DNA from: Hyphomonas sp.
GTDB lineage: Bacteria > Pseudomonadota > Alphaproteobacteria > Caulobacterales > Hyphomonadaceae
Direction of reading: 5' to 3'
DNA: 64,000 nt
NCBI GenBank assembly: GCA_017792365.1
Contig: CP051229.1
Coordinates: 2,170,001 to 2,234,000, forward strand
Shown: one piece after another, positions 1 through 64,000 of the stretch
Layout of the letters: the number at the start of each line of letters is the position of its first letter
Numbering within the stretch: position 1 is the stretch's first letter
Program-made: the position numbers and the translations under genes
The notes under the pieces: generated by a model
What the model saw: only the letters and a program-made list of their open reading frames with translations
Database searches by the model: none
Told to the model about the DNA's origin: nothing

Positions 1-368
1 ACCACGATCTCTGACTTCGACCGGCTGTCACAGGCGATATGGCCCGGAAACGCCTCGACATCGTCCACCACGATGGTCTCAAGCCGCTTGGCGCACGCGC
101 CGACCACGCCCTTGTCGAACGGAATGCGCAAACACCCCAGCGTGCCCTGGTACGGCCCCACGACAAGCTCGTCGCCCTTGGCCGGATCGACGACATAAAA
201 CCCGGTCCAGAAAAACCGCTCGCCAAACGCCTGCCTCAAAACGCAGGCCGTCGAGGCCATCCGCGCCACGAGATAAAGCTCGCCAGACACGATCGATCTC
301 AGCTCCGCAGCCACCTGCTCATAACAGGCGTCACGGTCCTCCGGATATTCGATATTGGCGGGCTGCAT
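1..368 (-). CDS. free methionine-(R)-sulfoxide reductase (GAF domain), C-terminus beyond window
   Basis: Reduces free methionine-R-sulfoxide using a cysteine pair in a single GAF-fold domain. 122 codons are visible from ATG at 368; the gene runs off the left edge. The order of blocks matches the fRMsr (YebR-like) family: FFWTGFYVVD, VGPYQGTLGC, IPFDKGVVGACA, then FPGHIACDSRSKSEIVV. The cysteine of the GTLGC block and the catalytic cysteine of HIAC are present. The family's third cysteine, normally in a GVCG motif, reads GVVG here, with a cysteine two residues further on (GAC). It starts 28 bp after the MarR gene on the same strand, so the two may be co-transcribed. Family assignment is firm; activity with the altered cysteine is uncertain. 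Confidence 0.85.
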   Translation of the reverse strand, partial: MQPANIEYPEDRDACYEQVAAELRSIVSGELYLVARMASTACVLRQAFGERFFWTGFYVVDPAKGDELVVGPYQGTLGCLRIPFDKGVVGACAKRLETIVVDDVEAFPGHIACDSRSKSEIV

Positions 369-396
369 GCGGGCTCCTCGCTGGAAGCCCGAACAT

Positions 397-804
397 TCAG
401 GCTTTCGCGAGTCGATCGTAGATGATTTCCAGCGTCTGTGCGAATTCGCGCGCGCGCTGCTCATCCAGGTCGTCCAGCGCCGACGTCAGGCGGTTGACCG
501 GATCGTTCTGCAACAGCGCCGCCCCCGTCTCCGTCAGGTCGATCTGGCGCACCCTGCGATCGTCTTTCGACGACTGAACGGTCACATAATGTTTGCGCGC
601 CAGCGCCGCCACCGCGCGCGAGGCAGGCGCATGCGTCACGCCAAGATAGCTGGCGACGCCGCTCACGGTCCGTTCCTTGTCAGGAGCGGACGCAAGATAG
701 CGCAACACCGCCCATTGGCCGGGATGAACCGCTTTGGGTCCACGCGCATCATATATGGCGCGGGCAGTCTGCTCGAGCAGACGCGCCATACCGCAAGACT
801 TCAT
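397..804 (-). CDS. MarR family winged-helix transcriptional regulator
   Basis: 135 aa. The core reads as a MarR winged helix: HPGQWAVLRYLASAP, then the recognition region GVASYLGVTHAPASRAVAAL, then the wing SSKDDRRVRQIDLTETG, followed by the C-terminal dimerisation helix. An upstream in-frame ATG at 843 exists, but the ATG at 804 is preceded at a suitable distance by a strong GGAGGGG ribosome site, so I start there. It lies just upstream of the methionine sulfoxide reductase gene on the same strand, which suggests it may sense oxidants or regulate that gene; this is inference. The ligand is unknown. Confidence 0.85.
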   Translation of the reverse strand: MKSCGMARLLEQTARAIYDARGPKAVHPGQWAVLRYLASAPDKERTVSGVASYLGVTHAPASRAVAALARKHYVTVQSSKDDRRVRQIDLTETGAALLQNDPVNRLTSALDDLDEQRAREFAQTLEIIYDRLAKA

Positions 805-1053
805 GTGAGCGCCCCCTCCGGCGACTGGATGACTATCCCTCAACCCAGCGCAGTTCTCTTGGACCGGCGCGCACGGCTAGGCAACTACAAAGACTAAGAC
901 AAGTCGTCACAAAGATGTTCAGTGTTAATGTGACGCGAGCACCGATTAACTATCCGGCCGCCAACTGGTTCCCGCGTCACAACATCTGCAGCGATGCGCA
1001 CGATCCACATGACGGGAAGCATGTCGGCGAAACGGAAACTGATCTATGGCGGC

Positions 1054-1127
1054 TGGAGCGGGTGAAGGGAATCGAACCCTCGTCGTAAGCTTGGGAAGCT
1101 TCTGCTCTGCCATTGAGCTACACCCGC
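1054..1127 (-). tRNA. tRNA-Gly(CCC)
   Basis: On the minus strand a full cloverleaf folds: acceptor GCGGGTG/CACCCGC, D stem GCTC/GAGC, anticodon stem GAAGC/GCTTA (outer pair mismatched) with loop TTCCCAA giving anticodon CCC, and T arm GAGGG-TTCGATT-CCCTT. The discriminator is U and the 3' CCA is encoded (1056-1054). A possible promoter lies just upstream (TTGTTC, 16 nt, GATAGA). No terminator-like hairpin is obvious downstream. Confidence 0.95.
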
Positions 1128-1299
1128 GCGCCGCCGTTTCTATCACCACAGTCCGATCCCGAACAACTGGCGGGCGCCCTCGTTTCAATATCGGCGGGCC
1201 CAGGTCGGCATTCGCCCTTAAGGCATTTCGGATATAAGACATGTCAGGAACCGCACGCGACCGCCGCAAGGCGCGCGAACCCAGGAAACGCGACCACGC

Positions 1300-2754
1300 A
1301 TGACCACACCCGGCGCCCTCGTCATCTTCGGAGCAACCGGCGACCTCGCCCAGCGCATGCTGTTTCCCTCGCTCTACTACCTCGATCATGACGGCCTCCT
1401 GCCCGACGATTTCCGCATCATCGGCGCCGCCCGCCACAAGGCGACCAACGACGCCTTCCGGGATGACGTCCGCGCATGGGTCAAGGAGCGCGCCGGCGAT
1501 CGCGACATCTCCGAAAAGACGTGGGACAGGTTCGCCAGCCGCATCGCCTACTTCTCCGGCGACGCCACGAAGCCCGACAGCTATGAAGAGCTGAAAGCCC
1601 TGATCGGCGATCCGCCGGGCGGGTCGATCTTCTACCTCTCCACCGCCCCCTTCCTCTACAAGCCGATCGTCGAAGGCCTCGCCTCCCGCGACATGACCGG
1701 CGCGCCCAACCGCATCATCCTCGAAAAACCCATCGGCCGCTCGCGCGCCACCTGCGAGGAAATCAACGAAGCCATCGGCGCCCACTTCGATGAAGAGCGC
1801 ATCTTCCGGATCGACCACTATCTCGGCAAGGAAACCGTCCAGAACCTCATCGCCCTGCGCTTCGCCAACGCCCTCTTCGAACCGCTCTGGGACCGCCAGT
1901 CGATCGAATACGTACAGATCTCCGTCGCCGAGACGCTCGGGGTCGACGGCCGCTTCTCCTATTACGACGAATACGGCGCCAGCCGCGACATGGTGCAGAA
2001 CCACCTCCTCCAGCTGCTGTCGATGATCGCCATGGAGCCGCCGTCGGATCTTCAGGCCGAATCCATGCGCTCGGAAAAGGTGAAGGTCCTGCGCTCGCTC
2101 AGACCAATCCAGTCACACGACCTGCCCAGGCTCACCGTCCGCGGCCAGTACGCCGCCGGCGAGATCGATGGCGAAACCGTCGTCGGCTACACGCAGGAAG
2201 AAGACGGCAAGCACTCCAACACCGAAACCTACGTCGCCCTGTGCGCCCACATCGACAACTGGCGCTGGGCCGGCGTCCCCTTCTACCTGCGCACCGGCAA
2301 GCGCATGCCGAAGCGCGCCTCGCAGATCATCATCAAGTTCCGCGACGTGCCGCACTCGATCTTCCCGGACAGCCAGCTCGACGCCAACAAGCTGGTGATC
2401 CGCCTGCAGCCGGAAGAAGCCGTCTCGCTGGAAATCATGAACAAGACGCCGACCCTGACCACCGGCGATTACGAACTCCAGCCCCTCTGGCTCAACCTCT
2501 CGCTCGATGAAGCGTTCAAGTCGCGCCCGCGCCGCCGCATCGCCTACGAGCGTCTGCTGCTCGAAGCCATCAACAACAACTCCGCCCTGTTCGTCCGCCG
2601 TGATGAAGCCGAAGCCGCATGGCAATGGATCGACCGCATCCTCGAAGGCTGGGCCAAGCTCGACATGACGCCCGACCTCTACAAGGCCGGCTCATGGGGC
2701 CCGCCCGGCGGCGACAAGATCTTCCAGCAACCGCAGCACAAGTGGTTCGAATGA
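1300..2754 (+). CDS. zwf: glucose-6-phosphate 1-dehydrogenase
   Basis: 484 aa, the usual length. It oxidises glucose-6-phosphate to 6-phosphogluconolactone with NAD(P)+ in the cytoplasm, the first step of the Entner-Doudoroff and oxidative pentose phosphate routes. The dinucleotide site FGATGDLAQR is at residues 9-18 and the active-site signature RIDHYLGKETVQN begins near residue 170; the C-terminal half is typical of the family throughout (for example PFYLRTGKRMPKR). The stop codon overlaps the start of pgl as ATGA, and edd follows, so this is a zwf-pgl-edd operon. The reading frame is intact. Confidence 0.97.
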   Translation: MTTPGALVIFGATGDLAQRMLFPSLYYLDHDGLLPDDFRIIGAARHKATNDAFRDDVRAWVKERAGDRDISEKTWDRFASRIAYFSGDATKPDSYEELKALIGDPPGGSIFYLSTAPFLYKPIVEGLASRDMTGAPNRIILEKPIGRSRATCEEINEAIGAHFDEERIFRIDHYLGKETVQNLIALRFANALFEPLWDRQSIEYVQISVAETLGVDGRFSYYDEYGASRDMVQNHLLQLLSMIAMEPPSDLQAESMRSEKVKVLRSLRPIQSHDLPRLTVRGQYAAGEIDGETVVGYTQEEDGKHSNTETYVALCAHIDNWRWAGVPFYLRTGKRMPKRASQIIIKFRDVPHSIFPDSQLDANKLVIRLQPEEAVSLEIMNKTPTLTTGDYELQPLWLNLSLDEAFKSRPRRRIAYERLLLEAINNNSALFVRRDEAEAAWQWIDRILEGWAKLDMTPDLYKAGSWGPPGGDKIFQQPQHKWFE

Positions 2755-3446
2755 ATCTAGAGGAACACACCTTCCATGACCGCACTCGCCTGATGACGGG
2801 CCTCTGCGGCGCCATGACGGAATGGATGCAGGACGCGCTCTCAAAACGCCGCAAGATCTCGATCGCTCTCTCCGGAGGCACATCTCCCGGCCCGATGTAT
2901 CAGGACCTCTCGCACCAGCCGCTCGACTGGGAAAAGGTCACCGTCACCCTCACCGACGAACGCTGGGTCTCACCCGAAGACCCGTCCAGCAACGAATACC
3001 TCATCCGCCGCCGCCTGCTGCATCGCCGCGCCGAGGCCGCAACCTTCATCCCCTTCAAGACCAATCACGCAACCCCGGCCGCCGGCGCCGCCACAACCGA
3101 ACGCCGCCTCAAGCCGCACCTGCCGCTCGACATCTGCCTTCTCGGCATGGGCACCGACGGCCACATCGCCTCGCTCGTCCCCGGCGCCACCGGCTATGAC
3201 GTCGCCGCCGACCCGAACAATTCCAAGATGATCGCAGGCCTCCATGCCGAGCACGCGGCCGGATCGCCCGACCGCATGTCGCTCACGCTCACCGCGATCC
3301 TCAAGGCGCGCGTCATCGCGCTCCTGATCATGGGCGACAGGAAGCGCCGCGTCTTCGAGGAAGCCCGCAACCAGCAGGGCCATTCACCCGTTCGTCACCT
3401 GCTGGCCCAGAACCGCCACGCGGTTCACACCTTCTGGGCGCCGTGA
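2751..3446 (+). CDS. pgl: 6-phosphogluconolactonase
   Basis: 231 aa. Hydrolyses 6-phosphogluconolactone to 6-phosphogluconate, between zwf and edd in the pathway. It shows the family blocks ISIALSGGTSPGPMYQDLS near the N-terminus, TDERWVSPEDPSSNE and LLGMGTDGHIASLVPG, which form the sugar-phosphate-isomerase-like fold. The start ATG at 2751 overlaps the zwf stop (ATGA), so translation is probably coupled. A longer in-frame extension upstream exists but lies within zwf and is ignored. Next gene edd starts 74 bp downstream. Confidence 0.95.
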   Translation: MNLEEHTFHDRTRLMTGLCGAMTEWMQDALSKRRKISIALSGGTSPGPMYQDLSHQPLDWEKVTVTLTDERWVSPEDPSSNEYLIRRRLLHRRAEAATFIPFKTNHATPAAGAATTERRLKPHLPLDICLLGMGTDGHIASLVPGATGYDVAADPNNSKMIAGLHAEHAAGSPDRMSLTLTAILKARVIALLIMGDRKRRVFEEARNQQGHSPVRHLLAQNRHAVHTFWAP

Positions 3447-3520
3447 CCACACGGGCGTCCCGACTACGCACCGCCATGACCCGGCCTTGAGTTTTCCGCC
3501 AGAGAGCGCAGATCAGTCAC

Positions 3521-5331
<1,811 letters not shown>

Positions 5332-5363
5332 CGCATTCCCCCGCCGTCATTCCGGCCACCCCC

Positions 5364-5415
5364 GTCATTCCGGGCGAAGGCGCGCAGCGCCGAAGACCCG
5401 GAACCCATTCCTCAA
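5364..5415. repeat. REP-like intergenic palindrome, partial copy
   Basis: Begins GTCATTCCGGGCG and continues with a GCGCAGCGCCG block and ACCCGGAACCCA, matching the left half of the full copies at 20428-20544 and 51466-51576. A short extra GTCATTCCGG precedes it at about 5347. The right arm is missing. It sits in the gap between edd and the M20 peptidase gene. Confidence 0.7.
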
Positions 5416-5530
5416 AGCTGCTCCACCCGCCTCACCAACCAACCCCCAAACCCCACCCCCGGTTGTGACCCCGCCCCGCCGCTGACATAGTCGCCGCGCC
5501 TCACTCGCGAACCTCCGGAACCCAGCCACG

Positions 5531-6982
5531 ATGCGCCAGCTCCCCACCCTGTGCACCGCCGCGCTCACGCTCGCCGCAATGAGCTGCGCCAGCCCCCCGC
5601 TCGAAGCCCAGACCGAGACCCAGCTCAACGCCAGCAGCACCGACTACACCGAGCCCTACCAGCAGCGCGCTCTGGAGATCTATCGCGACTCCATCGCCAT
5701 GCGCACGGCGCGCGGCCACGAACAGACGCCCGTCCTTGCAGAATACCTCGCAACCGCCCTGCGCGACGGCGGCTTCCCGGAAGCCGACATCCACGTCATC
5801 CCCTTCGATTCAAACGGCGAGAACGTCGCCGCCCTCGTCGCGCGCTATCGCGGCGACGGCTCATCCGGCAAGAAGCCCGTCCTCCTCGTCGCCCACATGG
5901 ACATCGTCGACGCCCTGCCCGTCGACTGGGCGCGCGATCCGTTCACGCTCATAGAAGAGGACGGCTACTTCTTCGGCCGCGCCACGCACGACGACAAGTA
6001 TGGCACCACCATGCTCACCGCCGCCTTCCTGCGCCTCAAGGCCGACGGCTACGTCCCCGACCGCGACCTCATCATCGCCTTCACCGGCGACGAAGAAACC
6101 GCAGGCCGCTCCACCAGCGGACTGGTCAACGAACACCGCGATCTCGTCGACGCCGAATTCGCCCTCAACGCCGACGCAGGCGGCGGCATTCTCGATTCAG
6201 ACGGCCTGCCGGTCTCCTATCGCATCCAGGCCGCCGAAAAGACCTCGGCCAGCTTCGAGATCATCGTCACCAATCCCGGCGGCCATTCCTCCGCCCCGCG
6301 CCCGGACAACGCCATCTACCAGCTGGCCGGCGCCCTCAAGAAAATCGAGGCGCACAAATTCCCCGTCCAGCATCTCGACATCACGCTGGACTACCTGCGC
6401 CAGTCCGCAGACGTCACCCCCGGCGAACTCGGCGAAGCGATGAGAGCCTTCGCCGCCGACCCGACTGACCTGCAAGCCGCCGACATCCTCGCGCGCGATC
6501 CGGGCTTAAACGGCATCCTGCGCACCACCTGCGTCGCGACGATGCTGGACGCGGGCCACGCCGGCAACGCCCTGCCGCAATCGGCCACCGCCTACGTCAA
6601 CTGCCGCATGTTCCCGGGCGATGAAGCCGCCTACGTGCGTCAGGCGCTGGCCGACGCGATCGACGATCCGGAAGTCGAAGTCAAAGGTCTCGGCGATCCC
6701 GTCGCCGCCCCCGCCTCGCCGCTGCGCGACGACGTGACCAGCGCCATCACAAAGGCGCTGCACGCCCGCTTCCCCGGCACGCCCGTCATACCGTTCATGG
6801 CGCCCTACGCCACAGACGGCGCCGCCATCCGCTCAGCCGGCATCCCCACCTACGGCACGACCGGCTTGTTCACGCGCCCCGAAGAAGTCTTCGTCCACGG
6901 CCTCAACGAACGCATCCCCGTCGCCTCCTTCTACGGCGGCCTCGAATACTGGAACGTCCTCCTCCGAGAACTCGGCGGCTGA
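5531..6982 (+). CDS. M20 family metallopeptidase, exported
   Basis: 483 aa. An N-terminal hydrophobic segment (TLCTAALTLAAMSC) ends at a cysteine, so it is either a lipoprotein with an imperfect lipobox or a Sec-exported protein. The M20 zinc-binding blocks follow: VLLVAHMDIVDALP (His and Asp ligands), FGRATHDDKYGTTM (bridging Asp), FTGDEETAGRSTSG (catalytic and ligand Glu) and GGHSSAPRPDNAIYQ in the dimerisation domain. Members cleave dipeptides, carboxypeptidase substrates or acyl-amino acids; the exact substrate cannot be told here. It stands alone, 199 bp after edd and convergent with the XRE gene. Confidence 0.9.
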   Translation: MRQLPTLCTAALTLAAMSCASPPLEAQTETQLNASSTDYTEPYQQRALEIYRDSIAMRTARGHEQTPVLAEYLATALRDGGFPEADIHVIPFDSNGENVAALVARYRGDGSSGKKPVLLVAHMDIVDALPVDWARDPFTLIEEDGYFFGRATHDDKYGTTMLTAAFLRLKADGYVPDRDLIIAFTGDEETAGRSTSGLVNEHRDLVDAEFALNADAGGGILDSDGLPVSYRIQAAEKTSASFEIIVTNPGGHSSAPRPDNAIYQLAGALKKIEAHKFPVQHLDITLDYLRQSADVTPGELGEAMRAFAADPTDLQAADILARDPGLNGILRTTCVATMLDAGHAGNALPQSATAYVNCRMFPGDEAAYVRQALADAIDDPEVEVKGLGDPVAAPASPLRDDVTSAITKALHARFPGTPVIPFMAPYATDGAAIRSAGIPTYGTTGLFTRPEEVFVHGLNERIPVASFYGGLEYWNVLLRELGG

Positions 6983-6991
6983 TCGACAGGG

Positions 6992-7207
6992 CTACTCCGC
7001 CGCCGCGCGTTCCCCCTCGCCGTCGTCGAACACATCCTCGATCGCAACGCCAAACAGCCGCGCAATCCGGAACGCCAGCGGCAGCGAGGGGTCATACCGC
7101 CCCGTCTCGATCGCATTCACCGACTGCCGCGACACGCCCAGCTCATCGGCCAGCGCCCCTTGGCTCCAGCCATGCGCCGCGCGCAGCTCCTTGAGGCGAT
7201 TGTTCAA
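6992..7207 (-). CDS. XRE family helix-turn-helix regulator
   Basis: 71 aa. A small Cro/CI-type DNA-binding protein: NNRLKELRAAHGWSQGALA, then the recognition helix GVSRQSVNAIETGRY and PSLPLAFRIARLFGVAIEDVF. I place the start at a TTG at 7207, because it overlaps the stop codon of the upstream membrane-protein gene (TTGA) and gives the canonical length for this family; an ATG at 7294 would add a non-homologous tail that overlaps that gene. The two genes form a tight pair, a common arrangement of XRE regulator plus four-helix membrane protein. Two palindromes at the pair's promoter are probable operators. Confidence 0.85.
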   Translation of the reverse strand: MNNRLKELRAAHGWSQGALADELGVSRQSVNAIETGRYDPSLPLAFRIARLFGVAIEDVFDDGEGERAAAE

Positions 7208-7620
7208 GACACGACCCGCCCGCCACGCAGCTTCCCGACGAGATAGGCCAGCCCATAGCTCGCGAAATAGATCGGCCCGATCAGGAAGGTCCACAGGTTC
7301 GGCACCAGCTCGAACAGCTCAAGGAACCCCCAGATGATCGCAAAGCACACCGTCACCCCGCCGCCGACCAGCATCGCCTCCACCTGCCGCGCGCGCGTGT
7401 ACTCGTCGGTCTCCAGCAGCCACCGCCCCTTCAGCCAGAACACCGCCGCAATCGGCAGCGCGGTGAACACGGCAATCCCCGCCATCACCCAGTCCGGCGG
7501 ATCACCCATCGCCTTCAGCGCAAGCGGCCCGGCAAAGCACGCCACGACATAGACAGCCATCACCGGTAAGAACATCCGCCGATACCGCCGGTTCGCTTCC
7601 TTGTAAGTGACGTCCGTCAT
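7204..7620 (-). CDS. four-helix membrane protein paired with XRE regulator
   Basis: 138 aa. I do not recognise a named family beyond the small membrane proteins that accompany XRE regulators. Four hydrophobic segments are visible: MFLPVMAVYVVACFAGPLAL, WVMAGIAVFTALPIAAVFWL, AMLVGGGVTVCFAIIWGF and LWTFLIGPIYFASYGLAYLV. The start MTDVTYKEANRRY at 7620 is preceded by AGGAGGG. It is first in a two-gene unit with the XRE gene, overlapping by 4 bp. Function unknown; its location suggests that it either modulates the regulator or is the main target of it. Confidence 0.8.
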   Translation of the reverse strand: MTDVTYKEANRRYRRMFLPVMAVYVVACFAGPLALKAMGDPPDWVMAGIAVFTALPIAAVFWLKGRWLLETDEYTRARQVEAMLVGGGVTVCFAIIWGFLELFELVPNLWTFLIGPIYFASYGLAYLVGKLRGGRVVS

Positions 7621-7630
7621 CCAACCCTCC

Positions 7631-7664
7631 TGTAAAGTGTTCTTTACAGTAAAGGACGCTTTAC
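7631..7664. promoter_or_regulatory. tandem palindromic operators of the XRE/membrane-protein unit
   Basis: Two inverted repeats lie side by side, 11-45 bp upstream of the membrane-protein start: TGTAAAG-TGTT-CTTTACA at 7631-7648 and GTAAAG-GACG-CTTTAC at 7649-7664. They share the half-site GTAAAG with a 4-bp spacer and are offset by about 17 bp, so two dimers would bind nearly adjacent. The position over the promoter and Shine-Dalgarno region suggests autorepression by the XRE protein. The pairing of site and protein is inferred. Confidence 0.7.
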
Positions 7665-7713
7665 AGGTCGTCAAGCGAACTTCTCGAGGTCGGCGATCGA
7701 CACCCCCTCCTGT

Positions 7714-7826
7714 CCTCCCCCGCGCGGGGGAGGAACCCGGCATCGACATTCAGCAAAGCATTAGAGACTGCGTCGGGTCCAACTCCTCCCCCGAACGGGG
7801 GAGGTGGCGCGAAGCGCCGGAGGGGG
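7714..7826. repeat. CCTCCCCC/GGGGGAGG palindromic repeats
   Basis: Two hairpins: CCTCCCCC-GCGC-GGGGGAGG at 7714-7733, and a composite at 7781-7826 made of a CCTCCCCC/GGGGGAGG hairpin followed by GGCGC-GAA-GCGCC and GGAGGGGG. The composite closely matches the copy at 16817-16863. This type of intergenic repeat is common in alphaproteobacterial genomes. It may also act as a transcription block at the end of the serine-hydrolase gene. Confidence 0.75.
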
Positions 7827-7839
7827 ATCGCTATCAGGA

Positions 7840-8904
7840 CTAAACCCCCGCCAGCACCCGCCGCAGAAACTCCGCATCGCTCCACTCCACGCGGCGGCGG
7901 CGCAGCAATCCCTCCATCACCCCGTCCGCCTGCCGCACGACGACGAGCCCGCGCCGCCGCAACAGGTAGAGCCGCTGGTTGCCCGCGCCCGCCGCCATCA
8001 CGATGTCTTCGGCAAACAGGTCCTCGCCGAAACTCGCCTCGCTGATCCCGGCGCGCTCACCGGGCCCCTTGAGGCCCGGACGGATCACCCACCAGCTCAG
8101 GCCATAGCCCGGGTTGGCCGCCGTCCCTTCAAACAGCGCAGCGTAGACGCTGCGGTCCACCCCCGCCGCCCCGTCCATCACCCACTGCCCGAACGTCGCC
8201 CACGCCCGCGCCGTGAATTCCGCGCCCTGCGCCAGCCGCATGTCGTTGCCCGGCCGCAGCCCGTCGCCCCAGTCGGTATAGGAAACGCCCATCGGCCCCA
8301 GCACGCGCGAGCGGAACCAGTGCACCGGCGACAGATCCAGCCCCGCGCCCTTCAGCTTCTCCGACAGAACCGCGCCGAATATCTGGAACGGCTCGGGCCC
8401 ATAGGCGAACACCTCGCCCGGCGGATGCTCGGCCTCCGCATCGCGGGCCGCCTCGTCATAATTCGGCGGCCGCGCCGTCGGCCCGGCAATGCGGATGCCC
8501 GATGTCAGCGTCAGCAGATGCCGCGTGGTGATCGTCCGCAGCCCCGGATTGGCGCGCCAGCGATAGATCGCATCCTGCACAGGCTCGTCGATGTCGAGAA
8601 GGCCGTCCGCCTGCGCAGCCGCCGCCATGATCCCGGTAAAGCTCTTGGTGCCGGAGGCGAGCTGCCAGCCGCGATCCACCGCGCCGTCGCCGGGATAATC
8701 CTCGAACAGGATTTCCCCGCCGCGCATCACCAGCATCGAGACGCCATTGCTCTCGGCAGAATAATTGGCCGCAGCGGAGAACGGACCCGGCGCCTGCTGC
8801 GCCTCCGCCTCACGCGTCTCCCGCCGCCCGGCGCAACCCTGCGCGCCGGTCACTAGCACACCCGCCCCGATGCCGGAAATCACGCTCCGTCGCGAAGTCC
8901 CCAT
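7840..8904 (-). CDS. beta-lactamase-like serine hydrolase, Tat-exported
   Basis: 354 aa. A penicillin-binding-protein-like fold is indicated by the SGTK (SxxK) nucleophile motif in WQLASGTKSFTGIMAAAA near residue 85, followed by ITTRHLLTLTSGIRI and later GYGLSWWV. The N-terminus carries a twin-arginine type signal (GTSRRSVISGIGAGVLVTG) ending at a cysteine. I choose the ATG at 8904 because GGGAGG lies just upstream; an in-frame ATG at 8928 has no such site. Members of this class C-like family act as esterases, peptidases or amidases; the substrate is unknown. Transcribed alone, divergent from nothing obvious. Confidence 0.85.
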   Translation of the reverse strand: MGTSRRSVISGIGAGVLVTGAQGCAGRRETREAEAQQAPGPFSAAANYSAESNGVSMLVMRGGEILFEDYPGDGAVDRGWQLASGTKSFTGIMAAAAQADGLLDIDEPVQDAIYRWRANPGLRTITTRHLLTLTSGIRIAGPTARPPNYDEAARDAEAEHPPGEVFAYGPEPFQIFGAVLSEKLKGAGLDLSPVHWFRSRVLGPMGVSYTDWGDGLRPGNDMRLAQGAEFTARAWATFGQWVMDGAAGVDRSVYAALFEGTAANPGYGLSWWVIRPGLKGPGERAGISEASFGEDLFAEDIVMAAGAGNQRLYLLRRRGLVVVRQADGVMEGLLRRRRVEWSDAEFLRRVLAGV

Positions 8905-8987
8905 GACAAGCCTCCCAGCCCGCGTCATCGCGCGAACCTAACCTGCCTTTCCCTGAACGCGAACTGAACCTGGATCAGTCGCGCGTT

Positions 8988-10070
8988 TCAGTCCTCGGTT
9001 GACCCGAAATATTTCGATAATCTGAGGCCCTGCCCCTGATAGGTCGCATACGAGCCCTCGGCCCCATAGGGCACATCCGGCGGCGACGTCATCTTTTCGA
9101 ACACCAACCGCCCCACGGGCTGTCCGTCCTCGAGAATGAACGGCACCTCGCGCGAGCGCACCTCCAGCACCGCCTTCCCCGACTTCTGCTTCACGCCGAA
9201 ACCCGGATCGAAAAACCCCGCATAATGCGCCCGGAACTCGCCCAGCTCCGGCGCGATCGGCGCCATCTCCGCCGCCTCGTCCACCGGGATCACGATCTTC
9301 TCCTTCGACGCCAGGATGTAGAACTCGCCGGGATCCAGAACGATCTGCCCGCCCTGCGCCTTCACCGGCTCCCAGAAATCCTCCACCTGGTGCGCCGCGA
9401 TCGCCTTGAGATCGACCACCCGCGAATGCCGCTTGGCGCGATAGCCCACCACATCGCCGTCGGTTGGATGCAGGTCGAGGCTGAACACCATCTCACGCGT
9501 CTCGGCCTTCGCGCCGCGCCGCACGCGCAGCTGCAGCAGCCGATCTCCCGTCCGCGCAAGGATCGAAAACGTCCGCGGCGAGATCTCCGCATAAAGCGGT
9601 CCTTTGTACCCCGCCGGCACCGCATCGAACGCCTGCCCATTATCCGCCACCGCGCGCACGAACACATCGATCCGCCCGGTCGAAGACTTCGGGTTCGCCG
9701 CCGCCGACAGATCCTTCGGCAGGCTCAGCTCTTCCAGCAACGGCACAAGATAGACGCACCCGGTCTCCAGCACCGAGCCGCCCGTCAGGTCCAGCGTGTG
9801 CATCACCATCGTGTCGTCCAGCCGGTCAGCCACAACTTTCTGCCCCGGCAGGAAACTGGCCCGCAGCCGGTAGGCCACCTCGCCCAGCCGCAGGTCGAGA
9901 CTGGCGGGCTGCACCTGGTCATCCTTGATCGACGCGCTCGACGAGATCACGCCGCGATCCACCAGCCGCCGCAACTCATGATCCGGCAGCACGCCCTCGC
10001 CCATCGTCACCAGCGATGACGCGTTCGACGCCTTGCCGCCGGATGATTTCGCAGGCGTTGTAGGGCTCAT
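8988..10070 (-). CDS. dcd: 2'-deoxycytidine 5'-triphosphate deaminase (long form)
   Basis: 360 aa. Deaminates dCTP to dUTP, feeding dTMP synthesis. It belongs to the long DCD family found in alphaproteobacteria, which contains a tandem trimeric dUTPase-like fold: VLPDHELRRLVDRGVI, IKDDQVQPASLDLRLGEVAYRL, AAANPKSSTGRIDVFVRAVAD, and a second half with ILASKEKIVIPVDEAAEMAP and HYAGFFDPGFGV. The ATG at 10070 overlaps the stop of the upstream GST gene (ATGA), so the two genes are probably coupled. The longer frame extending to 10343 lies in the GST gene and is not coding. Confidence 0.92.
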   Translation of the reverse strand: MSPTTPAKSSGGKASNASSLVTMGEGVLPDHELRRLVDRGVISSSASIKDDQVQPASLDLRLGEVAYRLRASFLPGQKVVADRLDDTMVMHTLDLTGGSVLETGCVYLVPLLEELSLPKDLSAAANPKSSTGRIDVFVRAVADNGQAFDAVPAGYKGPLYAEISPRTFSILARTGDRLLQLRVRRGAKAETREMVFSLDLHPTDGDVVGYRAKRHSRVVDLKAIAAHQVEDFWEPVKAQGGQIVLDPGEFYILASKEKIVIPVDEAAEMAPIAPELGEFRAHYAGFFDPGFGVKQKSGKAVLEVRSREVPFILEDGQPVGRLVFEKMTSPPDVPYGAEGSYATYQGQGLRLSKYFGSTED

Positions 10071-10705
10071 GTCGACCTCGGCGGCGGCGCTAGAAACGAA
10101 CGATGGTGATCGGCAAACGCGCTCATGGCCTCGCACGCATCGCGAAGCGATTGAAGATGTCGCCACCGCGCCGGATCGGACAACTCGGGCGCGGCGTCGT
10201 CCATGAAGGTCAGCGCCGTCGCCACCGCAATATCGGCATGCGTCAGGCGCTCGCCCTCCAGCCATTTGCTTGTCCGCCCGGCGGCCACAGCTTCCAGATG
10301 GTCCAGCACATCCTCGATCTGCGTCTTGCAGCGCTGCTCCCATGACGGCGTCGCCCGGTCATGGACGGCGCGCTCATAGACCAGCGCCACCATCTTCTCC
10401 GCCGCCCCGCCCGCCAGCGCACATACCTGCAGCACCCGCCGCCGCTCGACGCCCCGCTTCGGGCTCAGCCGCTTCTCATCCCCCGCCATCTCATCAAGCG
10501 TATCGAGGATGGCCAGCGTCTCGACCAGCACCGTGCCGTCATCCAGCACCAGCGTCGGCACGCGTCGCAGCGGATTGTACGCCGAAATTTCGTCTGCCTG
10601 GCGAAACACCGACCAGTCCTTGTGCTCGAACGCCATGCCATAGAGGTCCAGCGCAACCGCGACCCGCCGCACAAACGGACTATCAAACATCCCGATCAGA
10701 ATCAT
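10067..10705 (-). CDS. glutathione S-transferase family protein
   Basis: 212 aa. An N-terminal thioredoxin-like domain starts MILIGMFDSPFVRRVAVALDL, with the cis-proline block RRVPTLVLDDGTVLVET, then an all-helical C-terminal domain with the WLEGERLTHADIAVATAL segment typical of GSTs. The usual catalytic serine position is occupied in SPFVRR. Its stop overlaps the start of dcd. Substrate unknown. Confidence 0.88.
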   Translation of the reverse strand: MILIGMFDSPFVRRVAVALDLYGMAFEHKDWSVFRQADEISAYNPLRRVPTLVLDDGTVLVETLAILDTLDEMAGDEKRLSPKRGVERRRVLQVCALAGGAAEKMVALVYERAVHDRATPSWEQRCKTQIEDVLDHLEAVAAGRTSKWLEGERLTHADIAVATALTFMDDAAPELSDPARWRHLQSLRDACEAMSAFADHHRSFLAPPPRST

Positions 10706-10865
10706 GCCGACCCTCTCCAGCCCGCTGATTACCAGCCCAGGGCGCCCGGTACAGCCCGCGACAGGCCCTTATGGCCGAATTCTCGGCGCTCAGGGAGACA
10801 CCGGCGCTTCCAACAAGCGCCTGATCGCTCTATGTCCCTGCCTTGCGTATAGGACAAACGAGCCC

Positions 10866-12074
10866 ATGACCGGCAAAAAGCCAGAAATCGACGCCCGCAG
10901 CCTGAAACCAGCCACCAGACTGGTCCGGGGCGGTCTTGAGCGCTCGCCCTATGGCGAAACCTCCGAGGCGATCTACGTCACTTCTGGTTTCGTCTACGAT
11001 TCACCGGAATCCCATGCCCGCCGCATGGCCGGCGACGAGCCCGGCTTCATCTACTCGCGCTACGCCAATCCCACCGTCCGCATGTTCGAGGAACGCCTAG
11101 CCCTGCTCGAAGGCGCCGAAGACTGCCGCGCCACCGCATCCGGCATGGCCGCGATCCACACCATGCTGGCCGCGCCCTGCAAGCCGGGCGACCGCATCGT
11201 CGCCACCCGCGCCCTGTTTTCCTCGTGCGTCTGGATCCTCCAGAACGTCATGCCGAAAATGGGCGTCGAGGTCACATGGGTCGACGGCTCCGATCTGAAC
11301 CAGTGGGCGGCGGCGCTCGAAAAGCCCTGCCGCTTCACCCTCATCGAAACCCCGTCAAACCCGCTGCTCGACGCCGTCGACATGAAGGCCGTCGCAGATC
11401 TCACGCACGCGGCCGGAGGCGAACTCATCGTCGACAACGTCTTCGCCTCGCCAATCCTGCAAAAGCCGCTTGAGCACGGCGCCGACTGGGTCGTCTATTC
11501 CGCGACCAAGCACATCGACGGTCAGGGCCGCGTCCTCGGCGGCGCCATCCTCGGCCGTCAGAAGGCGATCGAGGACGAGCTCCAGCAATTCTATCGTCAC
11601 ACCGGCCCGTCCATGTCGCCGTTCAACGCCTGGACGCTCGTGAAGGGCCTCGAAACCCTCGAGCTGCGCGTCACCCGCATGTCCGAAAACGCAGCAAGGC
11701 TCGCCGACGTCATCGCCGACCACCCGGCGGTCGCCTCCCTGCGCTATCCCGGCCGTCCCGATCACCCCCACCACAACACCCACGCCGCCCAGATGACCGG
11801 CGGCGGCACGCTCATCGCCATGTCGATGAAGGGCGGGCAGGCCGCGGCGTGGAAACTGCTCGACAGCCTCCGCCTCGTCGACATCTCCAACAATCTCGGC
11901 GACGCCAAGTCGCTGGCCACGCATCCGGCCACCACCACCCACCGCTCGCTCAGCGAGGAGGACCGCGCCGCCATCGGGCTCGACGCTAGCTGGGTGCGGC
12001 TGTCGGTCGGCCTTGAAGACGCCGATGATCTCGCGGAAGATGTCCGCCAGGCGCTGGATGCCGCAGGGACGTAA
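10866..12074 (+). CDS. metZ: O-succinylhomoserine sulfhydrylase
   Basis: 402 aa, PLP-dependent Cys/Met metabolism family. It makes homocysteine directly from O-succinylhomoserine and sulfide. The blocks ATRLVRGGLERSPYGETSEA, YSRYANPTVRMFEERLALLEG, ATASGMAAIHTMLAA and the PLP-lysine motif SATKHIDGQGRVLGG (Lys at about residue 215) are all present. The subfamily assignment (MetZ rather than cystathionine gamma-synthase) rests on the N-terminal signature and the GQGRVLGG context common in alphaproteobacterial metZ. The start is ATG at 10866; apaG follows after 2 bp, an arrangement seen in related genomes. Confidence 0.92.
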   Translation: MTGKKPEIDARSLKPATRLVRGGLERSPYGETSEAIYVTSGFVYDSPESHARRMAGDEPGFIYSRYANPTVRMFEERLALLEGAEDCRATASGMAAIHTMLAAPCKPGDRIVATRALFSSCVWILQNVMPKMGVEVTWVDGSDLNQWAAALEKPCRFTLIETPSNPLLDAVDMKAVADLTHAAGGELIVDNVFASPILQKPLEHGADWVVYSATKHIDGQGRVLGGAILGRQKAIEDELQQFYRHTGPSMSPFNAWTLVKGLETLELRVTRMSENAARLADVIADHPAVASLRYPGRPDHPHHNTHAAQMTGGGTLIAMSMKGGQAAAWKLLDSLRLVDISNNLGDAKSLATHPATTTHRSLSEEDRAAIGLDASWVRLSVGLEDADDLAEDVRQALDAAGT

Positions 12075-12076
12075 GC

Positions 12077-12511
12077 ATGTTGAGTAAGGTCGAGGACGCG
12101 CCGATGGAGACCGATTTGTCGTTCGAAGCCGAGACCGACGGCGTTCTCGTCCGCGTCTCCCCGCAATTCGTCGACGAGGAGAGCTCGCCCGAACGCAACC
12201 ATTACGTCTGGGCCTACCACGTCGAGATCGAGAACCACGGCAGCCGCACGCTGAAGCTCGAAACCCGCCGCTGGTGCATCACCGACCGCGACGGCCGCGT
12301 GCAGGATGTCGAGGGCCCCGGCGTCGTCGGCCAGCATCCCGTGCTCGAACCCGGCGACCGCTTCGAATACATATCCGGCGCGCCGCTGGCTGCGCCTTCC
12401 GGCCTGATGTACGGCGCCTATTCGCTGTCAGACGAGAACGGCGACATCCACGACGTCCAGATCCCGATGTTCAACCTCGACAGCCCCTACGACCTGCGCC
12501 GCCCGAGCTGA
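12077..12511 (+). CDS. apaG: ApaG protein
   Basis: 144 aa. A single fibronectin-III-like beta sandwich domain: NHYVWAYHVEIENHGSRTLKL, TRRWCITDRDGRVQDVEGPG, VVGQHPVLEPGDRFEYISG and PSGLMYGAYSL are diagnostic. ApaG has been linked to Co2+/Mg2+ efflux and resistance phenotypes, but its biochemical role is not settled. It begins 2 bp after metZ and is almost certainly co-transcribed with it. Convergent with the peroxiredoxin-like gene. Confidence 0.95.
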   Translation: MLSKVEDAPMETDLSFEAETDGVLVRVSPQFVDEESSPERNHYVWAYHVEIENHGSRTLKLETRRWCITDRDGRVQDVEGPGVVGQHPVLEPGDRFEYISGAPLAAPSGLMYGAYSLSDENGDIHDVQIPMFNLDSPYDLRRPS

Positions 12512-12522
12512 GCTGACCTCGC

Positions 12523-13023
12523 TCAGACCGCCAGCAGCACGACGTCCGTATCGCCGAAATCGAAATCCCGCGCGGTTGCTTCCACGCGCGCGCCCGTGAT
12601 CACGCCATTGTCGACCATCAGCATGAAGCGGCGCGAGCGCATCGCGCACGCATCGCTCGGCACTTCATAGACAAGGTCGAGCGCGCGCGAGAAGTCGAGC
12701 CCCGGGTCGGCGAAGAACCGCAGCCGCTCGTCCGGATCAACGCTCCGCCGCCACGTCTGCACCGCCTGCGGTCGGCTGCTCACCACGCAATTGATCGATC
12801 GCACGCCCGAGCGCATCAGCACGTCGGCGCGCATCAGCAGTTCGGGAATCTCATGCCCGTTGAAGATCGAAGCGGACGCATCCGGCAAACCGACAATCAC
12901 GTGCCGGCCAACGCCCACGAGGTCGCAAAGATATACGGCGTCGCCCCCTCCCGGCCGGGAGTTGGTGACGGTCACGCGCGGCAGCTTCATGCCTTCAAGT
13001 GATCTACGCGGTTGCCCGGTCAT
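12523..13023 (-). CDS. peroxiredoxin-like protein lacking the peroxidatic cysteine
   Basis: 166 aa. The sequence follows the Prx5/redoxin fold: GRHVIVGLPDASASIF, HEIPELLMRADVLMRSGV, SINCVVSSRPQAVQTW, RLRFFADPGLDFSRALDL and RRFMLMVDNGVITGARVE each line up with Prx5 blocks. In active Prx5 the loop after the first strand reads PGAFTPxCS; here the matching positions read PDASASIFN, so the peroxidatic cysteine and the preceding Thr are missing. The start at 13023 has GGAAGGA upstream. The protein is therefore probably a non-catalytic or redirected member. The family call is by eye and is reasonably but not fully secure. Confidence 0.65.
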   Translation of the reverse strand: MTGQPRRSLEGMKLPRVTVTNSRPGGGDAVYLCDLVGVGRHVIVGLPDASASIFNGHEIPELLMRADVLMRSGVRSINCVVSSRPQAVQTWRRSVDPDERLRFFADPGLDFSRALDLVYEVPSDACAMRSRRFMLMVDNGVITGARVEATARDFDFGDTDVVLLAV

Positions 13024-13091
13024 GTGGACGGATTCCTTCCGTCACAGGATGAACCGGAAACCCTAACGAACGGTCATTATATCTTAAGCAA

Positions 13092-14069
13092 TCAGCTCAA
13101 TCCGCTCTCGAACGCGCTTAATTCGACGCCATAGCTGCGCCCGCAGAACTGGCATCCGGCCCGGATTGTCCCGTCCTTCTCCGCCAGCGACCGCACTTCA
13201 TCGACCGTAAGGTTCGACAGGCTGCGCAGCAACGCATCTTCCGTGCACGTACACCGGTCGACGATCGGCTTGCCCGGCTCCAGCCGCACGCCGTCCTCGT
13301 TGAACAGCCGGAACAGCAGCCGCCCGGCCGAAAGGTCAGGATCCGCCAGCTCCACATCGCTCAGCGTCTCGAACAGGATCGAGGCGGTATTCCACTGCTC
13401 CGCCGTCTCGCCCCGCGCATCATCGCCCGCCACCTGCTGCAGCAGCGCCCCGCCCGAACGCCACCGCGTCGGCTTGCCCGGCTCGACGATCTGCCCGACC
13501 GCCAGGTGCACCCGCGTCGGGATCTGTTCGGACTGGTTGAAATACGCCTGCGCGCAATCCGCCAGCGTCGCGCCCTCCAGCGGCACGATGCCCTGATAGG
13601 GCGACTGGTCGGGATCATCCGGCGTCAGGATCATGCCCAAAACGCCCTTGCCGATCGCCTGCGGCACATGCGGACGACCGCCCTTGTTGACGGCCTCCAG
13701 AACGTCCCACTTTTCCTTGTCGATCCGCAGATAGCCGCGCAGCCCGCCATCCGAACGCGCCTCGGCCACCATCAGCGACACCGGCCCGTCGCCCTGCGCC
13801 TGCACGGTGATCTTGCCGTCAAACTTCAGCGACGCCGCGGACAACACGGCGAGCGTCAGCGCTTCGCCCAGCAAAGTGGCGGCCCATTTGGGATAATCAT
13901 GCCGCTGCAGGATCGCATTCAGCGTCTCATCGCCCAGACGCACGATGCGCCCACGCACCGGCTGATCCTCGATCTGGAACGCGGCGACAAAGTCATCGCC
14001 CTCGCCCAACGGGTCATCCGGCAGCGCGGAAATCAGCTTGTTCTGGTCAGTCTTGTTCTGGTCTGTCAT
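13092..14069 (-). CDS. hslO: Hsp33 redox-regulated chaperone
   Basis: 325 aa. A holdase activated by oxidation and unfolding. The N-terminal domain (HDYPKWAATLLGEALTLAVL, LKFDGKITVQAQGDGPVSLM) and the C-terminal zinc site CTC...CQFC (DRCTCTEDALL and RAGCQFCGRSYGV) are complete, with all four zinc cysteines. I use ATG 14069 (MTDQNKTDQNKL); an in-frame ATG at 14093 adds eight residues. The gene is followed by apaG-side genes on the other strand and preceded by a repeat-rich gap. Confidence 0.95.
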   Translation of the reverse strand: MTDQNKTDQNKLISALPDDPLGEGDDFVAAFQIEDQPVRGRIVRLGDETLNAILQRHDYPKWAATLLGEALTLAVLSAASLKFDGKITVQAQGDGPVSLMVAEARSDGGLRGYLRIDKEKWDVLEAVNKGGRPHVPQAIGKGVLGMILTPDDPDQSPYQGIVPLEGATLADCAQAYFNQSEQIPTRVHLAVGQIVEPGKPTRWRSGGALLQQVAGDDARGETAEQWNTASILFETLSDVELADPDLSAGRLLFRLFNEDGVRLEPGKPIVDRCTCTEDALLRSLSNLTVDEVRSLAEKDGTIRAGCQFCGRSYGVELSAFESGLS

Positions 14070-14178
14070 GGCCCGGCCAACATAGGCGCCCACACCGGCG
14101 CTTTCACCCCCTTCTTCACCCCCGCCGGCGCCAGCTCCGCAGCATCTCCTCCACCCAAGAAATGGGATGAGATGGCGC

Positions 14179-14213
14179 GGACCTCATCCTGAGCCTGTCG
14201 AAGGACGAGGTCC
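14179..14213. repeat. GGACCTCATCCT/AGGACGAGGTCC palindrome
   Basis: An interrupted palindrome with a GAGCCTGTCGA centre between the two arms. Sequences of this kind are widely scattered in proteobacterial intergenic DNA. It opens a ~430-bp gene-free stretch between hslO and argF that is filled with repeats. Confidence 0.6.
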
Positions 14214-14253
14214 GTGACGGAGGGGCTCCATCAGCCCGCCATGTCCCATCAGC

Positions 14254-14450
14254 CTGGACCCCAGCCTCCGCTGGGGACGCGTCTCTTCGAGCCGCTTTGT
14301 CCGACCGAGGCGAGACGTGGGTCTCCCGTCCGTAATGAAGCCTGCCAGATATCACGCGCCCTATTGGAAGCCTGACCCTACACACGACCCCAGCGTCCCA
14401 AATGGAAGCGTGACGCTAGTCACGCGTCCCCAGCGGAGGCTGGGGTCCAG
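14254..14450. repeat. long-inverted-repeat element, copy 1 (no ORF)
   Basis: A 29-bp arm at 14254-14282 (CTGGACCCCAGC...GACGCGT) is matched by its exact reverse complement at 14422-14450. Each arm is itself a hairpin (CCCCAGC-CTCC-GCTGGGG). Inside, next to the right arm, is GCGTGAC-GCTA-GTCACGC at 14408-14425. The same architecture recurs at 19660-19806 and, decayed, at 52182-52295. It is followed on its right by a terminator-like hairpin shared by all three copies. Confidence 0.85.
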
Positions 14451-14454
14451 CAAC

Positions 14455-14477
14455 AAAAAAGAGCCGGGCGCAGCCCG
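14455..14477 (-). terminator. rho-independent terminator for argDF, part of repeat element
   Basis: On the minus strand CGGGC-TGC-GCCCG is followed by GCTCTTTTTT, a classical hairpin plus T-run just after the reconstructed argF stop. The same hairpin plus T-rich tail lies in the other copies of the repeat element (about 19813-19830 and 52182-52200), so it travels with the element. Confidence 0.75.
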
Positions 14478-14496
14478 ACCACACACCCCCAAACCC

Positions 14497-15416
14497 CTAC
14501 GAAAACACCATTCCAGCACAGCCTTCTGCGCGTGCAGGCGGTTCTCGGCCTCGTCGAACACCAGCGACTGCTCGCCATCGATCACCCCGGCGTCGACTTC
14601 CTCGCCGCGGTGCGCCGGCAGGCAGTGCAGGAATTTCGCGCCGCCATTCGCCTTGCCCATCAGATCCTCGCTCACCTTGAACGCCGACAGCTCGGCCAGG
14701 CGCTTGTCCGCATCCTTGTCGCCCATCGAAACGAACGTATCGGCCACCACCACATCGGCGCCCGCAACCGCCTCGGCCGGATCGGAATAAAGATCGATCC
14801 GCCCCTGCTCGCCCCGGGCCCGCTCGACATCGGCGCCATTTGGCTCGTACCCGGCGGGCGTCCCGATCGCCAGCGAGAAGCCGAATTTCGGCGCTGCATG
14901 GATGAAGCTCGACACGACATTGTTGCCATCGCCCACCCAGGCGATCCGCGCGCCCTTCAGCTCCAGCCCATGCTCCTCCAGCGTCTGCAAGTCGGCCATG
15001 ATCTGGCAGGGGTGCGACTTGTCCGTCAGCCCGTTGATCACGGGAATGCTCGCGGCCTCCGCAAAGGCGACGACGTCCTCATGCCGGTTGGCGCGGATCA
15101 TCACCGCATCGACATAGCGCGACAGCACCTTCGCCGTATCCTCGACCGTCTCGCCGCGTCCGAGCTGCATGTCGCCCGCCTGCAGCACGATCGACGATCC
15201 GCCCAGCTGCCGGATGCCCATGTCGAACGACACCCGCGTCCGGGTCGACGATTTCTCGAACAGCATCGCCAGCGTACGACCCGCCAGCGGCGCATCGGAA
15301 TCCACCGTCCCCTTCGGCAGACCCTTGCGCGCCGCCTTGCGCGATTTCGCGTTGTCGAGAATCGCCCGCAACTCCCCGGCCGGAACCGGCCAGAGATCCA
15401 GAAAATGCTTCGCCAT
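14497..15416 (-). CDS. argF: ornithine carbamoyltransferase, probable frameshift at the last codons
   Basis: Transfers carbamoyl phosphate to ornithine to give citrulline in arginine synthesis. Motifs are complete: [15 protein letters not shown] (carbamoyl phosphate), [39 protein letters not shown] and the ornithine motif [13 protein letters not shown]. As written, the frame runs on to 14361 through the terminator and the repeat element, adding ~45 residues of translated repeat. One extra T in the TTTT run at 14502-14505 would bring in the TAG at 14499-14497 and yield 306 aa, the normal length, so I end the gene there. Starts 3 bp after argD. Confidence 0.93.
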
Positions 15417-15419
15417 GCC

Positions 15420-16610
15420 TTAGTCCCCCGGCCGCGAGATGATGTCGAAGAATTGCTTGTCGATGATGTCGACCGCCTGGCGGATCTCCTTCGACGTCGC
15501 CACCAGCGGCGGCGCAAGCCGCAGCACGTTGTTGCCCGCCGTCCCGATCAGCAGACCGCGCTCCATCAGCTTGGCGCGCAGCGGCATCGGATCCTGGCTC
15601 ATCTTGATCCCGCGCAGCATCCCGGCGCCGGTAATGTCCTCGACCAGTTCCGGATACCGCCCCTTGAGGCTTTCCAGCGCCTGGGTCAGGTCTCCGGCCA
15701 CGCGCTGCACGCCCTCGAAGAAGCCGTCGGCCAGCATCACGTCCAGCACCGCATTGCCCACCGCCATGGCCATCGGGTTGCCGCCATAGGTCGAGCCGTG
15801 CGTCCCCTTCGCCATCGCGCTCGCCACCTTGTCGGTGCACAGCGCCATGCCCAGCGGGAAGCCGCCGCCAATGCCTTTGGCCGCAGCCATGATGTCCGGC
15901 TCGGCGCCCTCGATCCACTGGTGGTGGAACAGCTTGCCGGTCCGCCCCGCGCCGCACTGCACCTCGTCATAGATCAACAGCACGCCGTTCTCGTCGCACA
16001 GCTTGCGCAGCCCCTGCAGGCACTGGTGCGGCACTTCCCGCACGCCGCCTTCGCCCTGCACCGGCTCGATCATCACCGCCGCAACGTCCGGCTTGGTGAT
16101 CTCTTCCTTCAGCGCGTCATGATCGCCCCACTCCAGCGAGCGGAAGCCCTCCATGCGCGGACCGAAGCCCTCGCGATACTTCTCCTGCGCGCCGACATTG
16201 ATCGCGCCCATCGTCCGGCCATGGAACGACCCATGGAACGAGATGAAGCCGATCCGCTCCGGCGCCCCGTTCGCCCACTGCCAGCGCCGCGCCAGCTTCA
16301 GCGACAGCTCGATCGCTTCCGACCCGGAATTGGTGAAGAACGCCTTGTCGGCAAAACACTCAGCGCAATACCGCTCCGCCAGCCGCTCCTGTCCCGGAAT
16401 CCGGAACATGTTCGACAGATGCCAGATCTTGTCGGCCTGCTCCTTGAGCGCGTTGACGAGATGCGGATGGTGGTGCCCCAGCGACGTCACCGCGATGCCA
16501 CCGATGAAGTCGAGATACTCCTTGCCCTTGTCGTCCCACACGCGCACGCCTTCGCCTCGTTCCAGCACCACCTGCGCAGGGCTGTAAACGGCAAGAATGG
16601 CGTCGCTCAT
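15420..16610 (-). CDS. argD: acetylornithine aminotransferase
   Basis: 396 aa, class III PLP aminotransferase of arginine (and possibly lysine) synthesis. Diagnostic stretches: YLDFIGGIAVTSLGHHHP, FFTNSGSEAIELSLKLAR, SFHGRTMGAINVG, LIYDEVQCGAGRTGKLF and the lysine site AAAKGIGGGFPLGM, then GTHGSTYGGNPMAMAVG. ATG at 16610 is followed by a normal N-terminus. It forms an operon with argF, which begins 3 bp after its stop. The frame is intact. Confidence 0.96.
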   Translation of the reverse strand: MSDAILAVYSPAQVVLERGEGVRVWDDKGKEYLDFIGGIAVTSLGHHHPHLVNALKEQADKIWHLSNMFRIPGQERLAERYCAECFADKAFFTNSGSEAIELSLKLARRWQWANGAPERIGFISFHGSFHGRTMGAINVGAQEKYREGFGPRMEGFRSLEWGDHDALKEEITKPDVAAVMIEPVQGEGGVREVPHQCLQGLRKLCDENGVLLIYDEVQCGAGRTGKLFHHQWIEGAEPDIMAAAKGIGGGFPLGMALCTDKVASAMAKGTHGSTYGGNPMAMAVGNAVLDVMLADGFFEGVQRVAGDLTQALESLKGRYPELVEDITGAGMLRGIKMSQDPMPLRAKLMERGLLIGTAGNNVLRLAPPLVATSKEIRQAVDIIDKQFFDIISRPGD

Positions 16611-16731
16611 CGGCTTGTCTCCTTTTGCGCCGAACGTAACACGGGATCGTTCTAGTCAAGAAAGGCGCGGACAATTGGACCGCACGGCCCCCAAGTCAAT
16701 GGCCGGAACACGCCCTCGACCCAACACCGCC

Positions 16732-16768
16732 GTCATCCCGGGGCGCACAGCGAACCCGGGATCCGGAA
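16732..16768. repeat. short REP-like palindrome (GTCATCCCGGGG type)
   Basis: Reads GTCATCCCGGGGCGCACAGC then GAACCCGGGATCCGG, nearly identical to the left half of the copy at 63815-63920. It lies in the 297-bp gap between argD and the GIY-YIG gene. Confidence 0.7.
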
Positions 16769-16816
16769 ACCCGCTCCGACCCAACCCGCCGCCAATGCCG
16801 CACCGATCACAGCCCC

Positions 16817-16863
16817 AACTCCTCCCCCTGAAGGGGGAGGTGGCCCAAGGGGCCGGAGGGGGC
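16817..16863. repeat. CCTCCCCC/GGGGGAGG composite palindrome
   Basis: AACTCCTCCCCC hairpins with GGGGGAGGTGGC, followed by CCAAGGGGCCGGAGGGGG. Same family as 7781-7826. It ends 45 bp before the GIY-YIG start codon. Confidence 0.75.
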
Positions 16864-16907
16864 CAAACCACAACCTTTCCTTCACCCCCACCCCACAAAC
16901 TCCCACA

Positions 16908-17177
16908 ATGTCCGACGCCGCCAACAACTACGTCTACATCCTCGGCGCGCTCACCGACGCCGGCCCCGTCACCTATGTCGGCTGGACCACCGACCTCGAC
17001 GCGCGCCTCGCCCGGCACAATGCCGGTGCCGGCGCCAAGTCGACGCGCGGCAAGGTCTGGATCCTGCTCTACGCCGAACGCTGCGCCTCGAAGTCCGAAG
17101 CCATGAGCCGCGAACAGCACCTCAAGCGCGACAAGCCCTTCCGCGCCCGCCTGCGCGCCACCTGCCTCGCCGCCTGA
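16908..17177 (+). CDS. GIY-YIG family nuclease-like protein (UPF0213/YhbQ type)
   Basis: 89 aa, single domain. The GIY-YIG core is NYVYILGALTDAGPVTYVGW, then TTDLDARLARHNAGAGAKST, and the conserved Glu in SKSEAMSREQHLKR. GIY appears as VYI and YIG as YVG, as is usual in this subfamily. The cellular role of these stand-alone GIY-YIG proteins is not established; some are nucleases. Two different palindromic repeats sit directly upstream. A second GIY-YIG gene of another subfamily is at 63475-63765. Confidence 0.88.
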   Translation: MSDAANNYVYILGALTDAGPVTYVGWTTDLDARLARHNAGAGAKSTRGKVWILLYAERCASKSEAMSREQHLKRDKPFRARLRATCLAA

Positions 17178-17211
17178 TCCTGCCCGGCCTGACGTTCAGC
17201 TCAACCCGCGC

Positions 17212-19530
17212 CTAGTCCGGCTGCGCATCGCTTCGCAGCATCATCCGGCTCACCGTATTGGCCTCGACCGCCTCGTCAGCCCACAACAGGTCGTCCCATC
17301 CCTTGCGCGCATAAAGCTCGGTCTGGTCGGAGTAGTGCGGCGATGTCGGATCGGTCGACTGCGAATAGGTCAGGATGCCCTCGCTCTTCGGCCCGTCATC
17401 GGTGAACTCGACGACATAGATCCAGCTCGCGCCATGCTGGATCGACGTCCACCCCTTCTCCGCCTCCAGAAGTGTGATGACATTGAACACGCCATGCGTC
17501 CCCGGCCCGCCATGGATCGGAATACGCTTGCCGTTGCGCGTCTCCGCCTGCACATCCCCCAGCCGCGCATCCAGCGGAATGTCCAGCTCGCGCAGCTTCG
17601 TCACCGCGCTCTCAAGCGCCGCCAGCACTTCGGGGTCGGCAATGTCCAGCGTGTTGGGCGTATAGACCGGATCGGCCGCATCGAACGGTACCTTGAACTT
17701 CAGCCCGCCTGCATCGGCGAACATGTGAAACAGGTGCGCCCCGCGGCTGTCGAGGTTCACCTTGAGGTCCCAGTCGTTGAGCACCGCGCAGGCCTCGCCC
17801 AGCTCCGTCTTGCCGTGATCCTTCACCGCGATCTCGCACAGGTTCACGAGATCATCGCGCACCAGCTCGCCGCCGAAATGCCGATCGGAATACATCACCT
17901 CCTGCATCGACTTCAGGTCGAACTTCGGCTGGCCAAATCCGTCCGACCCGGAAATCCGCCGCTCCACCTGCTCGTGCGCCGCCCGCGTCCTGAGGCTGCG
18001 CTCCGTCGCCTCGTCGCCGAACACAGGCGAATAGCCGGTCAGCGGCGCATACATGTTGGTGAGCCAGTAGCTGTCGTTCGACTGCAGCACATAGTCGGTC
18101 CGGAACTGGTGCGGCGTCCGCCCCCCCCGCAACGCCCGCCTGCGAGAATCCGCATCGCTCGCCCAGTCGCACGCCGCGCGCGACCCGTCGAGCACCGCGA
18201 TGCGATCCTCCGCCCACATCGTCTTTGCGAGTTCCGACTTCGTGCACATCGCCGCCAGTTCCGGCGACACGTTCGGGATCATGCCGAGATCGCCGTACAG
18301 CGCCTCGCCGCTGGAATCGACCGCCGTCGAATTGAACCGGAACGACTGATACTTCGCCAGCGCCGCCTTCATCTCGCGCACGCTGCCCGCGCGCCACACC
18401 GCGATATACTGGTCCGGATCGCGCAGCCCCACCTCAACATCGCGCAGCGCAAACGCGCGCTCCGACGTCCACGGCATCGACTCCGTCTCGACCACCTTGC
18501 CCCAACGCGTCGAATAGAGCGTCCGCGTCTCTTCGGTCAGCGCGCCGTCGCGCAGCACCGAAACGCTCACCTCCTCGCGCTCCATCGGAACCCAGGCGCC
18601 CTCATAGAGATACTGTGTCGGATCGGCCGGGTTCAGCGTCAGCTCGTAATATCCCGTCCGCCGCGCCGTCGAGACGGTGTTGGTCCACGCCAGGTTTTCC
18701 GTATGCCCGATGCGGATCATCGGCATCCCGATATAGCTCATGCCGACAATGTTGATGTCGCCGGGAATAATGAAGTGCGTGCGGTAGAACCGGTTCACAC
18801 CATCCCACGGATAGTGCGGATTGCCCAGCAGCACGCCGCGCCCGCCCTTGGTCATCTCGCGGCCGATTGCATAGGCGTTCGATCCGATCCCCACCTCGTC
18901 GAACACGATGTCCGCCGGCAAGCTCGCCTGCTGCAGGCCATCGGGCGGCGCCGCCTTCGTGGTCGGCGCAAACTGCCAGTTCACCGTCTGGCCGACATAC
19001 ATGTGCCGCCACCAGTCCAGCGCACTGATCTCCCGCACCCATGGCTGGCCCGAACAGCGCGGATCGGAAATGTTCGCAACGCCCGTCTCGCGAATGTACT
19101 TGTTGATCCCGGCGGCATACCCCTCCGCCAGCCTGCGCGCCTCTTCACTCGGCGTGTCCGCAGACCCAGCCGGCCCCGCCAGCAGCGCCTCGACCCGGCC
19201 CGATGCAATCACCCGCTGGTGATAGATGTCGCTGTCGATATTCTCGCCGTCTTCACCCGGCCCAAGAAACCGCGCGCGCTCGCCGGCCACCGTCAGCAGC
19301 CGGTCCATGATCTCGCAGAGATTGTCCTCCGCCGACGCATACCCAAAGCCAAAGCCGATCCCGCCCATGTCGTCGGCCTTGATATGCGGCACGCCATAAG
19401 CCGTGCGCCGCACCTCGGCAGTGAAATCCGGCTCGACCGTCGGCGCGTTTTCCGTCGGGGCCCCACCGCCGCTCGCACACCCCGCCAGCCCCAGCACCAC
19501 ACAAGCCCACACACCACGCCGCACCCACAT
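17212..19530 (-). CDS. penicillin acylase family (Ntn) amidase, lipoprotein
   Basis: 772 aa. Starts at ATG 19530 (GAGGGAGAG upstream) with a lipoprotein signal, CVVLGLAGC. As an N-terminal-nucleophile hydrolase it should self-cleave before Ser at about residue 217, in DEVGIGSNAYAIG, giving alpha and beta chains. Further family blocks: RRTAYGVPHIKADDM, GNPHYPWDGVNRFY, MPMIRIGHTENLAWT. Relatives include acyl-homoserine-lactone acylases (PvdQ/QuiP-like) and beta-lactam acylases, so quorum-signal degradation is possible but not shown by the sequence. A C8 run at about 18121 lies within the frame without disturbing it. Confidence 0.9.
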   Translation of the reverse strand: MWVRRGVWACVVLGLAGCASGGGAPTENAPTVEPDFTAEVRRTAYGVPHIKADDMGGIGFGFGYASAEDNLCEIMDRLLTVAGERARFLGPGEDGENIDSDIYHQRVIASGRVEALLAGPAGSADTPSEEARRLAEGYAAGINKYIRETGVANISDPRCSGQPWVREISALDWWRHMYVGQTVNWQFAPTTKAAPPDGLQQASLPADIVFDEVGIGSNAYAIGREMTKGGRGVLLGNPHYPWDGVNRFYRTHFIIPGDINIVGMSYIGMPMIRIGHTENLAWTNTVSTARRTGYYELTLNPADPTQYLYEGAWVPMEREEVSVSVLRDGALTEETRTLYSTRWGKVVETESMPWTSERAFALRDVEVGLRDPDQYIAVWRAGSVREMKAALAKYQSFRFNSTAVDSSGEALYGDLGMIPNVSPELAAMCTKSELAKTMWAEDRIAVLDGSRAACDWASDADSRRRALRGGRTPHQFRTDYVLQSNDSYWLTNMYAPLTGYSPVFGDEATERSLRTRAAHEQVERRISGSDGFGQPKFDLKSMQEVMYSDRHFGGELVRDDLVNLCEIAVKDHGKTELGEACAVLNDWDLKVNLDSRGAHLFHMFADAGGLKFKVPFDAADPVYTPNTLDIADPEVLAALESAVTKLRELDIPLDARLGDVQAETRNGKRIPIHGGPGTHGVFNVITLLEAEKGWTSIQHGASWIYVVEFTDDGPKSEGILTYSQSTDPTSPHYSDQTELYARKGWDDLLWADEAVEANTVSRMMLRSDAQPD

Positions 19531-19659
19531 GCCGCTCTCTCCCTCATGATCTTTCCCGAACCCTACCACGATCACCCCAAGAGTCCGCCCCAACCCGGCC
19601 AACCCCGTCACCCTACCCCGTCTCACCCTCGCTCCCTCCAGCACCGGTCCGTCTCGCCC

Positions 19660-19806
19660 CTGGACCCCAGCCTACGCTGGGGACGCGTCTCTTCGAGCCA
19701 CTCTGACGAAAGGACGTCATCACATGTCAGCTCTGTTCGAGTGAGAAGACCTCAGGCCAGGAAGCGTGACGCATGTCACGCGTCCCCAGCGTAGGCTGGG
19801 GTCCAG
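19660..19806. repeat. long-inverted-repeat element, copy 2 (upstream of duplicated ORF)
   Basis: 29-bp left arm at 19660-19688 and its exact reverse complement at 19778-19806. Compared with copy 1 each arm carries a changed triplet (CTACGC instead of CTCCGC), and the change is matched in the opposite arm. GCGTGAC-GCAT-GTCACGC lies next to the right arm. A terminator-like GCCGGGC/GCCCG hairpin follows at about 19813-19830. It fills most of the 403-bp gap between the acylase and the duplicated ORF. Confidence 0.85.
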
Positions 19807-19933
19807 TCCAACAGAAAAAGCCGGGCGCAGCCCGACGATCTGTCCATCAGGAAAACCGGCGAGACGTCCGCCAGAACGGCAAATCCCCAAATCCTGTCCA
19901 ACACCCCACAGCCACCCGCATCATGCCCTGCAC

Positions 19934-20422
19934 ATGAAAACGGCCCCAACATCACAGCACGACCACAACCCGACGCTCGACCGCGTCCGGGCGCTGATCG
20001 CGTTGATGCTGCAATTCCTCGAAGACCCCAGCCGACACCTCGACCTCGAACGCCTCTTCGCCGAAGCCGAGCAGCTCCTCGCCCGCCTCACCTTCGAAAC
20101 CGCCGCAAGGATCGCCGGACGCCTAGACCTCCTCGACACCCACGAAGCCTACATCGTCAGCAACAGTCGAACCTTCGAAATCCGCGTCCGCCTGAAACCC
20201 AGCGCACTCCACCCCCACCACCGCATCATCCTCAACCGCCGCCGCACATCGCGCATCGCGCAATACCGCCGCGCCATCGGCCGCCGCACCCGCTTCTCGC
20301 GCAAGCTCACCTACCTCTATTTCCGCAACCAACGCCGCAGCTATGGCGGGCGCTTCGCACGCCACGCAGCAAGCGCCGCCCCAACATCCCACAGCCCATC
20401 CCGCATCGCGGCGCCGCCCTAA
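19934..20422 (+). CDS. uncharacterised basic protein, duplicated cassette ORF copy 1
   Basis: 162 aa; I do not recognise a family. The N-terminal half is predicted helical (NPTLDRVRALIALMLQFLE, LDLERLFAEAEQLLARL), the C-terminal half is very rich in Arg and His (HPHHRIILNRRR, RRAIGRRTRFSRKL, YFRNQRR), which would suit nucleic-acid or phosphate binding. An 80% identical copy of exactly the same length lies at 51592-52080 in the opposite orientation. Similarity extends upstream through ~80 bp of non-coding DNA and the hairpin element, and both have a REP-like palindrome downstream. The start ATG at 19934 aligns in the two copies; there is no clear ribosome site. Confidence 0.6.
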   Translation: MKTAPTSQHDHNPTLDRVRALIALMLQFLEDPSRHLDLERLFAEAEQLLARLTFETAARIAGRLDLLDTHEAYIVSNSRTFEIRVRLKPSALHPHHRIILNRRRTSRIAQYRRAIGRRTRFSRKLTYLYFRNQRRSYGGRFARHAASAAPTSHSPSRIAAPP

Positions 20423-20427
20423 TCACC

Positions 20428-20544
20428 GTCATTCCGGGCGGACCCCGGACTTGATCCGGGGGCAGACCCGGAACCCAGTCCTCGAAGCAACTTCCCATGG
20501 CTGGGTTCCGGATCGGCGCGGCTGCGCCGCTTGTCCGGAATGAC
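20428..20544. repeat. full-length REP-like palindromic repeat
   Basis: 117 bp with terminal inverted repeats GTCATTCCGG and CCGGAATGAC. Internally ACCCGGAACCCAG pairs with CTGGGTTCCGG, and CGGCGCGGCTGCGCCG forms a small hairpin. It starts 6 bp after the duplicated ORF. The closest copy is 51466-51576, which sits in the same place relative to the other ORF copy. The rest of the gap to the M48 gene shows nothing else recognisable. Confidence 0.85.
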
Positions 20545-20737
20545 ACGGCTGTCTGGCAACAGATCGAACACCCCGCCCCCAATGCTCCGCCAGCCACGCT
20601 GCGCGGAGGCGCCGCCGCATCCCCGCCAAATCCGCCTGCATGCGCAACTTTCCAGACCCCTCATGCGCTCTATGATAACTACCAGCAGGCCGGCGCCGAT
20701 GACGGGCGCGCCGCGCCGCCGCATCAGGAGGGCGATC

Positions 20738-22204
20738 ATGAACATCACCACCGGCGCAGCACGTCTGCGCGCCATCATCCCCGGCGCAGTCTTTCTCGCC
20801 GCCGTCGCATGCGCCAGCGTCAACTCCACGCCGGACGCGCCGGTCATCCTCCCTGCCGAACGCCAGCAGGCCGCCCAGCAACACCCGCAGATTCTCGCCG
20901 AGTTCGGCGGCGAATACCAAAGCCCCGCATCCGACTACGTCGCGCGCATCGGCGCGCAGACCGCCGCAGCCGCAGGCGTCCCTGGCCAGTGCAACTTCAC
21001 CGTCATCAACACCGACGTCATCAACGCCTTCGCCGTGCCCGGCTGCTACATCTACATCACGCGCGGCCTCCTCGCCGTCATGAACTCCGAAGATGAGCTT
21101 GCCTCCGTCCTCGGCCACGAGGTCGGCCATGTCGTCGCCGACCATTCCGACCGCCGCGCCAACCGCGGCACCATCGCCGGCCTCGGCGCGGTGCTGGTCG
21201 GCGTCCTCTCCGGCTCAGGCGAATTGATGAACGCGGCGGGACAGGCCGCGCAGGTCTGGACCCTCGGCTATTCCCGCGACCAGGAATACGAAAGCGACGA
21301 TCTCGGCATCCGCTACATGCTCGCCAACGGCTACAACCCCTACGCCGCCGCCGACATGCTCGCGGCCCTTGGCGCCGCTTCCTCCCTCGACGCCCTCACC
21401 AAGGGCCGCGACGACGCCGAAGCCATTCCCGAATGGTCGCGCACCCACCCCTTGTCGGAAAACCGCGTCCAGCGCGCCATCGCCAACGCCAATGCGTCCG
21501 GCGTCCCGCCCACGGCGCGCGCCGAAACGATCGCGCCCTTCCTCGCCGCCACCGACAACATGATCTATGGCGACGATCCCGAGCAGGGTTTCATCCTCGG
21601 CCGCACCTTCGCCCACCCGACGCTCAAGCTCGCCTTCGAAGCGCCGCAGGGCTTCTCGCTCACCAACTCGCCGCAGGCCGTCCTCATCACCGGCCCCAAC
21701 AACCAGCGCGCCATGTTCTCCGGCGGCCAGCTGCAGGGCGACATCAGCCAGTACACGCGCACCGTCCTGCAGAACTTCCTCGGCGAGGCGCAGGCGCAGG
21801 TCGGCCAGATCCAGCTCACCGACGTGCACGGCTTTCAGGCCGCACGCCTCCCGGCCCGCGTCCAGAATTCGCAAGGCCAGTTCGTCGATGTCGCCGTCAC
21901 CGCCTACCGCTTCCGCCCGGAATCGGCCTTCCACTTCATCACGCTGGCTCCGGCAAACGGCGGGCAGGATTTCGCATCGCTCCTGTCATCGTTCCGCGGC
22001 CTCTCGGATGCAGAAGCCGCAGCCCTCAGGCCGCGCCGCATCGATGTCGTCACCGTCGGCGCGCGCGACACGGTCGCATCGCTCTCCAGCCGCATGGCCT
22101 TCGACAGCTACCAAGAAGAGCGCTTCCGCGTCATCAACGGCCTAACGCCAGACCAGACGCTTCAGGCCGGACAGCAGGTCAAGATCGTGGTGTTCGGAAC
22201 CTAG
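20738..22204 (+). CDS. M48 family zinc metalloprotease, lipoprotein, with C-terminal LysM-like domain
   Basis: 488 aa. The start ATG has AGGAGGGC upstream. Lipoprotein signal AVFLAAVACAS. The zinc motif HEVGH is at about residues 127-131 (ELASVLGHEVGHVVADHS) with the downstream Glu ligand in DQEYESDDLGIRYM. The M48 (BepA/LoiP/Oma1-like) domain occupies the first ~270 residues; the last ~55 (VGARDTVASLSSRM, RFRVINGLTPDQTLQAGQQV) resemble a LysM-type module, suggesting periplasmic, possibly peptidoglycan-associated, quality control of envelope proteins. It converges with the ABC permease gene, sharing the tetranucleotide CTAG for both stops. Confidence 0.9.
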   Translation: MNITTGAARLRAIIPGAVFLAAVACASVNSTPDAPVILPAERQQAAQQHPQILAEFGGEYQSPASDYVARIGAQTAAAAGVPGQCNFTVINTDVINAFAVPGCYIYITRGLLAVMNSEDELASVLGHEVGHVVADHSDRRANRGTIAGLGAVLVGVLSGSGELMNAAGQAAQVWTLGYSRDQEYESDDLGIRYMLANGYNPYAAADMLAALGAASSLDALTKGRDDAEAIPEWSRTHPLSENRVQRAIANANASGVPPTARAETIAPFLAATDNMIYGDDPEQGFILGRTFAHPTLKLAFEAPQGFSLTNSPQAVLITGPNNQRAMFSGGQLQGDISQYTRTVLQNFLGEAQAQVGQIQLTDVHGFQAARLPARVQNSQGQFVDVAVTAYRFRPESAFHFITLAPANGGQDFASLLSSFRGLSDAEAAALRPRRIDVVTVGARDTVASLSSRMAFDSYQEERFRVINGLTPDQTLQAGQQVKIVVFGT

Positions 22205-23040
22205 GCCTTCAGCTTCCAGCCCGACCGGAACAGCATCCAGCACGCCGCGCACAGAACCAGCGTGATCGCCGCGCAATAAAGCGCGCCCAGCATCAGGTCG
22301 CCTTCATGATTGCCGGTGAACGCATACCGGAAGCCGTCGATCATGTGGAAGAACGGGTTCCAGTGCGACAGGCCCTCGAACGGCGCGCCCAGCCGGCTGA
22401 TCGGATAGAACGTGCCGGACAGCATCGTCAGCGGCATGATGACGAAGTTCTGCACCGCAGCCATGTGGTCGAACTTGTCCGCCCACACACCGCCGATGAG
22501 ACCGATGGCGCCCATGAACAACCCCGCGACCAGCGGGTAGTAAATCAGCGCCCACAGCGACTCGACGCGGAACGGCGTGATCTGCAGAACCCAGATCGTC
22601 ACCATCGCCACGATGCCGACGAGAACGCCGCGCACCACGGCGCCGGAAAGAAATCCGACCGTCAGCTCAAGCGGCGATAATGGCGGCATCAGGAAATCAA
22701 CCGCATTGCCCTGCACCTTGGCGATGATCACGGAGGAAGACGTGTTCGCGAATGCATTGTTCAGCATCGCCATCATCACCACGCCGGGCGCGAGAAAGGC
22801 TTCGAATGTCACACCGCCAACGCCCGCCGATGTCGATTGCGGAAACGCCAGCTTGAAGACGACCAGCATCAGGAGGGCGGAGACGACCGGCGCAAACAGC
22901 GTCTGCATGCCGACTTTCCAGAACCGCTTCACTTCGCGCTTGCACAGGGTCCACAGACCGACCCAGTTGGCCGCGCCGAACTTTCGCGGCGGCTGGAACG
23001 CCGCAGCTTCCATGATCGGCTTCTTTACAGTCTGTTCCAT
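22201..23040 (-). CDS. ABC-2 type transporter permease
   Basis: 279 aa with about six hydrophobic segments (for example MQTLFAPVVSALLMLVVF, FLAPGVVMMAMLNNAFANTS, VVRGVLVGIVAMVTIWVL, VAGLFMGAIGLIGGVW). The motif QGNAVDFLMPPLSPLELTVG is typical of the YadH-like ABC-2 permease group that exports polysaccharide or lipid-linked substrates or drugs. No ATPase gene adjoins it, so its partner must be elsewhere. I choose ATG 23040 (MEQTVKKPIMEAA) because AGAGG precedes it; ATG 23013 is an alternative. Confidence 0.85.
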   Translation of the reverse strand: MEQTVKKPIMEAAAFQPPRKFGAANWVGLWTLCKREVKRFWKVGMQTLFAPVVSALLMLVVFKLAFPQSTSAGVGGVTFEAFLAPGVVMMAMLNNAFANTSSSVIIAKVQGNAVDFLMPPLSPLELTVGFLSGAVVRGVLVGIVAMVTIWVLQITPFRVESLWALIYYPLVAGLFMGAIGLIGGVWADKFDHMAAVQNFVIMPLTMLSGTFYPISRLGAPFEGLSHWNPFFHMIDGFRYAFTGNHEGDLMLGALYCAAITLVLCAACWMLFRSGWKLKA

Positions 23041-23162
23041 GCCCGGCCTCTTGCCCGCTGCCCGCCCCTCTCCAGATCGGCGCATCGTCCCCAACTTGCA
23101 ACCACCCTCGGGTCCGAGCGGACTCACTTCCGCCATAACCGTATGTCCGTATGCGACCGATT

Positions 23163-23332
23163 GACTCGGGTGCTTGTTAATAAGCGCAAGATATTGATTA
23201 ACCTGTTAGCAATGACAGCAGTATATTGCGTGTCGAACACGCCCAGCTACTATCCCTAGACAGATTGGGGCGAGGGCCTGGGCACGGTTATCTACATCTA
23301 GTGTGTTGAGTGTAGACGATTCCGTAAGAGTC
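23163..23332 (+). promoter_or_regulatory. gcrA upstream region with GANTC sites and a DnaA-box-like sequence
   Basis: Three CcrM methylation sites (GANTC) lie upstream of gcrA: GACTC at 23163, GATTC at 23318 and GAGTC at 23328, the last two only 5 bp apart and ~30 bp before the start codon. TTATCTACA at 23288-23296 differs from the DnaA box TTATCCACA by one base. In Caulobacter, gcrA is activated by DnaA and repressed by CtrA. I did not find a TTAA-N7-TTAA CtrA site; two TTAA sequences are present at another spacing. Confidence 0.5.
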
Positions 23333-23362
23333 TGGGACTTCGCGGCTGAGGAGAACTTCCCC

Positions 23363-23890
23363 ATGGGCTGGACTGAAGAACGCGTAGCAGAACTCAAGAA
23401 ACTCTGGGCCGAAGGCCACAGCGCCAGTCAGATCGCCAAGCGGCTCGGCAACGTCACGCGCAACGCGGTGATCGGCAAGGTGCACCGTCTTGGCCTCTCC
23501 GGCCGCGCCACGCCGTCGCGCCCGGTCAAGCGTCCGCCTCGTCTGGCCCGTCCGAAGCCGCAGCACGTCGCCCGCCAGGCCGGAACCGCCTCCTCCGCGC
23601 CGGCGCAGAGCGCCCCGCAGGAAGCTGCGCCCCCGCCGGTCATCCGCGAGGTCAACGTCGAACCCCAGCGCCTGCCAAATGGCGAGATGGTCACCGTCCT
23701 GACGGTCAAGGACACGATGTGCAAATGGCCGGTCGGCGATCCTGCTGATCCCGCCTTCGGCTTCTGCGGCCACCCCACGCACGATGGCGCGCCCTACTGC
23801 ACCGAACACGCCCGCCTCGCCTTCCAGCCCGCCCGCAAGCGCGAGCGCAAGGCCCGCGAACTCGACTACATCCAGCGGCTCGCCGGCTGA
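23363..23890 (+). CDS. gcrA: cell-cycle transcriptional regulator GcrA
   Basis: 175 aa. GcrA binds sigma70-RNA polymerase at promoters carrying methylated GANTC and drives S-phase genes. The N-terminal HTH MGWTEERVAELKKLWAEGHS-ASQIAKRLGNVTRNAVIGKV is near-invariant in the family, and the C-terminal sigma-interacting domain with MCKWPVGDPADPAFGFCG and YCTEHARLAFQP is complete. I start at ATG 23363, which begins the conserved MGWT and has GAGGAGAA upstream. A strong bidirectional terminator separates it from the convergent phoB. This gene is the main taxonomic marker of the window. Confidence 0.97.
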   Translation: MGWTEERVAELKKLWAEGHSASQIAKRLGNVTRNAVIGKVHRLGLSGRATPSRPVKRPPRLARPKPQHVARQAGTASSAPAQSAPQEAAPPPVIREVNVEPQRLPNGEMVTVLTVKDTMCKWPVGDPADPAFGFCGHPTHDGAPYCTEHARLAFQPARKRERKARELDYIQRLAG

Positions 23891-23915
23891 TCCAGCAGGC
23901 CTGACCAGTGGATAG

Positions 23916-23947
23916 AAAAGGGCTGCAGGGAAACCTGCAGCCCTTTT
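23916..23947. terminator. bidirectional rho-independent terminator between gcrA and phoB
   Basis: Perfect 14-bp stem AAAAGGGCTGCAGG / CCTGCAGCCCTTTT with a GAAA tetraloop. The A-tract before and T-tract after the stem make it function in both directions, terminating gcrA on the plus strand and phoB on the minus strand. Confidence 0.92.
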
Positions 23948-23978
23948 CAGTTCTCGAATACTTGAAGTCGGAAACACC

Positions 23979-24713
23979 TCAGACGTTCAGCGCATATCCC
24001 GCCGACCGCACCGTCCGGATCGGGTCTTCGCCGCCAACTTTCAACAGCGCCTTGCGCAGCCGGCCGATATGAACATCGACGGTCCGCGTCTCGACATAGA
24101 CGTCCGAGCCCCAGACCGCATCCAGCAATTGCTCGCGCGAAAACACCCGGCCGGGATGCTGGATGAAATGATCGAGCAGCCGAAACTCGGTCGGCCCCAG
24201 ATGGATTTCATCGCCGTTGCGCACCACCCGGTGCGCCGTCCGGTCCAGAATGATGTCGCCGATCTCGACCTTGTCCTCGGCCAGCGCCGGACGGATCCGC
24301 CGCAGCACAGCCCGCATCCGCGCCGTCAGCTCGACCATCGAGAACGGCTTGGTCATGTAATCGTCAGCGCCGGTATCGAGGCCGCGGATGCGGTCGGCCT
24401 CTTCCGTCTTCGCCGTCAGCATGATGATCGGCACGTTGCGCGTCACCGATTTCGATCGCAGCCGCCGGCAGACCTCGATGCCGGCAAGCTTCGGCAGCAT
24501 CCAGTCCAGAACGATGATGTCCGGCTGGCGCTCCTCGACCATCAGGATCGCGTCCTCGCCATCTCTGGCGACTTCGACCTCATACCCGTCCTTCTCAAGA
24601 TTGTACTTGATGAGCTCCACCAGCGGCAGTTCGTCTTCAACAACGAGGGCGAACGGACGGGTGGTCGAACGGGAATTCACGCGGGGCGCTTCAGCTGTCG
24701 CTAAGGGCATCAA
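23979..24713 (-). CDS. phoB: phosphate regulon response regulator PhoB
   Basis: 244 aa. Receiver domain with the phospho-acceptor Asp in DIIVLDWMLPKLAGIEV, acidic pocket VVEDE, Thr in MLTAKTEEAD and Lys in MTKPFS; C-terminal OmpR-type winged helix (IHLGPTEFRLLDHFIQHPGR, VDVHIGRLRKAL, IRTVRSAGYAL). The order phoR-pstB-phoU-phoB on the same strand confirms identity. The start overlaps the end of phoU by 23 bp. Slightly longer at the N-terminus than E. coli PhoB; ATG 24710 is equally possible. Confidence 0.95.
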   Translation of the reverse strand: MMPLATAEAPRVNSRSTTRPFALVVEDELPLVELIKYNLEKDGYEVEVARDGEDAILMVEERQPDIIVLDWMLPKLAGIEVCRRLRSKSVTRNVPIIMLTAKTEEADRIRGLDTGADDYMTKPFSMVELTARMRAVLRRIRPALAEDKVEIGDIILDRTAHRVVRNGDEIHLGPTEFRLLDHFIQHPGRVFSREQLLDAVWGSDVYVETRTVDVHIGRLRKALLKVGGEDPIRTVRSAGYALNV

Positions 24714-25380
24714 CTTTTGGCCTTTCGCTCGTCAATGGATTGCCGGTCACGAGGAAGTGGATTTCCTCAGCAATATTCGTGCAATGATCGCCAATCCGTT
24801 CGAGGTTCTTGGCGACGAACAACAGGTGCGTGCAGCCCGTGATCGTCCGCGGATCTTCCATCATGTAGGTCAGCACTTCCCGGAACAGCGACGTGTAGTG
24901 CTCGTCGACTTCCTCGTCGCGTTCCCACACCTGCACGGCAGCCTCGCGATCCATGGCCGCGTAGGCGTCCAGCACGCGCTTCAGCTGCGCGATCACCACC
25001 CGGCCCATGCGGCTGACGCCGTTCAGCGCCGCCGGCACATGCGTGCCATCGAGAATCTTGGTGCGCTTTGCGATGTTCTTCGCAAGGTCCCCGGTACGCT
25101 CAAGGTCTGCAGCGATCTTGAGCGCGGCGATCGTCTGGCGCAAATCGTTCGCCAGCGGCTGTCTCAGCGCCAGCAAGCGGTGGATCTTCTTCTCGACCTC
25201 AACCTGCAGATCGTCGATCTGGACGTCGCGCGCCACAACTGTATCCGCCAGCGAGGTGTCCTGATCTACAATCGCCCGCAACGCGTCAGTCAGAAGATCT
25301 TCGGCCAGGCCGCCCATGCGGGCGAGATCGCCGGTCATCTGCTCGAGGTCCTGGGAAAAGGCGCGTACTGTATGGTCCAT
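24691..25380 (-). CDS. phoU: phosphate signalling protein PhoU
   Basis: 229 aa, two repeats of a three-helix bundle with the metal-binding motifs DLERTGDLAKNIAKR in the first repeat and NLERIGDHCTNIAEEIHFLV in the second. PhoU links the Pst transporter to the PhoR kinase and restrains Pho activation in high phosphate. It lies between pstB (40 bp gap) and phoB (overlap). Confidence 0.95.
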   Translation of the reverse strand: MDHTVRAFSQDLEQMTGDLARMGGLAEDLLTDALRAIVDQDTSLADTVVARDVQIDDLQVEVEKKIHRLLALRQPLANDLRQTIAALKIAADLERTGDLAKNIAKRTKILDGTHVPAALNGVSRMGRVVIAQLKRVLDAYAAMDREAAVQVWERDEEVDEHYTSLFREVLTYMMEDPRTITGCTHLLFVAKNLERIGDHCTNIAEEIHFLVTGNPLTSERPKVDALSDS

Positions 25381-25420
25381 GACGTCCTAGCTCCGCTGCA
25401 CCGCCGCACGGGCGGGCCGA

Positions 25421-26248
25421 CTAACCGAACCGCCCCGTAATATAGTCTTGTGTGCGCGAATCCTGCGGATTCGTGAAGATCGTTTCCGTATCATTCGCCT
25501 CGATCAGCTTGCCCAGGTGGAAGAACGCGGTGCGCTGCGAGACACGCGCGGCCTGCGCCATCGAGTGCGTAACGATCACGATACAGTAATTGGAGCGCAA
25601 TTCGTCGATCAGTTCCTCGATCTTGGCAGTGGCGATGGGGTCCAGCGCCGAGCACGGCTCGTCCATGAGAATGATGTCGGGATTCACCGCAATCGCGCGG
25701 GCGATGACCAGGCGCTGCTGCTGCCCGCCGGACAGTCCGGTGCCCGGCTGGTTGAGACGGTCCTTGACCTCTTCCCACAGCCCGGCCTTCTCGAGCGAGG
25801 TCTGCACCACCTCTTCCATCTCGCTCTTGGTCTGGGCGAGGCCATGAATGCGGACGCCATAGGCGACGTTGTCGAAGATCGACTTGGGGAATGGATTGGG
25901 CTTCTGGAACACCATGCCGACCCGCGCCCGCAACAAAACGGGATCGATCGACTTGTCGTAAATGTTCTCGCCATCGATCTCGATCGCGCCGGTCATCCTG
26001 CAACCGTCGATGGTATCGTTCATCCGGTTGATCGAACGCAGGAAGGTCGACTTGCCGCAGCCCGAAGGGCCGATCAGCGCCGTGACCGACTTTTCGCGCA
26101 CGCCCAGGCTGACATCGAACAGCGCCTGCTTGTCGCCATAGAAGATCGAGACGTCCTTCGCGTTGATCTTCGTCGGCGCTTCGGCTGGCGCTTTCGCAGC
26201 CGCCTCGCGCTGTGCAGCCTCAATGCCCACTGAATCCATCCGGTTCAT
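25421..26248 (-). CDS. pstB: phosphate ABC transporter ATP-binding protein PstB
   Basis: 275 aa. Walker [11 protein letters not shown]-loop VFQKPNPFP, signature LSGGQQQRL, Walker [14 protein letters not shown] and switch [11 protein letters not shown] are complete; the [20 protein letters not shown] stretch is PstB-specific. It energises high-affinity phosphate import. The start ATG 26248 is chosen for GAGG upstream; ATG 26239 is an alternative. The usual upstream partners pstC and pstA are missing: phoR is the next gene, with only 196 bp between. A Pho box 145 bp upstream suggests direct control by PhoB. Confidence 0.95.
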
Positions 26249-26392
26249 GTCTGCCTCTGCACAGCCTGCATAGCCAGTCCGGCGCCATGCATCATCGCGC
26301 ATCCGCGCGCTCGCACCCTGCCGAACCCCGATGTATCGCCTTGACGAACCGAGTCGACACCCAAACCGCTAGCGCGCTTCTATGCGCCTTTA

Positions 26393-26410
26393 TTGACAGA
26401 CTTGTGACGG
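26393..26410 (-). promoter_or_regulatory. Pho box upstream of pstB
   Basis: On the minus strand CCGTCAC-AAGT-CTGTCAA: two 7-bp direct repeats with an 11-bp period, one or two mismatches from the consensus CTGTCAT repeat. Location in the short phoR-pstB gap, oriented toward pstB, fits a PhoB-activated promoter for pstB-phoU-phoB. Confidence 0.7.
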
Positions 26411-26444
26411 CTTGGGAACTCGCCCACCCGAATCCCAGATTCAG

Positions 26445-27944
26445 TCAATTTGTCGCTGATTTCCCTGCCGAAGCGGCTGAATCGCCGGGCTCGCTCTCCC
26501 CCGCCGCAGGGGATGCGGCCTCGGTCCCGCCGATGCCCTCGGGGCGCGGCTGCGGGATCACCACGCCGAATGCCGATCCGCGCCCGACCTCGCTCTCGAC
26601 CAGAAATTCCCCGCGATGCCGGGCGATGATGTGCTTGACGATCGCAAGCCCCAGGCCGGTTCCGGGCCTCAGCCCCCGCCCCTGATCGACCCGGTAGAAC
26701 CGTTCGGCTAGGCGCGGCAGGTGCTGGCGCGATATGCCGGGCCCCTGATCGCTCACCCGCAGCGCGACGAACGCCCCGCGCGTGTCAGTGACATTGGTCG
26801 CAATCGACATGCGCCCTGCTTCAGGCCAGCGACGTCCGGCAAACCGGATCGCCTCGCTCATCGACAATCCGCCGCGCACGTCGATCTCGACCGAACGCCC
26901 CTCGTCGGAATACTTGATGGCGTTGTCGACAAGGTTCTGAACCACCTGCGTCAGCTCGCTGCCGACGCCTACCACGTGCAGCTCGTCGTCAGTGCCCGAC
27001 AGGCTCAGGCTGACATCCCGCGCCCGCGCCACCGGCAGCATGGCGTCGGCGACCTCCCCGGCGGTGGCGGCGAGGTCCGCAACCGAGTCAGGGGGGCGGT
27101 GCTCGTTCAGCTCGATGCGCGACAGGGACATCAGGTCATTGATTAGCCCGCCCATGCGCTCGGCCTGCGCCTCCATGATGTCGAGAAAGCGATCCCTCGC
27201 CTCGGGATCGTCGCGGGCGGAGCCTTTCAACGTCTCGATGAACCCGGCCAGCGAAGTCAGCGGCGTCCGCAGCTCGTGGCTGGCGTTCGCAAGGAAATCG
27301 ACGCGCGCAAACTCCGACCGCTTGATCTCGGTCAGGTCGTGCATCGTCACCAAGACGCCGCGGCTGTCATGGGTAACAATCGGAGCCGCCACGCCGGTGA
27401 AATGGCGATCCGTCTCGTCACGCATCACCAGATCGAACAGCCGCGCCTTGTCCTCTCGCCGCACGGCGGCAACGCTCTCCAGAAGCTCGGGACGCCGGAC
27501 AACCATAGACAGCAGCGGCTCGGGCGCCACGAAGCGGAATTCCCGGCGCGCGGCCGCGTTCGCCGTCTCGACCCTGCCCTGCTCGTCTATGTACATAGCG
27601 GGCTCGGGCAGCGCGTCGATCATCGCGGCGCGAAACCCCTTTTCGCTCGCCGTCCTGAGCGCGCGCTCATCCTTGGCGGCGCGCTCGTCGTCCTCCCGGA
27701 AGCTGGCCCCTGCGATATCCGATGTGCCGTTGAGGTAGATGATACCGAACACGACGATCACGCCGCCGGCGATCACCGCGGCCAGCAGGCTGATTTCCCC
27801 CACAAGCCAGATGCCAGCCAGCACCGCGAACACGGCGCCCACGAGAAACGTCATGTCCAGCCGTCTCTGCGCATGGGACCGCTCTGCGCTCGTAGGGCCG
27901 CGATGATCGCGACCGCCGCCGCGGGACTGTTCCTGCCTGGCCAT
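26445..27944 (-). CDS. phoR: phosphate regulon sensor histidine kinase PhoR
   Basis: 499 aa. Two N-terminal membrane helices (MTFLVGAVFAVLAGIWLVG, LLAAVIAGGVIVVFGIIYL), a PAS domain (IDALPEPAMYIDEQGRVETA), the HisKA box FLANASHELRTPLTSLAGF with the phospho-His, and the HATPase boxes NLVDNAIKYSDEG, VSDQGPGISRQHLPRLAERF and GTGLGLAIVKHIIARH. It phosphorylates PhoB in low phosphate. The start is uncertain because the first ~30 residues are poorly conserved and there is no strong ribosome site; the second ATG (MTFLVG) is a fair alternative. Confidence 0.92.
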   Translation of the reverse strand: MARQEQSRGGGRDHRGPTSAERSHAQRRLDMTFLVGAVFAVLAGIWLVGEISLLAAVIAGGVIVVFGIIYLNGTSDIAGASFREDDERAAKDERALRTASEKGFRAAMIDALPEPAMYIDEQGRVETANAAARREFRFVAPEPLLSMVVRRPELLESVAAVRREDKARLFDLVMRDETDRHFTGVAAPIVTHDSRGVLVTMHDLTEIKRSEFARVDFLANASHELRTPLTSLAGFIETLKGSARDDPEARDRFLDIMEAQAERMGGLINDLMSLSRIELNEHRPPDSVADLAATAGEVADAMLPVARARDVSLSLSGTDDELHVVGVGSELTQVVQNLVDNAIKYSDEGRSVEIDVRGGLSMSEAIRFAGRRWPEAGRMSIATNVTDTRGAFVALRVSDQGPGISRQHLPRLAERFYRVDQGRGLRPGTGLGLAIVKHIIARHRGEFLVESEVGRGSAFGVVIPQPRPEGIGGTEAASPAAGESEPGDSAASAGKSATN

Positions 27945-28062
27945 GTTCGACGACTAGTCCATCCGGGATATGTTGACTAATTCCATCGGTGACCCAAGAT
28001 CGCCGACAAGTGAAGCGCTCGATGCTCCGCTCGTTCGCGCCGAAAAGTCGAAGGATTTCGTC

Positions 28063-30108
28063 ATGCGCACCTACCTCGCCGTCACCGCTGTCGCGGCGGT
28101 CCTCGCCAGCGCATGCACGCCCGCCGATAACAGCGAAACGCCGGCCGAGGAAGCGTCGGCCCAGATCGGCGCCTGGGGCATCGACACCGCGCAGATCGAT
28201 GCTGACGTCAGGCCGGGCGATGACTTCTTCGAGTACGTCAACGGCAAATGGCTCGCCACGTTCGAGATCCCCGCCGACAAGTCACGCTACGGCGTGTTCG
28301 ACGAACTCCGCGACCAGTCCGAGGAAGACGTCCACGCCATCGTGACCGACGTGATGGCGGAAAGCGCCGCCGCCGGCTCCACCGAGCAGAAGGTCGGCGA
28401 TCTTTATGCAAGCTGGATGGATGAAGCGACGGTCGAAGCGCGCGGGCTAGAGCCCCTGCAGACGAAGCTGGCGGAAATCGAAGCCATTTCCAGCACGTCC
28501 GACCTGCAGCGCATGTTCGGCAAGATCGACTACAGCGCGCCATTCACGATCTCGATCCTGCCGGACCCGGCCGACACGACCCGCTACACCATTTCCATCG
28601 ACCAGTCCGGACTGGGGATGCCCGACCGGGATTACTACCTCGCAGAAGGCGACCGCTTCGAGACCTATCGCACAGCCTACCGGGATTACGTCGAGCGGAT
28701 CTTCGAACTGCTCGGTGACGCCGAACCCGCCCTGTCGGCTGCAGCCGTCATCTCGCTGGAGAACGAGATCGCTGGTCACCACTGGACCCGCGAGCGCAGC
28801 CGGAACCTCGAAGAGTCCCTGAACGCCGTGACGCGCGCGGAACTCGATACGCTGGTCCCCGCGATCGACTGGGACATCGTCCTTGCCGAAGCCGGCGTAC
28901 CGGACATCCAGACGCTGATTCTCGCTGAAATTTCCGCGATCCGCGATTCCAGCGCCCTGATCGACACCGTGCCGCTCGAAACCTGGAAAACCTATCTGCG
29001 CTTCCACATCGCTTCGACCTACGCCGCCTACCTTCCTGCGGCCTTCGACAACGCCAGCTTCGACTTCTACTCGAAGACGATCCGCGGGATCGAGGAGCAA
29101 AGGGAACGCTGGAAGCGCGGCGTCACCCTCCTGGACCTCTATATCGGCGAGGGCCTCGGCGAGCTTTACGTCGACCGCCACTTCCCGCCGGAAAACAAGG
29201 CCCAGATGGATGAACTGGTCCGCAATCTCCGCGCATCGCTGAGGACGCGCCTCGAAGGCCTCGAGTGGATGGATGACGAGACGCGTACAGCGGCCCTCAC
29301 CAAACTCTCAACCTTCGAGCCGCGCATCGGCTACCCGGACACATGGCGCGACTATAGCGGCCTGACCGTCGAACCCGACAAGCTGTTCGAAAACGTCGAA
29401 GCCGCGCGCCAGTTCGAGTGGAACCGCCAGCTATCCAGAATCAACGATCCGGTTGATCGGGCCGAGTGGGAGATGAACCCGCAGACCGTCAACGCCTACT
29501 ACAACCCGTTGATGAACCAGATCACCTTCCCTGCAGCCATCCTCCAGCCGCCCTTCTTCGATCCCAACGCCGATCCGGCGGTGAACTATGGCGCGATCGG
29601 CGCCGTCATCGGTCACGAGATCGGGCACGGGTTCGATGATCAGGGCCGGCAATTCGACGAGTCCGGCACCTACCGCAACTGGTGGACGGCCGAGACCGAC
29701 GCCAAGTTCAAGGCGGCCACCGACCGGTTCGCGGCCCAGTACGACAGCTATTGTCCGTTCGAGGACACCTGCGTGAACGGCCGGCTGACGATGGGCGAAA
29801 ATATCGGCGATCTCGGCGGGCTCGAAATGGCCTACACCGCCTACCAGCTGTCCCTGAATGGCGAGGAAGCGCCCGAAATCGACGGATTCACCGGCGACCA
29901 GCGCTTCTTCATGTCCTGGGCCCAGGTCTGGCGCGCGCTCCAGCGCGAGGACGCCGCCCGCGCGCAGATCCTCACTGACCCCCACTCCCCGGCCAAATAC
30001 CGCGTCAACGGCGTCGTCCGGAACATGGACGCCTGGTACGAGGCGTTCGACGTCTCGTCCGAGGCCGAATTGTACCTGCCGCCGGAAGAACGCGTCCGGA
30101 TCTGGTAG
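28063..30108 (+). CDS. M13 family zinc metallopeptidase (neprilysin-like), lipoprotein
   Basis: 681 aa. Lipoprotein signal AVAAVLASAC at the start ATG 28063. The zinc-binding HEIGH is at about residues 518-522 in GAVIGHEIGHGFDDQGRQFD, with the third ligand in MGENIGDLGGLEMAY and the substrate NAYYNP motif (VNAYYNPLMNQITFPAAIL) upstream, all as in PepO/neprilysin enzymes. Acts on oligopeptides in the periplasm or at the cell surface. Divergent from phoR; followed by the NDUFA9-like gene. Frame intact. Confidence 0.93.
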   Translation: MRTYLAVTAVAAVLASACTPADNSETPAEEASAQIGAWGIDTAQIDADVRPGDDFFEYVNGKWLATFEIPADKSRYGVFDELRDQSEEDVHAIVTDVMAESAAAGSTEQKVGDLYASWMDEATVEARGLEPLQTKLAEIEAISSTSDLQRMFGKIDYSAPFTISILPDPADTTRYTISIDQSGLGMPDRDYYLAEGDRFETYRTAYRDYVERIFELLGDAEPALSAAAVISLENEIAGHHWTRERSRNLEESLNAVTRAELDTLVPAIDWDIVLAEAGVPDIQTLILAEISAIRDSSALIDTVPLETWKTYLRFHIASTYAAYLPAAFDNASFDFYSKTIRGIEEQRERWKRGVTLLDLYIGEGLGELYVDRHFPPENKAQMDELVRNLRASLRTRLEGLEWMDDETRTAALTKLSTFEPRIGYPDTWRDYSGLTVEPDKLFENVEAARQFEWNRQLSRINDPVDRAEWEMNPQTVNAYYNPLMNQITFPAAILQPPFFDPNADPAVNYGAIGAVIGHEIGHGFDDQGRQFDESGTYRNWWTAETDAKFKAATDRFAAQYDSYCPFEDTCVNGRLTMGENIGDLGGLEMAYTAYQLSLNGEEAPEIDGFTGDQRFFMSWAQVWRALQREDAARAQILTDPHSPAKYRVNGVVRNMDAWYEAFDVSSEAELYLPPEERVRIW

Positions 30109-30231
30109 CGGTTTGACTGGCGGTTCCGTGCCGCCAGCGGCCCAACCCGTCGCAGCGCCGGGCCGTCGCATGGACTTAACCGGCGAATTTTGCTCTATCC
30201 GGGCCAGATTACGTGGTGAGAGGCGTCACAG

Positions 30232-31221
30232 ATGTCAGGCAAGGTCGTAACCGTATTCGGGGCATCCGGCTTCGTCGGCCGCCAGGTCGTGCGCGCCCTG
30301 TGCCGTCAGGGCTGGCGTGTCCGGGCTGCGATGCGCCGCCCGCATATCGCCGGCGACCTCAAACTCTCAGGCGACGTCGGACAGGTTCAGCTCTTCCAGG
30401 CCAATGTCCGCAACCGCGACTCGGTCGCCCGGGCCCTGGAAGGCGCTGACGCCGCCATCAACCTCGTGGCGCTGCTCTACGAAAGCGGTTCACAGACCTT
30501 CTCTGCAGTCCAGGTCGAGGGCGCGCGCAACGTCGCCGAACTGGCGGCGGAAGCCGGCGTCTCGCGCTTCGTGCTGGTGTCGGCCATCGGCGCATCTGCT
30601 GACTCGCGCTCGCACTACGCGCGAGCCAAGGCGGAGGCCGAAAAGGCTACACTCGAGGCCATCCCCGAGGCCGCCATCCTGCGCCCTTCAATCATCTTCG
30701 GACCGGAAGACGGCCTGATCACGCGCTTCGCCGAGATGGCGCGTCTCACCCCCGCCCTGCCGGTGATCGGCGGCGGCTCAAGGTTCCAGCCAGCCTATGT
30801 CGGCGACGTGGCGGAAGCCGTTGCAAATGCTCTGGAAAACCCTGCAACCGCCGGAAAAATCTACGAACTCGGAGGCCCCCGCGTCTACACGATGCGGGAG
30901 ATCATGAAATTCACGCTCGACCAGATCGATCGCCCCCGCATGCTGATCCCCGTCCCGTGGCTGATCGCCTCCCCGCTGGGCTATACGATCGGATTGCTGT
31001 CCAAACTGAACCCCTTTGGCGGGCCGCCCCTCACAGGCGATCAGGTCCAGTTGCTGCGCGAAGACAACGTTCCGTCTGACGAACTCCCGGGATTTGCCGA
31101 ACTCGGCGTCACCGACCTCGAAACACTCGAAGCGATCGCCCCCACGTACCTGTGGCGGCACCGGCCCTACGGTCAGTTTCACGCCCAGGCGCCGGACGAG
31201 GTGTCGCGCGCCGACACCTGA
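30232..31221 (+). CDS. complex I NDUFA9-subunit-like NAD(P)-binding protein
   Basis: 329 aa, atypical short-chain dehydrogenase. Rossmann motif VTVFGASGFVGRQVVRALC at the N-terminus, then VALLYESGSQTFSAVQVEGA, YARAKAEAEKATLEAIPEAA with the modified active-site YxxxK region (YARAK), and AILRPSIIFGPEDGLI. This is the bacterial family related to the mitochondrial complex I subunit NDUFA9; in alphaproteobacteria it is usually a free-standing gene. Function in complex I is not established in bacteria. Confidence 0.88.
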   Translation: MSGKVVTVFGASGFVGRQVVRALCRQGWRVRAAMRRPHIAGDLKLSGDVGQVQLFQANVRNRDSVARALEGADAAINLVALLYESGSQTFSAVQVEGARNVAELAAEAGVSRFVLVSAIGASADSRSHYARAKAEAEKATLEAIPEAAILRPSIIFGPEDGLITRFAEMARLTPALPVIGGGSRFQPAYVGDVAEAVANALENPATAGKIYELGGPRVYTMREIMKFTLDQIDRPRMLIPVPWLIASPLGYTIGLLSKLNPFGGPPLTGDQVQLLREDNVPSDELPGFAELGVTDLETLEAIAPTYLWRHRPYGQFHAQAPDEVSRADT

Positions 31222-31291
31222 CGGGCGTTTTCCTTGTCCTTTGCATGGCCCGCGGCCTAACCTGCCCCGACGAAACGGGGAGCGGTGGGCA

Positions 31292-31615
31292 ATGGATATC
31301 GATTATGCAGGCATGCACGCTGGCGTGCTGACAGCCTGGTTCTTGATCGCGACGGCCGCTGGCTATCTCGCCCGCCGGGTCACACGCGGACGGTCGCTGC
31401 TTGGGCTTTGGGGCGATGCCGCAATCGGCCTCGTAGGCGTATTCCTGGTGGGGACGTTGTTCCGGGCGTTCGATTTCGATCTCGCCGTGATGATCTTCTC
31501 CTGGGCGCCGGACAACTTCGACCTCGCGATCTGGCTCGACATCGCAACAACGGCGATCATCGGCGCCTTGCTGCTTCGAGCCATCCTGAGGGTCTTTGGC
31601 GGCGCGCGATCCTAG
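31292..31615 (+). CDS. small three-helix membrane protein (GlsB/YeaQ/YmgE-like)
   Basis: 107 aa. Three hydrophobic segments: VLTAWFLIATAAGYLARRV, WGDAAIGLVGVFLVGTLFRA and DIATTAIIGALLLRAILRVF. The glycine-rich middle helix resembles the transglycosylase-associated YeaQ/YmgE family, but the resemblance is weak. Its stop and that of convergent uppP share CTAG. Role unknown. Confidence 0.65.
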   Translation: MDIDYAGMHAGVLTAWFLIATAAGYLARRVTRGRSLLGLWGDAAIGLVGVFLVGTLFRAFDFDLAVMIFSWAPDNFDLAIWLDIATTAIIGALLLRAILRVFGGARS

Positions 31616-32419
31616 AGGAAGTTCAGCGCGATCAGGCCGCCGGTTCCAACCACAATTCTCCACCAGCCGAAGGGTGCGAATCCGCGCTTCTGGACAAAGT
31701 CCAGCATGTATTTGACGACCACCAGGCCAAATACAAACGAGGCGACAAATCCAACAGCGATGATGCCCAGGTTATCGTTCGTGAGCGCGTCCCGGCTCTC
31801 CCAGAAGTCGAGGACGAACGCCCCGACCATGATGGGAATCGCCATGAAGAATGAAAACTCCGCCGCCGCGCGCTTCGAAACGCCGATCAGCATCGATCCG
31901 ACGATGGTGGAGCCCGAGCGCGAGACGCCCGGAACGATCGAGAGGACCTGGAACAGGCCGATGATCAACGATTTCGACAATGGAAGCGCCATCGCGTCCT
32001 CCTCGGTCGGCGTCGGCGCCGTCCTGTCGATGACGAGCAGTATGACGCCACCGATAATCAGCGACCAGCAGATCAGTTGCGGGCTGTCGAACAGGAACGT
32101 CTTGATGAAGTCGTGCAGCAATGCGCCCGCGATGAAGGCCGGAATGATGGCGATGATTACGGACAATGCGAAACGACGCGAGGCCGGGTCGCTGGGCAGC
32201 GTAACCAGTACATTCCACAGACGGCCGAAATAGATGACGACAACCGCGAGAATCGCGCCGAGCTGGATCATCACCGCGAAGGTATCCCAGAATGGGTCAT
32301 CGAGCCCCAGCGCCATCTGAGTGAGCAGCAGGTGGCCAGTGGACGACACGGGAATGAACTCGGTGAGCCCCTCCACCGGGCCGAGCAGAAAGCGCCTGCA
32401 GGATTGTCTCGCTGTCCAT
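31612..32419 (-). CDS. uppP: undecaprenyl-diphosphatase, frameshift near the start
   Basis: Recycles undecaprenyl diphosphate for peptidoglycan synthesis and confers bacitracin resistance; integral membrane protein. The main frame carries EGLTEFIPVSSTGHLLL (with catalytic Glu/Ser motif), the second motif VPGVSRSGSTIVGSMLIGVS, and several hydrophobic helices. The true start is ATG 32419 (MDSETILQA); an extra T in the TTT at 32391-32389 (plus strand AAA) breaks the frame, which otherwise restores ALLLGPVEGLTEF and a 268-aa protein. Without that base one would have to start at 32376, too late. Confidence 0.92.
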
Positions 32420-32494
32420 CTTGACCCCGGTCTGGCTGGAATTTGACTACGTCAGAGCATGGTTCGCGCCAGTCTGACAAACCTGCAGTTTAAG

Positions 32495-32580
32495 TACCAT
32501 TTGGAGACAAATTAGCGCGCTGCATCAATTTTTCTCAGCGCTGCCCGAATTTCAGCCCGCAATTTAGATACCAAATGGTA
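32495..32580. promoter_or_regulatory. pair of TACCA-N2-TGG(TA) palindromes upstream of gltD
   Basis: TACCA-AA-TGGTA at 32569-32580 is a near-perfect 12-bp palindrome; TACCA-TT-TGGA at 32495-32505 repeats it imperfectly 74 bp away. The region (32420-32678) is AT-richer than its surroundings and holds no gene, as expected for the uppP/gltD divergent promoter region. Probable operators for an unidentified dimeric regulator. Confidence 0.45.
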
Positions 32581-32678
32581 GTTACCTCCGCATTTTTCCT
32601 TGTGAGACAGCAGCTTTTCTTCTACGGAACACGTCCGGTCGAAAAACCGGCCCATCTGAATAACGGCAGAGGTATGCC

Positions 32679-34118
32679 ATGGCGCAGCGGCGCATGCTCA
32701 GTTTTGTGACGGTGGAACAGGAAGCGCCAGCCAAGCGCGAATCCGGTGAACGGAAGTCAGACTTCCACGAAATCTATTCCGACTACATCGCTGACAAGGC
32801 AGAGGAGCAATCCTCGCGCTGCTCACAATGCGGCGTCCCCTTCTGCCAGCAGCATTGCCCCTGCACAACAACATCCCCGACTGGCTGATGCTGACCGCGA
32901 ACAGGCGCCTGCAAGAGCCTACGAGATCTCGTCGGCGACGTCGAGCATGCCGAGATGCGGCGCATCTGCCCACAGGACCGGCTCTGCGAGGGCGGGATCA
33001 TCGAACAATCCGGCAGGACCGTGACGATCGGGTCAGTGGAGCGCTACATCACGGATACCGCCTGGCAGGAGGGCTGGGTTCAGCCGATCAAGCCGCGCGC
33101 GAACCTGGGACAGTCGGTCGGCATCATCGGCGCCGGTCCTGCGGGCCTCACCGCCGCTGAATACCTTCGCATCAAGGGCTATGACGTCACGATCTACGAC
33201 CGGCACGACCGCGCCGGCGGCCTGCTGATCTATGGCATCCCCGGGTTCAAGCTCGAAAAAGAGGTCGTGGAGCGCAGAACGCAGCGACTAGCCGACGGCG
33301 GCATCGAGTTCAAACTGGGGGTCGATGTCGGCCAGGACATCAAGCTCTCGGAGCTTCGCCAGAAGCATGACTCGATACTGATCGCCACCGGCGTCTATCG
33401 CGCGCGCGAACTGCCGGTCGATGGCGCAGATGCGCCGGGCGTCGCACGAGCGCTCGACTATCTGATCGCATCGAACCGCAAGGGGCTCGGACTGGACGCC
33501 CCCGGTTTCGAGAGCGGCGAGTTGAACGCTGAGGGCAAGAACGTCGTTGTCATCGGCGGCGGCGATACCGCCATGGACTGCGTGCGCACTGCCGTTCGCC
33601 AGGGCGCCAAGTCGGTGACCTGCCTCTATCGCCGCGACCGCGCCAACATGCCCGGATCGCAGCGCGAAGTTGCCAACGCCGAAGAAGAGGGCGTGAAGTT
33701 CGATTGGCTCGCAGCTCCCAAGAGCGTCGTGGTCAAGAAGTCCGGCGCGGCGAAGGCCGTCCGCGCGACGCGTATGAGGCTCGGCGTGGCCGATGCCTCA
33801 GGCCGCCAGGCGCCCGAGGAGATCCCCGGCTCCGAGTACGAAATCAAGGGCGACCTCGTTATCAAGGCCCTCGGCTTCGATCCGGAAGACCTGCCAGAGC
33901 TGTTTGGTGAACCAAACCTCGCGGTGAACCGCTGGGGCGGCGTCAAGGCCGACCCGATCACCATGGCCACGTCGATCGACGGCATTTTTGCCGCCGGCGA
34001 CATCGTGCGCGGCGCTTCGCTTGTCGTCTGGGCGATCAAGGAAGGCCAGGACGCGGCGAAATCCATGGACGAGTTTCTAGCCACGCGCCGCAAGCGCGCT
34101 GCCATTGCGGCGGAGTAG
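32679..34118 (+). CDS. gltD: glutamate synthase small subunit, frameshifted
   Basis: FAD/Fe-S subunit that passes electrons from NADPH to GltB. N-terminus MAQRRMLSFVTVEQEAP, then RCSQCGVPFCQQHCP (Fe-S cysteines), then at least three breaks: one C lost at 32858-32861, one G at ~32916, and one to four bases at ~32950-32960. The frame is then open from 32955 to the end, with GIIGAGPAGLTAAEYLRIKG (FAD), VVIGGGDTAMDCVRTAVRQG (NADPH) and TSIDGIFAAGDIVRGASLVV. The CGRIC and EGNC cysteine motifs are garbled (read RRIC and EGGI). Reconstructed length ~480 aa is normal. gltB follows after 4 bp. Confidence 0.92.
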
Positions 34119-34122
34119 ACAC

Positions 34123-37100
34123 ATGACATCGATCGACAAGTATCTTGAGACGCGCGAGCGTCTGATCGCCGCCAACGCCTACGATCCCGCGCACGAGCAT
34201 GACAGCTGCGGCGTAGGTCTCGTGGTGCAGATGGATGGTACGCCCCGTCGCGAGATCGTGGAGATGGGGATCCGTGCGCTGAAGGCCGTCTGGCACCGCG
34301 GCGCAGTCGACGCCGATGGCAAGACAGGCGATGGCGCCGGTATCCGGGTCGATGTTCCGCAGGAATTCTTCCGCGACCAGATCCGTGGTCTCGGCCACGA
34401 ACCGTCAGGCGACACGCCAATCTGCGTCGGCCAGATCTTCCTGCCCCGCACAGACCTCGGCGCTCAGGAGGCGGCCAGGACGATCATCGAGAATGAAGTC
34501 GTCCGGTTTGGCTTCTACATCTATGGCTGGCGCCAGCCACCGATCGACACGACGATCATCGGTCAGAAGGCCAACGCCACGCGTCCCGAAATCGAACAGA
34601 TCCTGTTCACCGACGCGCAGGGTCGCGACAAGCTTGAGCTTGAACGTGCGCTCTACGTCTGCCGCCGCCGCATCGAGAAGCGCGCCCGTCAGGCCGGCAT
34701 GTCCGAACTCTACGTGTGCTCGTTCTCCTCGAGCGCCCTCATCTACAAGGGCATGTTCCTCGCCGAGGACATCGACAATTTCTACCTCGACCTGAAGGAC
34801 CCGCGCTTCGTTTCGGCGGTGGCGATCTACCACCAGCGCTATTCCACCAACACTTTCCCCAATGGCGCCTCGCACAGCCATTCCGCATGCTCGCCCACAA
34901 TGGCGAGATCAACACCATCTCGGGCAACATCAACTGGATGAAGTCGCACGAGATCAAGATGGTCTCGAATTCGTTCGGCGAATACGGCGACGACGTCAAA
35001 CCCGTCGTCCTGCCTGGCGGCTCGGACTCTTCCGCTCTCGACAACGTCTTCGAACTACTGGTGCGGGCCGGACGGTCCGGACCGATGGCCAAAACACTGA
35101 TGGTCCCCGAGGCCTGGTCGACCAACGACAAGCTGACGCCGAAGAAACATCAGGCGCTGTATGCCTACGCGAACTCCGTCATGGAGCCGTGGGACGGCCC
35201 CGCCGCCCTCGCCTGCTTTGATGGACGCTGGGCCATCGCCGGCATGGACCGCAACGGCCTGCGGCCAATGCGCTACGCCCTGACGGAAGACGGCGTTCTC
35301 GCTGTCGGCTCTGAGGCCGGGATGTGCCCGCTGGAATCCGAAACCATCATCCGGAAGGGTCGCGTCGGTCCGGGCGGCATGATCGCCGTCGATATCGAAG
35401 AGGGCAAGTTCTACAGCCATCGCGAGATCATCGACAAACTGGCGGGAAAACACCCCTACCAGAAGTGGCTGAACAACGTTGTCGAACTCGAGCCCCGCAT
35501 CTCGAAAGGCGCGGAGACACGGCTGTTCAACGACCGTGACGAATTCCAGCGCCGCCAGCATGCCGCTGGCTTCACGATGGAAGACATCGAACTGATCCTC
35601 GCGCCGATGGCCGAGGACGGCAAGGAAGCGATCGGCTCGATGGGCGATGACAGCCCGTTGGCGGTTCTCTCGGACCACTACCGGCCGCTGTCGCACTTCT
35701 TCCGTCAGAACTTCGCGCAGGTCACCAACCCGCCGATCGATCCGCTGCGCGAAGAGCGGGTCATGTCGCTGCACACCCGCTTCAAGAACCTCGGCAACAT
35801 CCTCGCCGAAGACCAGACGCAGGCCAGCGTGTTCCTTCTGAACAGCCCGGTGCTGACCAACGGCATGCTCGAACGCACGCTTGCGGAAACCGGCGACAGC
35901 GTCGCGCAGATCGACTGCACCTTCACGCGACCGGACTCAGAAGCCCTGCCCGGCGAGGCGTTGCGCGCAGCCATCGAACGTATCCGCGAAGAAGCGCGTG
36001 TCGCTGTCTCTTCGGGACGCGGCCACATCGTGCTCTCTGATGAAAACCAGGACGACGAGAACATCGGCATCCCGATGATCCTCGCCGCCGGCGCGGTGCA
36101 CTCCCACTTGGTGAGCCACGGCCTGAGAACGTTCTGCTCGATCACGGTCCGCTCGGCCGAATGCCTCGACACACACTATTACGCCGTCCTGATCGGCGTC
36201 GGCGCGACATGCGTGAACGCCTATCTAGCGCAGGAAGCGCTTGCCGACCGGCATGCGCGCGGCCTGTTCGGCGACATGTCGCTCGCCGACGTTGTGGCCA
36301 ACTACAAGAAGTCGATCGAGGGCGGTCTGCTCAAGATCATGTCCAAGATGGGCATCTCGGTCATCGCGTCCTATCGCGGCGGCTATAACTTCGAGGCGCT
36401 CGGCCTCTCGCGCTCACTGGTCGCCGACTACTTCCCCGGCATGACGAGCCGGATTTCCGGCATTGGTCTCGCGGGTCTCGAACGCAAGGCCATGGAATTG
36501 CACGCCCGCGCCTGGGGCCAGAACGTCGCGATCCTGCCCATCGGCGGATACTATCGCCTGCGCACCAGCGGCGAGACGCATGCGCTGAATGGCGAGCTGA
36601 TCCACCTGCTGCAGGCCGCCTGCGACACCAACTCGTACGCCGCCTACCGCAAGTACGCCAAGCTGGTGAACGAGCGTCCCAAGGCGGTTCAGGTGCGGGA
36701 CCTTCTGGATTTCAGATCGGACATCACACCGGTCTCGCTTGATGACGTCCAGTCGGTGAACGAAATCCGCAAACGCTTCGTCACGCCGGGCATGTCCCTT
36801 GGCGCCCTTTCCCCGGAAGCCCATGGCGAACTCAACATCGCGATGAACCGGATCGGCGCAAAGTCTGTGTCTGGCGAAGGCGGAGAAGTGCGCGAGCGCT
36901 ACACCCCGCTGCCAAATGGCGACAACGCCAACTCGGCGATCAAGCAGGTGGCTTCCGGCCGCTTTGGCGTCACCGCAGAATACCTGAACCAGTGCCGCGA
37001 AATCGAGATCAAGGTCGCACAGGGTGCAAAGCCCGGCGAAGGCGGCCAGCTGCCGGGTTTCAAGGTGACGGAATTCATCGCCAAGAACCGGCACTCCACG

Positions 37101-38645
37101 CCCGGCGTGATGCTCATCTCGCCGCCGCCGCACCATGACATCTATTCGATCGAAGATCTCGCGCAGCTCATCTACGACCTCAAGCAGATCAACCCGAGCG
37201 TGCGGGTTTGCGTGAAGCTGGTGTCGCGCTCCGGCGTCGGAACGGTCGCCGCTGGCGTCGCCAAGGCCAAAGCCGACGTGATCCTGATCGCGGGCCACAA
37301 CGGAGGTACGGGCGCGAGCCCGCAGACTTCGATCAAGTATGCTGGCCTGCCGTGGGAAATCGGTCTGGCTGAAGCCCACCACGTCCTGACGCTGAACAAC
37401 CTGCGCGATCAGGTGACGCTGCGGACCGACGGCGGGCTGCGGACCGGGCGCGACATCGTCATGGCGGCGATGCTGGGCGCCGAGGAGTATGGCATCGGCA
37501 CGGCGTCTCTCCTGGCCATGGGGTGCATCATGGTCCGGCAGTGCCACGCCAATACCTGCCCCGTTGGCGTCTGCACGCAGGACGAGCGCCTGCGCGCCAA
37601 GTTCACAGGCAGCGCCGACAAGGTCGTGAACCTGATGACCTTCATCGCCGAAGAGGTTCGCGACATCCTCGCGGAGCTTGGCTTCACGCGGCTGGACGAA
37701 GTCATCGGCCGCACGGACCTGCTCGCGCAGGTCTCGCGCGGCTCGGAGATGCTGGACGACCTCGATCTCTCTCCCCTGCTCGTCCGCGCCGATGCGGATG
37801 CGCGCGTCGAGTACAAGCCGACGCTCCGCAATGCGGTGCCCGATGCGCTGGATGAGTTCATCCTGCGCGACGCCGCCGCCTTCTTCGAGCGCGGTGAGAA
37901 GATGCAGCTCGACTACCATGTGCGAACAACGGCGCGCAATCGGCACCCGCGCATCGTCCCATATCGTTCGCAAGTTCGGCATGGACGGTCTGCCAGAAGA
38001 CCGGCTCTGGGTGACCCTTGAGGGGTCCGCAGGGCAGTCGCTTGGCGCGTGGGGCGTGAAGGGGCTGACACTTGAGGTGATCGGCGACGCCAACGATTAT
38101 GTCGGCAAGGGTCTTTCCGGCGCGACGGTCATTCTGCGTCCGCCGTCTGTCGCGCGCTTTGAGAGCGACGAGAACACGATCATCGGCAACACGGTCCTCT
38201 ATGGCGCAACCTCCGGCAAACTTTTCGCCGCGGGCCAGGCGGGCGAGCGATTTGCGGTGCGCAACTCAGGCGCCTCTGCGGTGGTTGAAGGGTGTGGCTC
38301 GAACGGGTGTGAGTACATGACCGGCGGCACCATCGTGATCCTCGGAGAAATCGCGGAAAACTTCGGAGCGGGCATGACCGGGGGCATGGCCTACGTCTAC
38401 GACCCGGAAGGACGTTTCGACCTGATGGTCAATCCTGACAGTCTCGTCTGGCAGCCGATCTCCAACCCGCACTGGGAAGCCCAGCTGAGGAACATGATCG
38501 AAGGCATGTCCATCGCACAGGCTCGATCCACGCCAAGACGATCCTGAGCAACTGGGAGCTCGAGCTGAAGAACTTCGTGCAGGTGGTGCCGAAGGAAGTG
38601 CTCTCCCGGCTCGAGGTTCCGCTGGAGGCGGTCGCCGCCGAATAG
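34123..38645 (+). CDS. gltB: glutamate synthase large subunit, frameshifted
   Basis: Makes glutamate from 2-oxoglutarate and glutamine. The mature N-terminal Cys nucleophile is in HEHDSCGVGLVVQ. The gene is spread over three frames: break 1 at 34857-34860 (one C missing before QWRLAQPFRMLAHNGEINT), break 2 at about 37925-37945 (two bases missing before IGTRASSHIVRKFG), break 3 at 38501 (one A missing before RHVHRTGSIHAKTIL). Adding these four bases gives 1508 aa, the family length. FMN-domain and Fe-S motifs (CIMVRQCHANTCPVGVCTQD, GHNGGTGASP) and the C-terminal GXGXG repeat domain are intact. Forms a gltDB operon in D-B order. Confidence 0.93.
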
Positions 38646-38657
38646 GCGCGCGACGCC

Positions 38658-39014
38658 TCAGGACTGCCGGAACGGCGACTTGACGTAGTAGACGGGCGCG
38701 CCCTCGCGCTCGGCCTCTTCGATCCTGCGCGCAGTCTCGCTCTGCGGAGCCGACTGCGCCTGGAAGCTGTCGCTGACGCCGCTGGGCATCGATCCGAACG
38801 CCTGGGCTTCGTCCTTCGGCACGATCTCGAAACCGAGGAAGTACAACAGTCCCAGGAACCCCGCCCCGGTCAGTGCGGTCGTCATCAGCATCTGTGCGAG
38901 GAACCGCATGATCACGCCCTTGAATACGATCGCCGCCGTGATCGCGCTGACGGCGCCGCCGCCGAGGCCGGCTGCGGACGCCACTGCCGCCAGATCGAAG
39001 CTCTCACCAAACAT
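38658..39014 (-). CDS. uncharacterised small membrane protein
   Basis: 118 aa from ATG 39014, which has GGAGGAA upstream. Two hydrophobic stretches (VASAAGLGGGAVSAITAAIV and LMTTALTGAGFLGLLYFLGF) are followed by a polar, Glu/Ser/Gln-rich tail ending in APVYYVKSPFRQS. I do not recognise the family. It stands between gltB (convergent, 12 bp apart) and queG (divergent, 101 bp). Confidence 0.65.
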   Translation of the reverse strand: MFGESFDLAAVASAAGLGGGAVSAITAAIVFKGVIMRFLAQMLMTTALTGAGFLGLLYFLGFEIVPKDEAQAFGSMPSGVSDSFQAQSAPQSETARRIEEAEREGAPVYYVKSPFRQS

Positions 39015-39115
39015 CGCATTTCCTCCACCGTGGGACAGTTTTCCTGACACTAGACGATCAGAAGGTCTGCGTTAACTCTCGTGGTGCGCATCAGTATCGC
39101 CCTGCCGGAGCCGTC

Positions 39116-40246
39116 GTGAGCAGCCTGGAAGACAGCATCAAGGAAGCAGCCCGTGCGCACGGCTTCGATGTCGTACGGATTGCCTCCGTCAGCGAGCCAT
39201 GGTCAGCCGCCGATCATCTGGCGCGCTTTGTCGAGGCTGGCTGGCACGGCGACATGCAGTGGCTCGCCGATACGCTGGAGCGCCGCCGCCATCCCCGACA
39301 GATGTGGCCTGACGCTAAGTCAGCGATCGTGCTCGCGCTGAATTACGGGCCGGATCACGACCCGATGGAAGGGCTTCAGCGAAAGCATGAGGGACTGATC
39401 TCAGCCTACGCAAAGAACGCCGACTACCACCACGTCATCAAGAAACGCCTCAAGCTCGTCGCAGGGGCCCTTGCCGATGGGGAAGGCGCGCAGGTCAAGG
39501 TCTTCGTCGACACGGCGCCGCTGATGGAGAAGCCGCTCGCAGAACGCGCCGGCGTCGGCTGGCAAGGCAAGCACACAAATCTCGTGTCGAGATCCCATGG
39601 CTCCTGGTTGTTTCTGGGCGTGATCCTCACCGATGCGGAGCTCGAAGCGGACGCGGCCGAAGCCGATCATTGCGGCGCCTGCCGCGCCTGCCTCGACGTC
39701 TGCCCGACGAACGCCTTTCCGGCGCCCTACAAGCTCGACGCGCGACGGTGCATCTCCTACCTCACCATCGAGCTGAAGGGACCGATACCGCGGGAGTTCC
39801 GCCGCGCGATCGGCAACCGCATCTATGGTTGCGATGACTGCCTTGCCGTCTGCCCGTGGAACAAGTTTGCGCAGACGGCCCGGGAGGCCGCCTTTCACCC
39901 GCGTCCCGAGTTAAGCCATCCACAGCTTTCCGATCTGGCGCAGCTGGACGATGCGACCTTCCGTCAGGTCTTTGCGGGCTCGCCGATCAAGCGGATCGGG
40001 CGTGACCGCTTTGTTCGAAATGTGATGACTGCAATTGGCAATTCGGGGACGACCGGGCTGGCGGAAACGTGTATTCAGCGACTCGACGATCCGTCGGCGC
40101 TGGTGCGCGGCGCAGCGGTCTGGGCCTTGGGCGTCCTCTCGCCCCTGACATTCGAAAGCGAGCGCGCTGCGCGCCGACCTGACGAAACCGACGTCCAAGT
40201 GTGTGAGGAGTGGGATGCTGGACCAGAAAACGGAACCACCATCTGA
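39116..40246 (+). CDS. queG: epoxyqueuosine reductase
   Basis: 376 aa. Last step of queuosine tRNA modification, cobalamin and 4Fe-4S dependent. Contains the two ferredoxin-like clusters CGACRACLDVCPTNAF and CDDCLAVCPWNKFA, and the N-terminal blocks WHGDMQWLADTLERR, AIVLALNYGPDHDP and VDTAPLMEKPLAERAGVGW. The C-terminus has a HEAT-like segment (ALVRGAAVWALGVLSP). Start is GTG at 39116 with GGAG in front; no better ATG. Overlaps mtgA by 32 bp. Confidence 0.95.
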   Translation: MSSLEDSIKEAARAHGFDVVRIASVSEPWSAADHLARFVEAGWHGDMQWLADTLERRRHPRQMWPDAKSAIVLALNYGPDHDPMEGLQRKHEGLISAYAKNADYHHVIKKRLKLVAGALADGEGAQVKVFVDTAPLMEKPLAERAGVGWQGKHTNLVSRSHGSWLFLGVILTDAELEADAAEADHCGACRACLDVCPTNAFPAPYKLDARRCISYLTIELKGPIPREFRRAIGNRIYGCDDCLAVCPWNKFAQTAREAAFHPRPELSHPQLSDLAQLDDATFRQVFAGSPIKRIGRDRFVRNVMTAIGNSGTTGLAETCIQRLDDPSALVRGAAVWALGVLSPLTFESERAARRPDETDVQVCEEWDAGPENGTTI

Positions 40247-41087
40247 CCTGGAGCCATCAGCGCGCGAGGCCGCTCACCAACCCGACGATGACACCCCGCC
40301 ATGGGAAGGCCAAGGCGCCGCTTCCAGCGGCGGCGGCGCACTGGGTCGTTTCAGGGCCGGGGTCGCCGATCCCAATGCCGGCGGCCGTCGGCCGCCGCCG
40401 ATCTGGCGCCGCCTTCTTGTCCTTCTGATCCAGGCGACCTTGCTGATCGGCGTCGCGTTCAGCGTGCTCAGCGTCCTTGCCGTCTTCATATTCGGATGGA
40501 CCGGAACGCCGCCGACCATAACCATGACCCAGCGCGCAATGGCCGGCATGGACGTCCAGAGAGAGTGGACGCCGCTGAAGGACGTCTCCCCGCATCTGGT
40601 GCGCGCGGTCATCGCCGCAGAGGACCAGCGCTTCTGCACCCACAACGGTTTTGACGTCGTCGAGATCCGCCGCGCGATCGAGGCGGCGGAGCGCGGCCGC
40701 AACCTGCGCGGCGCCTCCACCATCACCCAGCAGACCGCGAAGAACGTCTACCTCTTCAATGGCGGCGGGTTTGTCCGCAAGGGCATCGAGGCGTGGTTCA
40801 CGGTGCTGACCGAGTTCATGTGGTCCAAGCCCCGCATCATGGAGACCTACCTCAACGTTGCCGAGTGGGGCGATGGTCTGTTCGGCGCGGAAGCCGCGGC
40901 GCAGGCGCGCTTCGGCGTGTCGGCCAAGGACCTGACGCCGACTCAGGCAGCCTTGATGGCGGCGGTGCTGCCAAGCCCGCACCGCTGGCGGATTGACGGC
41001 TCGTATGCGCAGGGCCGGGCCGGACAGATCCGGACGCTGATGGGTGTGGTGCGGCGGGACGGCCTGGACGCGTGCGTCGTCAGCTAG
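40215..41087 (+). CDS. mtgA: monofunctional biosynthetic peptidoglycan transglycosylase
   Basis: 290 aa, family 51 glycosyltransferase. A ~65-residue Pro/Gly-rich cytoplasmic N-terminus precedes one membrane anchor (LLVLLIQATLLIGVAFSVLS). Catalytic motifs: VIAAEDQRFCTHNGFD with the general-base Glu, GASTITQQTAKNVYLF, and WSKPRIMETYLNVAEWG. It polymerises lipid II. The start ATG 40215 has AGGAG upstream and lies within the end of queG. Stop shares CTAG with the convergent TPR gene. Confidence 0.95.
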   Translation: MLDQKTEPPSDLEPSAREAAHQPDDDTPPWEGQGAASSGGGALGRFRAGVADPNAGGRRPPPIWRRLLVLLIQATLLIGVAFSVLSVLAVFIFGWTGTPPTITMTQRAMAGMDVQREWTPLKDVSPHLVRAVIAAEDQRFCTHNGFDVVEIRRAIEAAERGRNLRGASTITQQTAKNVYLFNGGGFVRKGIEAWFTVLTEFMWSKPRIMETYLNVAEWGDGLFGAEAAAQARFGVSAKDLTPTQAALMAAVLPSPHRWRIDGSYAQGRAGQIRTLMGVVRRDGLDACVVS

Positions 41088-41776
41088 TCGGCGACGGGAT
41101 CGGGCAAGCCTTCGCGATGCATCGCCTCGCGGATGTCGCCACGAAGGACGACCGCATCGACGCTGGCGGGATCCAGACCCAGCGCGGCCTGCACATCCGC
41201 CCACGCATCTGACAGCCGGCCCATCTCCAGGAGCGCGCGACCGCGCAGCGTCAGCGCTTCGGCGTCTCCGGTGGACAGCTCGATGGCTTCGTCGAAGGCT
41301 TTGCCGGCCTGCTCCCAATCCTTGTTGAGGAGATGGGCGCGGCCGATGTCCTTGCGCAGTTCGGCGTCCCGCGGCGCGAGCTTGAGCGCATTTCCGAACG
41401 CAACGAGGGCGGCGTCGGGGGCGGCGGCGAGGAGCCATGCATTGCCCGCCTGCGTCAGGTAGACCCGCCGGGCGTCGAGGCTGCCGCCATCATCGGCGTT
41501 TGCGAGTTCTTCGAGACGGATCGCGCCTTCGGCGTACTGTTCCAGCCCGATCAGCGCGAGCGCGGTGCAGTAGCGGGCCTGATAGGGCGCGCCAAAGTTG
41601 AGCCACGCCAGCGCATCCTCGTAGGCTTCCTCGGCGTCGGTATCGATCTTGGCGATACATGCATTCAACCGCGCCTGCGGCGACTGGGTCTGCGCGAGGG
41701 CGGGTGCAGACGCCAGCGTCAACGCGACAAGACTGAGGACGACCAAACGTTTCTTCACGACGGGGCCTGACTTCAC
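41084..41776 (-). CDS. exported TPR-repeat protein
   Basis: 230 aa. A Sec signal peptide (VVLSLVALTLASAPALAQ) precedes several tetratricopeptide units, for example AYEDALAWLNFGAPYQARYC, DAALVAFGNALKLAPRDAEL, WEQAGKAFDEAIELSTGDAE and AWADVQAALGLDPAS. Such periplasmic TPR proteins are protein-interaction scaffolds; no partner can be inferred. Convergent with mtgA, divergent from the SDR gene. Confidence 0.85.
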   Translation of the reverse strand: MKSGPVVKKRLVVLSLVALTLASAPALAQTQSPQARLNACIAKIDTDAEEAYEDALAWLNFGAPYQARYCTALALIGLEQYAEGAIRLEELANADDGGSLDARRVYLTQAGNAWLLAAAPDAALVAFGNALKLAPRDAELRKDIGRAHLLNKDWEQAGKAFDEAIELSTGDAEALTLRGRALLEMGRLSDAWADVQAALGLDPASVDAVVLRGDIREAMHREGLPDPVAD

Positions 41777-41839
41777 GGGTTTGGCAAGCGGCGCGCGTGC
41801 GCCTACACGGACGGACTACACGAGTTGACGGCAGGCGCC

Positions 41840-42682
41840 ATGGCCCAGTTGCAGTTGCAGGCATTCGGATGCGGCTATGTCGCCAGCGAGCTGGCGCGCC
41901 AGATCATTCAGACCGGCGGGGCCGCGACCGGCACGACGCGATCCGCCGAGGGGGCGGCGCGGCTTGAAACATCCGGGATCAAACCTGTGATCTGGCCCGG
42001 TCCGGACGCCGCCCTGCCCCAAAATGGAAGCGCATGGCTGATTTCTGTTCCGCCGGGCGATGAAGGCTGCCCGGTGTTCGAGGCTTTCGGCGAGCATGCC
42101 GGCAATGCGTCATGGGTTGGATATCTTTCGACAACCGGGGTTTATGGCGACCTTGATGGCGGATGGGCCTTCGAGGACACGCCGAGGCGCCCCCAGAGCG
42201 TCGAAGCGCAGCGCCGCATGATTGCCGAGGACCAGTGGCTGGGCGCCGGCGCACACGTCTTCCGTCTGCCGGGCATCTATGGTCCGGGCCGCTCCCAGCT
42301 GGAGCGGGTTCAGGCGCCCAATGCGCGCCGGATCATCAAGCCGGGCCAGGTGTTTTCGCGGGCCCATCGTGACGACATCGTCAGCGCGCTGCGCGCCTCG
42401 ATCAGCAGGCCGCGGCCCGGAGCGGCCTACAACGTCTGCGACGACGAGCCTGCGCCGGCGGACGAGGTGCTGGTCCATGCAGCCAGGCTTCTCGGCATTG
42501 CTCCGCCGCCGGCCGTCGCCTTCGAGGACGCCAACCTCTCGTCTGCCGCGCAGCGCTTCTACGCCGAGTGCAAGCGGGTCTCGAACGCGCTGGCGAAAGC
42601 CGAACTCGGGTGGCGGCCCGCCTACCCCACCTACCGCGAAGGGTTGCGGGCGTGCCTTCAGGCGGACGCCGCATCCAGCTGA
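41840..42682 (+). CDS. NAD(P)-dependent epimerase/dehydratase-like protein (YeeZ type)
   Basis: 280 aa. Extended SDR fold with the nucleotide motif FGCGYVASELARQII near the N-terminus, YLSTTGVYGDLDGGW, VFRLPGIYGPGRSQ, RAHRDDIVSAL and YNVCDDEPAPADEV. The catalytic Tyr is in the GVYG block. Function of this subfamily is not defined. ATG 41840 is used; the frame continues 5 codons upstream to a TTG. Its 3' end overlaps the convergent hydrolase by 25 bp. Confidence 0.82.
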   Translation: MAQLQLQAFGCGYVASELARQIIQTGGAATGTTRSAEGAARLETSGIKPVIWPGPDAALPQNGSAWLISVPPGDEGCPVFEAFGEHAGNASWVGYLSTTGVYGDLDGGWAFEDTPRRPQSVEAQRRMIAEDQWLGAGAHVFRLPGIYGPGRSQLERVQAPNARRIIKPGQVFSRAHRDDIVSALRASISRPRPGAAYNVCDDEPAPADEVLVHAARLLGIAPPPAVAFEDANLSSAAQRFYAECKRVSNALAKAELGWRPAYPTYREGLRACLQADAASS

Positions 42683-43430
42683 TCGGCCAGCGCCAGCGTT
42701 TCACGCATCAACCGGTCGATATCCTCGGCGCGGGACAGCCGGTGATCGCCATCCTTGATGAGCGTCCACACGACATCCGCCGATGAGAGCTTGTCGACCA
42801 GTTGGCGCGAGTGATCCGGCGGGACATCCGTATCGAGCGCGCCGTGCAGTATGCGAACCGGACCGTCGAATGAAATCTGGTCATCGAGGATCGACCACTT
42901 GGCGCCATCTTCAATCAGACTGAGCGTGATTGGATAACCGGCTTCGTTGTAGGGCGACGGGCGCGTCCATGAACCCTCTTCAAGAATCTGGCGCTTCTCG
43001 GCCTCGCCGAAGCGCGCCCACATGAGTTTCTCCGTGAAGTCCGGCGCCGGAGCGATCAGCACGAGGCCCGGCACACGTTGCGGCCGCGCCAGCGCGCACA
43101 GGAGTGAAATCCAGCCGCCCATCGATGAACCGACAAGGAGCTGAGGGCCCTGAGTCAGCTCATCGAGAACCGCCAGAGAGTCAGCGCGCCAGGCGCTGAT
43201 CGTGCCGTCTGCGAACTTGCCGTCGCTTTCTCCGTGACCGGAATAGTCGAAGCGAACGAAGCCGCGCCTGTCGGCTTCTGCGGCGCTGTGCAGGGCGGAG
43301 GCCTTTTCCCCTGCACGGAATGAAACCCGCCCAGCCACACGATGCCGACTCGCCTGGGGTCGCCAAGGCTCTGACGATAGGCAAGTTTTCCGTTGCTCGT
43401 GCTGAGAAATTCCGTCTTGTCGAGCGGCAT
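42658..43430 (-). CDS. alpha/beta hydrolase, frameshifted in the N-terminal part
   Basis: Begins at ATG 43430 (MPLDKTEFLSTSNGKLAYRQ, WLGGFHS), then loses frame at the CCCC run 43308-43311 (one base missing); the remainder reads EKASALHSAAEADRRGFVRF, DYSGHGESDGKFADGT, the nucleophile elbow LVGSSMGGWISLLCALA, and the Asp/His pair in HGALDTDVPPDHS and GDHRLSRAEDI. Reconstructed length 257 aa. Similar to palmitoyl/acyl-thioesterase-like (ABHD10-type) hydrolases, by analogy only. The substrate is unknown. Confidence 0.85.
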
Positions 43431-43561
43431 CTGCGTGCTCCGGGGCTTTGCGGCGTCTGTATTACACATTATCAGCGTGGCATGCTCATGCCGGGTGATG
43501 AATCGGCTTTCGCGGGCGCCATTCGGGGTGAGCTGAGGGTTGAGTCCGGTCGGAAGGATGC

Positions 43562-44728
43562 ATGGGACTATCGGGAGCAACCATCCTTCAGGTCATTCCT
43601 GAGTTGTCGGCCGGCGGCGCCGAGCGCACGGCGATTGAAGTGGCTGCAGCATTGAAGCAGGCCGGCGCCTCCGCGCTGGTAGCGAGCGAGGGCGGACGCC
43701 TGGAAGGCCAGCTGGCGGATGCCGGCGGCGAGCTGGTTCGCATCGCGAAGCTCGGCTCGAAGAATCCGCTCGATCTGCGCGCCAACGCCAGGACGCTCGC
43801 CGCGATCATCCGGGACCGCAAGGTCAATCTGGTGCACGCGCGGTCGCGTGCGCCGGCATGGAGCGCCATGTGGGCGGCGCGCCAGGAACATGTGCCCTTC
43901 GTGACCACCTATCACGGCATCTACTCCGGACGCGGACGGCTGAAGATCGCCTACAACTCCATCATGGCGCGCGGCGATGTGGTGATCGCCAATTCCGACT
44001 TCACCGCCGACCATGTCCGCAAGCTTCATCCCGGCAAGGCGCGGAAGATTATCACCATCCCCCGAGGCGTGGATATTTCGGCATTTTCGGCGGACGCCGT
44101 TTCGCCGGAGCGGATGGATCGCGTGCGTCGCAACTGGGGGCGCGATCCGGCATCGGCTGACAAACTGATCGTGCTGCCGGCGAGGCTGACCAGCTGGAAA
44201 GGCCATCGCGAAGCCGTCGAGGCCGCGGCGCGGCTTGGTAAATGGGAACTACCTGCGTGGCGCATGGTTTTTGTCGGTGACGCACAGGGGCGTGAACGCT
44301 ATCAGTCAGAATTGCAGGAGCTGATCCGGACCAATGGCCTTTCAGACCGCATATCCATCGTCGGCCATTGCGACGACATGCCGGCAGCCTTGATGCTGGC
44401 GGATATCGTGATCGCACCATCGAACCGTGCGGAGGCGTTTGGACGGGTCGCTGCTGAAGCTGGCGCGATGGGGCGCGTGGTCGTGGGTTCGGACCTCGGC
44501 GGACAGCGAGAAGTGATCCGGCACGGGGAGACGGGCATCTTGATCGAGCCAGGCAAAGTCGAAGAACTCGCCGATGCGATCGCGGATTTGCTGATCCGGC
44601 CGGCGGACGCCATCGCTGCGATGGGTGAAGCCGCCATGGCCAGGATCCGCCAGTCGTACACCACCGAGGCGCTGCAGCGGGCGACGCTGGCGGCCTATGA
44701 AGAATTGCTGGAACCGGTGAATGCCTGA
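43562..44728 (+). CDS. glycosyltransferase family 4 (GT-B fold)
   Basis: 388 aa. N-terminal acceptor domain starts ATILQVIPELSAGGAERTA; C-terminal nucleotide-sugar domain carries PARLTSWKGHREAVEAA, IVGHCDDMPAALMLADI and the E-x7-E type motif RAEAFGRVAAEAGAMGR with GETGILIEPG. Likely builds lipopolysaccharide core or other surface glycan. Overlaps the next glycosyltransferase gene by 8 bp, so the two probably act on the same glycan. Confidence 0.9.
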   Translation: MGLSGATILQVIPELSAGGAERTAIEVAAALKQAGASALVASEGGRLEGQLADAGGELVRIAKLGSKNPLDLRANARTLAAIIRDRKVNLVHARSRAPAWSAMWAARQEHVPFVTTYHGIYSGRGRLKIAYNSIMARGDVVIANSDFTADHVRKLHPGKARKIITIPRGVDISAFSADAVSPERMDRVRRNWGRDPASADKLIVLPARLTSWKGHREAVEAAARLGKWELPAWRMVFVGDAQGRERYQSELQELIRTNGLSDRISIVGHCDDMPAALMLADIVIAPSNRAEAFGRVAAEAGAMGRVVVGSDLGGQREVIRHGETGILIEPGKVEELADAIADLLIRPADAIAAMGEAAMARIRQSYTTEALQRATLAAYEELLEPVNA

Positions 44729-45941
44729 GGCCGAAAACAGCTTCTCCGCGCCGGTCAATCCCGGCGACACGATCCGCCGCGTGCTGGTGATCAAGCTCGG
44801 CGCGCTGGGCGATTTCGTGCAGGCCATGGGGGCGATGCGTGTCGTGCGCATGACCCATCCGTCGGCACGGATCACGCTTCTGACCACCCAGCCGTTCGAG
44901 GCGCTGGCCAAGGCGTGTCCCTATTTCGACATCGTCGAAACCGACGGGCGGCCCGAGGACGCCAAGGGCAGCGCTGATCTGGTCCGCCGCATCCGCCAAG
45001 CCAATTACGACATGGTCTACGACTTCCAGAACAGCAAACGCACGGAAGGCTATTTCTCCGGGCTTGGGTCGAAGCGGCCGAAATGGTCCGGCGCCGCCGA
45101 GGGCGCATCGCACCAGCATCGCAACCCCAACAAGGACGTGATGCAGCGGCTGGACCGGATCGAGGAGCAATTGCGCCACGCCGGTCTGCGCCCCGGCCCG
45201 CCCGGCGATCCGACCGGATGGGTCGAAGGCGCGCCGCTGCTGCCAAGCTTCGACTGGGTGCGGCCCGCGTTTCGCGATCCCCCGCGCTTCCAGCCGGAAT
45301 ACTTCAGCCTCTACGGGCCGTACGTCCTTTTGATCCCCGGATCGTCCACCGATCAGGAGCAGAAGCGCTGGCCGATCAAGCACTACATCGAGCTGGCCCG
45401 CTGGTTCGCCGACAATGACATCACCCCCGTGGTGGTGGGCGGCAAGGCCGAGGGCGATATCGGGATGCAGATCGTGCGCGCCGAACAGCGCGCCAAGAGC
45501 ATCATCGGGCGCACCGACCTGTTCCAGCTGGCGACGCTGTCGGAGATGGCGGTGATGGCGATCGGCGGCGACACCGGTCCCATGCACCTTGCGGCGGCGG
45601 CCGGCGCGCCCGGCGTCTGCCTGTTTGCGCAGGACTGGAACGAGGGCATGCGCCACGAACTGAGCAGCGTGTGGAACCCGCAGACCCGGCTCGGGCGCAG
45701 CGCCCCGCGCGGCAGCCACATGTTCGTGCTCTACGCGCCGACCCTCGAGCAGATCCGGGTTTGGGACGTTCAGCACGCGGCGGTGCGGCTGGGCGTTCTG
45801 CCGGAAACCATCAAGGCGCCGCCCGCCCCGCCCAAGAAGATCGAGCCGGAAGACGCTGAAAGCGTTGAGGAGGATGACGGAGAGATCATCCGCGGCGCGC
45901 CGTCTGGCGCAGAAGCCCTCGCCGAAAGCGATGATTCTTGA
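44721..45941 (+). CDS. glycosyltransferase family 9 (heptosyltransferase-like)
   Basis: 406 aa. Matches ADP-heptose:LPS heptosyltransferases: RRVLVIKLGALGDFVQAMGA at the N-terminus, YDFQNSKRTEGYFSGLG, PGSSTDQEQKRWPIKHYIEL and the donor site AIGGDTGPMHLAAAAGAPGV. The ~40-residue acidic C-terminal tail (PEDAESVEEDDGEII) is atypical. Translationally coupled to the preceding GT4 gene; infC follows after 61 bp. Confidence 0.9.
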   Translation: MPEAENSFSAPVNPGDTIRRVLVIKLGALGDFVQAMGAMRVVRMTHPSARITLLTTQPFEALAKACPYFDIVETDGRPEDAKGSADLVRRIRQANYDMVYDFQNSKRTEGYFSGLGSKRPKWSGAAEGASHQHRNPNKDVMQRLDRIEEQLRHAGLRPGPPGDPTGWVEGAPLLPSFDWVRPAFRDPPRFQPEYFSLYGPYVLLIPGSSTDQEQKRWPIKHYIELARWFADNDITPVVVGGKAEGDIGMQIVRAEQRAKSIIGRTDLFQLATLSEMAVMAIGGDTGPMHLAAAAGAPGVCLFAQDWNEGMRHELSSVWNPQTRLGRSAPRGSHMFVLYAPTLEQIRVWDVQHAAVRLGVLPETIKAPPAPPKKIEPEDAESVEEDDGEIIRGAPSGAEALAESDDS

Positions 45942-46002
45942 ACATTTTACCCGGAACAGGCATATTCCACCGCCTTAACGACAACATCCATGGAGAATCG
46001 CC

Positions 46003-46545
46003 ATAGCTCGCCGACCAAATGCGGCCCCGCCGCCCAGCAAGAAGACCGGCCCGAGGGTCAATGAGGATATCGAGGCCGAACGCGTTCTACTCATCGACGA
46101 GAATGGCGAAAAACAGGGGGTGATGCCTCTTGAGGCGGCCCTCGACGCTGCGCGCGAAGCCGGGCTCGACCTGGTTGAAGTTGCGCCAGACGGCGAACCT
46201 CCCGTTGTAAAGATTGCGGACTACGGCAAGCAGCGCTTTGCCGAGCAGAAGAAGCGCGCCGAAGCCCGCAAGAAGCAGAAATCCGCTGATCTCAAAGAGA
46301 TCAAGATGCGGCCGAACATCGACACCCACGACTACGAAGTGAAGGCGCGCAATATACGCCGCTTCTTCGAGGACGGGGATAAGGTGAAGATCACCCTGCG
46401 CTTCCGCGGCCGGGAGATGGCCCACCAGCATCTCGGCATGGAGCTGATGGCCAAGGTCAAGGAAGACTTCTCTGACGTCTCCAAGATCGAGCTGGAGCCC
46501 AAGCTTGAGGGCCGCCAGATGATCATGGTGATGGCGCCGCGCTAG
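46003..46545 (+). CDS. infC: translation initiation factor IF-3, non-canonical ATA start
   Basis: 180 aa when begun at ATA 46003, seven bases after GGAG; the sequence then gives [40 protein letters not shown] and [20 protein letters not shown], all IF-3 N-domain, followed by the linker rich in Lys and the C-domain ([36 protein letters not shown]). The first in-frame ATG (46120) would remove about 39 conserved residues. Rare start codons are a hallmark of infC, used for autoregulation: IF-3 rejects non-canonical starts. Confidence 0.93.
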
Positions 46546-46622
46546 GCGCGCCCTTCCCGCTTCAAACCGCTGACGCTTTACTGTATCTGATGCCGAACAA
46601 CCGGCACGGAGCAGTAAAGCGC

Positions 46623-46967
46623 ATGCGCCCTCTTCACTATCGCACCGCCTACGTTTCGATGTGCATGGCCTTTCTGGCCGTGGCGTGCGCCCCTGCGGGC
46701 ACGGGCGACAATGATGGCGGATCGTCCGCTGAGCCGCCGGCCGCCAGCGAGGAGCAGATGGCCGCGATCCCGGAAGACGATACCTGCAACGCCGCGCGCT
46801 ACGCCCACCTGATCGGGCGCCCGATCGACATGCCCGGCATGATCGAAGCCAGCGCCGACCTGCGCCATATCTATCCCGACACCCAGGTGACCATGGACTT
46901 CCGCCCTGACCGGGTGAATTTCCGCATCGACGAGGACGGGCGGATCGCCGAAATCACCTGCGGCTAG
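46623..46967 (+). CDS. peptidase inhibitor I78 family lipoprotein
   Basis: 114 aa. Lipoprotein signal MCMAFLAVACAP. The I78 core is complete: DDTCNAARYAHLIGRPID, then RHIYPDTQVTMDFRPDRVNF and RIDEDGRIAEITCG, including the two cysteines. The family is named for an inhibitor of serine proteases; many bacterial members are exported and of unknown target. It is inserted between infC and rpmI, which are normally adjacent. Confidence 0.88.
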   Translation: MRPLHYRTAYVSMCMAFLAVACAPAGTGDNDGGSSAEPPAASEEQMAAIPEDDTCNAARYAHLIGRPIDMPGMIEASADLRHIYPDTQVTMDFRPDRVNFRIDEDGRIAEITCG

Positions 46968-47025
46968 GCGGCCCTGAGCCGTCCCGGGGCCGCTAGGACC
47001 TTCGATCCAGTCCTCGATTCCTTCC

Positions 47026-47053
47026 TTGATTCTGGGCGCTTTGTGCGTATAAC
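47026..47053 (+). promoter_or_regulatory. probable sigma70-type promoter for rpmI-rplT
   Basis: TTGATT at 47026-47031 and TATAAC at 47048-47053 with a 16-bp spacer, about 105 bp before the rpmI start. The 195-bp leader contains no gene. Confidence 0.5.
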
Positions 47054-47162
47054 CGCCGCTTCCACGAATGCGCTGGACGGGGCCAAAGGCATGCCTCTCC
47101 GGCCTAAATCATTGGCGTCGCGCCGCTTTTTGCGGGTCTGACTGTCGCCCAAGGAGATGAAA

Positions 47163-47369
47163 ATGCCGAAGATGAAGACCAAGAAGGCCGCTGCGAAGCG
47201 GTTCAAGATCACCGCGACCGGCAAGATCAAGCACGGCGTGGTTGGCAAACGCCACCGGCTGATGAGCCACAATTCGAAGTATATTCGCACCAACCGCGGC
47301 ACAGAGCTGCTGTCGTCGGCGGATACGCCTCGCATTCACAAGAAGTTCCTTCCGTACGGGCTCGACTAG
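47163..47369 (+). CDS. rpmI: 50S ribosomal protein L35
   Basis: 68 aa, starts MPKMKTKKAAAKRFKITATG at ATG 47163 with AAGGAG upstream; ends with PRIHKKFLPYGLD. Highly basic and of standard length. An in-frame ATG two codons earlier is less well spaced from the ribosome site. First gene of rpmI-rplT-pheST. Confidence 0.97.
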   Translation: MPKMKTKKAAAKRFKITATGKIKHGVVGKRHRLMSHNSKYIRTNRGTELLSSADTPRIHKKFLPYGLD

Positions 47370-47420
47370 ACGCTCGCCTGAACTTCTTCGTTCTCTCATC
47401 AGATCTACTGGAGGCATTTC

Positions 47421-47783
47421 ATGCCACGCGCTCGCCAAACCGTTCCGGCCCACGCCCGGCACCGTAAAGTCATCAAGGCCGCCAAGGGTTTCTACGGCCG
47501 CCGCAAGAACACGTTCCGCACCGCGCAGGCCGCGGTCATCAAATCCGGAACCAACGCCTACAAGGGCCGCAAGCAGAAGAAACGCACCTTCCGCTCGCTC
47601 TGGATCCAGCGCATCAACGCCGCTGTCCGCGCCAACGACGAGAACATGACGTACTCGCGTTTCATCGACGGCCTGTCGAAAGCCGGCATCACCGTCGACC
47701 GCAAAGTTATGGCTGATCTCGCCGTACACGAGCCTGCCGCCTTTACCGCCCTGGTGGAGAAGGCCCGGGGCGCGCTGGCCTAG
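47421..47783 (+). CDS. rplT: 50S ribosomal protein L20
   Basis: 120 aa; [20 protein letters not shown] and [20 protein letters not shown] are diagnostic. The first eight residues (MPRARQTV) differ from the usual MARVKRGV, but the frame and start are otherwise clear, with TGGAGG upstream. Lies 51 bp after rpmI. Confidence 0.97.
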
Positions 47784-47792
47784 TTTCTTCTG

Positions 47793-47818
47793 GCGCGTTT
47801 CCGCACGGAGACGCGCCG
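47793..47818 (+). terminator. stem-loop between rplT and pheS
   Basis: GGCGCGT and TCCG pair with CGGA and ACGCGCC. No T-run follows immediately, so it may be an RNA-processing or attenuating hairpin rather than a complete terminator. Confidence 0.45.
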
Positions 47819-47915
47819 GGCCAGACTTACTTTCCCTAGCATTCTCCGCTAGTTCCGACCGCAAGCGCGGGGCGGATATGGGCCCGTGCATGCCAACCAG
47901 AGGCACGAGGCCGAC

Positions 47916-48992
47916 ATGTCTGTTCTGGACGAATTGTCCACCATCGAGACCGAAGTGATGGCCGCCGTCAGCGGCGCCGCCGACGAGTCGGCACTGGAGG
48001 CTGTGCGCGTCGCAGAGCTGGGCAAGAAGGGGCGCGTCTCCGGCCTGATGAAGACGCTGGGCGGCATGAGCCCGGAAGAACGCCAGACGGCGGGGCCTGC
48101 GCTCAATGGACTGCGCGACAAGCTGGCGACCGCGATCGCCGCGCGCAAGGCCGAGCTGGAAATGGCGGCGCTGAACCAGCGGCTCGAGACCGAACGCGAA
48201 GACCTGACCTACCGCCGAAGCTGCAGCCGGCGGGCGCTGCTGCTTGATGCAGGTGTTCGAGGAGTAGCCGCGATCTTCGCCGACATGGGTTTCGCCGTCG
48301 CCGAAGGTCCCGACATCGAGGACGACTTCCACAACTTCACGGCGCTGAACTTCCCGGAGGGCCACCCCGCCCGGGAGATGCACGACACGTTCTTCATGAA
48401 GCCGGACGCCGAGGGCAGGCGGAAGGTGCTGCGCACGCACACCTCGCCGGTGCAGATCCGCACCATGATGAACCAGAAGCCGCCGATCCGCGTGATCATT
48501 CCCGGCCGCGTCTATCGCAAGGACTGGGATGCGACGCACACGCCGATGTTCCACCAGATCGAGGGACTGGTGATCGACAAGTCGACCCACATGGGTCACC
48601 TGAAATCGTGCCTGACGGAGGCCTTCTCGCGCTTCTTTGAGGTGGAGCGCGCGGAGAGCCGGTTCCGGCCACACTTCTTCCCGTTCACCGAACCGTCCGC
48701 CGAAATGGACATTCGCTGCGACCGCTCCGGCAAGGAGATCAAGGTCGGCGAGGGTGATGACTGGCTGGAGATTCTCGGCTGCGGGATGGTGCATCCCAAC
48801 GTGCTCAGGAATTGCGGGCTCGACCCGGAGGAATACCAGGGCTTCGCCTTCGGCCTCGGCGTCGATCGTCTGGCGATGCTGAAATACGGCATGCCGGACC
48901 TGCGCCCCTACTTCGAGGCGGATGTCGACTGGATCAAACATTACGGCTTCAAGCCGTGGCTGCTGCCGAGCGTGACCGGGGGGCTGAGCTGA
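47916..48992 (+). CDS. pheS: phenylalanyl-tRNA synthetase alpha subunit, with a garbled internal segment
   Basis: 358 codons, open throughout. The coiled-coil N-terminus and class II catalytic core ([89 protein letters not shown]) are normal. Between ~48210 and 48272 the family sequence is visible only in other frames: PPKLQPAG in one, then MQVFEE in another, then back at VAAIFAD. At least three indels cancel out, leaving 25 wrong residues and losing a conserved HPV-type motif. Best read as a local sequencing or assembly problem. pheT overlaps by one base. Confidence 0.92.
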
Positions 48993-51400
48993 TGAAATTC
49001 ACCCTCTCCTGGCTGAAGGACTATCTGAAGACGGATGCGGGGCTGCCCGAAATCCTCGATGCGATGATGCGCGCAGGGCTCGAGGTCGAGCATGTCGAGG
49101 ACCCGGCCGAGAAGCTGAAGGACTTCACGATCGCGAAGGTGATCGAGGCAAAGCCCCACCCGGACGCCGACAAGCTGCGCGTGTGCACGGTCGAGACCAA
49201 GGACGGGACCAAGCAGATCGTGTGTGGGGCGCCGAATGCGCGCACCGGCATGACGGCGGTCTATGCGCCGCTGGGGACGTTCATCCCTGGGCTCGACTTC
49301 GCGCTGGACAAGAAGCCGCGCAAAATCCGCGGCGTCGAGAGCCACGGCATGATGTGCTCGGTGAAGGAGCTGGAGATCGGCGACGATCATGACGGCATCA
49401 TCGACCTTGAAGGCGATTTTAAAGTGGGACAGCCGGCGGCCGAAGCGCTGGGCCTGACCGACAAGATCATCGACTTCGAAGTGACGCCGAACCGGCCCGA
49501 CTGGCTTGGCGTGGTTGGCGTTGCGCGCGATATCGCGGCGACAGGCCCCGGCAAGTTCAAGCCGCCTGAGATGAAAGAGACCAAGGGCGGCTTTCCGTGT
49601 CCCGTCTCGATCAAGCTGGAGGCGCCGGACGCCTGCCCGATCTTCGCAGGGCGGCTGATCAGGGGCGTGAAGAACGGGCCGTCGCCGAAATGGCTGCAGG
49701 ACCGACTGAAGGCGATCGGGATCAATCCGAAGAACCTTCTGGTCGACGTCACCAACTACATCTCCTTCGACCGCTGCCGTCCGCTGCACGTCTATGATGC
49801 CGCGAAGCTGAAGGGCGGCATTGTCGCGCGGATGGGGACGGGGGCGGATCGTTTCGTCGCGCTGGACGGCGAGACGTACGACAAACTCGAAGGCAAGTGC
49901 GTGATCGCCGATGAGTCTGGCGCCATCGGGCTTGGCGGCGTGATGGGCGGGGCGAGCACGGGCTGTTCGGCTGAGACGACCGACGTGTTCATCGAGGCGG
50001 CGTGGTTCGACCCGGACCTGACGGCGCGGACGGGGCGCGACACCGGCATCCTTTCCGATGCGCGCTTCCGCTTCGAGCGGGGCGTTGATCCGCGCTCGTG
50101 CGAGGACGGCATCGAGGCGGCCACCGCGATCATCCTGGAGCATGGCGGCGGCGAGGCGTCGGAAATCCTTGTCGCCGGCAAGCCGCCGAAGCGCCGCGAC
50201 GAAGTGGTGTTCCACGTGCGCGACATGGAGCGCCTGACCGGCGTCGACATGAAACCAAAGCGGATGAAGGCGATCCTAGAGGACCTCGGGTTCGAGATCG
50301 AGAAGGAAGGCAAGCACGACTGGACGCTGAAGGTTCCGTCGTGGCGTCCGGACATCGAGGGCTCTGCCGACATCGTCGAGGAGCTGATCCGCATCGAGGG
50401 CTATGACGCCCTGCCCGATGCGCCGCTGCCGTCGCTGGAGACGATGGGCGTGGTGGTGACGCCGCTGCAGAACCGTGTGCGCGTTGCGCGGCGGGTGATG
50501 GCGGCGCGCGGCTTTCTTGAGACCGTGACGTGGAGCTTCATGTCGAAGGACAAGGCGGCGCTGTCGCTGGATGGCGCCAATGCGCTGAGCGATGCGCTGA
50601 CAATCGACAACCCGATTGCGTCCGACCTCGACTACATGCGCCCGACGATGATGGCGAACCTCGCCGAAGCGGCCCAGCGCAACATGGATCATGGCGCGGA
50701 GGACGTGCGCCTGTTCGAGGCGGGACCGATTTATGCCAGCGATGCGCCGGACGGGCAGCGCACGCTGGTTGCAGGTCTGGTGCAGGCCGGCAGGCTGCGC
50801 CACTGGGCCGGCAACCCGCAAGCCTACGACGCGATGGCGGCGAAGGCCGATGCGTTCGCGGTGCTCGAGGCGCTTGGCCAGCCGACCGACAAGCTAATGG
50901 TGATGGAGCCGGTGGGCCCGCACTGGCATCCGGGCCGCGCAGCGACCTTGCGGCTGGGACCGAAGAACGTGCTGGCGACATTTGGCGAACTGCACCCCGG
51001 CTTCCTCAAGGCGCTGGACGTGAAAGGGCGCGTGGCCGGGTTCGAGGTGGACCTGGGCGCGATCCCGGAAGCGCGGGCGAAGGGCGGCAAGACGAAGCCG
51101 GTGCTCGACAAGGCGGACCAGACGCCGGTGCGGCGCGACTTTGCGTTCGTCGTCGACGAACAGGTTGCGGCCGGAGACATCCTGAAGGCGGCGCGCAAGG
51201 CGGAGCAGAAGCTGATCGCCAACATCATTGTGTTCGACATCTATCGCGGAACCGGGCTGGACGATGGCAAGAAGTCGGTGGCGATCGAGGTGACGCTGCA
51301 GCCGCGCGGCGAGGCGCTGAAGGACGAGGACATCGACAGGATCGCCAAAGCGATCGTCGCGGGCGTTGAGAAGGCGACGGGCGGCGCGCTGCGCGGCTAG
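48992..51400 (+). CDS. pheT: phenylalanyl-tRNA synthetase beta subunit
   Basis: 802 aa, full length. N-terminal [20 protein letters not shown], an EMAP-like tRNA-binding domain (VIEAKPHPDADKLRVCTVET, IVCGAPNARTGMTAVYAPLG, GVESHGMMCSVKELEIG), the B3/B4 editing domain (LLVDVTNYISFDRCRPLHVY, GAIGLGGVMGGASTGCS), B5, the core, and the C-terminal ferredoxin-fold anticodon domain (VRRDFAFVVDEQVAAGDI). ATG 48992 overlaps the pheS stop (TGATG). Frame intact. Confidence 0.97.
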   Translation: MKFTLSWLKDYLKTDAGLPEILDAMMRAGLEVEHVEDPAEKLKDFTIAKVIEAKPHPDADKLRVCTVETKDGTKQIVCGAPNARTGMTAVYAPLGTFIPGLDFALDKKPRKIRGVESHGMMCSVKELEIGDDHDGIIDLEGDFKVGQPAAEALGLTDKIIDFEVTPNRPDWLGVVGVARDIAATGPGKFKPPEMKETKGGFPCPVSIKLEAPDACPIFAGRLIRGVKNGPSPKWLQDRLKAIGINPKNLLVDVTNYISFDRCRPLHVYDAAKLKGGIVARMGTGADRFVALDGETYDKLEGKCVIADESGAIGLGGVMGGASTGCSAETTDVFIEAAWFDPDLTARTGRDTGILSDARFRFERGVDPRSCEDGIEAATAIILEHGGGEASEILVAGKPPKRRDEVVFHVRDMERLTGVDMKPKRMKAILEDLGFEIEKEGKHDWTLKVPSWRPDIEGSADIVEELIRIEGYDALPDAPLPSLETMGVVVTPLQNRVRVARRVMAARGFLETVTWSFMSKDKAALSLDGANALSDALTIDNPIASDLDYMRPTMMANLAEAAQRNMDHGAEDVRLFEAGPIYASDAPDGQRTLVAGLVQAGRLRHWAGNPQAYDAMAAKADAFAVLEALGQPTDKLMVMEPVGPHWHPGRAATLRLGPKNVLATFGELHPGFLKALDVKGRVAGFEVDLGAIPEARAKGGKTKPVLDKADQTPVRRDFAFVVDEQVAAGDILKAARKAEQKLIANIIVFDIYRGTGLDDGKKSVAIEVTLQPRGEALKDEDIDRIAKAIVAGVEKATGGALRG

Positions 51401-51465
51401 GCGCGCGCCGGCGCCTCCGTGCAGCGTTGCTGGCGGAGTGTTTGTTCTGGTTGTCAGACAACGGC

Positions 51466-51576
51466 GTCATTCCGGGCGGAGGCGCACAGCGCCGCAGACC
51501 CGGAACCCAGTCCTCGAAGTAACTTCGCACCGCTGGGTTCCGGATCGGCGCGGCTGCGCCGCTTGTCCGGAATGAC
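51466..51576. repeat. full-length REP-like palindromic repeat
   Basis: 111 bp, termini GTCATTCCGG/CCGGAATGAC, with the same internal ACCCGGAACCCAG / CTGGGTTCCGG arms and CGGCGCGGCTGCGCCG hairpin as 20428-20544. The left internal block differs (GGCGCACAGCGCCGCAG). It lies 15 bp from the 3' end of the second copy of the duplicated ORF. Confidence 0.85.
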
Positions 51577-51591
51577 ACTTGGGGGGTGGGT

Positions 51592-52080
51592 CTAAGGCGG
51601 CGCCGCGATGCGGGATGGAGTGTGTGCAGGGACAGCGGCGCAGGCCGCGTGGCGCGTGAGGCGCACGCCGTAGCGGCGGCGCTGGTTTCGGAAATAGAGG
51701 TAGGTGAATTTGCGTGAGAAGCGGCTGCGGCGTCCCATGGCGCGGCGGTATTGCGCCATGCGCGAGGCGCGGCGGCGGTTGATGATGATGCGGTGGTGGG
51801 GGTGGAGGGCGCTTGGTTTCAGGCGGACACCGATCTCGAAGCGGCGGCGGTTGCTGACGACGTAGGCTTCGTGGGTTTCGAGAAGGTCGGGGCGGCCGGC
51901 GATCCTTGCTGCGGCTTCGAAGGTGAGGCGGGCGAGGAGCTGTTCGGCTTCGGCGAAGAGGCGCTCGAGTTCGAGATGGCGGGCTGGGTCTTCGAGGAAC
52001 TGGAGCATCAATGCGATCAGCGCCCGGACGCGGTCTAGCGTCGGGTTGTGGTCGTGCTGTGATGTTGGGGCCGTGGTCAT
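51592..52080 (-). CDS. uncharacterised basic protein, duplicated cassette ORF copy 2
   Basis: 162 aa, same length and about 80% identical to 19934-20422. Shared blocks include QHDHNPTLDRVRALIALMLQ, ERLFAEAEQLLARLTFE and RLKPSALHPHHRII; the C-terminus again is Arg/His-rich (RRAMGRRSRFSRKFTYLYFR). Many differences between copies are at third codon positions (for example CTC/CTA, GCG/GCA, CAA/CAG), a pattern that fits a translated, selected ORF, although the upstream non-coding DNA is also well conserved. No known domain recognised. The orientation is opposite to copy 1. Confidence 0.6.
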   Translation of the reverse strand: MTTAPTSQHDHNPTLDRVRALIALMLQFLEDPARHLELERLFAEAEQLLARLTFEAAARIAGRPDLLETHEAYVVSNRRRFEIGVRLKPSALHPHHRIIINRRRASRMAQYRRAMGRRSRFSRKFTYLYFRNQRRRYGVRLTRHAACAAVPAHTPSRIAAPP

Positions 52081-52181
52081 GTGAGGGACATGATGCGGGT
52101 GGGCGTGGGGTGTTGGACAGGATTTGGGGATTTGCTGTTCTGGCGGACGTCTCGCCGGTTTTCCTGATGGACAGATCGTCA

Positions 52182-52295
52182 GGCTGCGCCCGGCTTTTTC
52201 TCATTGGCTGGACCGCCTTCGCTGGGGACGCGACTTTGTCACGCTTCAATTCAAAGCGTCTCAGAGACGCGTCCCCAGCAGAGGCTGGGGTCCGG
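52182..52295. repeat. long-inverted-repeat element, copy 3 (decayed), upstream of ORF copy 2
   Basis: Mirror image of copy 2: the terminator-like GGCTGCGCCCGGCTTTTTC at 52182-52200, then a damaged left arm (GGCTGGACCGCCTTCGCTGG onward, about 52206-52232) and a better right arm (ACGCGTCCCCAGCAGAGGCT onward, 52267-52295). The arms no longer match perfectly. It fills most of the 312-bp space upstream of the ORF copy. Confidence 0.75.
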
Positions 52296-52392
52296 AGGTG
52301 GGGGGTGGGAAGGGGTTGGCGGGGTGAAGCGTCCCCGCTCCCAAAAAACGCCCCCGCGTTTGCGGGCGCTTGGTTGGCGATGACCGATTGCC

Positions 52393-53571
52393 CTACTCGC
52401 CTTCGGCGTCGAGGGCTGTGTCGATGCCCATGACCATGCCGCGGAGGAGGAGGGCGTATTGCCTTCGTGGCAGGCGCGTATTCGTGGAGGCGCTCGGACG
52501 TGAGGCGGATCGGCATCTCGCCGCGCCATTCGGAGGTGTAGTTCACCGGGTCGTTGATGGTGAATTCGTAGAACAGCTCCTGATCGGAGACGCGGGTGAA
52601 GCGTTCGGTGGCGACGCCTTCCGCCGAGAGCGGGATGCGGCCATAGGCCTGCAGGTCGTGGAGGTTGCGGGTCCTGACGACGAGCGTGTCGCCTTCCCAC
52701 CAGCCGACCGAATCGCCGAACCATTGCGCGACCTCGTCCGGACGGTGCGAGCATCCTGCGGACCATCGACGATGCGGATGATGCGCGCATCGTGGTTCAT
52801 CTCGATGTTCATCATGATGTGGTCAGGCGATTGCGCGATCTGGATGTGGTTGTTGTACATCGTGTTGGTGATCGGCGGGCCGCCCTGGTTGGAGAACGAG
52901 GTGAGGCACCGATCGCCGATCGTGCGGATTTCCGGCCCGGTATTGTCGGACCCGCGCGCAGCGGACATGCGGGCGGCGCGCGCCTCACGGCCTTCAGCCG
53001 AATACGGGATCTGGCCATCCTCGGGATAGACCACCCATGACGAACGGTATTCGCCGTTGACCTTGCCGTATTCCGAACCGGGATCGATCCAGAACGCATT
53101 GTAGCCGGCGCCGGGATTGCGGTCGGTGAAGGTTCCGGCATCGGGGTCGGTGCGCAGCTGGCTGTCGCGCGCGAGCCTGACGTAGTCGGTCTGGTTGGCG
53201 AAATTCTCGACCTCTTCGGTGGGGATGACGAGCGTCTCGATGTCGGCGCCGGCGCGGCCGCTGGCGCCGCGGGTGAGCGTGGTCAGCGAGGCCGTGGTCC
53301 ACACGCCCTGGAAATCCGGCGCGCCAAAGGCGGTGCGCGGCGGTTCGTAGTTCGGATCCCAGGCGCCGAGGTCGCGGAAATAGGGGACCGGCGAAATGAA
53401 GGCTTCCTCGCCCCCGATCGTCTTCGGTCCTTCGACCGGGCCATCGTCCTTGGCGTAGCCGACGCCCGAGCCCTCGCCGATGCGTTGGGCGTGCGCGGAA
53501 AGCGGAGCCGCGAGCGCCAGTGCGCAGGCGGCGATGACGAGGCGCAAGCCTGCCCTGCCGGGTCTGATCAT
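52393..53571 (-). CDS. exported protein of unknown function, frameshifted in the C-terminal part
   Basis: Start ATG 53571 with GGGAGGAA; Sec signal LVIAACALALAAPLSAHAQ. The first ~275 codons are one frame (AFGAPDFQGVWTTASLTTLT, YNAFWIDPGSEYGKVNGEYR, MYNNHIQIAQSPDHIMMNIE). A base is lost at ~52740; the next frame gives VNDPVNYTSEW-like sequence and MPIRLTSERLHEY; two further indels at ~52475 and ~52459 are needed to read CHEGNYALLLRGMVMGIDTA up to the TAG at 52393. Net change is zero mod 3; reconstructed length 392 aa. The PDFQGVW start and EYACHEGNY end are typical of an alphaproteobacterial secreted family without known function. Confidence 0.75.
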
Positions 53572-53700
53572 GATTGGTTCCTCCCAGAACGTCGTTTTGA
53601 CTATAGAGCCGCAGATTTGCCGCCCTGCCAATGGCGCTCTCAAAGCATTGATGCCGACGACGTGGATCGCCCTACCGTAAGCGGAAGGCGCGGCCTGTCC

Positions 53701-54075
53701 TCAGTTATCTGTTCGGGCCTCGGTGCGCGCGATGCGCATCCAGATGCCTTCGCGGTCGCTGGCGATGCGTTCGACCAGCAAGCGGGCGACCTGGCTGTCA
53801 TCGTAGAAGGCGGCGCCGCACGCACTGTCGAGCAGCGCCTTGGCGAGATTGTCGAGATCCATCTGCGGCGGATCGCCGGTGAAGCGCATCTCGATGTGGA
53901 CGTCGAAGTCGCCCCAGCTGGGCCGCACGCGCGTGAAGGTCTTGCGGAAGAATTCCCCGAGCAGCGGCTTGTAGTATTTCGTCTGCGTGGTGAGCCCGTC
54001 GACGGCGACTTCGAGCGCGCCCGCATCATCGAACCGCGCGCGGACCTTTCCGGCAGTTAACCACGAGTCCGCCAA
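53701..54075 (-). CDS. RusA-like endodeoxyribonuclease family protein
   Basis: 124 aa. The RusA signature of acidic residues is present: MDLDNLAKALLD (Asp73, Asp75, Asn76) and FYDDSQVARLLVER (Asp92, Asp93), as in Holliday-junction resolvase RusA, where they bind Mg2+. RusA genes usually belong to prophages; no phage gene surrounds this one. The start is TTG at 54075, preceded by AGGAGG at 9-10 nt; no ATG fits. Confidence 0.72.
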   Translation of the reverse strand: MADSWLTAGKVRARFDDAGALEVAVDGLTTQTKYYKPLLGEFFRKTFTRVRPSWGDFDVHIEMRFTGDPPQMDLDNLAKALLDSACGAAFYDDSQVARLLVERIASDREGIWMRIARTEARTDN

Positions 54076-54216
54076 GCCTGTTTCGCCTCCTGCCGTACAT
54101 GCCTCCTTATGCCCGACTGAAGTCTGTCAGCAAGGTAATGCGCAGCCGGCGTTTCTTCAGGAACCCGCTCCGCGGGGATGGCGTTGGTTGGCCGTAGAGG
54201 AAACGGAGATACCACT

Positions 54217-54681
54217 ATGAAACCCATTCTCATTTCAGCATCGGTTGCAGCGATCATGTGCGCGTCTGCCAGCGCCCAGGTGATCGGCGGAGGCGTCGGC
54301 GGCGGCATTGGCGGCGGTCTTGGCGCATCGGTTCCGCAGACCGCTCCGGCGCAGGACGCGATCGGCTCGACCCGCGACACCATTCGCGACGAGGCCCATG
54401 ACGCGCGCAACGCGACCCCGGACGCGACCGCAGATGCGGCGACCGACATCACGGGCTCTGCTTCGGCGGACTCTGATGGCGTCAACGCCAGCGGTTCGGG
54501 CAGCGCCTCGGCTTCGGCTGGTGTCGATGCCACCGACACGACCAACTATGCGCGTTCGAAAGCGAACGACGCGAAGAACACGGCGCGCGGCGCGGTTGAC
54601 AGCGCCCGCAGCACGGCCGAGGGCGCCTCGGTCTCGGCTGGCGGTTCGGCCGCCGCTGAAGGTTCGGCTCAGGTTCAGTAG
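54217..54681 (+). CDS. exported Ala/Ser/Asp-rich low-complexity protein
   Basis: 154 aa. Signal peptide LISASVAAIMCASASA at ATG 54217, then a Gly-rich patch (VIGGGVGGGIGGGLG), and degenerate amphipathic repeats such as STRDTIRDEAHDARNA, SKANDAKNTARGAVDSARST that resemble LEA-type or late-embryogenesis-like motifs, plus Ser/Ala stretches. Probably disordered, extracytoplasmic, possibly stress-protective; this is inference. Followed by a strong terminator. Confidence 0.7.
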   Translation: MKPILISASVAAIMCASASAQVIGGGVGGGIGGGLGASVPQTAPAQDAIGSTRDTIRDEAHDARNATPDATADAATDITGSASADSDGVNASGSGSASASAGVDATDTTNYARSKANDAKNTARGAVDSARSTAEGASVSAGGSAAAEGSAQVQ

Positions 54682-54702
54682 ACCTGACCATCAGGACCAC
54701 GG

Positions 54703-54729
54703 AAGGACGCGAGCACCGCTCGCGTCCTT
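54703..54729. terminator. rho-independent terminator after the low-complexity protein gene
   Basis: 12-bp stem AAGGACGCGAGC / GCTCGCGTCCTT with an ACC loop, followed by TCTTT on the plus strand. It lies between two convergent genes and the A-rich left flank is weak, so it mainly serves the plus-strand gene. Confidence 0.85.
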
Positions 54730-54732
54730 TCT

Positions 54733-56097
54733 TTATGGGCGCGAAGAGGGCCTGCGCGCCTTGTCGGACAGCGTGTGGGACATCGTCTCGAGCATCGCGG
54801 TGCGGAACGCCTGCCGGTCGGCCATGTCGCCGAACTGGTCGTAGGTATGGATGTGTTTCAGCGCCGCGCCGGGAAAGCGTTCGGCGGCGGCGCGCGCGTC
54901 CAGCACGCGATCTTCGTGCGCGGTGAAGACGGCGTGCTCGAACAGGCCGAGCCGGTCGAGGCGCTCAAGCTCCCATTCCGTGCCGCTGGTGACGTTCGAC
55001 AGGTCCACGACGATGATGTCGGCCGAGCCCATCAGCAATGACACGATCTGCTTCCACCACTTGTCGTGACTGCGGACGATGAAGGCTTCCTTCGAGGTGG
55101 TTGCAACCTCGATGTTGAGGCCGACGCGGTCGCGCAGGCGCTTGGCGAGATTGCGGAAGTCCCGCGCCGAGCCGACATAGGGCGGGCCATGCCGGGCGCG
55201 GTTGAACTGGCGCAGGATGAGCCGGATCGGCAGCCAGACAACGAGGAGGACGGCGTGAACCGGGCTGGTGGGAATGATGCGCGACAGCCAGCCCCATTTC
55301 GAGCGGCGGATGAACTGGTCTGACAGGGTGGCGATGTGTCCGAACGGGCGCAGTTCGTTCTGGATCACCTGCCCCATCGATTTGGCGAGCTGCTTGTCGT
55401 TGAACTTGCGCAGCAGCAGGACGCGCGCCGGCTGGCCACGCAGGAAGCTGGTGAACATCCAGGTGAACCACGCGAACACGAAGACACCGATCACCGTCCA
55501 GCCGGCGGCGGTCCACATCCTGTAGGCCTGGCCGCTGGGCGTCTGGTCGACGACGCGGTGCAGGAGGACTTCCTCGAGCGTTGCATCCGACGGCCAGGCG
55601 CTGTCGAAATCGACGCCCGCCTCGGTTGCGGCGGTGTATTCTGCATCACTCAGTCCGCGCGTGCGGTTGTCGTAGTCCGTCTGGGTGATGAGGCCGGCTG
55701 CGAGCGCCTCGCGCAGCACCGGCTCCTTCTGTTCCTCGCCATAGCCGACGACGAAGATCGCGATGAGGAAGCCGAGGATGGTGGTGAAGCCCATCCATTT
55801 GCGGATGGCGCGGCTGATGCCGAAGAAGCGTTTTCTGAGCGCTTCAGGCGGGGCGGGCTTCACGAAGCCGGGCATGACGGGTGTGACCTCTCCGATCGCA
55901 CCCCCCCTGCCCGTCAGTTCGTTTTCGGCGGCGGAGCGGGCGGCGTCGCAATGATCGGGATTGCTGGCGGCGACCGCCAGTTCGAGCTGGGACATGCGCT
56001 CGAGCGCCTTGTGGTGGGCGTCCTTCTGCGGGCCGGATTTCCGCATCCAGCCATGGGTGCGCCATGCCCTGAGCAGGTCTTTGAGCCGTGTCGCCAA
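54733..56097 (-). CDS. membrane protein with a cytoplasmic Rossmann/TIR-like domain, function unknown
   Basis: 454 aa. Hydrophobic segments near residues 102-117 (FTTILGFLIAIFVVGYG), 195-213 (WTVIGVFVFAWFTWMFTSFL) and a third at HAVLLVVWLPIRLIL. The C-terminal ~240 residues show an alternating alpha/beta pattern: ARVLLLRKFNDKQLAKSMG, FGHIATLSDQFIRRS, SADIIVVDLSNVTSGTEWEL and HAVFTAHEDRVLDARAAAER. The block LLMGSADIIVVDL followed by GTEWELERL resembles a group of membrane proteins with TIR-like or nucleoside-deoxyribosyltransferase-like folds, but I cannot name the family. Monocistronic. Confidence 0.6.
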   Translation of the reverse strand: MATRLKDLLRAWRTHGWMRKSGPQKDAHHKALERMSQLELAVAASNPDHCDAARSAAENELTGRGGAIGEVTPVMPGFVKPAPPEALRKRFFGISRAIRKWMGFTTILGFLIAIFVVGYGEEQKEPVLREALAAGLITQTDYDNRTRGLSDAEYTAATEAGVDFDSAWPSDATLEEVLLHRVVDQTPSGQAYRMWTAAGWTVIGVFVFAWFTWMFTSFLRGQPARVLLLRKFNDKQLAKSMGQVIQNELRPFGHIATLSDQFIRRSKWGWLSRIIPTSPVHAVLLVVWLPIRLILRQFNRARHGPPYVGSARDFRNLAKRLRDRVGLNIEVATTSKEAFIVRSHDKWWKQIVSLLMGSADIIVVDLSNVTSGTEWELERLDRLGLFEHAVFTAHEDRVLDARAAAERFPGAALKHIHTYDQFGDMADRQAFRTAMLETMSHTLSDKARRPSSRP

Positions 56098-56242
56098 ACC
56101 GTCCCCTCCCGCCGTGCTGCGGGCTTCATGAGGCGGACACTAGCATGCAGCGCCCGGTGCGCCACGCGCTCGCTTGATCCGGCGGCGTGAAGGCCGTAAT
56201 CCGCCCGCAAGACCCGTTTGAACTCCCGAAACCGGACCTGTC

Positions 56243-57634
56243 ATGACCAAAACCCGCACCGAATCCGACACGATGGGCCCTGTCGAGGTCGACGCCTCGA
56301 AATACTGGGGCGCGCAGGCGCAACGATCGCTGGGGAATTTCAAGATCGGCTGGGAGAAGCAGCCGGCTCCGATCGTGCGGGCGCTGGGCATCGTGAAGCG
56401 TGCGGCGGCGGAAACCAACGTCGCCATGGGCAAGCTGAACCCGGAATTGGGCAAGGTGATCGTTCAGGCCGCCAACGAAGTGATCGAAGGCAAGCTGGAC
56501 GAGCATTTCCCGCTGGTCGTTTGGCAGACCGGATCGGGCACGCAGTCGAACATGAACGCCAACGAGGTGATCTCGAACCGGGCGATCGAGATCATGGGCG
56601 GCGAGATGGGATCGAAGACGCCGATCCACCCGAACGACCATTGCAACATGAGCCAGTCGTCGAACGACACCTTCCCGACAGCGATGCACGTGGCGTGCGC
56701 GGAAGAGATCACGCACCGCCTGCTGCCAGCGCTGCAGACACTGCACAACGCGCTGAACGACAAGGCGCAGGCCTGGACCGGCATCATCAAGATCGGCCGC
56801 ACCCATACGCAGGATGCAACACCGCTGACGCTGGGCCAGGAGTTTTCCGGCTACGCCAAGCAGATCGAGAACGGCATCAAGCGCATCGAACAGACCCTGC
56901 CCGCGCTGATGGAGCTGGCGCAGGGCGGCACGGCGGTGGGCACCGGCCTCGCCTCGCCGAAAGGCTTTGCCGAAATGGTGGCAGACAAGATCGCGCAGAT
57001 CACCGGCATGAAGTTCACGAGCGCGCCGAACAAGTTCGAGGCGCTGGCGGCGCACGATGCGATGGTGATGAGCCATGGCGCGATCAACACGGTGGCGATG
57101 TCGTGCTTCAAGATCGCTAACGACATCCGCTTCCTCGGGAGCGGTCCGCGCGCAGGACTTGGCGAGCTGGCGTTGCCTGAGAACGAGCCGGGCTCGTCGA
57201 TCATGCCGGGCAAGGTGAACCCGACCCAGTGCGAAGCGCTGACGCAGGTGTGCGCGCACATCGCCGGCAACAATGCGGCGATCGGCTTTGCGGGAAGCCA
57301 GGGTCACTTCGAGCTCAACGTGTTCAACCCGATGATGGCCTACAACTTCCTGCAATCGGTGCGGCTGCTGGCGGATGCGGCGGTGAGCTTCACCGAGAAC
57401 TGCGTTGTCGGCATCGAGCCGCGTCTCGACAACATCCAGCGCGGGCTTGAGCAGTCGCTGATGCTGGTGACGCCGCTGAAGGAAAAATACGGCTACGACC
57501 GCGCCGCCAAGATCGCCAAGACCGCGCACAAGAACGGCACGACGCTGCGCGAGGAAGCGATCAAGGACGGCATTCCGGCGGACGACTTCGACGCAATCGT
57601 GCGGCCCGAGAAGATGATCGGCCCGACGGAGTGA
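56243..57634 (+). CDS. fumC: fumarate hydratase class II
   Basis: 463 aa. Interconverts fumarate and malate in the TCA cycle, oxygen-stable tetramer. The superfamily signature [16 protein letters not shown] contains the catalytic serine loop; [28 protein letters not shown] and [20 protein letters not shown] are also intact. Start ATG 56243. No frameshift. Confidence 0.97.
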
Positions 57635-57708
57635 TTGCATTCAGCGAGATGTGAGCAAGCGCCGGCCGCACCGTGTGCTATGCTTGCTCCCAGCAAGAGG
57701 AGGTTTTC

Positions 57709-58066
57709 ATGCGTGTCAGTGTAACCGCCGTTTCTGTTCTCGCCGCCATCGCAATCGCCGCGCCCGCCGCAGCCCACCATGGCTGGTCGACCTATCAGTC
57801 GAACCAGCAGCAGGACGTCACCGGAACGGTGGTGGACCTTAAGTGGGAGCAGCCCCACGCGATTGTCTGGATCGATCGCGATGGCGAACGGCTCGAAATC
57901 TGGCTGTCGCCGCTCGCCCGCATGGTATCGCGCGGCCTGCAGCGGGAAGACCTGGCGAACGGCGTGACCGTGACGGTCGACGCCCAGCCAGAAACAAGTC
58001 CGAGGGCGGGAATGGAAGGCGCAGGCCATCACCGTCGGCGACGAGACGTTTGACCTCATGCGCTGA
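57709..58066 (+). CDS. DUF6152-type exported protein, frameshifted near the end
   Basis: Start ATG 57709 with AGGAGG. Signal peptide VSVLAAIAIAAPAAA, then HHGWSTYQSNQQQDVTGTVV, DLKWEQPHAIVWIDRDGE and WLSPLARMVSRGL, typical of small periplasmic proteins annotated as DUF6152, roughly 120 aa. The CCC at 57983-57985 has one base too many; removing it continues the frame as EWKAQAITVGDETFDLMR to the TGA at 58066. Function unknown. Such genes often occur in genomes that also have the PDFQGVW-type exported protein found at 52393-53571. Confidence 0.8.
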
Positions 58067-58300
58067 GCGACGCGCGGACGCGACGTAGCGGCATTGCATT
58101 GATCCGGTTTGCAGCCGGATGACTTGGCGTTTCTGCCTGGTCCCCAACACGGACGCGCGAACGCCACACTTTGTTACAGCTTTGAAAATTCCGTGAGACG
58201 GCGACGGACTAGGAGATTCTGTGCGCTTTAACAGGCATACTAACCGTTGCTCATACGACAGATCTCACGAGGGCCCTGCCCGCATGACCGGGGACAGCTG

Positions 58301-59857
58301 ATGGACAAGAAGATCGTCATGGGAGGCGCCGGCGCGGCGATCGTGGCCGTTGGCGCGTTCGCGCTGCTGGCTGGGGGCGGCGAACGCGCGGTTGGCGACT
58401 ACACTTTCGAAACGGCGGAAGTGGAGCGGGGGGAGGTTTCGCGGGTGATTTCCGCCGCCGGGGCCGTCGAGCCAGTCAACAAGGTCGATGTCGGCTCGGA
58501 GGTGTCGGGCAAGATCATCGAGCTGTTCGTCGACTTCAATGATCCGGTCACCGAAGGACAGGTGCTGGCGCAGATCGATCCGGAGACGTTTCAGACCGCG
58601 GTGCAGCAGGCCGAAGCGCGGCTGATGCAGTCGCAGGCGTCGGTGGCCAATGCGCGCTCGGCGATCGAGCGGTCGGAGGTGAACCTCGACGTCGCCGAGA
58701 AAACCTACAACCGCCAGAAGAACCTGTTCGCGGAAGAGGCCATCTCGCAGGCGGCGTGGGAACAGGCCGAACAGAATTACAAGTACGCGCAGGTGGAATT
58801 GCAGACCAACAAGGTCTCGCTGCAATCGGCGCTGGCCGGACTGGAGCAGTCGAAAGCCTCGCTGGCCGAGGCGCGCCTGCGCCTGGACCGCACGCAGATC
58901 GTCTCGCCCATCGATGGCGTGGTGCTGTCGCGCCAGGTCGAGGTCGGCCAGACGGTGCAGTCGTCGATGAACGTGGCGCAGTTCTTCACCATCGCGCAGG
59001 ACCTGTCGCAGATCCAGATCGAGGCCTCGGTGCTCGAGGAGGATATCGGCGGCATTGATCCCGGCGACATGGTGACCTTCGAGGTCAACGCCTATCCCGG
59101 CGAGACCTTCCGCGGTCAGGTGAGCCAGGTGCGCCGGCAGGGCACGGAATCGGCGAACATCGTGACCTACACGGTCGTGGTGGCTGCGCGAAATCCGGAC
59201 GGCAAGCTGTTGCCCGGCATGACCGCAGACGCGCAGATCACGGCTGACCGCGTGGACGACACGCTGCGCATCGCGCGCGCCGCAACGTCCTTCAACCCGC
59301 CTCGGGCCCTGCTTCCCGAAGGCGAGCAGCAGGAGGCGCAAGGCCCCGGCCGCGGCGGTCCGGGCGGCATGCGCGGGTTTCCCGGCGGCGGCGAAGGGCG
59401 CAATCCGATGAGCGGCGTCTTGACGGAGATGGGCGTCGACCCAGCTCGCATCGAGACGATTACCGCCGACTTCCAGACGGTGATGCAGGATCTGCGGGCA
59501 GAGCTGATGCCGCAGGGCCAGGGCGGCGGCGGCGCATTTGGCGGCGGCGGCGGCGGCCCGCCGCGCACCATCGTGATGCAGCAGCAGATGCAGGAATTCC
59601 GCAGGCGGATATCGGCGGCGCAGGACGAGATTCTCAAGCGTCACCTGACGGCGGACGAGATGGTCGAGTTCAGCCGCGTGCAGGCCTCGATGCAGTCCCA
59701 GAGACGGGCGACGGCCTACAGGCCGGACGAGGACGGCGGACTGGAGCCGGTCCAGCTGGTGATCGACATCAGCGACGGCACGAACGTCCAGATCGTATCC
59801 GGCGCGGAGGAAGGCGATGTATTCGTCACCCGCGCGATCTCCAACAGCGCCGACTGA
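58301..59857 (+). CDS. periplasmic adaptor of ABC efflux system (MacA/HlyD-like) with long Gly-rich insert
   Basis: 518 aa, longer than the usual ~390. N-terminal anchor VMGGAGAAIVAVGAFALLAG; biotinyl-lipoyl half-motifs (VGSEVSGKIIELFVDFNDPV and RTQIVSPIDGVVLSRQVEVG) flank an alpha-helical hairpin (~residues 105-205); beta-barrel domain follows. Between the barrel and the final membrane-proximal strand is an insert of ~120 residues with Gly-rich runs (residues ~345-365 and ~410-425) and helical Gln/Glu/Arg-rich stretches (QQMQEFRRRISAAQDEILKR). First gene of a four-gene operon with split MacB and TolC-type protein. Confidence 0.9.
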   Translation: MDKKIVMGGAGAAIVAVGAFALLAGGGERAVGDYTFETAEVERGEVSRVISAAGAVEPVNKVDVGSEVSGKIIELFVDFNDPVTEGQVLAQIDPETFQTAVQQAEARLMQSQASVANARSAIERSEVNLDVAEKTYNRQKNLFAEEAISQAAWEQAEQNYKYAQVELQTNKVSLQSALAGLEQSKASLAEARLRLDRTQIVSPIDGVVLSRQVEVGQTVQSSMNVAQFFTIAQDLSQIQIEASVLEEDIGGIDPGDMVTFEVNAYPGETFRGQVSQVRRQGTESANIVTYTVVVAARNPDGKLLPGMTADAQITADRVDDTLRIARAATSFNPPRALLPEGEQQEAQGPGRGGPGGMRGFPGGGEGRNPMSGVLTEMGVDPARIETITADFQTVMQDLRAELMPQGQGGGGAFGGGGGGPPRTIVMQQQMQEFRRRISAAQDEILKRHLTADEMVEFSRVQASMQSQRRATAYRPDEDGGLEPVQLVIDISDGTNVQIVSGAEEGDVFVTRAISNSAD

Positions 59858-59865
59858 CCGCAATC

Positions 59866-60591
59866 ATGACCGAAGACCGCGCGCTGATCTCATGCCGTGA
59901 CCTCACCAAGGTCTATCGCATGGGCGACCAGGAGGTGCATGCGCTGGCTGGCGTTTCGCTGGACATCCGCGCCGGGGAATTCGTCGCCATCATGGGGCCG
60001 TCGGGGTCTGGCAAGTCATCGCTGATGAACCTGATCGGCGCGCTGGACCGTCCGACATCCGGCGAGATGTGGATCAACGGCCGCTCGCTGATGAAGATGA
60101 GCCGCGACGAACTGGCGGACCTGCGCAACGAGACGCTGGGCTTTGTCTTCCAGCAGTTCAACCTGCTGGCGCGCCACGACGCGCTCGCCAATGTGAAACT
60201 GCCGATGCGCTACGCCCGCCATGATGTCGGCGACATCGATGAGCGCGCCAAGGAATGCCTTGAGATGGTCTCGCTTGCCGACCGCATGGACCACCGCCCG
60301 ATGCAATTGTCCGGCGGACAGCAGCAGCGGGTCGCCATCGCCCGGGCGCTGGTCAACCGGCCGCGCATCCTCCTAGCGGACGAGCCGACCGGCGCGCTGG
60401 ACACGCGGACGACCGGCGAGATCATGAAGCTGCTGCAGGACCTGAACGCCCGGGGCATCACCGTGATCCTCGTCACGCACGAGCCCGAGGTGGCCGCATA
60501 CTCGCAGCGCCAGATCCACTTCCGCGATGGCAGGATTGAATCCGACAGCGCCGGCGCGAGCATGCTTGTCGGTACGGAGGAGCTGGCATGA
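59866..60591 (+). CDS. ABC transporter ATP-binding protein (MacB N-terminal / LolD type)
   Basis: 241 aa. Walker A GPSGSGKSS, Q-loop VFQQFNLLAR, signature [15 protein letters not shown], Walker B ILLADEPTGALD and the H-loop VTHEPEVAAYS. The VYRMGDQEVHALAGVSL start is typical of the MacB/LolD/FtsE group. It starts 8 bp after the adaptor gene and overlaps the permease start by 4 bp (ATGA). Confidence 0.93.
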   Translation: MTEDRALISCRDLTKVYRMGDQEVHALAGVSLDIRAGEFVAIMGPSGSGKSSLMNLIGALDRPTSGEMWINGRSLMKMSRDELADLRNETLGFVFQQFNLLARHDALANVKLPMRYARHDVGDIDERAKECLEMVSLADRMDHRPMQLSGGQQQRVAIARALVNRPRILLADEPTGALDTRTTGEIMKLLQDLNARGITVILVTHEPEVAAYSQRQIHFRDGRIESDSAGASMLVGTEELA

Positions 60592-61817
60592 ACCTTTCCG
60601 TTGCGGCGAATTCGGCGATCGAGGCGCTGATCTCCAACCCGATGCGCTCGCTGCTGACAATGCTTGGCATCATCATTGGTGTAGCCGCTGTGATGGTGAT
60701 GATGTCGATGGGCGAAGGCGCGAAGCGAGAGATGGAAGCGCAGATCGCCTCGGTTGGCGCCAACATGCTGACAGTCTCGCCCGGCAGCATCAGCCGCGGC
60801 GGGCGCAGGGGCGGACGCGGGTCCGGCCGGCCGTTCGAGGAATCGGTGGTCGCAGAGATCGAGAGCCTGCCCTTCGTCACGGCGGCGACCGGCATTCTCA
60901 ACGACCCGGTCACCGCCGTGTCCGAAAGCTCCAACTGGTCGACGAGCATCGAGGGCGGCAGCGCCGCGTATTTCGAGGTCAATAACTGGGCGCTGAGCGA
61001 GGGGCGCGCATTCACCGAACAGGAAGTGCGGTCAGGGTCGAGCGTTGTGGTGCTGGGCCCCACTGTCGCGAACGAGCTGTTCCCGGGCGGCGATGCGATC
61101 GGCCAGCGCATCCGGCTGAATTCGGTGCCGGTCACGGTCATCGGGGTGCTGGCCTCCAAGGGCGCAGCCAGCATGGGCATGGACCGCGACGACACGATCG
61201 TCGCGCCGCTGGGCATGGTGCGCAATCGAATCACCGGCGGCAGCCGCTGGGTTCCGCGGCATGTCGAGCGTGTGCAATTCCTCGTCGAGGACGGTTACGA
61301 CATGACGCTCGCCCAGGAAGAGACCGCTGTAAAGATGAGGGAAATCCGGCGGATCGATCCTGGAGAGGACGACGATTTCAGATTCTTTAACTTTGCCGAC
61401 ATGATACAGCAGAGAGCAGAGCAGGAGCAGACGATGAGCATGCTCCTGGCTTTTACTGCCTCTGTTGCGCTCATCGTGGGAGGCGTCGGGGTCATGAACA
61501 TCATGCTCGTGTCCGTTACCGAACGCACCCGTGAGATCGGGCTACGCATGGCGATTGGCGCAAGAGGCGGCGACATTCTCACGCAATTCCTGGTCGAGGC
61601 GATCACGCTGTGCTCGTTCGGCGGTCTCGTCGGCATAGCGATCGGTTGGGTTGGCGCATACGCGGCCGCCGAGATAGGCGGCTGGCCGTTTGCGGTGTCC
61701 CCGACCATGATCGGCATATCCCTGGGCGCAGCTGCCGCTATAGGTATTGTGTTCGGGTTCTTCCCCGCCCGACGAGCCGCACAACTAGACCCAATACAGG
61801 CACTCCGACATGACTGA
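60588..61817 (+). CDS. ABC transporter permease (MacB C-terminal type)
   Basis: 409 aa. Four predicted membrane helices in the MacB arrangement: one N-terminal (SLLTMLGIIIGVAAVMVMMS), a large periplasmic domain (residues ~45-285), then three C-terminal (MLLAFTASVALIVGGVGVMN, FLVEAITLCSFGGLVGIAIG, ISLGAAAAIGIVFGFFPARR). The coupling motif TERTREIGLRMAIGAR is typical. Mechanotransmission-type exporter of macrolides, peptides or lipids in relatives. The substrate is unknown. The TolC-type gene begins inside its last codons. Confidence 0.93.
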   Translation: MNLSVAANSAIEALISNPMRSLLTMLGIIIGVAAVMVMMSMGEGAKREMEAQIASVGANMLTVSPGSISRGGRRGGRGSGRPFEESVVAEIESLPFVTAATGILNDPVTAVSESSNWSTSIEGGSAAYFEVNNWALSEGRAFTEQEVRSGSSVVVLGPTVANELFPGGDAIGQRIRLNSVPVTVIGVLASKGAASMGMDRDDTIVAPLGMVRNRITGGSRWVPRHVERVQFLVEDGYDMTLAQEETAVKMREIRRIDPGEDDDFRFFNFADMIQQRAEQEQTMSMLLAFTASVALIVGGVGVMNIMLVSVTERTREIGLRMAIGARGGDILTQFLVEAITLCSFGGLVGIAIGWVGAYAAAEIGGWPFAVSPTMIGISLGAAAAIGIVFGFFPARRAAQLDPIQALRHD

Positions 61818-63323
61818 TCCGAGCAATAACAACAAAAAGCTCCTCTTCCGCCTCTCCACCGCAACTGCAATGACCGCCCTCGCCTCCGCGTGCGGTCACA
61901 TGCCGATTTCCCAGCCGGCCTTCGAGGACATGGCGAACATGCGCGCGGGCCTGCCCGCCGACTGACCATCGCCGAAATGTCCGGCGATCCGGCAGCCGTG
62001 ATCGCCGACTACACCGTGTTCCAGGACGCGCAGCTGATCGCCTTCATTCAGGAAGCGCTTGAGAACAACCGTTCGCTGCGCGCCTCGATGGAGGCCGTGA
62101 ACCAGTCAGAAGCGCTTCTGAAACAGAGCCGCTCCGGCCTGTGGCCCAGCCTGCGCGCATCGGTTGGCGTCAGCGCCACGGACGTCGACGGCATTGCCGG
62201 CGATCTCCAGGCCAACCCGCCGATCTTCCCGCAGCAGGCGTCGTCGTTTTCCGACGAGCGCTATTCGTTCGGCCTGAGCGGCGTCTACAGCGCCGACATC
62301 ATGGGCGATGTGTCCGCATCGATCCGGTCGTCCATCGCCGGCCTGCGCTCGACCGAGGCGACCTACGAACTCGCGCGTCGCCAGCTGGCCGCGCAGACCG
62401 CGCGCGCCTACTTCACGATCATCGAACAGCAGATGCAGCTGGCGCTCGACCAGGCGACGTTCGCGCGCGCCGAAGACACCTATCGTATCACGACCGCCCG
62501 CTTCGACGCGGGCTCGGTGGCGCGCGACGAACTTGTGCTGGGTGAATCGAGCCTTGCCCAGTCGCAGGCGTCGATCATCGCGTCGGAAGCCGCCGTGCGT
62601 TCGGCCGAGCGCGCGCTGGAGGTTCTGCTGGGCCGTTTCCCGCGCAACGCGCTGGATATCACGGGCACCCTGCCCGAGCCGCCGCCGACCCCGCCGCTTG
62701 GCCTGCCGGAACAGACGATCCGCGCCCGGCCCGACGTCGTGGCGGCGGAGTACAACCTGATCCAGAACTTCGCCAACGTGCGCATTGCGCGTCTGGCGCG
62801 CTGGCCTAACCTCGATGCGACGTTCACCGCCTCGGTCAACAACTCGACGCTGAACTCGACGTCGAACCTGTTCGATCTGGAGGGCATCGCGCTGACCATC
62901 GGCGCGCAGCTGGCGCAGACGCTGTTCGACGGCGGCGGCATTTCTGGACGCATCGATGCAGCCGAGGCGTCCAAGCGCGCAGCCCTCGAGCGGTATGGCC
63001 AGACGGTGATCGACGCCTATGCCGGCATCCTGAATGCGCTCGACCAGTACGAGACGCTGAAGGCCCGCGGCGTGGCGTTGGAGACCGCATCAGGCGCGGC
63101 GGCGGAATCGCTGCGCCTTGGCGAGCTGCGCTATAACGAGGGCAGCCAGTCGCTGCTTGACCTCATCAACGTGCGGGACCGCGCCGACCTGGCCGAGAGC
63201 CAGCTGATCGCCATCAAGCGTTCGCAGCTCGAACAGTGGATCGCGCTGCACCAGGCGCTGGGCGGCCAGCCCCTCACCCCGACGCCACTGCCAAGCGACG
63301 CAAACACCGCCGAAGGCGAATAG
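61810..63323 (+). CDS. TolC/NodT-family outer membrane efflux lipoprotein, frameshifted near the start
   Basis: Start ATG 61810 overlaps the permease stop. Residues 1-52 (STATAMTALASACGHMPISQ, a lipoprotein signal with Cys about residue 28) are in one frame; a base (C) is missing at about 61962, and the gene continues as LTIAEMSGDPAAVIADYTVF in the next. The rest is a standard two-fold repeated TolC protein (ALENNRSLRASMEAVNQSEA, ARAYFTIIEQQMQLALDQAT; second half VRIARLARWPNLDATFTASV, LRYNEGSQSLLDLINVRDRA). Reconstructed length 504 aa. Completes the tripartite pump. Confidence 0.9.
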
Positions 63324-63351
63324 CGGCCGCAGCCACCGCAACTAACGTATT

Positions 63352-63460
63352 GTCATCCCGGACGGCCATTGGCCGATCCGGGATCCGGCAGCTCGCACTC
63401 ATGCCATGATGGACGCTTGTCGCCGGGTCCCGCATCTGCGCTTCGCTTGTGCGGGATGAC
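63352..63460. repeat. REP-like palindrome (GTCATCCCGGA type), 3' of GIY-YIG gene
   Basis: Begins GTCATCCCGGACGGCCATTG and ends with GCGGGATGAC at 63460; internal GGCCATTGGCC and GATCCGGGATCC palindromes. Located 14 bp from the GIY-YIG stop codon. Confidence 0.75.
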
Positions 63461-63474
63461 ATCATAGAGCGTTG

Positions 63475-63765
63475 CTAGAGCAGATCGTTGTAGAGGTCCC
63501 GCCAGTCGGGATTGTCTGCTTCGATCAGGTCGTATTTCCATGCACGCCGCCAGCGCTTGAGCCGCTTTTCGCGCTCAACTGCGCTGGCGAAGTCCGGATG
63601 CTGCTCAAACCAGACCAGTCGATCGATCCCGTAGCGAGCCGTGTAGCCCGGCACGGTCTGAGTGCGGTGCTCCCACACGCGGCGCAGCAGATCGCTGGTC
63701 AGGCCGACGTAAATCGTCCCGCGTTTGCGGCGCGCCAGAATGTAGACCCAGAACTGTTTGGTCAT
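63475..63765 (-). CDS. GIY-YIG family endonuclease-like protein
   Basis: 96 aa from ATG 63765. Core KQFWVYILARRKRGTIYVGL (GIY as VYI, YIG as YVG), TSDLLRRVWEHRTQTVPGYT (catalytic Arg), ASAVEREKRLKRWRRAWKYD (catalytic Glu) and a DWRDLYNDLL tail, the COG2827-type single-domain GIY-YIG proteins. A longer frame to 63903 runs through a palindromic repeat and is not used. Both flanks are REP-like repeats (63352-63460 and 63815-63920). Confidence 0.88.
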   Translation of the reverse strand: MTKQFWVYILARRKRGTIYVGLTSDLLRRVWEHRTQTVPGYTARYGIDRLVWFEQHPDFASAVEREKRLKRWRRAWKYDLIEADNPDWRDLYNDLL

Positions 63766-63814
63766 GCCCCATCCAACCGACGCCAGCTTGCATGATCGCG
63801 CAGCCGTATCCAGC

Positions 63815-63920
63815 GTCATCCCGGGGCGCGCAGCGAACCCGGGATCCGGCGTCAGGGTGAAGGCTCTGGTTCCGCGCAGGTGGTCGGGTCCCGGATCGGC
63901 CATTGGCCGTCCGGGATGAC
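63815..63920. repeat. REP-like palindrome, 5' of GIY-YIG gene
   Basis: Starts GTCATCCCGGGGCGCGCAGC, ends GTCCGGGATGAC; internal GGATCCGG and GGCCATTGGCC palindromes. The left half nearly equals 16732-16768 and the right half resembles the left half of 63352-63460. The remaining sequence to the window end shows nothing I can identify. Confidence 0.75.
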
Positions 63921-64000
63921 GATCGTTAGGGGCGTGCGGGCGTTGACCCGGGCATTCCGCGAATTAATGTCCCCTTTCTCGCCCGTCAGGGCGCACGGAA

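Follow-up and report, generated by a model that had tools for sequence, protein, structure and literature searches.

Seven copies of a small gene for an arginine-rich protein, dispersed among REP palindromes in one Hyphomonas genome

The 64,000-nucleotide stretch of Hyphomonas DNA analysed here (the window) carries a repeated unit in which inverted repeats and a terminator-like hairpin surround a small reading frame, which raises the question of whether such a unit is an element that moves itself or a gene of the host that lies among repeats. A sequence-only reading of the window had taken the unit at 19660-20544 for a mobile or amplifying cassette of which the protein may bind the hairpins. 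Every part that it described there, including the 162-codon ORF and the REP-like palindrome, is present, and so are the second copy in opposite orientation and the ORF-less third hairpin element near 14254, which consists of a repeat that we call REP-A together with a terminator-like hairpin (Table 1). The two ORFs of the window, copies A and B, are indeed of equal length, and their identity, put at about 80% by that reading, is 85% for the proteins and 83% for the cassette DNA. The likeness that it had noticed in the DNA before the ORFs amounts to 94% identity over the 110 nt that precede them.

Table 1. Features of the repeated unit in the window and ORF positions of all copies in the genome (window positions unless marked otherwise).
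Feature	Position	Strand	Remark
ORF-less REP-A with terminator-like hairpin	14254-14450, hairpin to about 14479	none	not a cassette
Copy A REP-A, two 29-bp inverted arms	19660-19806 (arms 19660-19688, 19778-19806)	none	arms 100% complementary
Copy A terminator-like hairpin with T-run	about 19806-19836	-	fold -12.2 kcal/mol
Copy A promoter-like motif	19894-19924	+	ends 9 nt before ATG
Copy A ORF	19934-20422 (genome 2,189,934)	+	162 aa, pI 11.6
Copy A REP-B palindrome	20426-20544	none	fits a CGTC-tagged head-to-head dimer as described in the available part of the text of PMC3733652
Copy A 3' hairpin of the unit	20585-20614	+	
Copy B 3' hairpin	51409-51438	-	8 nt after pheT stop codon
Copy B REP-B	51465-51576	none	inverted relative to the other five copies
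Copy B ORF	51592-52080 (genome 2,221,595)	-	162 aa
Copy B promoter-like motif	52090-52120	-	
Copy B terminator-like hairpin with T-run	52178-52199	+	by inspection
Copy B REP-A, shorter form	52215-52285	none	
Copy C ORF	genome 533,576	-	
Copy D ORF	genome 379,153	+	
Copy E ORF	genome 3,080,502	-	
Copy F ORF	genome 1,082,645	+	
Copy G ORF (diverged seventh)	genome 2,965,292	-	

The repetition extends well beyond the window, and the count of two copies did not survive: a protein query finds seven ORF copies in the 3,398,407-bp genome, none of them with an internal stop. Six are 82-100% identical to the query in protein sequence and the seventh, copy G, is 50% identical. At the DNA level the 885-bp window stretch has six cassette-length matches in the genome including itself, the other five being 83-87% identical. 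Neither the DNA nor the protein query matches held a recognisable decayed or ORF-less copy of the core unit. A weak protein match at genome position 1,734,577 (E 0.037, one stop) falls in an unrelated ORF and was rejected as a further copy.

Six copies share one order of parts: at least the right part of REP-A, the hairpin with its T-run, about 100 nt, the ORF, the palindrome that we call REP-B, and a stretch that ends in a hairpin. This last hairpin was absent from the earlier reading and is part of the unit, as its pattern, with up to three mismatches allowed, has five matches in the genome, all of them at cassettes (A, B, C, E and F); copies D and G carry more diverged forms. The terminator-like hairpin of copy A is oriented so as to act on transcripts arriving from the ORF side. 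Copy G possesses the promoter, the ORF and the 3' hairpin without REP-A, terminator or REP-B, and these three parts thus define the core unit. When the two termini of the shared unit were compared, as one would the ends of an insertion sequence, they proved unlike each other.

Is the reading frame a gene at all? No indel interrupts the alignment of the six alike ORFs, their variable sites fall 35/23/74 on the three codon positions, and the summed pN/pS is 0.36, with 15 pairwise dN/dS values of 0.22-0.50 and a dS of 0.20-0.40 for every pair. Constraint is strongest in residues 14-135 (ratios 0.27 and 0.20) and weakest in the first 13 and last 27 residues (0.89 and 0.57). The other five frames give pN/pS values of 0.44, 1.07, 1.52, 2.35 and 2.45, and the frame with 0.44 lies on the minus strand and holds 4-6 stops in each copy. 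The absence of indels together with the low pN/pS means that the protein is selected, and the reading frame is accordingly a genuine gene rather than a side effect of GC-rich repeats. The dN/dS check proposed with the sequence-only reading, for which a value near 1 would have pointed to a decaying duplication of just two copies without empty sites, thus came out well below 1. Passive duplication by recombination at flanking repeats, leaving functionless copies, would agree with the dispersed REP-A and REP-B that flank six of the seven copies, but it is quite improbable in view of these ratios and of the intact alignment, and it would account neither for a 3' hairpin that lies beyond REP-B nor for copy G, which has no flanking repeats. 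Selection has a limit as an argument for a host gene family, since it would also show on the transposase of an element.

The copies do not seem to have evolved independently of one another. Among 86 informative two-state sites of the six-copy unit, nearby sites are less often incompatible than after permutation, with none of 1000 site permutations as low as the observed value at any of the distances 30, 60 and 100 nt, which indicates that segments of the unit have different histories. Inside the ORF alone (47 sites) the effect is not significant (108 and 170 of 1000). The identity of A and B likewise changes along the unit, from 94% in the 110 nt before the ORF to 82% over the final third of the ORF and 61% downstream of it; the inverted REP-B of copy B lowers this third value. 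These patterns are suggestive of gene conversion among the copies.

All copies are intergenic and unlinked, and each has different neighbours. Gene-level empty sites, which the sequence-only reading had proposed to look for, exist in other genera for three of the seven (B, C and F). At the site of copy B, pheT and the next gene are adjacent in two of 29 pheT loci of relatives (G007 and G020), and in G007 only 25 nt separate the converging stop codons, as against 992 nt here. The AsmA-like gene and tyrS that surround copy C are adjacent in one of four relatives examined (G007), whereas in this genome they are 2.8 kb apart, with the cassette and a TPR gene in the interval. For copy F, the popZ-like gene and valS adjoin each other in four of five relatives (G026, G020, G006 and G018, not G007), and here they lie 1.5 kb apart, on either side of the cassette and a VOC-type gene. 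The genes pheT, tyrS and valS are named from NCBIfam; AsmA, popZ and VOC are what we take the other neighbours to be. In the stretches of relatives that were examined, the neighbours of A, D, E and G are not adjacent. Empty sites are no proof of transposition, because any lineage-specific gene that has been gained shows them.

Another idea is that of a non-autonomous cassette moved in trans: a transposase or recombinase that the host has for other reasons would recognise the ends of the unit or the REP dimers and copy the gene along with them. A discrete unit at unlinked sites, closed by a 3' hairpin, is what such movement would leave behind; at copy B that hairpin begins 8 nt past the pheT stop, in the interval that measures 25 nt in G007 and 992 nt here, and REP-B has been inverted in place, the segment at 51465-51576 being 94% identical to 20426-20544 on the opposite strand. 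We nevertheless regard this explanation as rather unlikely: a search for Y1 transposases turned up no enzyme that could act in trans, and copy G lacks the repeats.

The protein itself is 162-164 aa long across the copies, and all seven versions are strongly basic, with a pI of 11.6-11.8 and 16-18% arginine. Conserved residues include the stretches THEAY and LHPxHRII. The absence of an HUH motif (H-hydrophobic-H), stated by the sequence-only reading, holds for all seven proteins, which have HPHH or HPLH only. A search for the Y1 transposase family PF01797 at E 0.001 found nothing in this genome; the control search matched in five of 14 genomes. A Pfam scan of all seven members gave no transposase, and searches of Pfam, NCBIfam, PHROGs (the latter two with the two window copies), PADLOC and the PDB, by sequence and by fold, produced no convincing family or fold; the best weak matches, to phrog_7254 (E 0.046), SnoaL_2 (E 0.017, three of seven members) and PDB 4dad (E 0.067), were set aside. 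AlphaFold2 with the two window copies gives a weak model (pLDDT 67, pTM 0.46) with two N-terminal helices, a beta hairpin and two C-terminal helices, for which Foldseek finds nothing in the PDB better than E 0.51. The weakness of this model leaves the Arg-rich, basic composition as the ground for regarding the protein as probably nucleic-acid-binding.

If the unit were a new type of element that moves itself by means of the 162-aa protein, acting as a transposase or as a hairpin-processing enzyme, this would explain why each unit contains one selected ORF between hairpins, why empty sites exist at the gene level and why residues such as THEAY and LHPxHRII are conserved. Yet the protein resembles no known enzyme, the genome shows no recognisable decayed or ORF-less core copies, which is unusual for an insertion sequence, and the promoter is common with genes that are no such units (see below), all of which makes this reading improbable. 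Of the mobile or amplifying cassette that had been proposed, the dispersed, repeated unit stands, with its seven copies and its empty sites for three of them, and the self-moving element is not supported. Very improbable, in turn, is a selfish or defensive gene (a toxin, an addiction gene or a phage-defence factor) kept in several copies: the gene is small, basic, multi-copy, intergenic and found in this genome alone, but none of the seven members matches PADLOC, and the repeated unit contains no partner gene.

Relatives of the protein were sought over a wide range of genomes. At E 0.001 none of 60 relatives matched; at E 0.01 there were matches in one of 104 other genomes of the family, in eight of 397 from the order, the family match among them, and in six of 384 from the class, with per-genome E values of 1.3e-4 to 0.0075, about the level of chance over so many genomes. 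Twelve of the 14 outside loci were aligned or tried, and ten gave a reported match. All were rejected as homologs: four share a short LADPTRR-like stretch, and several others contain stop codons. The four loci presumably encode ArsR-type regulators. Phages, plasmids and viral contigs gave no match, and neither did genome contigs, which were scanned with two peptide patterns. As judged by sequence similarity, the family is restricted to one genome among all that were searched, a set without a second genome of the genus.

The upstream region tells a different story from the protein. Searched across the whole genome, a promoter pattern made of 12 bases, a gap of 12-15 nt and CATNMT matches eight times, and its reversed control not at all. 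The matches are copies A, B, D, E, F and G, a gene at 500,306-501,112 (the 500-kb gene) and a site at 1,544,681; in copy C the motif is one base off the pattern. The site at 1,544,681 (1,544,681-1,544,711; L121:2682-2712) is a full match with no family ORF seen behind it and is perhaps a remnant or a short RNA. When the pattern is relaxed and extended to the start codon, it again has eight matches, within 200,656 bases of the genome, against none for the control: the same six copies, the 500-kb gene, and a paralog of that gene at 3,170,473-3,171,228. As 6-9 nt separate the end of the motif from the ATG, the mRNA of the cassette is probably leaderless.

The 500-kb gene (L111:3307-4116) and its paralog (L133) are the two members in this genome of a second family, with proteins of 256-269 aa; one member was tested against Pfam and had no match. 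The 500-kb protein has matches in ten of the 104 other family genomes at E 0.01, and several of these relatives, in other genera, have a similar upstream motif by eye. A homology between cassette and second-family proteins, suggested by eye from a DRVR helix, was rejected, with an hhalign probability of 0.1% and scores within the range of shuffled sequences. The 13-sequence alignment used for hhalign left out L128 (four stops) and L135 (no tblastn match), and L134, L138 and L139 repeat proteins that it already contains. Either the two families are linked by their regulation, or it is just their upstream regions that have an origin in common.

Four of the seven copies (B, C, D and F) have a gene for an aminoacyl-tRNA synthetase no more than about 2.1 kb away (pheT, tyrS, metG and valS, as named by NCBIfam), and aspS lies about 2.2 kb from the 500-kb gene. 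There is no synthetase among the ten ORFs scanned around copies E and G; the observation was made post hoc, with the surroundings of copy A scanned in part. The gene beside copy B (52370-53643, minus strand) has an interrupted reading frame and is a pseudogene or reflects a sequencing error, and a full-length gene that resembles a homolog of it adjoins the 500-kb gene.

What, then, are the repeats around the gene? REP-A and REP-B are repeated throughout the genome: tens of partial matches lie elsewhere than at the copies, also where there is no ORF. By inspection of 20426-20544 and 51465-51576, REP-B is bounded on the outside by CGTC (or TGTC) and has a stem starting with AT, a CCA-like tail and a head-to-head pairing; it fits CGTC-tagged REP dimers as these are described in the available part of the text of PMC3733652, against which, and not against the consensus figure, the class was assigned. 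According to the same part of that source, CGTC-tagged REPs predominate in alpha-Proteobacteria and apparently do without a dedicated transposase, no associated transposase genes having been reported. The arms of REP-A carry CGTC at their inner ends, but as AT is missing from the beginning of their stems, this repeat was left out of the class. At two places, upstream of copy F (L022) and at L109:480-515, the right arm of REP-A is broken by a different dispersed repeat, TCATCCTGAGC...TCGAAGGA, which suggests that repeats insert into each other here. A literature search found nothing on REPs in Caulobacterales or Hyphomonadaceae, nor on leaderless promoters in Hyphomonadaceae.

In one relative (G124) a REP of the same general form as REP-B lies upstream of a second-family gene (L124), and no cassette homolog was found in that genome, from which we conclude that REP-B does not depend on the cassette protein. 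The proposal that the protein binds the hairpins is thus not supported: the hairpins occur at many places without the ORF, copy G has the gene without the REPs, and G124 has a similar REP but no cassette homolog that was found. That the protein might nonetheless be a mobilising or hairpin-binding factor for CGTC REPs, one that represents a new class of enzymes acting on single-strand hairpins without an HUH motif and that copies its own gene as well, is an extremely improbable idea.

The explanation that we favour, tentatively, is a taxon-restricted, dispersed and selected gene family that encodes a basic, probably nucleic-acid-binding protein and lies among REPs. Each copy would be a complete small gene under host regulation, with its own promoter-like motif, ORF and 3' hairpin. 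We speculate that duplicative insertion into intergenic sites spread the unit, which would have had no transposase of its own, and that the REP dimers and the terminator beside an ancestral copy may have been carried along in six of seven cases. The copies probably exchange segments and would be retained for a use that the protein has for the host; most likely the Arg-rich protein binds nucleic acid and acts in a regulon common with the second family. An orphan family of this kind is of interest as no relative was found outside one genome, and yet its members are under selection, exist in several copies and are physically dispersed. What disperses orphan genes of this sort becomes a testable question, and so does the identity of the regulon, as the upstream motif is common with a more widely present family. 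Should the gene be tied to CGTC REPs after all, it would bear on the want of a known transposase for those repeats.

Comparison with known systems sets the cassette apart in several directions. It resembles REPtrons and their RAYTs (REP-associated tyrosine transposases, IS200/IS605-like) in that a small gene sits beside REP palindromes and dimers, but it does not belong to them: the protein has no HUH motif, the genome has no Y1 match, and REP-B is of the CGTC type by inspection, whereas RAYTs are tied to GTAG-type REPs in the available part of PMC3733652. RAYTs are also described as single-copy entities in PMC3116915, in contrast to seven copies in one genome, of which copy G has no REP. The likeness to CGTC-tagged REP dimers concerns the REP-B repeat, not the cassette gene. 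The second family differs in its presence in other genera and in proteins for which homology with the cassette is not supported, and is alike in its upstream motif and in the distance of that motif to the ATG. Closest in kind are the orphan paralogous families, which are likewise found in one genome only with several selected paralogs; the cassette differs from these in being scattered over unlinked sites as a unit of promoter, ORF and hairpin, rather than forming a tandem cluster.
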